From contig JAACDT010000186.1 in assembly GCA_009936885.1 (NCBI GenBank), forward strand, positions 1 to 17,097: a stretch of 17,097 bases of DNA, read 5' to 3'. A model generated the notes under the pieces. The model saw only the letters and a program-made list of their open reading frames with translations, did no database searches and had not been told where the DNA came from. This stretch comes from Alphaproteobacteria bacterium (lineage in GTDB: Bacteria; Pseudomonadota; Alphaproteobacteria; Puniceispirillales; Puniceispirillaceae). Each line of letters begins with the position of its first letter. Positions within the stretch are counted from its first letter, which is position 1. Of this stretch, positions 1-17,097 are shown in pieces. A program made the translations under genes and the position numbers.

Positions 1-1794
1 AAAACCCCTCCCCCACGTACATTATTTGCATTTATGAGATGGTGTTTGAATGGGACATATGCTGCATTAACACTGGCCGCTGTTGCAAGCATTCTATCTG
101 GTGTTGTTGAGACGTTTACAGCTGCGCTGATAGGGTTTGTTATTGATTTGATTTTAGAATCAAGCCCGCAATCTTTATTTGCCGAAAAAGGGTTTTTGCT
201 TCTGGGTGCAGTGGGCTTTCTATTTTTAATAAGGCCCATTTTTTTCTTTTTCTCTAACTATATGCAATCCATTGTTATCAGCCCGAATATTCGCAGCTCA
301 ATATCTATCCGCATACATCGATGGACCCTTGGACATTCAAAAAGTTACTTCGATAATGATTTTGCAGGCAGGATAGCACAAAAAGAAATACAAGCTTCGC
401 GCTCCCTAACAGACGTAGTTGTAGAATTAATACATACGGTTCTTTTTGCATTAGCCTCGGTTGCTTCCTCATTCTGGATAATCAGTCTGATTGATTGGCG
501 GGCGGGCTTAATCGTAGTCATATGGTTTGCTGGATTTTACGCGATGATGGCGTTCTTTATGCCAAGAATTAAGATAACCTCATCTAAAAGGGCTAATGCT
601 CAGGCGGAGGCAACAGGCCAGATAGTTGATACTGTAAGTAACATAAATCTTGTTAAGCTTTTTGCGAATTCAAAGCATGAGGATAGAGCTGCAATCGGAG
701 CGTTTTCAAAATTAAGGGATGCGCTCATTACCTATGGTAACGAGATTGTTTGGTTTAGAACATGCATTTTAGTTTATGCTAGCTCGATTTTTGTAGCTGT
801 CACTTTCTATACAATATTTTTGTGGACGAGCGGGTCTGCCACCCCAGGTGAAGTGGTGGCATCTGGCTCTATTGCAATGCGCTTGATGATGATGGCAGGC
901 TGGGTAAGTTTCTCACTCATGGCTATTTACACAAATCTTGGTGAAGTTGAAGACGCCATGAAAACACTAGCAGTTCCCCATGATATGAGTGATAGCCAAA
1001 ACGCTAAAGAGCTTATCGTGCAAAATAGTGATGTTGAATTCAGCAACGTAACATTTGCGTATGGACAAAAGAAAGGCGGATTAAAAGATATTTCACTTTC
1101 AATTAGACAAGGAGAAAAGTTGGGTGTTGTTGGGGCATCAGGTGCAGGAAAATCTACCCTAATTGCTTTACTTTTACGCCTTTATGACACTGAAAAAGGT
1201 GATGTGCTGATTGACAATCAAAATGTGCGAGATGTAACACAAGAGAGCTTAAGAAGTAACATCAGTGTGGTCTCGCAAGAGACATCCATGTTCAACAGAA
1301 CGGCACGCGATAATATCATGTATGGCAGAGCGGATGCAACTGAGCTGGATATGATTGAAGCTGCAAAAAACGCAGGCGCGCATGAATTCATTTTGGACCT
1401 TGTAGATAATCAGGGACGCACAGGATATGATGCCTATCTTGGAGAGCGAGGCGTGAAGCTTTCAGGGGGGCAACGCCAGCGAATAGCACTTGCACGAGCC
1501 ATAATAAAAGATGCCCCGATTTTAGTTCTAGATGAGGCTACAAGTGCGTTAGACAGCGAAGTTGAGAGTGTAATCCAGGTAGCACTGCAGCATATTATGG
1601 TTGGTAAAACAGTATTTGCAATTGCACATCGGCTTTCGACAATTGCGCATATGGACCGAATTATTGTGATGGATGAAGGACAAATAATTGAGCAAGGAAC
1701 GCACAGCTCTCTTCTTGAACTAAATGGAATATATTCAGGTTATTGGAATCGGCAATCAGGCGGGTTCTTGGGATTAGAAGTTGCGGCTGAATAA
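1..1794 (+). CDS. ABC exporter, fused membrane and ATPase domains (5'-partial)
   Basis: Half-transporter of the MsbA/LmrA exporter type, expected to dimerise in the inner membrane and drive export of a lipid, peptide or drug-like substrate by ATP hydrolysis; the substrate cannot be told. Numbered from the ATG at 34: hydrophobic membrane segments lie in about residues 8-300. The ATPase domain follows, with Walker A GASGAGKST (367-375), signature LSGGQ (476-480), Walker B ILVLDEA (D500, E501) and switch His532, so it looks catalytically intact. The frame is open to base 1 and encodes a proline-rich stretch (KTPPPRTLFAF) before that ATG. Such a lead-in is usual for these proteins, so the true start probably lies outside the window. 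The gene is followed by a 338-bp gap, so nothing ties it functionally to the sugar locus. Confidence 0.93.
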   Translation, partial: KTPPPRTLFAFMRWCLNGTYAALTLAAVASILSGVVETFTAALIGFVIDLILESSPQSLFAEKGFLLLGAVGFLFLIRPIFFFFSNYMQSIVISPNIRSSISIRIHRWTLGHSKSYFDNDFAGRIAQKEIQASRSLTDVVVELIHTVLFALASVASSFWIISLIDWRAGLIVVIWFAGFYAMMAFFMPRIKITSSKRANAQAEATGQIVDTVSNINLVKLFANSKHEDRAAIGAFSKLRDALITYGNEIVWFRTCILVYASSIFVAVTFYTIFLWTSGSATPGEVVASGSIAMRLMMMAGWVSFSLMAIYTNLGEVEDAMKTLAVPHDMSDSQNAKELIVQNSDVEFSNVTFAYGQKKGGLKDISLSIRQGEKLGVVGASGAGKSTLIALLLRLYDTEKGDVLIDNQNVRDVTQESLRSNISVVSQETSMFNRTARDNIMYGRADATELDMIEAAKNAGAHEFILDLVDNQGRTGYDAYLGERGVKLSGGQRQRIALARAIIKDAPILVLDEATSALDSEVESVIQVALQHIMVGKTVFAIAHRLSTIAHMDRIIVMDEGQIIEQGTHSSLLELNGIYSGYWNRQSGGFLGLEVAAE

Positions 1795-2132
1795 TCAAGG
1801 TAGGCTCACCTGTTAACTCCTTAATATGGGCATGCTACCATCGCGTTGTGCAATGTTGTTTTGATGTCTGATTAAAGTATATGCAGACCAGCTTACTATT
1901 CTATTTAGCTATAAAAATTATGTGTATCTAAAGAAGTTCGTTTTCTAATCGGTTCCTATTTTTTTGAAGCCAGAGCTTTAAGCAAAATATAGGATAAAAC
2001 CAACGCTCTTTTTTTATTTTTATCAATTGATTCAATATGTTAAAATATTTCAAATTTACATTATTTTCTTGAGTTAGCCGCTCTAAAACTGTAGGGTTAA
2101 ATGGCGATAAAACACTGCGGGGCACTCGGGTA
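1795..2132. other. Intergenic region with no recognisable gene
   Basis: This 338-bp AT-rich stretch lies between the ABC exporter and the sugar ATPase. I see no convincing coding frame, RNA gene, mobile element or strong intrinsic terminator. A run of seven T follows GCTC near 2004-2015, but no good stem precedes it. A weak candidate promoter (2027-2055) lies towards the right end. The 13-bp repeat found in front of lacI was not found here by eye. Confidence 0.5.
2027..2055 (+). promoter_or_regulatory. Candidate sigma70-type promoter for the sugar ATPase gene
   Basis: TTGATT at 2027-2032 and TCAAAT at 2050-2055 are separated by 17 bases, each matching four of six consensus bases. Transcription would start near 2062, about 70 bases before the TTG start codon. 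The region is very AT-rich, so chance matches are likely. The call rests mainly on position: the downstream gene is convergent with the other sugar genes and must have its own promoter. Confidence 0.22.
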
Positions 2133-3218
2133 TTGGCCAGTATTAAGTTAGATAAAGTGAACAAATGGTTTAGTGATAAACACATCATAAAGGATGTATC
2201 ACTTGATATAAGAAGTGGCTCTTTTTCAGTCCTTGTTGGACCTAGTGGGTGTGGGAAGTCAACGCTTCTTAGAATGATTGCCGGATTAGAAGATATTAAT
2301 AATGGTACTGTGTCTATTGATGGGCTAGTTGTTAATGACCTTGCGCCCAAACATCGAAGTGTTGCGATGGTATTCCAATCTTATGCGCTATTTCCCTATA
2401 TGACTGTTTTTGAAAACATTGCATTTGGTCTTACAATTGAAAAAAGGCCAAAGGACGAGATTAAAGAGCGTGTTTTTGAAACTGCACGAATACTGCAGAT
2501 AGAAGAATTACTTAAAAGAAAACCTAAACAATTATCTGGTGGTCAAAAACAGAGGGTAGCCATAGGGCGTGCGATAATTAGGAAGCCAAAAGTTTTTCTA
2601 TTCGACGAGCCACTTTCTAATTTGGATGCGTCACTTCGAGTACAGATGCGGGTTGAAATAGCAAGGCTCCATGATCAATTAGGTGCGACAATGGTGTATG
2701 TAACCCATGACCAAACTGAAGCAATGACGATGGCTGATGAAATAGTTGTTTTAGATAAAGGAGAGGTATCCCAGATCGGGCCACCGATTAGTCTGTATAA
2801 AAAACCAGCGAATGAGTTTGTTGGTGGATTTATAGGTTCTCCAAAAATGAATCTCATTGATTCTAAAGTTTCCAAAAAATCTAAACAAGGTTTTGAGGTT
2901 GGTTTAATGAAATCTGTTAACCTTGCCATAAACGGGTCTTCTGATAACATTAATATCGGAGATGATATTCGACTAGGCATTCGGCCAGAAGACCTTTGGG
3001 TGAATTCTGCTAAGTTCAAAAGCTGGAAAGGAAGAGTTATTATTGTTGAAAGGCTTGGCTCAAGTACTTTTCTATATATTGATAAAGAGGGTGAACCGCT
3101 TATTGCGGAAACAAATTCAGAGAGCAACATCACTGTTGGCGATGAGGTCGAGGTAGGATTTAACCCTGAAAAGTGCCATATTTTTAATGCTGATGGGCAG
3201 ATTATATCAGCTCATTGA
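2133..3218 (+). CDS. ugpC: Sugar ABC transporter ATP-binding protein (MalK/UgpC/MsmK type)
   Basis: Cytoplasmic ATPase subunit of a CUT1 carbohydrate importer, 361 residues, the usual length for MalK/UgpC. Walker A GPSGCGKST is at residues 36-44, the signature LSGGQ at 134-138, Walker B FDEP at 157-160 with D158 and E159, and the switch His192. The stretch FDEPLSNLDASLRVQMR and the later FIGSPKMN are typical of this subfamily. The C-terminal 120 residues match the expected OB/TOBE regulatory region. The start is TTG: an in-frame stop at 2070 and the lack of ATG between them leave TTG at 2133 as the best choice, giving the family-typical MASIKL start. A weak purine run (GCGGGG, about 10 bases upstream) may act as ribosome binding site. 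The gene is convergent with the sugar operon and ends 31 bp from it, so it is probably the partner of the permeases at 5427-7148. The exact gene symbol is by family resemblance. Confidence 0.92.
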   Translation: MASIKLDKVNKWFSDKHIIKDVSLDIRSGSFSVLVGPSGCGKSTLLRMIAGLEDINNGTVSIDGLVVNDLAPKHRSVAMVFQSYALFPYMTVFENIAFGLTIEKRPKDEIKERVFETARILQIEELLKRKPKQLSGGQKQRVAIGRAIIRKPKVFLFDEPLSNLDASLRVQMRVEIARLHDQLGATMVYVTHDQTEAMTMADEIVVLDKGEVSQIGPPISLYKKPANEFVGGFIGSPKMNLIDSKVSKKSKQGFEVGLMKSVNLAINGSSDNINIGDDIRLGIRPEDLWVNSAKFKSWKGRVIIVERLGSSTFLYIDKEGEPLIAETNSESNITVGDEVEVGFNPEKCHIFNADGQIISAH

Positions 3219-3249
3219 TTTGTATATTTAAATATTTTGGAATGGTGAT

Positions 3250-5424
3250 CTAAGTAATTTCTATCATTTCTGTAAATAGAGTTCCTGCTTCAACAACAAG
3301 TCCAATTGACCCTGATAAAAGAGGGTTATTTTTATCATCATACTCAAGAATAGACTTTGAATTCATTTTGCCCGTTATTACGCTACCATTTACGCCTAAC
3401 TCTAGGTGGTAGGCTTTGTTCAGCTCAAATGTTTCTTGTATCTCGCATAATATAGTGACCCCATCGAGCACTTTCACAAGCCTTAATATTCCTTTAGCTG
3501 TTAACTCTAGCGCATAATATCTCTGAAGCCCTTGCACTCTTGCTACAATTCCCCCTGACTTACCAAGGTAAAATTTCACATCTGTTGAAACGGTATAATC
3601 CGACCATTCAGATGACCCAGTGAGTATTAAACCCCTACCAAAATTATTACTTATTTTGAAAGCTGGCTCCCAAGATCTATCTGTCCAATGATCACATGCT
3701 TTAATCCAGCTTTGTCGCCACATTACTGCCGCGTTCCTATCTGGCACTTTCCCTCGCGCAAGCGGATTAACATGATCTGGTCTATGGAATTTAGTAAAAG
3801 CTTTTCCTGATATATTGACATAATCAAGATATAGTACGCCATCTGTCTGATTTTTAACGGAGATGATCTCTAAGCCTATTTCAGCGATAGGGAATGAGTC
3901 TGGAACTTTCACCTTCCAGTCAATCTTCTGCGTTTGACCAGGTTTAATTGTGATAATTTCTGCACCGAATGTTGTAAGTGCATCACTTTTGGAATAGGCA
4001 TTCACAAAAAAGCGGAATGAGAGTGGCTGCTTGTTATTTATATCTGCAGTTACTTCAGAGGAAATTAGTTGGCCTGAATAGATTTGGGGGCAACATAAAA
4101 AGTTATAACTAAAAAATGTCTTTTTTGCTTCACCCGTTAGCTGTGTTAATTCCTTCGGGAAAAAAGAGTTCGCAAATATTTTTCCACTTTCGGTTTGTGC
4201 CAGATTGTACCTTATTTTAAGTGCGCGGCTTCCAGTGTGACTATGCCCTTCGACGTTAGTTATTTCTAAAAATGAGCTGTTAGATGTTAGATTTAAAATA
4301 GCTCCCTTCCACCCTTGAATAGAACCGGGCATCTCAAAGTTATAGCGTGCACCATTTTTTGGTGGTTGAAATTCTATTCCTCGAATTTGGTTCGCAATCT
4401 TAATAATTTTATAAGATTCCGTCAGAGCATCCGTAATTGTCTGCGAGCCATCAGCGGTTGGACAATACATTATGTCACTAACCGGGCCTCGCCAATCTGT
4501 TCCACTATCAAAACTGTTTAAACCGTTTCTGATGCCAATAAGACAGCCAACATTCCCAGAATTGCAATCTGTATCCCATCCAGCCGTATTTACGATATTC
4601 ATTGTTTTATCAAAATCACCCTCACCATATAATAAAGAGAGAATAATCAATGCGTGATTTGGAATCATATGACACCCACCAGGATAGTGCTGATAACCAT
4701 ATCGGTTTTCAATACTCTGCCTTGTTTTCTTCCAATCTTTTTCTGATGAATGCCATTCTTCAATATCGCTTATTCTTCTGAAAATACTAGAATCTTTCGG
4801 AATAAGCGTTTTAGCGACTGATAATAGTTTTGATATATTTGTCTCCACAAATGCATATGATTCGAGCGCAGCAACGATCTTTGCGCCATACACTGCTTCG
4901 CCATCATGACTAACGCTTGCCGCTTTTCCAGCAAGTACCGCTGCTTTTTCCGGGTCACCCGGACAAACCATTGCCCATCCATCGATAAAGATTTGCGCAC
5001 CTATCTGCTCTGCAACCACTTTCCCATTTTGTGCGATCGAACCACTTTGGGGTGCAAAAATCCCATTCTTTAGATTTTGATAAGCTGTATGCTCTGATGA
5101 CTCCCCAACACCGCCCCACCATAAGATCGTCTCTTTCTCAACAATATAGTTTAGCCAAGTCTGGCCAATTTGCTTTGCCTCAATATCAAGGTTAGATTCA
5201 TAATCCTTCAAAGCTCTTAAAAAGGTGAAGGTTCCTGTAATGTCATCATCGGGTACAATTAAAGGCTTTTTCAGCTTGTCATTTACATAGTAATGCACCT
5301 CGCCGATTCTTTGCATAATAATATCATATGTCCATTGCTCGAATGGTCTGCCAAGATAGACGCCTATTATCTTGCCAAGCACACCTGCATATACTTTTTC
5401 TTGATAAATACTATCAAGTTCCAT
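3250..5424 (-). CDS. ADP-ribosylglycohydrolase-fold enzyme with C-terminal beta-rich domains
   Basis: 724 residues, no signal peptide, so probably cytoplasmic. Residues about 8-340 form an ADP-ribosylglycohydrolase (DraG/ARH) type domain. An acidic cluster VPDDDITGTF (57-66) and a second motif AGWDTDCNSGN (281-291), followed by spaced glycines, match the two halves of the family's dinuclear metal site. Known members remove ADP-ribose from proteins or hydrolyse related N- or O-ribosides. In a sugar-import operon the role is more likely cleavage of an imported glycoside or riboside, which is inference. DraG/ARH enzymes are about 300-350 residues. Here about 380 extra residues follow: a beta-rich segment (about 360-550) and a terminal region (about 590-724, with SDYTVSTDVKFYLG and YYALEL) resembling a concanavalin/LamG-like jelly roll that could bind carbohydrate. 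AAGGGG lies just upstream of the ATG, and the gene starts 2 bases after the permease stop, so the two are co-translated. Confidence 0.82.
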   Translation of the reverse strand: MELDSIYQEKVYAGVLGKIIGVYLGRPFEQWTYDIIMQRIGEVHYYVNDKLKKPLIVPDDDITGTFTFLRALKDYESNLDIEAKQIGQTWLNYIVEKETILWWGGVGESSEHTAYQNLKNGIFAPQSGSIAQNGKVVAEQIGAQIFIDGWAMVCPGDPEKAAVLAGKAASVSHDGEAVYGAKIVAALESYAFVETNISKLLSVAKTLIPKDSSIFRRISDIEEWHSSEKDWKKTRQSIENRYGYQHYPGGCHMIPNHALIILSLLYGEGDFDKTMNIVNTAGWDTDCNSGNVGCLIGIRNGLNSFDSGTDWRGPVSDIMYCPTADGSQTITDALTESYKIIKIANQIRGIEFQPPKNGARYNFEMPGSIQGWKGAILNLTSNSSFLEITNVEGHSHTGSRALKIRYNLAQTESGKIFANSFFPKELTQLTGEAKKTFFSYNFLCCPQIYSGQLISSEVTADINNKQPLSFRFFVNAYSKSDALTTFGAEIITIKPGQTQKIDWKVKVPDSFPIAEIGLEIISVKNQTDGVLYLDYVNISGKAFTKFHRPDHVNPLARGKVPDRNAAVMWRQSWIKACDHWTDRSWEPAFKISNNFGRGLILTGSSEWSDYTVSTDVKFYLGKSGGIVARVQGLQRYYALELTAKGILRLVKVLDGVTILCEIQETFELNKAYHLELGVNGSVITGKMNSKSILEYDDKNNPLLSGSIGLVVEAGTLFTEMIEIT

Positions 5425-5426
5425 AA

Positions 5427-6269
5427 CTACCCCTTGGTTCCGCCACTCGTCAAACCGGCTATAAAATTTCTTTGAAACAAAATAAAAAGTATCGCTAGGG
5501 GTGCGGCCATCATTATAGAAGCGGCACTTATCAATGCATAATTTTCTTCTCTTCGATTCTGAAAAGAATATAAAATTGTTGAGATTGGCTTGAACTCTTC
5601 ATTGTGAATAAATGTCACAGCAAATAAAAACTCATTCCAAACCGCCAGACTTACAACAAGCCCAGTTGTAAGGAAAACTGGCCACGACAAGGGCAAAGCA
5701 ACGCGGGTGAATAACTGAAAAGTGGATGCCCCTTCCACAATCGCTGCTTCAAATAACTCTCGCGGAAGTTGAACCATATAGCTCCTAATCAAAAAAACAG
5801 CGAATGGCGCATTCAGCGCACTGTAAATAAGTATTAGTCCAATAAAGGTGTTATTAAGATGGAGATTTTTCCAGATAATAAATAATGGAAGTATAAATAA
5901 TTGGGCTGGAATACTAAGACCAACTAGAAGATAAATGCCTATTAATATCGTAGCTTTTCCATTTGGGTTTAAAACAGCCAAACTAAATGCAGCCATGCTC
6001 GAAAATGTAAGACACACGGTTAATGTTCCTGTGACTAGCAACAGCGAATTCATCATTACCTGCGCATAATTTCCAATCACAAATGCATCATAGTAATTCA
6101 TCAATCTAACTGTTTCAGGAAAGCCAAGCGGATTTATTCCAAATTCCTCATCTGGCTTAATTGAGTTAAACACTAGCACCATTATCGGCATAATTATCGT
6201 TAGCGCTAGAGTCATTAAAATAATGTGATTACTAACGGCGCCTCTCAGCTTATTTTCAGAGATTCGCAT
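5427..6269 (-). CDS. Carbohydrate ABC transporter permease, MalG/UgpE-like
   Basis: Inner-membrane permease of 280 residues with about six hydrophobic segments, the usual MalG-type size. The cytoplasmic coupling loop carries the EAA motif: E174-A-A-I-V-E-G180, followed by LPLSWP, which docks on the ATPase. The short N-terminus and the hydrophobic segment right after it (ILMTLALTIIMPIMVLVFN) fit the MalG/UgpE side of the pair. A GGGAGA ribosome binding site lies about 8 bases before the ATG, and only 3 bases separate it from the stop of the preceding permease gene, so translation is likely coupled. With the neighbouring MalF-like permease it should form the membrane channel used by the binding protein at 7197-8528 and the ATPase at 2133-3218. 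The transported sugar cannot be read from the sequence. Confidence 0.92.
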   Translation of the reverse strand: MRISENKLRGAVSNHIILMTLALTIIMPIMVLVFNSIKPDEEFGINPLGFPETVRLMNYYDAFVIGNYAQVMMNSLLLVTGTLTVCLTFSSMAAFSLAVLNPNGKATILIGIYLLVGLSIPAQLFILPLFIIWKNLHLNNTFIGLILIYSALNAPFAVFLIRSYMVQLPRELFEAAIVEGASTFQLFTRVALPLSWPVFLTTGLVVSLAVWNEFLFAVTFIHNEEFKPISTILYSFQNRREENYALISAASIMMAAPLAILFILFQRNFIAGLTSGGTKG

Positions 6270-6272
6270 TAT

Positions 6273-7148
6273 TTATATCTCCCAGCCTAATTTTCTTAGC
6301 GTCCAAAAGAAACCCAAAATAGTAAACACATAAACAAACATCAATGCCCCAACAGCAGAGGCATATCCAACATTCATATTTCTAAAAGCTTCAAAATACA
6401 TAAAATTAGCAACGACTTCAGAGCTGTAGGCAGGCCCCCCAGAAGTGAGAATATAAACATAATCAAAGGCTGGGACAGACCAGATAATAATTATCAGAAA
6501 AGAAAACAAAAACATCGGTCTGATTGATGGAAATGTGACAAATCGAAATGTTTGCCATTTTGACGCACCCTCAATATCCGCAGCTTCATACAAGCTTTCA
6601 TCAACTTGATACATAGCGGTTATATAAATCACGACAAGGAAACCCCAAAAATGCCAACCATCTACAAATGCAACTGCATACAAAGAAGTCTCCTTGGTAG
6701 TTAGCGGCGATGTTGCCAACGACTCCCACCCTATATCTTTAAAAAAAGCCGCTAATCCGTGAATGGGATGGAATAGATATTTCCAAATTAGACAATTAAC
6801 GATGCTTGCCAAAATATATGGGAAAAAGAAAACAAATCTGTAAAACATCTGAAATCGTTTGACCCCCGTTAGCAAAAAAGCAGCTAAAAGCGCCAAAGCA
6901 ATGGGCACTGTTAGGAATAAAACAGTCCAGATTAAATTATGAATGATAGCTTTTTTAAACACACGATCATCAAATAATTCCAAGAAATTCTCAAAGCCAA
7001 CAAAATTGATTTTACCGAACCCATTCCAATCCGTAAAACAAAGGGCAAGGCTTGATAATGACGGAATAGCCACCACAAGCAAATGTATAAACAATACAGG
7101 GGCCAGAAAAAGCCAGCTTGTCATTTCTTTATTCGATAAGTTTTTCAT
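6273..7148 (-). CDS. Carbohydrate ABC transporter permease, MalF/UgpA-like
   Basis: Inner-membrane permease with about six hydrophobic segments. Its EAA coupling loop is E188-A-A-D-I-E-G194, counted from the ATG at 7148. I chose this ATG (MKNLSNKEMTSWLFLAP) over an upstream TTG at 7190 because the longer version would run through a strong hairpin (7158-7184) and adds a non-hydrophobic extension; the start at 7148 gives 292 residues, a normal size. No strong ribosome binding site precedes 7148, and an ATG at 7124 (MTSWLFLAP) is also possible. The gene follows the binding protein and precedes the second permease by 3 bases, the standard binding protein-permease-permease order of CUT1 operons. 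Confidence 0.9.
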   Translation of the reverse strand: MKNLSNKEMTSWLFLAPVLFIHLLVVAIPSLSSLALCFTDWNGFGKINFVGFENFLELFDDRVFKKAIIHNLIWTVLFLTVPIALALLAAFLLTGVKRFQMFYRFVFFFPYILASIVNCLIWKYLFHPIHGLAAFFKDIGWESLATSPLTTKETSLYAVAFVDGWHFWGFLVVIYITAMYQVDESLYEAADIEGASKWQTFRFVTFPSIRPMFLFSFLIIIIWSVPAFDYVYILTSGGPAYSSEVVANFMYFEAFRNMNVGYASAVGALMFVYVFTILGFFWTLRKLGWEI

Positions 7149-7157
7149 GAGAACGAT

Positions 7158-7184
7158 AAATGGAGCCGCAGAACGGCTCCATTT
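7158..7184 (-). promoter_or_regulatory. Intercistronic hairpin between binding-protein and permease genes
   Basis: A perfect 11-bp inverted repeat (7158-7168 paired with 7174-7184, core TGGAGCCG/CGGCTCCA) closes a 5-base loop just after the stop codon of the binding-protein gene. On the minus strand no clear U-run follows, so it is unlikely to be a full intrinsic terminator. In other sugar operons such hairpins protect the 3' end of the binding-protein message or partly stop transcription, so that binding protein is made in excess over permease. That role is inferred here. Confidence 0.65.
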
Positions 7185-7196
7185 CACCAATAGTTT

Positions 7197-8528
7197 CTAT
7201 CTTGCTGCTATCGGCAAGAGTTCGTTATTCTTTCTTGCTTTTTCCCAGAGCTTTTGCTGTTCAACTAGAAATTCTTCAACTGAGATATCACCAGCCCAGA
7301 CTACTTCCATATCCTTCCAGATATGCGTTCCAGCTTCTGGCGGATAGTAGGTCCATGTTGTATACCCATAGTTACCGTTACCTGTTCTCTCAGAAAAGTC
7401 TACGAGATAATCACGCAACTTTGGTTCGATATCACCCGCAAAGTCAGCTTCCTCATAATAAAGAGGCATTAGCCATTCACCAAAATTTCGGCTTTTAGTG
7501 AGCTCAATAATGGTGTCTTTGTTGGTTAAAATCCAATTAAGTACTTCAGCTGCAGCATCAGGGTTCTTACTTGCAGCGTTTATTGATAATGTTCCACCAA
7601 CTGAAAGCTGATAGTTAGGCTCCCCGCCTTCCTCAGTTAGTATAGGAAGTGGTGCCCATCCCCAATCATCTGACTTACCATCGAGACCTGTTGCTATTTC
7701 AAAACCCCACGAACCAATTTGAAGCATTGCTGCCTCTCTGTTCTGGAATTGGGCCGAGAAATCATCCCACCCAACAGCATAGTAATTCTCAAGGCTTCCA
7801 GACCAGTAGCCAGCAAGCATATGCTTTTTAAGCAGTTCTAAAGATTCCACAAACTCTGGATCCGTCCATTCTTTCTCGCCAACCATTGCCTTATAAACGT
7901 TATCAGGGCCAGCCACAGTATTTAAGTAGTTGCCTGCAAGATGCTCATGTGTCATTTGCCAGCCAGAAGAGCCATAGGCAAACGGATACAAACCTTTCTC
8001 TTGTATCTTAGCTGCTAGAGCTTCATATTCAGCAAGATTAGTTGGAAGCGACCATCCATTTTCTTCAAACAATGTTTTATTGTAGAAATACAACATGCTT
8101 TCATAGTTTTTGGGTAATGAGTAAAGCTCATCGCTAAATACACCTGTATTATAAGCCCATGGTAAGATTTTATCACTCCAGCCGAATTTTTCAGCATACC
8201 CTTCCAAAGATTTAAGGAACCCGCCTTCTACATATTTTGCGACATAAGTAGCACCAGAAGAACTTACTATGTCAGGGCCTACGCCCGCTAGCAGTGCTGT
8301 CCTCGTTGCCTCATTATACTCGCCTTCTTTAAAAATGATCTCTAATTCAATCTCACTCTGAGATGAATTAAAACCATCTTGGATATATTGCGTTAATGCT
8401 GCATTTAAACCACTTCCCTCATTAGAATAATTCCACCAAGAGATTTGCGTTTTCGAAACCGCTACTGTTGAAAAAAGAAATGATGTGGTAATGATACCGT
8501 AAAAAATACTCTTTGAAATAACTCTCAA
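7197..8528 (-). CDS. Sugar ABC transporter substrate-binding protein (CUT1, SBP_bac_1-like)
   Basis: Periplasmic sugar-binding protein, 443 residues, normal for the family. It starts with a signal peptide: Arg2 and Lys6, a hydrophobic core (IFYGIITTSFLFSTVAV), and likely cleavage near residue 25. The mature start TQISWWNYS and later features such as GVGPDIV, AAMLQIGSWGFE and AAEVLNWILTN are typical of extracellular solute-binding family 1. The start codon is TTG (8528-8526), supported by a strong GGGGAGGA site about 5 bases upstream; no ATG lies nearby. It begins 20 bases after the lacI stop, so regulator and binding protein are probably on one transcript. It is followed by a strong hairpin and two permease genes. 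The ligand is unknown; many tryptophans and tyrosines are consistent with sugar stacking. Confidence 0.93.
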   Translation of the reverse strand: MRVISKSIFYGIITTSFLFSTVAVSKTQISWWNYSNEGSGLNAALTQYIQDGFNSSQSEIELEIIFKEGEYNEATRTALLAGVGPDIVSSSGATYVAKYVEGGFLKSLEGYAEKFGWSDKILPWAYNTGVFSDELYSLPKNYESMLYFYNKTLFEENGWSLPTNLAEYEALAAKIQEKGLYPFAYGSSGWQMTHEHLAGNYLNTVAGPDNVYKAMVGEKEWTDPEFVESLELLKKHMLAGYWSGSLENYYAVGWDDFSAQFQNREAAMLQIGSWGFEIATGLDGKSDDWGWAPLPILTEEGGEPNYQLSVGGTLSINAASKNPDAAAEVLNWILTNKDTIIELTKSRNFGEWLMPLYYEEADFAGDIEPKLRDYLVDFSERTGNGNYGYTTWTYYPPEAGTHIWKDMEVVWAGDISVEEFLVEQQKLWEKARKNNELLPIAAR

Positions 8529-8548
8529 TTTTTCCTCCCCTTGTTTTG

Positions 8549-9556
8549 CTACGCCGAATTTCGCCGAATAATTCTATACGGCTGTTTTATTGTCTGTCCC
8601 TGTCCAATCACTTGTTTATTAAGACGTCCAATAATCAGTTTTGCAGCTTTTGCTGCGCTATCTTCTTGAAACCTATCAATCGTAGTAAGTGCTGGTGTGA
8701 CCAATTCTGCAGCTGGTATATTATCAAAACCAGTGACTGCGATTTGGTCTGGAATAGACAATCCAAGTTTTTTTATAACTCTCATACATCCAATTGCCAT
8801 CAAATCATTGGCGGCAACAATCGCAGAAGGAGCGTGTCTTTTTGATAATAATTTTTGAAGCGCCATTTTACCGCCATTTTCATTGAACTCTTCTTCTAAC
8901 TGCACGAATGGCTTTATGTCAGCATCAGCAAGTGCCTTTTTATATCCAGAAACACGAAGATGTTGTGGTCCACCTTTTCCTGAAATCATACAAATGTCTG
9001 TGTGCCCTTTATCAATGAGTAGCTGGGTTATGTCTTTAAATGCAGATTCATCATCTACATATAAACTATCAAAGAATTGAGGTGCTTGGGCTCTTGCGTT
9101 CGACTCCAGCCTCACCACCGGAATATTCTGTTCGGCTAATTCTTCAAAATGAGATGAATCAAGATTAAAAAATACGCCTATCAGCCCATCATACCTACCT
9201 TGCTTCACAAGCTCGATATAATGCATCTCTCTATCTTTACTTCCATCTGTATTAAGCGTTACCGCATCATAATCCGCAGCTTCGCATGTGCGTTGCACAC
9301 CCTTTACCAAGGCTGGATAAAATGGGTTTGTAATATCGGGAATGATGCAGGCAAGAGTTTGCGTACGGTTTGTTCTCAATGCTTTGGCAAAGCGATTTGG
9401 CTTATAATTAAGCTCGTTAGCAACTTTTTTGATCCGCTCAATCGTCCGAGACGGGATATTTAGCTCTGAAGACGGATTTAATGCGTTCGAGACAGTAGCT
9501 TGGGATACCCCGGCCTTTGTTGCCACGTCTTTTTGAGTGGTATTATTAAACCCCAT
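8549..9556 (-). CDS. LacI-family transcriptional regulator
   Basis: 335 residues, the standard LacI/PurR length. The N-terminal helix-turn-helix is clear (TQKDVATKAGVSQATVSNAL, residues 7-26), followed by the hinge region LNYKPNRFAKAL. The rest is a periplasmic-binding-protein-like effector domain, from about residue 60 to the end, with typical stretches such as IIPDITNPFYPALVKG and AIVAANDLMAIGCM. It should bind a palindromic operator and release it, or bind it, on sensing a sugar or catabolite. The ATG at 9556 is preceded by AAGGG. The gene lies first in the sugar operon, with only 20 bases before the binding-protein gene, so it probably autoregulates and controls the whole unit. The likely operator is the 13-bp repeat array immediately upstream (9570-9634). 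Confidence 0.95.
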   Translation of the reverse strand: MGFNNTTQKDVATKAGVSQATVSNALNPSSELNIPSRTIERIKKVANELNYKPNRFAKALRTNRTQTLACIIPDITNPFYPALVKGVQRTCEAADYDAVTLNTDGSKDREMHYIELVKQGRYDGLIGVFFNLDSSHFEELAEQNIPVVRLESNARAQAPQFFDSLYVDDESAFKDITQLLIDKGHTDICMISGKGGPQHLRVSGYKKALADADIKPFVQLEEEFNENGGKMALQKLLSKRHAPSAIVAANDLMAIGCMRVIKKLGLSIPDQIAVTGFDNIPAAELVTPALTTIDRFQEDSAAKAAKLIIGRLNKQVIGQGQTIKQPYRIIRRNSA

Positions 9557-9569
9557 TACACAAAACCCT

Positions 9570-9634
9570 TATTAGTTATACGTAATATTTATATGTATTA
9601 GTAATTCGTATTAGTAATACGTATAAGTAAAAAT
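9570..9634. promoter_or_regulatory. Tandem 13-bp repeat array, probable LacI-family operator region
   Basis: Starting 14 bases before lacI, five units with an exact 13-bp period can be read: 9570, 9583, 9596, 9609 and 9622. The consensus is TATTAGTAATACG; by my count the units match it at 12, 9, 12, 13 and 9 of 13 positions. Units 3-4 create a palindrome, CGTATTAGTAATACG (9607-9621), with 7-bp arms about a central G. On the minus strand a weak -35 (TTTCAA, 9648-9643) and -10 (TATACG, 9625-9620) with 17-bp spacing place the -10 inside the array. I infer that LacI binds here and represses its own operon. Several registers of overlapping half-sites are possible, so the true operator centre is uncertain. 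Confidence 0.6.
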
Positions 9635-9825
9635 GACATGCTTTGAAACATAAATCAACGATAAAAAATTTTCTGGCCTTTCTCCGATATTTTATGGCGC
9701 GTTTTAATAGCTTGCGCAGAGAAAAGTGGGGTTCAAAAATTAGAAAATAGGTCTGAAGAGTTTCAGTAATAAAAATAGTTTGAACATAGTGCGTTTTAGT
9801 TTGCAGTGTGGTGCGAAAATAACGT

Positions 9826-9853
9826 TTGTGATTACAGAAAATACTACTACAAT
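9826..9853 (+). promoter_or_regulatory. Candidate promoter of the amine/amide catabolic operon
   Basis: TTGTGA (9826-9831, four of six consensus bases) and TACAAT (9848-9853, five of six) are separated by 16 bases. Transcription would begin near 9860, about 44 bases before the ATG of the binding-protein gene and within the palindrome at 9856-9869, an arrangement that suits repression. The stretch from 9635 to 9825 between the two control regions holds nothing else I could recognise. Confidence 0.4.
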
Positions 9854-9855
9854 AA

Positions 9856-9869
9856 AATTGTTAACAATT
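9856..9869. promoter_or_regulatory. Perfect 14-bp palindrome, probable operator
   Basis: AATTGTTAACAATT reads identically on both strands and sits just after the candidate -10, over the expected transcription start. Its ATTG...CAAT form resembles sites of FadR/VanR-subgroup GntR repressors; for example, the Caulobacter VanR site as I recall it is ATTGGATCCAAT. A fragment at the right edge of the window looks like the end of such a regulator. The link between the two is inference. Confidence 0.5.
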
Positions 9870-9903
9870 GACAAAAGCTTCACTAAGTTTTAAGGAGACT
9901 CCA

Positions 9904-11046
9904 ATGAACAACGAAAAATCTAAATTCAAGAACGTTTTAATTAATCCTAATTCACAATTAGGTGGTACTAGAAGAAAATTCATAGCCCAAGGTGCTGCCA
10001 TTGGCGCAGTTAGCCTTTCGACTCCTTTCATTTCTAAAATTGCCGGCGCTTCTACGTCTGTAAATGTGTTAGCATTCGGTGGATATGAAGAGCCCGGAAT
10101 GTTAACAGAATTTGAAGAAAAAACAGGTATAACAGTAAACCTGAAAATTCATGATGGCTCAGACGAAGAAATGATTGCCTTGATGGAAACTTCATCTCCC
10201 GGGACATTTGACGTTATCACCCCCACTAGTGCTTACATACCAAAAGCAATAGAAGATGGAATAATAGCGGAATTAAACCCTGCAGATTTCCCTTTGGACG
10301 ACTACTTTGACATAATCGCAAACTGGCCTCCTGTATGGAAAACCGGGAAACTTTACGCCATCGTAAATAGATTTGGATATTATGGCATAACATATAACCA
10401 TAAAAAATTCTCAGAATCAGATGTCTCGTCTTATGACATTCTTTTTGACCCGTCTGTAAAAGGAAGAGTAGCTTTATTTGACTGGTTTTTACCTAATATG
10501 GGATGCCTTTCAAAATATAATGGAAACCCAAATCCGTATGATTTAGACACAGCTGCTTTTTCAGCATTAAATGACACTCTTACTAAATTACGACCACAAG
10601 TAGGGCTGGTTGGTAATACAAGCCAAGTTATTCAGGCGATGGCAGGTGGCTCCTATGATTTAGCAATTGCTGGTGAGTGGGTTCAAGCTGGAATGTATGA
10701 TGATGGCCTGCCATTTAAAGCACTCGTTCCAGAACAAGGTGGTGTCACATGGGATCAGGCGGTTTGTGTTTCCGCAACGACCCCTAACAAAGAAAATGCA
10801 GTGAAATTTTTACAATATGTAACAGGCCCTGCTTTCCAGTCAAAACTTGCAATTGCAAAAACATATTACAGCATGGTTCCAAATAAAAAAGCGGCAGTTA
10901 TGTTACCGGATGACAAAAGAGAACTATTAAATCTGTCTAACATTGAAAAATTTGACGAAATATTCATGTCTAACCTTTCACCGAGGAAGAGTCCAGATAA
11001 TCGTGATGAATGGATGGCTTCTTGGGAGCAGTTTAAAAACGCATAA
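9904..11046 (+). CDS. PotD-like ABC transporter substrate-binding protein, Tat-exported
   Basis: Periplasmic binding protein of the spermidine/putrescine (PotD/PotF) class, 380 residues from the ATG at 9904. AAGGAG six bases upstream supports this ATG over an upstream in-frame TTG at 9868. The N-terminus has a twin-arginine signal: TRRKFIAQ with Arg23-Arg24, a hydrophobic stretch (GAAIGAVSLSTPFI), then a small-residue region (KIAGAST), so it is probably folded before export. The mature part begins VNVLAFGGYEEPG and contains features usual in this class, such as FDVITPTSAYIPKAIEDG and a late AVKFLQYV. The partner permeases are at 12469-14129, separated by the cyclase gene. The ligand may be a polyamine, an amino-acid derivative or another cationic or amide compound. 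The last codons and stop lie at the edge of an 18-bp duplication. Confidence 0.9.
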   Translation: MNNEKSKFKNVLINPNSQLGGTRRKFIAQGAAIGAVSLSTPFISKIAGASTSVNVLAFGGYEEPGMLTEFEEKTGITVNLKIHDGSDEEMIALMETSSPGTFDVITPTSAYIPKAIEDGIIAELNPADFPLDDYFDIIANWPPVWKTGKLYAIVNRFGYYGITYNHKKFSESDVSSYDILFDPSVKGRVALFDWFLPNMGCLSKYNGNPNPYDLDTAAFSALNDTLTKLRPQVGLVGNTSQVIQAMAGGSYDLAIAGEWVQAGMYDDGLPFKALVPEQGGVTWDQAVCVSATTPNKENAVKFLQYVTGPAFQSKLAIAKTYYSMVPNKKAAVMLPDDKRELLNLSNIEKFDEIFMSNLSPRKSPDNRDEWMASWEQFKNA

Positions 11047-11077
11047 ATTATTAAAATTGCATAAATTATTAAAATTG
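11042..11077 (+). repeat. Exact 18-bp tandem duplication at the end of the binding-protein gene
   Basis: The unit CATAAATTATTAAAATTG occurs twice in direct succession (11042-11059 and 11060-11077) with no mismatch. The first copy contains the TAA stop of the binding-protein gene and the second ends where the following hairpin begins. It looks like a recent replication-slippage event. It lengthens the intercistronic spacer without altering the protein. Confidence 0.9.
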
Positions 11078-11100
11078 ATGGCTACATTTTGTAGCCATCA
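11076..11100 (+). promoter_or_regulatory. Intercistronic hairpin after the PotD-like gene
   Basis: A perfect 10-bp stem (11076-11085 paired with 11091-11100, core GATGGCTAC/GTAGCCATC) closes an ATTTT loop. It is followed by GTCTTGAGG rather than a U-run, so read-through into the next gene is expected. Its position directly after a binding-protein gene mirrors the hairpin at 7158-7184 in the other operon. That suggests the same job: keeping binding-protein message above the level of the downstream genes. Confidence 0.65.
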
Positions 11101-11116
11101 GTCTTGAGGAAAAGAA

Positions 11117-12463
11117 ATGGAATATATCAGCCTAGCTCAAACGATTGAGCCTCATTGGTTTTGGGAGAGCTTTCCCCTTGTGTCTCAATCTTATTCCGAT
11201 GGTGATGAATTTCGGGAATTTGGATTAAGATGGGCTGGAAAAGGATTCACCTATGCTAGTGCGCCAGGTTGGCACTTTAAAGACAAGCCAACATTAGACG
11301 ATTTTCCAATAGAAAATTTTGCAAATATTGCTCAGGTGATAGACCTAACACAGAGCGCTAAAACTGGGTTTATCGCAGCTGGGGATTTTACAGATAAAAT
11401 TGGTTTGGGCTCACTACCAAAAATAATAATTTTAAAAACAGGTCATTCGGATACTATACCGATGAGACGAAGGGAATATTTCACGCAGATTCCCAAACTT
11501 GCCCCTGCAATCGCGGAGATCGCAGCCGAGCGAGGGGTTGTTAATATCTGTATTGATTTTTCATGTGATAGTTCTAAGAGTAAAAGAGCTGATTTTACGC
11601 AAGCTATTATTAATCCTAATTCAGAATTCCGTGATAGAGCGCATTCAGCAGGATTGATAGTAACTGAAAATTTATGTAATCTTGACAAAATTGGCTCTGA
11701 GGTATTTCTCCTTTGCCTTCCTATTAAAGGTGAGGGAATGACTACCTCTCCCACAAGACCAGTCGCGCTAACTGAATGGCCATCAGATACACCTTCTATC
11801 TATGACGTCTCAACGCCGCTATTGAACCATTGGCGTTGGCGAATGGAAATATGGAGAGATAAATCAGAAAGTTCAGATGGCTGTCTTGACCAAACACAAT
11901 ATATTCAATCTGGACATGCATTTACCCATTGTGACGCTCCTCGACACATGGAACAGGACGGGCCAACAATACAAGACCTTCCGAATATGGGATTAGATTT
12001 ATTCTTAGGTGATGCAACTATAATTGATATTTCTGATATAGAATTGCCCTCACCTGTTACAGCTGATTTATTGGAGAGACGGTGTGGTGGAAATATAAAG
12101 CAAAATCAGCGAATAATTCTGAGAAGTGACTTAACAAACCGCCTTGGATACAAATCTACCCGCTGGCATACTCACGCACCAAACATTGATGCTTCTGCTG
12201 CCGATTGGCTGATCTCAAAAAAACCTGATGCTATCTGTCTGGATTTCCCGCAGGATTATATTGCGCGAGAAATGCCTGGACGACATGTTTATAATCATGA
12301 ATTTGAAATTCATCATAAAATATTTCAAGCTGGAATTCCCTTTATAGAAGACCTAAAAGACCTAGGTGAAGTAAAGCAGGAAAATATTTTTCTAGCAGCC
12401 GTCCCGCTTAAAATGAATTGTATTGATGGAGCTCCAATGAGAGCTGTTATCATAAATTGGTAA
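11117..12463 (+). CDS. Double-domain cyclase-family protein (kynurenine formamidase-like fold)
   Basis: 448 residues, about twice the size of a normal cyclase-family hydrolase (about 210-260), because the fold occurs twice. The C-terminal half carries the metal-binding motif H267-x3-H271-C-D273-A-P275-R-H277, equivalent to the HxxxHxDxPxH motif of KynB and isatin hydrolase, so it should be an active metal-dependent amidohydrolase. The N-terminal half follows the same order of elements: FTYASAPGWHF at 44-54 against FTHCDAPRHM at 269-278, VIDLTQ against IIDISD, ICIDF against ICLDF, then EVFLLCLPIKG against NIFLAAVPLKM. It has Lys42, Tyr46 and Ser48 where metal ligands belong, so it is probably structural or regulatory. 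GAGGA lies six bases before the ATG. It has no signal peptide. Its place between binding protein and permeases suggests that it hydrolyses the imported compound or an early product, probably an amide or lactam bond. Confidence 0.85.
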   Translation: MEYISLAQTIEPHWFWESFPLVSQSYSDGDEFREFGLRWAGKGFTYASAPGWHFKDKPTLDDFPIENFANIAQVIDLTQSAKTGFIAAGDFTDKIGLGSLPKIIILKTGHSDTIPMRRREYFTQIPKLAPAIAEIAAERGVVNICIDFSCDSSKSKRADFTQAIINPNSEFRDRAHSAGLIVTENLCNLDKIGSEVFLLCLPIKGEGMTTSPTRPVALTEWPSDTPSIYDVSTPLLNHWRWRMEIWRDKSESSDGCLDQTQYIQSGHAFTHCDAPRHMEQDGPTIQDLPNMGLDLFLGDATIIDISDIELPSPVTADLLERRCGGNIKQNQRIILRSDLTNRLGYKSTRWHTHAPNIDASAADWLISKKPDAICLDFPQDYIAREMPGRHVYNHEFEIHHKIFQAGIPFIEDLKDLGEVKQENIFLAAVPLKMNCIDGAPMRAVIINW

Positions 12464-12468
12464 CTGAT

Positions 12469-13314
12469 ATGAGCGCCTCTTCAAATACTATAAATCCATG
12501 GCCGTTTTTATTGCCTGCATTGTCTCTTTGCTTATTGTTTTTTCTGCTTCCCACGCTGAATATGGTTATATTGAGCCTTACAACAGAGACAGGCTTTGGA
12601 TTTGACAATTTCAAACTATTTTTTGCGACCCCTCACTTAACCCAAGCTCTTTATCGCAGTCTTATCCTTGCATCATCCGCTACCATAGTCGCAAGCTTAG
12701 TTGCATGTCCACATGCCTATTTTATCGTATTTTGCGTGCACAAAAAATGGCGCCCTTTATTCCTTCTGGCAATTCTTGCCCCTTTCTGGACAAGTTTCAC
12801 TATACGCGCTTTCTCATGGCAACTTGTCTTATCTGATAATGGTGTTGTTACGTGGTTTATTGAACTAGTAACAGGTTTTTCGGTAACTCTTGGTATTCTC
12901 TACACCATGAATGCATCTATCTTCGGACTTGCTCTGTTTGGCTCAATGCTCACTACATTCACATTGTATGGGGCGCTTGTCTCAATTGATCATAAACTAA
13001 TAGAAGCAGCATCCACGCTGGGCGCAAAGCCTTTTCATATTTTCAAGGATATCATATTGCCTCTTGGACTTCCCGGATGGCTTGCCGGTATTTTTCTAAC
13101 CTTTATTGTATGCGTGGGGGACTATGCAGTGCCAACATTGTTAGGTGGCGGGCTAAAGCCTGTACTTGCTCAGATAATGCTTTCCATTTTGAAGGGAACT
13201 TATGATCTATCACAGGCAGCTACAATTGCTATTGTTCTGGCAATGACCGTCATAATATGTGGGCTTCCTATCATTTTATACGGTTTTGCGAAGAGACGTA
13301 GGTTTGCTGCATGA
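12469..13314 (+). CDS. ABC transporter permease, PotB-like
   Basis: Inner-membrane permease of 281 residues with about six hydrophobic segments. The coupling loop has E179-A-A-S-T-L-G185 followed by an LPLGLPG turn, as in spermidine/putrescine-type permeases. The long N-terminal hydrophobic segment after a short polar start (INPWPFLLPALSLCLLFFLLPT) and the later FTIRAFSWQLVLSDNGVV match PotB-like proteins. I chose the ATG at 12469; a TTG at 12457 overlapping the cyclase stop would add four residues. No strong ribosome binding site is visible, so translation may be coupled to the cyclase gene, whose stop lies 5 bases upstream. It should pair with the next gene to form the channel for the PotD-like binding protein. 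Confidence 0.92.
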   Translation: MSASSNTINPWPFLLPALSLCLLFFLLPTLNMVILSLTTETGFGFDNFKLFFATPHLTQALYRSLILASSATIVASLVACPHAYFIVFCVHKKWRPLFLLAILAPFWTSFTIRAFSWQLVLSDNGVVTWFIELVTGFSVTLGILYTMNASIFGLALFGSMLTTFTLYGALVSIDHKLIEAASTLGAKPFHIFKDIILPLGLPGWLAGIFLTFIVCVGDYAVPTLLGGGLKPVLAQIMLSILKGTYDLSQAATIAIVLAMTVIICGLPIILYGFAKRRRFAA

Positions 13315-14129
13315 ATAATTTAATTGTTAGCAAATTTATGTTTTCCATACTTACAGCGTTCTTCTGTCTGTCACTCATAGTTATTTACTTACCAATCATC
13401 GTAATGATGATTTTTTCTTTTAATAGTGGCAAGTATCAAACCCTTCCGTTCAGAGAGCCGACTTTTGAATGGTATGTGGCACTAATTGCGGATAGTAGTT
13501 TTATAAATAGCTTTCTTACAAGCCTTATGATGGCGTCCCTTGCAAGCGTTTTTGCAACCATTTTAGGGTTTTTAGCCGCCTATGCTTTCAGTAAAGCCAA
13601 GGTTCCCGCACATGCGTTGTTGTTCGGAATTGTTATTTGCCCATTAGTCATTCCGATGATTTTAATTGGCATTGGCATGCGCCTTCAAATTGTATCACTC
13701 GGAATTGAACCTGCCCTTTGGCTAGTCCTACTAGGCCAGACATTATATGTATTACCATTAGCAGTTATCAATTTAAAAAACCGAATAGACAAAATCCCTC
13801 AATCCATGGAAGAGGCCGCAATTTCTTTGGGCTCAAGCAGATTAAAATCTATTATCCTTATTCTAGCGCCAATTTGCGCCCCATCTCTTTTTGCGACATT
13901 ACTGCTCACTTTTACTTTTTCGTTTGACGAATTCGTAATCGCCTATTTCTTGACAAACTTTGAAATAACTCTTCCAATCCGAATTTGGACCTCTCTGGTT
14001 ACTGGTTTTGAGCCCAAAATAAATGCAGCTGGAACTGCTGTTTTTATCTTTTCTTTAACTTTAGGCCTTATTGCGCAATTTATTTTGCTATTTAAGCAAT
14101 CAGATTTGAGTGAATACAGAACACAATGA
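13311..14129 (+). CDS. ABC transporter permease, PotC-like
   Basis: Inner-membrane permease of 272 residues with about six hydrophobic segments. The coupling loop is E168-A-A-I-S-L-G174, and the N-terminal part (YLPIIVMMIFSFNSGKYQ, then FEWYVALIADSSF) is characteristic of PotC-like subunits, as is FSFDEFVIAYFLT near the end. Its ATG overlaps the stop of the preceding permease gene in ATGA, a sign of translational coupling and equal output of the two subunits. No ATP-binding subunit follows in the operon. The only importer-type ATPase in the window is the sugar-type one at 2133-3218. Confidence 0.93.
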   Translation: MNNLIVSKFMFSILTAFFCLSLIVIYLPIIVMMIFSFNSGKYQTLPFREPTFEWYVALIADSSFINSFLTSLMMASLASVFATILGFLAAYAFSKAKVPAHALLFGIVICPLVIPMILIGIGMRLQIVSLGIEPALWLVLLGQTLYVLPLAVINLKNRIDKIPQSMEEAAISLGSSRLKSIILILAPICAPSLFATLLLTFTFSFDEFVIAYFLTNFEITLPIRIWTSLVTGFEPKINAAGTAVFIFSLTLGLIAQFILLFKQSDLSEYRTQ

Positions 14130-14163
14130 GAGAAACGAGCCCAATGAAAAAAGGGAATCTGAT

Positions 14164-15246
14164 ATGAAATTAAGAAGATCACCAACATTAGAAATTGGGG
14201 AGCGAATAAAGGCTGCAAAAAACCAGAATAAAATATTATGGTCTTTATCTACACCCAATCTTCCAAGCTATGATGATGTTCTTCAGACAGATCCATCCTG
14301 GGGCAGGTTAACCCCCCCTGCTGGCATGCCTGAGCTAATAGAACATACAAAGACAGCTCTATTCAATAATTGGGACCAATCCAAACATGAAGTTATTATC
14401 GCTGCTGGCGCGAAGGCAGCTTTATTTGCAATTTTGAAAACCATAACTATTCCTGGAGATAAAGTGGTTCTTCCTTCTCCAACATGGCCTAGCTATTTTG
14501 ATATTTGCTCAATAGCAGATTGCAAACCAATTGAGATGCCAACTTTATTCTCAAACAAGTTTGAAATGGAATTGGATATAATTCAGCAATTATATCAGCA
14601 AAACCGATTTAAAGTTATTATATTCAGCAATCCAAATAATCCATCTGGAGTGATTTATGATAGCTTATTTCTTACTGGCCTTATTGAATTAGCAGAAAAA
14701 TCTGGATTTTATATTATTGTTGATCAAAGTTTCTCTAGGATTATCTTTGATGAAGATAAATGGTCTGCATCACACTGCCGTAATTCAGAAAAGCTGTTCG
14801 TGGTGGATTCATTCTCGAAAAACTTCTTATTGCAAGGCGCTAGAGTATCAGCAACGCTTGTTCCTGAAGCCTATGCTCAAAATTTCACCAATATACATCA
14901 AACACTTCTAAGCTCTGCTCCTGCACCAGCGCAAATAATGGCGTTAAACGCGGTGCAAAATAATTTAGTAATACCATCATTAAGCAAACAAAAGGATGTG
15001 ACCAGAAAATTCATTACAGCTCAAAAATGGAGTTTTGTTGAGCAATCAGGTTCCTTTTATTATTTTCCAAAGACAGATAACTTCTCAGTTTTGGAGGAAA
15101 AAGCAGAGCTTAGAGACGTTTTATTATTAGGCGGTCGTATTTTCGGAAGTAACTATAAAGAACATTTCCGGCTATGCTTTGCCCGTCCATTATCTGAGCT
15201 AGAAATCATATTCAATAAATTAGATGAAGCTTTAAATGGCAAGTAA
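14164..15246 (+). CDS. Class I/II PLP-dependent aminotransferase
   Basis: Cytoplasmic fold-type I aminotransferase, 360 residues from the ATG at 14164; AAGGGA seven bases upstream favours this over a GTG at 14110 inside the permease gene. Expected landmarks are present: the SNPNNPSG motif (155-162) for cofactor and substrate contacts, D-S-F-S-K219 with the PLP-binding lysine, and R336 in HFRLCFARP for a substrate carboxylate. It is a little shorter than aspartate aminotransferases and resembles the HisC/alanine-aminotransferase-like group. Within this operon it probably moves the amino group of the imported or hydrolysed compound to a 2-oxo acid, giving an aldehyde or oxo acid for the next enzyme. 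A decarboxylase or lyase of the same fold is less likely but possible. Its end overlaps the aldehyde dehydrogenase start by 11 bases. Confidence 0.88.
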   Translation: MKLRRSPTLEIGERIKAAKNQNKILWSLSTPNLPSYDDVLQTDPSWGRLTPPAGMPELIEHTKTALFNNWDQSKHEVIIAAGAKAALFAILKTITIPGDKVVLPSPTWPSYFDICSIADCKPIEMPTLFSNKFEMELDIIQQLYQQNRFKVIIFSNPNNPSGVIYDSLFLTGLIELAEKSGFYIIVDQSFSRIIFDEDKWSASHCRNSEKLFVVDSFSKNFLLQGARVSATLVPEAYAQNFTNIHQTLLSSAPAPAQIMALNAVQNNLVIPSLSKQKDVTRKFITAQKWSFVEQSGSFYYFPKTDNFSVLEEKAELRDVLLLGGRIFGSNYKEHFRLCFARPLSELEIIFNKLDEALNGK

Positions 15247-16615
15247 TAACCAAAAAGACTGTATATCTCCTAACTCTGGAGCCCCCTTTGATAAGTGGAG
15301 CAATACAACACCAGCACAGTTACAGGCATCACTCGATGCCATTAATAGAAAGTCATTTTCTGAATTAAAAGAGGCATCGTCACGGGGCTCTATTTTGTTA
15401 TCCATCGCAAACTTGATTGAGAAAAATCGAAAAGACTTTGAAGGATTAATAGTAACAGAGGTAGGAAAAACGCAGGCCGAGGCAATATCCGAAATTGATT
15501 ACTCCAAGTCGTTTTTAACATATATGGCGAATGCTATCTCCTCGTTAGAGCTAACCGAACAACTAGAACCTAATCGCAAAGTAACGACAGTCCCAAGAGG
15601 CATTGGTTTGCTGATTACTCCATTTAACGACCCTCTTGCGGGTATTACGCGCAAAATAGCAAACTGTATCGGCTCTGGTGCGGGCGCAATTATCAAACCG
15701 CCCGAGCTAGGAATAAAAACAGCAACCAAACTTGAAGAAATTTTGAAACAGGAAAAACTCGATCATATTTTGAGTTTTGTTCGAACAGGTGACAGAAACC
15801 TCATCCAACAACTTATGGCCGCTGATGAAATTGGGACGATTAGTTTTACAGGTTCAACCGAAGTTGGGGTATTACTTTCAACTAATGCAGGAAGAAATCT
15901 AAAACCCTTCGTGGGGGAACTTGGCGGAATAAATCCTTTTGTTATTTTCTCAGACGCGGACGTCAGTAAAGCGGTTGATGACCTTGTAGTGCGAAAAGTA
16001 AAAGCGGCAGGACAAGCTTGTTCCGCTCAGAATATCCTGTTCGTAGAGAAAAAGGTCGCTGATTATGCAATCCAAAAAATTGAAGATGCATTTTCCAAAA
16101 TAAAAGCGAGTGCAACTGATAGCGTTGCTGAAGCTAAAATGGGTCCCGTTCGAACTAAAAAAGCACTAGAAACTCTATATATGTTTGAAGAAAAATTAAT
16201 TAGGGCAGGTGCGACTTGTGTAGCAGGCTCTCAAAATCGTACAAAAGGGCCAGGCTTTATGTATGACCCTACCGCCTTTCTTATTAGTGAACCAAACTTA
16301 TTCTTAGAATATGAGATTTTCGCGCCGTTATTGGGAATTTGTGTTTTCGAGGACAGAGAAAAGCTTCGCGAGACTATTCGTTCTAATAAACAACCCTTGG
16401 TATTATACGCCTATTCGAGTGACGAACACTATCTAAAGGAATTTATTTCCGGATTGAATTATGGTTCCATTGGATTGAATGACACCGGCATTCAAGGCGC
16501 CCACGCGCCAACTGGAGGCTTCAGACAAGCCGGTTTAGGCAGAGAAGGCGGTACATGGGGACTGAGTGAATTCACAACAACTATCAATGTAAAAGAAGTA
16601 TCTTCAACAGAGTAA
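15236..16615 (+). CDS. NAD(P)-dependent aldehyde dehydrogenase
   Basis: Cytoplasmic aldehyde dehydrogenase of 459 residues, slightly shorter than the common 475-500. Catalytic features are intact: Asn131 in TPFNDP, Lys154 in IIKPPE for cofactor binding, FTGSTEVG of the nucleotide site, general base Glu228 in GELGG, and nucleophile Cys262 in GQACSAQN. The 34-residue spacing between Glu and Cys is the usual one. The ATG lies inside the end of the aminotransferase gene (11-base overlap), pointing to coupled translation and a shared pathway. It most likely oxidises the aldehyde that transamination produces, to a carboxylic acid that enters central metabolism. It could act on a semialdehyde such as succinate or malonate semialdehyde, but the sequence alone does not decide this. 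Confidence 0.92.
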   Translation: MASNNQKDCISPNSGAPFDKWSNTTPAQLQASLDAINRKSFSELKEASSRGSILLSIANLIEKNRKDFEGLIVTEVGKTQAEAISEIDYSKSFLTYMANAISSLELTEQLEPNRKVTTVPRGIGLLITPFNDPLAGITRKIANCIGSGAGAIIKPPELGIKTATKLEEILKQEKLDHILSFVRTGDRNLIQQLMAADEIGTISFTGSTEVGVLLSTNAGRNLKPFVGELGGINPFVIFSDADVSKAVDDLVVRKVKAAGQACSAQNILFVEKKVADYAIQKIEDAFSKIKASATDSVAEAKMGPVRTKKALETLYMFEEKLIRAGATCVAGSQNRTKGPGFMYDPTAFLISEPNLFLEYEIFAPLLGICVFEDREKLRETIRSNKQPLVLYAYSSDEHYLKEFISGLNYGSIGLNDTGIQGAHAPTGGFRQAGLGREGGTWGLSEFTTTINVKEVSSTE

Positions 16616-16625
16616 GGAAAGGCAA

Positions 16626-17003
16626 ATGATCGAAATTATTAAAACAAATAAAGCGCCTGCTTCTACGTCGCCAGTATCACAGGGAACAAAAGGGGGCGGA
16701 TTGGTATTTGTTGGTGGTCAGATGCCAAGAGATATGGCAAGCCAGAAAATTGTAGATGGCGCTCTGAATCAGGCTCGCCTTTCCCTTAAGCACGGAATTT
16801 CCATTCTAAATGAAGCAGGTTCTGGTGTAGGAGATGTTTTGCTGGCAGTTGTGTATATGACTGATTTATCTCAAAAAGACGCTGTGAATCAAGCATTTTT
16901 AGAAGTGTTTGGAGATAGACCACCAACAAGGAATTTGGTTGAAGTTTCAGATATTGGTGAGGATACTATTATAGAGGTCGCCCTTACTGCAATCGCCCAT
17001 TAG
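16626..17003 (+). CDS. RidA/YjgF-family protein (imine/enamine deaminase-like)
   Basis: Small cytoplasmic protein of 125 residues, the normal length for this trimeric family, whose members hydrolyse reactive imines and enamines or act as specific deaminases. Visible family features are FVGGQMPRD (28-36), the helix around GALNQARLSLKHGISILNEAG (45-65), VVYMTDL and RPPTRNLVEV with the conserved Arg102. At the position where archetypal RidA has a second conserved Glu (EIEAIA) this protein has Ala119, so it may belong to a Rid branch with another substrate. AAGGA overlaps the stop codon of the aldehyde dehydrogenase gene, 7 bases before the ATG. In this operon it probably clears the imine formed by the aminotransferase or acts as a pathway deaminase. 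Confidence 0.92.
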   Translation: MIEIIKTNKAPASTSPVSQGTKGGGLVFVGGQMPRDMASQKIVDGALNQARLSLKHGISILNEAGSGVGDVLLAVVYMTDLSQKDAVNQAFLEVFGDRPPTRNLVEVSDIGEDTIIEVALTAIAH

Positions 17004-17015
17004 ATGAGGATAAAT

Positions 17016-17097
17016 TTATGTATAGACGTGAGACGCCTTTTCGATGTTTTCAAGAACATGCTTTTCAGTAAGTATTCTGGCTTCAGACAAATTGCCT
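17016..17097 (-). CDS. 3' end of a convergent gene, possibly a GntR (FCD) regulator (partial)
   Basis: Reading leftward from the window edge, one frame stays open for 26 codons and ends with TAA at 17016-17018, 12 bases past the RidA stop. Its C-terminus (GNLSEARILTEKHVLENIEK and a few more residues) looks like the last helix of FCD-type GntR regulators, which often reads G-D-x-x-x-A-R-x-L-x-x-x-H. The fragment is too short to be certain, and an open frame of this length is not rare by chance. If correct, it would be a local regulator convergent with the operon that it may control through the palindrome at 9856-9869. Confidence 0.4.
   Translation of the reverse strand, partial: GNLSEARILTEKHVLENIEKASHVYT

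Follow-up and report, generated by a model that had tools for sequence, protein, structure and literature searches.

A tandem cyclase-fold protein with one degenerate metal site and a conserved hairpin in its dead half

The gene at 11117..12463 (+) of the 17,097-nucleotide stretch of DNA analysed here, hereafter the window, encodes a 448-aa tandem cyclase-fold protein of a family, A, in which a dead half precedes a live one. This protein is very probably a fused pseudo-heterodimer with one working metal site, the hairpin of the dead half completing the pocket of the live half; most likely, the two halves each contribute one part to the same composite active site. The C-half would carry the metal centre (His267, His271, Asp273, His399 and Glu411) and the catalytic His277, as KynB, a binuclear zinc enzyme, does; the bond that it hydrolyses is most likely an amide, formamide or lactam. 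The N-half, catalytically dead, would keep a swapped hairpin (residues 19-39) that crosses to the C-half and sets Phe32 and Glu34 into the wall of its pocket. The presumed ancestor is a symmetric homodimer with both parts in every subunit; upon duplication and fusion, one half would have lost its metal site and the hairpin of the other half its constraint. As a natural case, the protein suggests that a pseudoenzyme half may be retained for a short element that completes its partner, not for a pocket of its own.

Two cyclase domains and the loss of one metal site

The PF04199 profile matched the whole protein at 81.4 bits, against a gathering score of 23.1. Searched separately, the C-half (residues 225-448; 11789..12460 (+)) scored 55.3 bits and the N-half (residues 1-224; 11117..11788 (+)) 29.6 bits, both above the gathering score. 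Each half belongs to a known fold, the cyclase fold, and the 448-residue protein is confirmed to consist of two complete cyclase/kynurenine-formamidase (PF04199) domains, as an earlier sequence-only reading of this DNA had claimed.

The C-half holds an intact metal motif, H267, H271, D273, P275 and H277 (11915..11947 (+)), and second-site ligands from His399 to Glu411 (12311..12349 (+)). In the N-half the motif is degenerate (K42, Y46, S48, P50 and W52; 11240..11272 (+)), and Arg172 to Glu184 (11630..11668 (+)) mark the positions of the second-site ligands, His161 and Glu173 in KynB. The family A search returned 105 matches, giving 106 rows with the query; 98 rows (query and 97 homologues) were kept, each with both halves filled to 85% or more, and the rows dropped include the single-domain P0105. 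SAR116-labelled and other alphaproteobacterial genomes contain relatives whose proteins are 74-95% identical.

Both motif assignments of the earlier reading, the C-terminal set from H267 to H277 and Lys42, Tyr46 and Ser48 at the N-terminal metal-ligand positions, were borne out across these rows: the H, H and D of HxxxHxDxPxH were present in the live half of 98/98 rows and in the dead half of 0/98. The complete set of KynB metal and catalytic residues (His50, His54, Asp56, His60, His161 and Glu173) was found in the C-half of 97/98 rows, including the window protein, whose N-half retains one of the six. Because the N-half has the full set in none of the 98 paired rows, ligand loss is a family trait; it was conserved across the homologues, with intact motifs in both halves in 0/98. 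A local mutation in this genome was ruled out by loss in 98/98 paired rows.

Constraint on the hairpin of the dead half

In KynB, the pocket is lined by the partner's Val40 and Val42, the first metal ligand is His50, and the hairpin is a main dimer contact, as a four-stranded sheet (PMC4243253, available text). In isatin hydrolase, the opposing monomer gives Trp59 and Trp61 via a hairpin swap and the first ligand is His69; the available text of PMC6117287 terms this two-residue contribution from the partner a hallmark of the fold. On these descriptions, the trans pairs of both enzymes lie at -10 and -8 from the first metal His.

The N-half beta-hairpin of the window protein (residues 19-39; 11171..11233 (+)) may enter the C-half active site in the same way. 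Phe32 to Glu34 (11210..11218 (+)) stand at -10 and -8 from the first-ligand position, and both end residues were invariant in the dead half of the paired rows (98/98 each). The counterpart hairpin in the C-half (residues 243-264; 11843..11908 (+)) is drifting: the window protein has Leu257 and Gln259 at these positions, and the commonest residues in the 98 rows were R (22), A (20) and E (16) at -10 and E (61), R (17) and Q (15) at -8. By analogy with the two homodimers, we infer that Phe32 and Glu34 of the N-half contact the C-half pocket. The window protein has one unusual residue in its otherwise frozen hairpin, Arg33 (window 11213-11215), where 89/98 rows have Gln.

As far as the available portions of the two papers go, the window protein resembles KynB in its fold, in the six C-half residues and in a partner-given hairpin pair at -10/-8, whereas the KynB homodimer has single-domain subunits, two active sites and a trans Val/Val pair instead of Phe/Glu (PMC4243253). 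Isatin hydrolase shares the fold, the hairpin swap and trans residues at -10/-8, but is described as a homodimer with mononuclear Mn, Gln219 as a partial ligand and a Trp/Trp trans pair (PMC6117287). That Trp pair is absent here from both the dead half (Phe32/Glu34) and the live half (Leu257/Gln259). With His399 and Glu411 present, the predicted ligand set resembles that of binuclear KynB.

For each column, conservation in the dead half was compared with that in the live half, using sequence weights. Over the domain as a whole, the dead half of family A was less conserved (mean -0.43 bits). In its best segment, residues 22-32, it was better conserved by +1.73 bits, the next separate segment reaching +0.58; this value was attained in 0/10000 column permutations, a figure that is optimistic because permutation ignores correlation between neighbours. 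Among 200 contiguous segments of hairpin length, the hairpin alone attained its value, its exact limits having been chosen after a first look at the alignment. A second family, B, described below, gave a domain mean of -0.51 and a top segment at the equivalent place, 21-33, with +1.54 bits (next +0.52; 0/10000 permutations). Only at the hairpin does the conservation of the dead half far exceed that of the live half.

Eight near relatives were identical to the window protein at 18-19 of 21 residues of the N-hairpin. In seven of them the C-hairpin fell below this, at 6-16 of 22; the closest relative, L003, showed no asymmetry (N-hairpin 18/21, C-hairpin 19/22). Dead-half omega was 0.067-0.089 in five of the eight near-relative comparisons, the other three giving no value, and these estimates are rough because four of the five had dS above 1.7. 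The omega values indicate purifying selection on the dead half and ruled out a decaying pseudogene.

Structure prediction gave a pTM of 0.93 for the whole chain. The hairpin was modelled confidently only when the C-half was present: block-mean pLDDT over residues 11-40 was 42, 43 and 35 for the N-half alone (alignment of 28 rows) and 95, 93 and 94 in the full model (88 rows).

A mirror family, single-domain cousins and domain order

Five A loci (L015, L016 and L020, with a short form in L030 and L031) carry a divergent neighbour with its halves reversed. The search for this family B, in which scoring was limited to the 7992 candidates sharing most words, gave 69 matches. Two of these (P0066 and P0089) were family A; the other 67 comprised 55 full-length proteins, 7 short ones and 5 fragments of 268-390 aa, which were dropped. 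The six ligands were complete in 54/55 full-length N-halves and 0/55 C-halves, that is, in live-dead order. The dead C-half of B held GDxVQE (G in 54/55; D, V, Q and E in 55/55). The live-half hairpin had Leu at -10 in 54/55 and Glu at -8 in 55/55, and because the live half also has these residues, the split between live and dead hairpins is incomplete in B.

Six of the 31 genomes holding A also hold B by match strength, two of them as the short form. In one SAR116-labelled genome, B lies on a separate contig and adjoins a solute-binding protein 49% identical to that of the window, with PotA-, PotB- and PotC-like genes. No B protein was seen in the window's own genome (~80% complete) in searches with A and PF04199 only.

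The short B proteins (P0166-P0172, L030:6542-7705 (-) and L031:6541-7689 (-)) are 381-387 aa long; the nine are distinct, with four pairs more than 95% alike. All nine kept GDQVQE and all six live ligands. Their dead halves had 0 of 6 ligands and lacked three blocks (P0106 residues 340-356, 364-382 and 394-413), and in 9/9 the sites of Asp381 and Glu404, which are otherwise conserved, were missing. The dead pocket was thus lost while the hairpin was kept, which, for B at least, argues against the half being kept for the sake of its dead pocket. The L030 and L031 assemblies are 1.1-1.2 Mb and may be incomplete.

Single-domain cousins of about 224 residues had all six ligands in 11/11. Their hairpin held G in 11/11, D in 7/11, F in 7/11 or V in 3/11, and Q in 9/11. 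The set consists of the 11 of 20 distinct matches above 240 bits; a further place, in a 579-aa frame (L093), was removed by a length filter. Judged by their sequences, these cousins match what one would expect of a symmetric homodimeric ancestor. Cousin-profile searches matched 10/385, 5/398, 7/31 and 4/14 genomes (own and repeats included). The six cousin regions contained no match to the binding protein, permeases, aminotransferases or dehydrogenase of the A operon; one had a RidA-like match (28%) and another a GntR-like and an ABC-ATPase match.

Separate subunits were sought with the N-half profile in 385 genomes of the class, of which 14 matched, own included. Nine of the 13 other matched genomes had a protein with full HxxxHxDxPxH, the four best among these. 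No match in the 385 genomes had lost the whole motif, and a separately encoded dead subunit was rejected since none of the proteins of the 13 genomes had lost it entirely. The remaining four of the 13 (L074-L077) have single-domain cyclase relatives without the first His but with HxDxPxH; one of these lies in a 509-aa frame.

The live halves of A and B grouped together in four trees (92/78, 96/90, 89/78 and 86/81), as did the dead halves (97/89, 97/85, 92/90 and 80/72), with support in the last two trees below the tool's star threshold. For these last two trees, 11 single-domain rows were combined with 14 of the 98 or 55 rows in each tandem group, and functional columns were removed from the fourth; the first placed P0105 in the wrong group, and the second was built without P0105 and two long rows. 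The trees favour one duplication followed by a change of domain order, as read from sequence, with AU alternatives standing at p 0.07 to 0.27: neither the grouping of both halves of A (p 0.255, 0.271 and 0.16) nor that of both halves of B (p 0.24, 0.256 and 0.072) was rejected. It is conceivable, though we lean away from it, that A and B go back to separate duplications, after each of which the halves divided the labour in the same way. The AU results fit such an origin, as do the differing ligand losses: Glu was the sole ligand left in 91/98 dead halves of A, whereas the His50 and His54 positions were retained in 50/55 of B, and the second-site pair was Arg or Lys with Glu in A (95/98) and Glu or Asp with Lys or Arg in B (55/55). 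The best trees, two of them under the star threshold, speak against it in joining live with live and dead with dead. Since the dead halves of A and B lost metal by different routes, their deaths look at least partly independent.

A fuller history has, in our judgement, an even chance of being right. A hairpin-swapped homodimer would have been fused and then undergone mirror-image complementary loss, giving dead-live order in A and live-dead order in B, with different routes of metal loss and the same hairpin frozen; the dead half of B would also have shrunk around the hairpin in one marine lineage. A two-fold dimer permits fusion in either order, so that fused dimers may repeatedly end up with one active site each. 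The mirror families, single-domain cousins and short forms make the idea of a dead half kept for its hairpin directly testable at two residues.

Two homologous domains in one chain, one of them without catalytic residues family-wide, are also the arrangement of PRMT7. According to the available text of PMC8399567, PRMT7 is a tandem duplication of a normally homodimeric enzyme that forms a homodimer-like unit with one inactive module; it is, however, an unrelated methyltransferase in live-dead order, whereas both orders occur here and the dead half would supply pocket residues. In the trypanosome AdoMetDC/prozyme pair a live paralogue likewise needs a dead one, but the two are separate chains and activation is through relief of autoinhibition (PMC5201418, available text). 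A fused pair with one dead half is thus known elsewhere; we found no report of a cyclase-family, mirror-order case in the literature searched, part of it available as excerpts. The open-licence literature searched also contained no tandem PF04199 protein, substrate of one or earlier report, which is a weak absence.

Operon context and competing explanations

The tandem gene follows a PotD-like solute-binding protein gene of the same operon (9868..11046 (+)). Downstream are PotB- and PotC-like permease genes (12457..14129 (+)) and genes for a class I aminotransferase, an aldehyde dehydrogenase and a RidA-type protein (14110..17003 (+)). This arrangement recurred across the 31 A loci: a PotD-like gene on the same strand lay no more than 700 bases upstream in 30/30 testable loci, followed by PotB in 28/28 and PotC in 26/26. 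Where there was enough flank, the aminotransferase and aldehyde dehydrogenase were present in 18/18 and RidA in 17/18. Further along the A loci were a GntR/FCD regulator, an extra ABC ATPase (putative PotA) and a class III aminotransferase, with an amidase in some.

By eye, no signal peptide was evident in the tandem protein and the binding protein had a twin-arginine-like start, which makes the cytoplasm the probable place where an imported solute is processed. The adjacent Pot-type importer may deliver an amide-containing, perhaps cationic, solute; from the acidic Glu34 and the polyamine-type importer, a cationic amide is a reasonable guess for the substrate, and no more.

The sequence-only reading had suggested that the fused active/inactive pair is a built-in pseudo-dimer with a new substrate pocket or regulatory site. 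The pseudo-dimer is well supported by the fold, by ligand loss in 98/98 rows and by a hairpin modelled confidently only with the other half; a new substrate pocket or a regulatory site located in the dead half is not the reading that we favour, since constraint peaks at the hairpin and the short B proteins no longer have the dead pocket. If the dead half were instead a regulatory or second ligand-binding domain, its old active-site pocket binding an effector or substrate and controlling the live half, this could account for the other residues kept in the dead half of A, namely W52 (98/98), D147 (98/98), C150 (96/98) and Arg or Lys172 with Glu184 (95/98). D147, however, is retained in all five groups, live ones included, and W52 and the Arg-Glu pair could merely fill and neutralise the emptied metal site. 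With constraint highest at the hairpin rather than the pocket, and with 9/9 short proteins, albeit of family B, keeping the hairpin without the pocket, we consider a regulatory role quite improbable. The dead half might instead serve only as a solubility or dimer-interface scaffold, its hairpin conserved for packing. The KynB hairpin is also a main dimer contact (PMC4243253, available text), so packing alone would constrain a hairpin; packing would nevertheless be expected to constrain both hairpins, and that of the dead half is much better conserved in A and in B, which leaves a pure scaffold unlikely.

A true kynurenine formamidase in a tryptophan-degradation context would agree with TIGR03035 being the only NCBIfam match and with all KynB ligands being present in the C-half. 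The match of 80.2 bits is far under the TIGR03035 cut-off of 223.05, the Val/Val pair in the partner's pocket is replaced by Phe/Glu, and the operon combines a polyamine-type importer with an aminotransferase and a dehydrogenase, making this identity highly improbable. Kynurenine formamidase proper was ruled out on the score and the operon context, and a plain annotation of such proteins by that name is misleading. The composite active site, with a hairpin of the dead half completing the live pocket, is the reading that we prefer.

Several further genes were observed near the A operon and in the window. At L028:2892-4844 (+), close to the A operon, is a fusion of an arylmalonate-decarboxylase-like domain with a class III aminotransferase, and the two parts are separate ORFs at L020:2646-4693 (-). 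A weak, partial match to the decarboxylase-like domain was found at L003:17888-19327 (-), in an ORF reaching almost to the locus end. The Rhodobacter-labelled genome of L028 has a second, amino-acid-type importer beside the A operon (L028:2-2891), whose matches, mostly below curated cut-offs, are to ectoine, glutamine and basic amino acid systems. The minus-strand region 3250-9556 of the window contains a 724-aa ORF that appeared by eye to be ADP-ribosylglycohydrolase-like with a long extra C-terminal part; its neighbours in this region, also by eye, were an apparent sugar ABC importer and an apparent LacI-type regulator.
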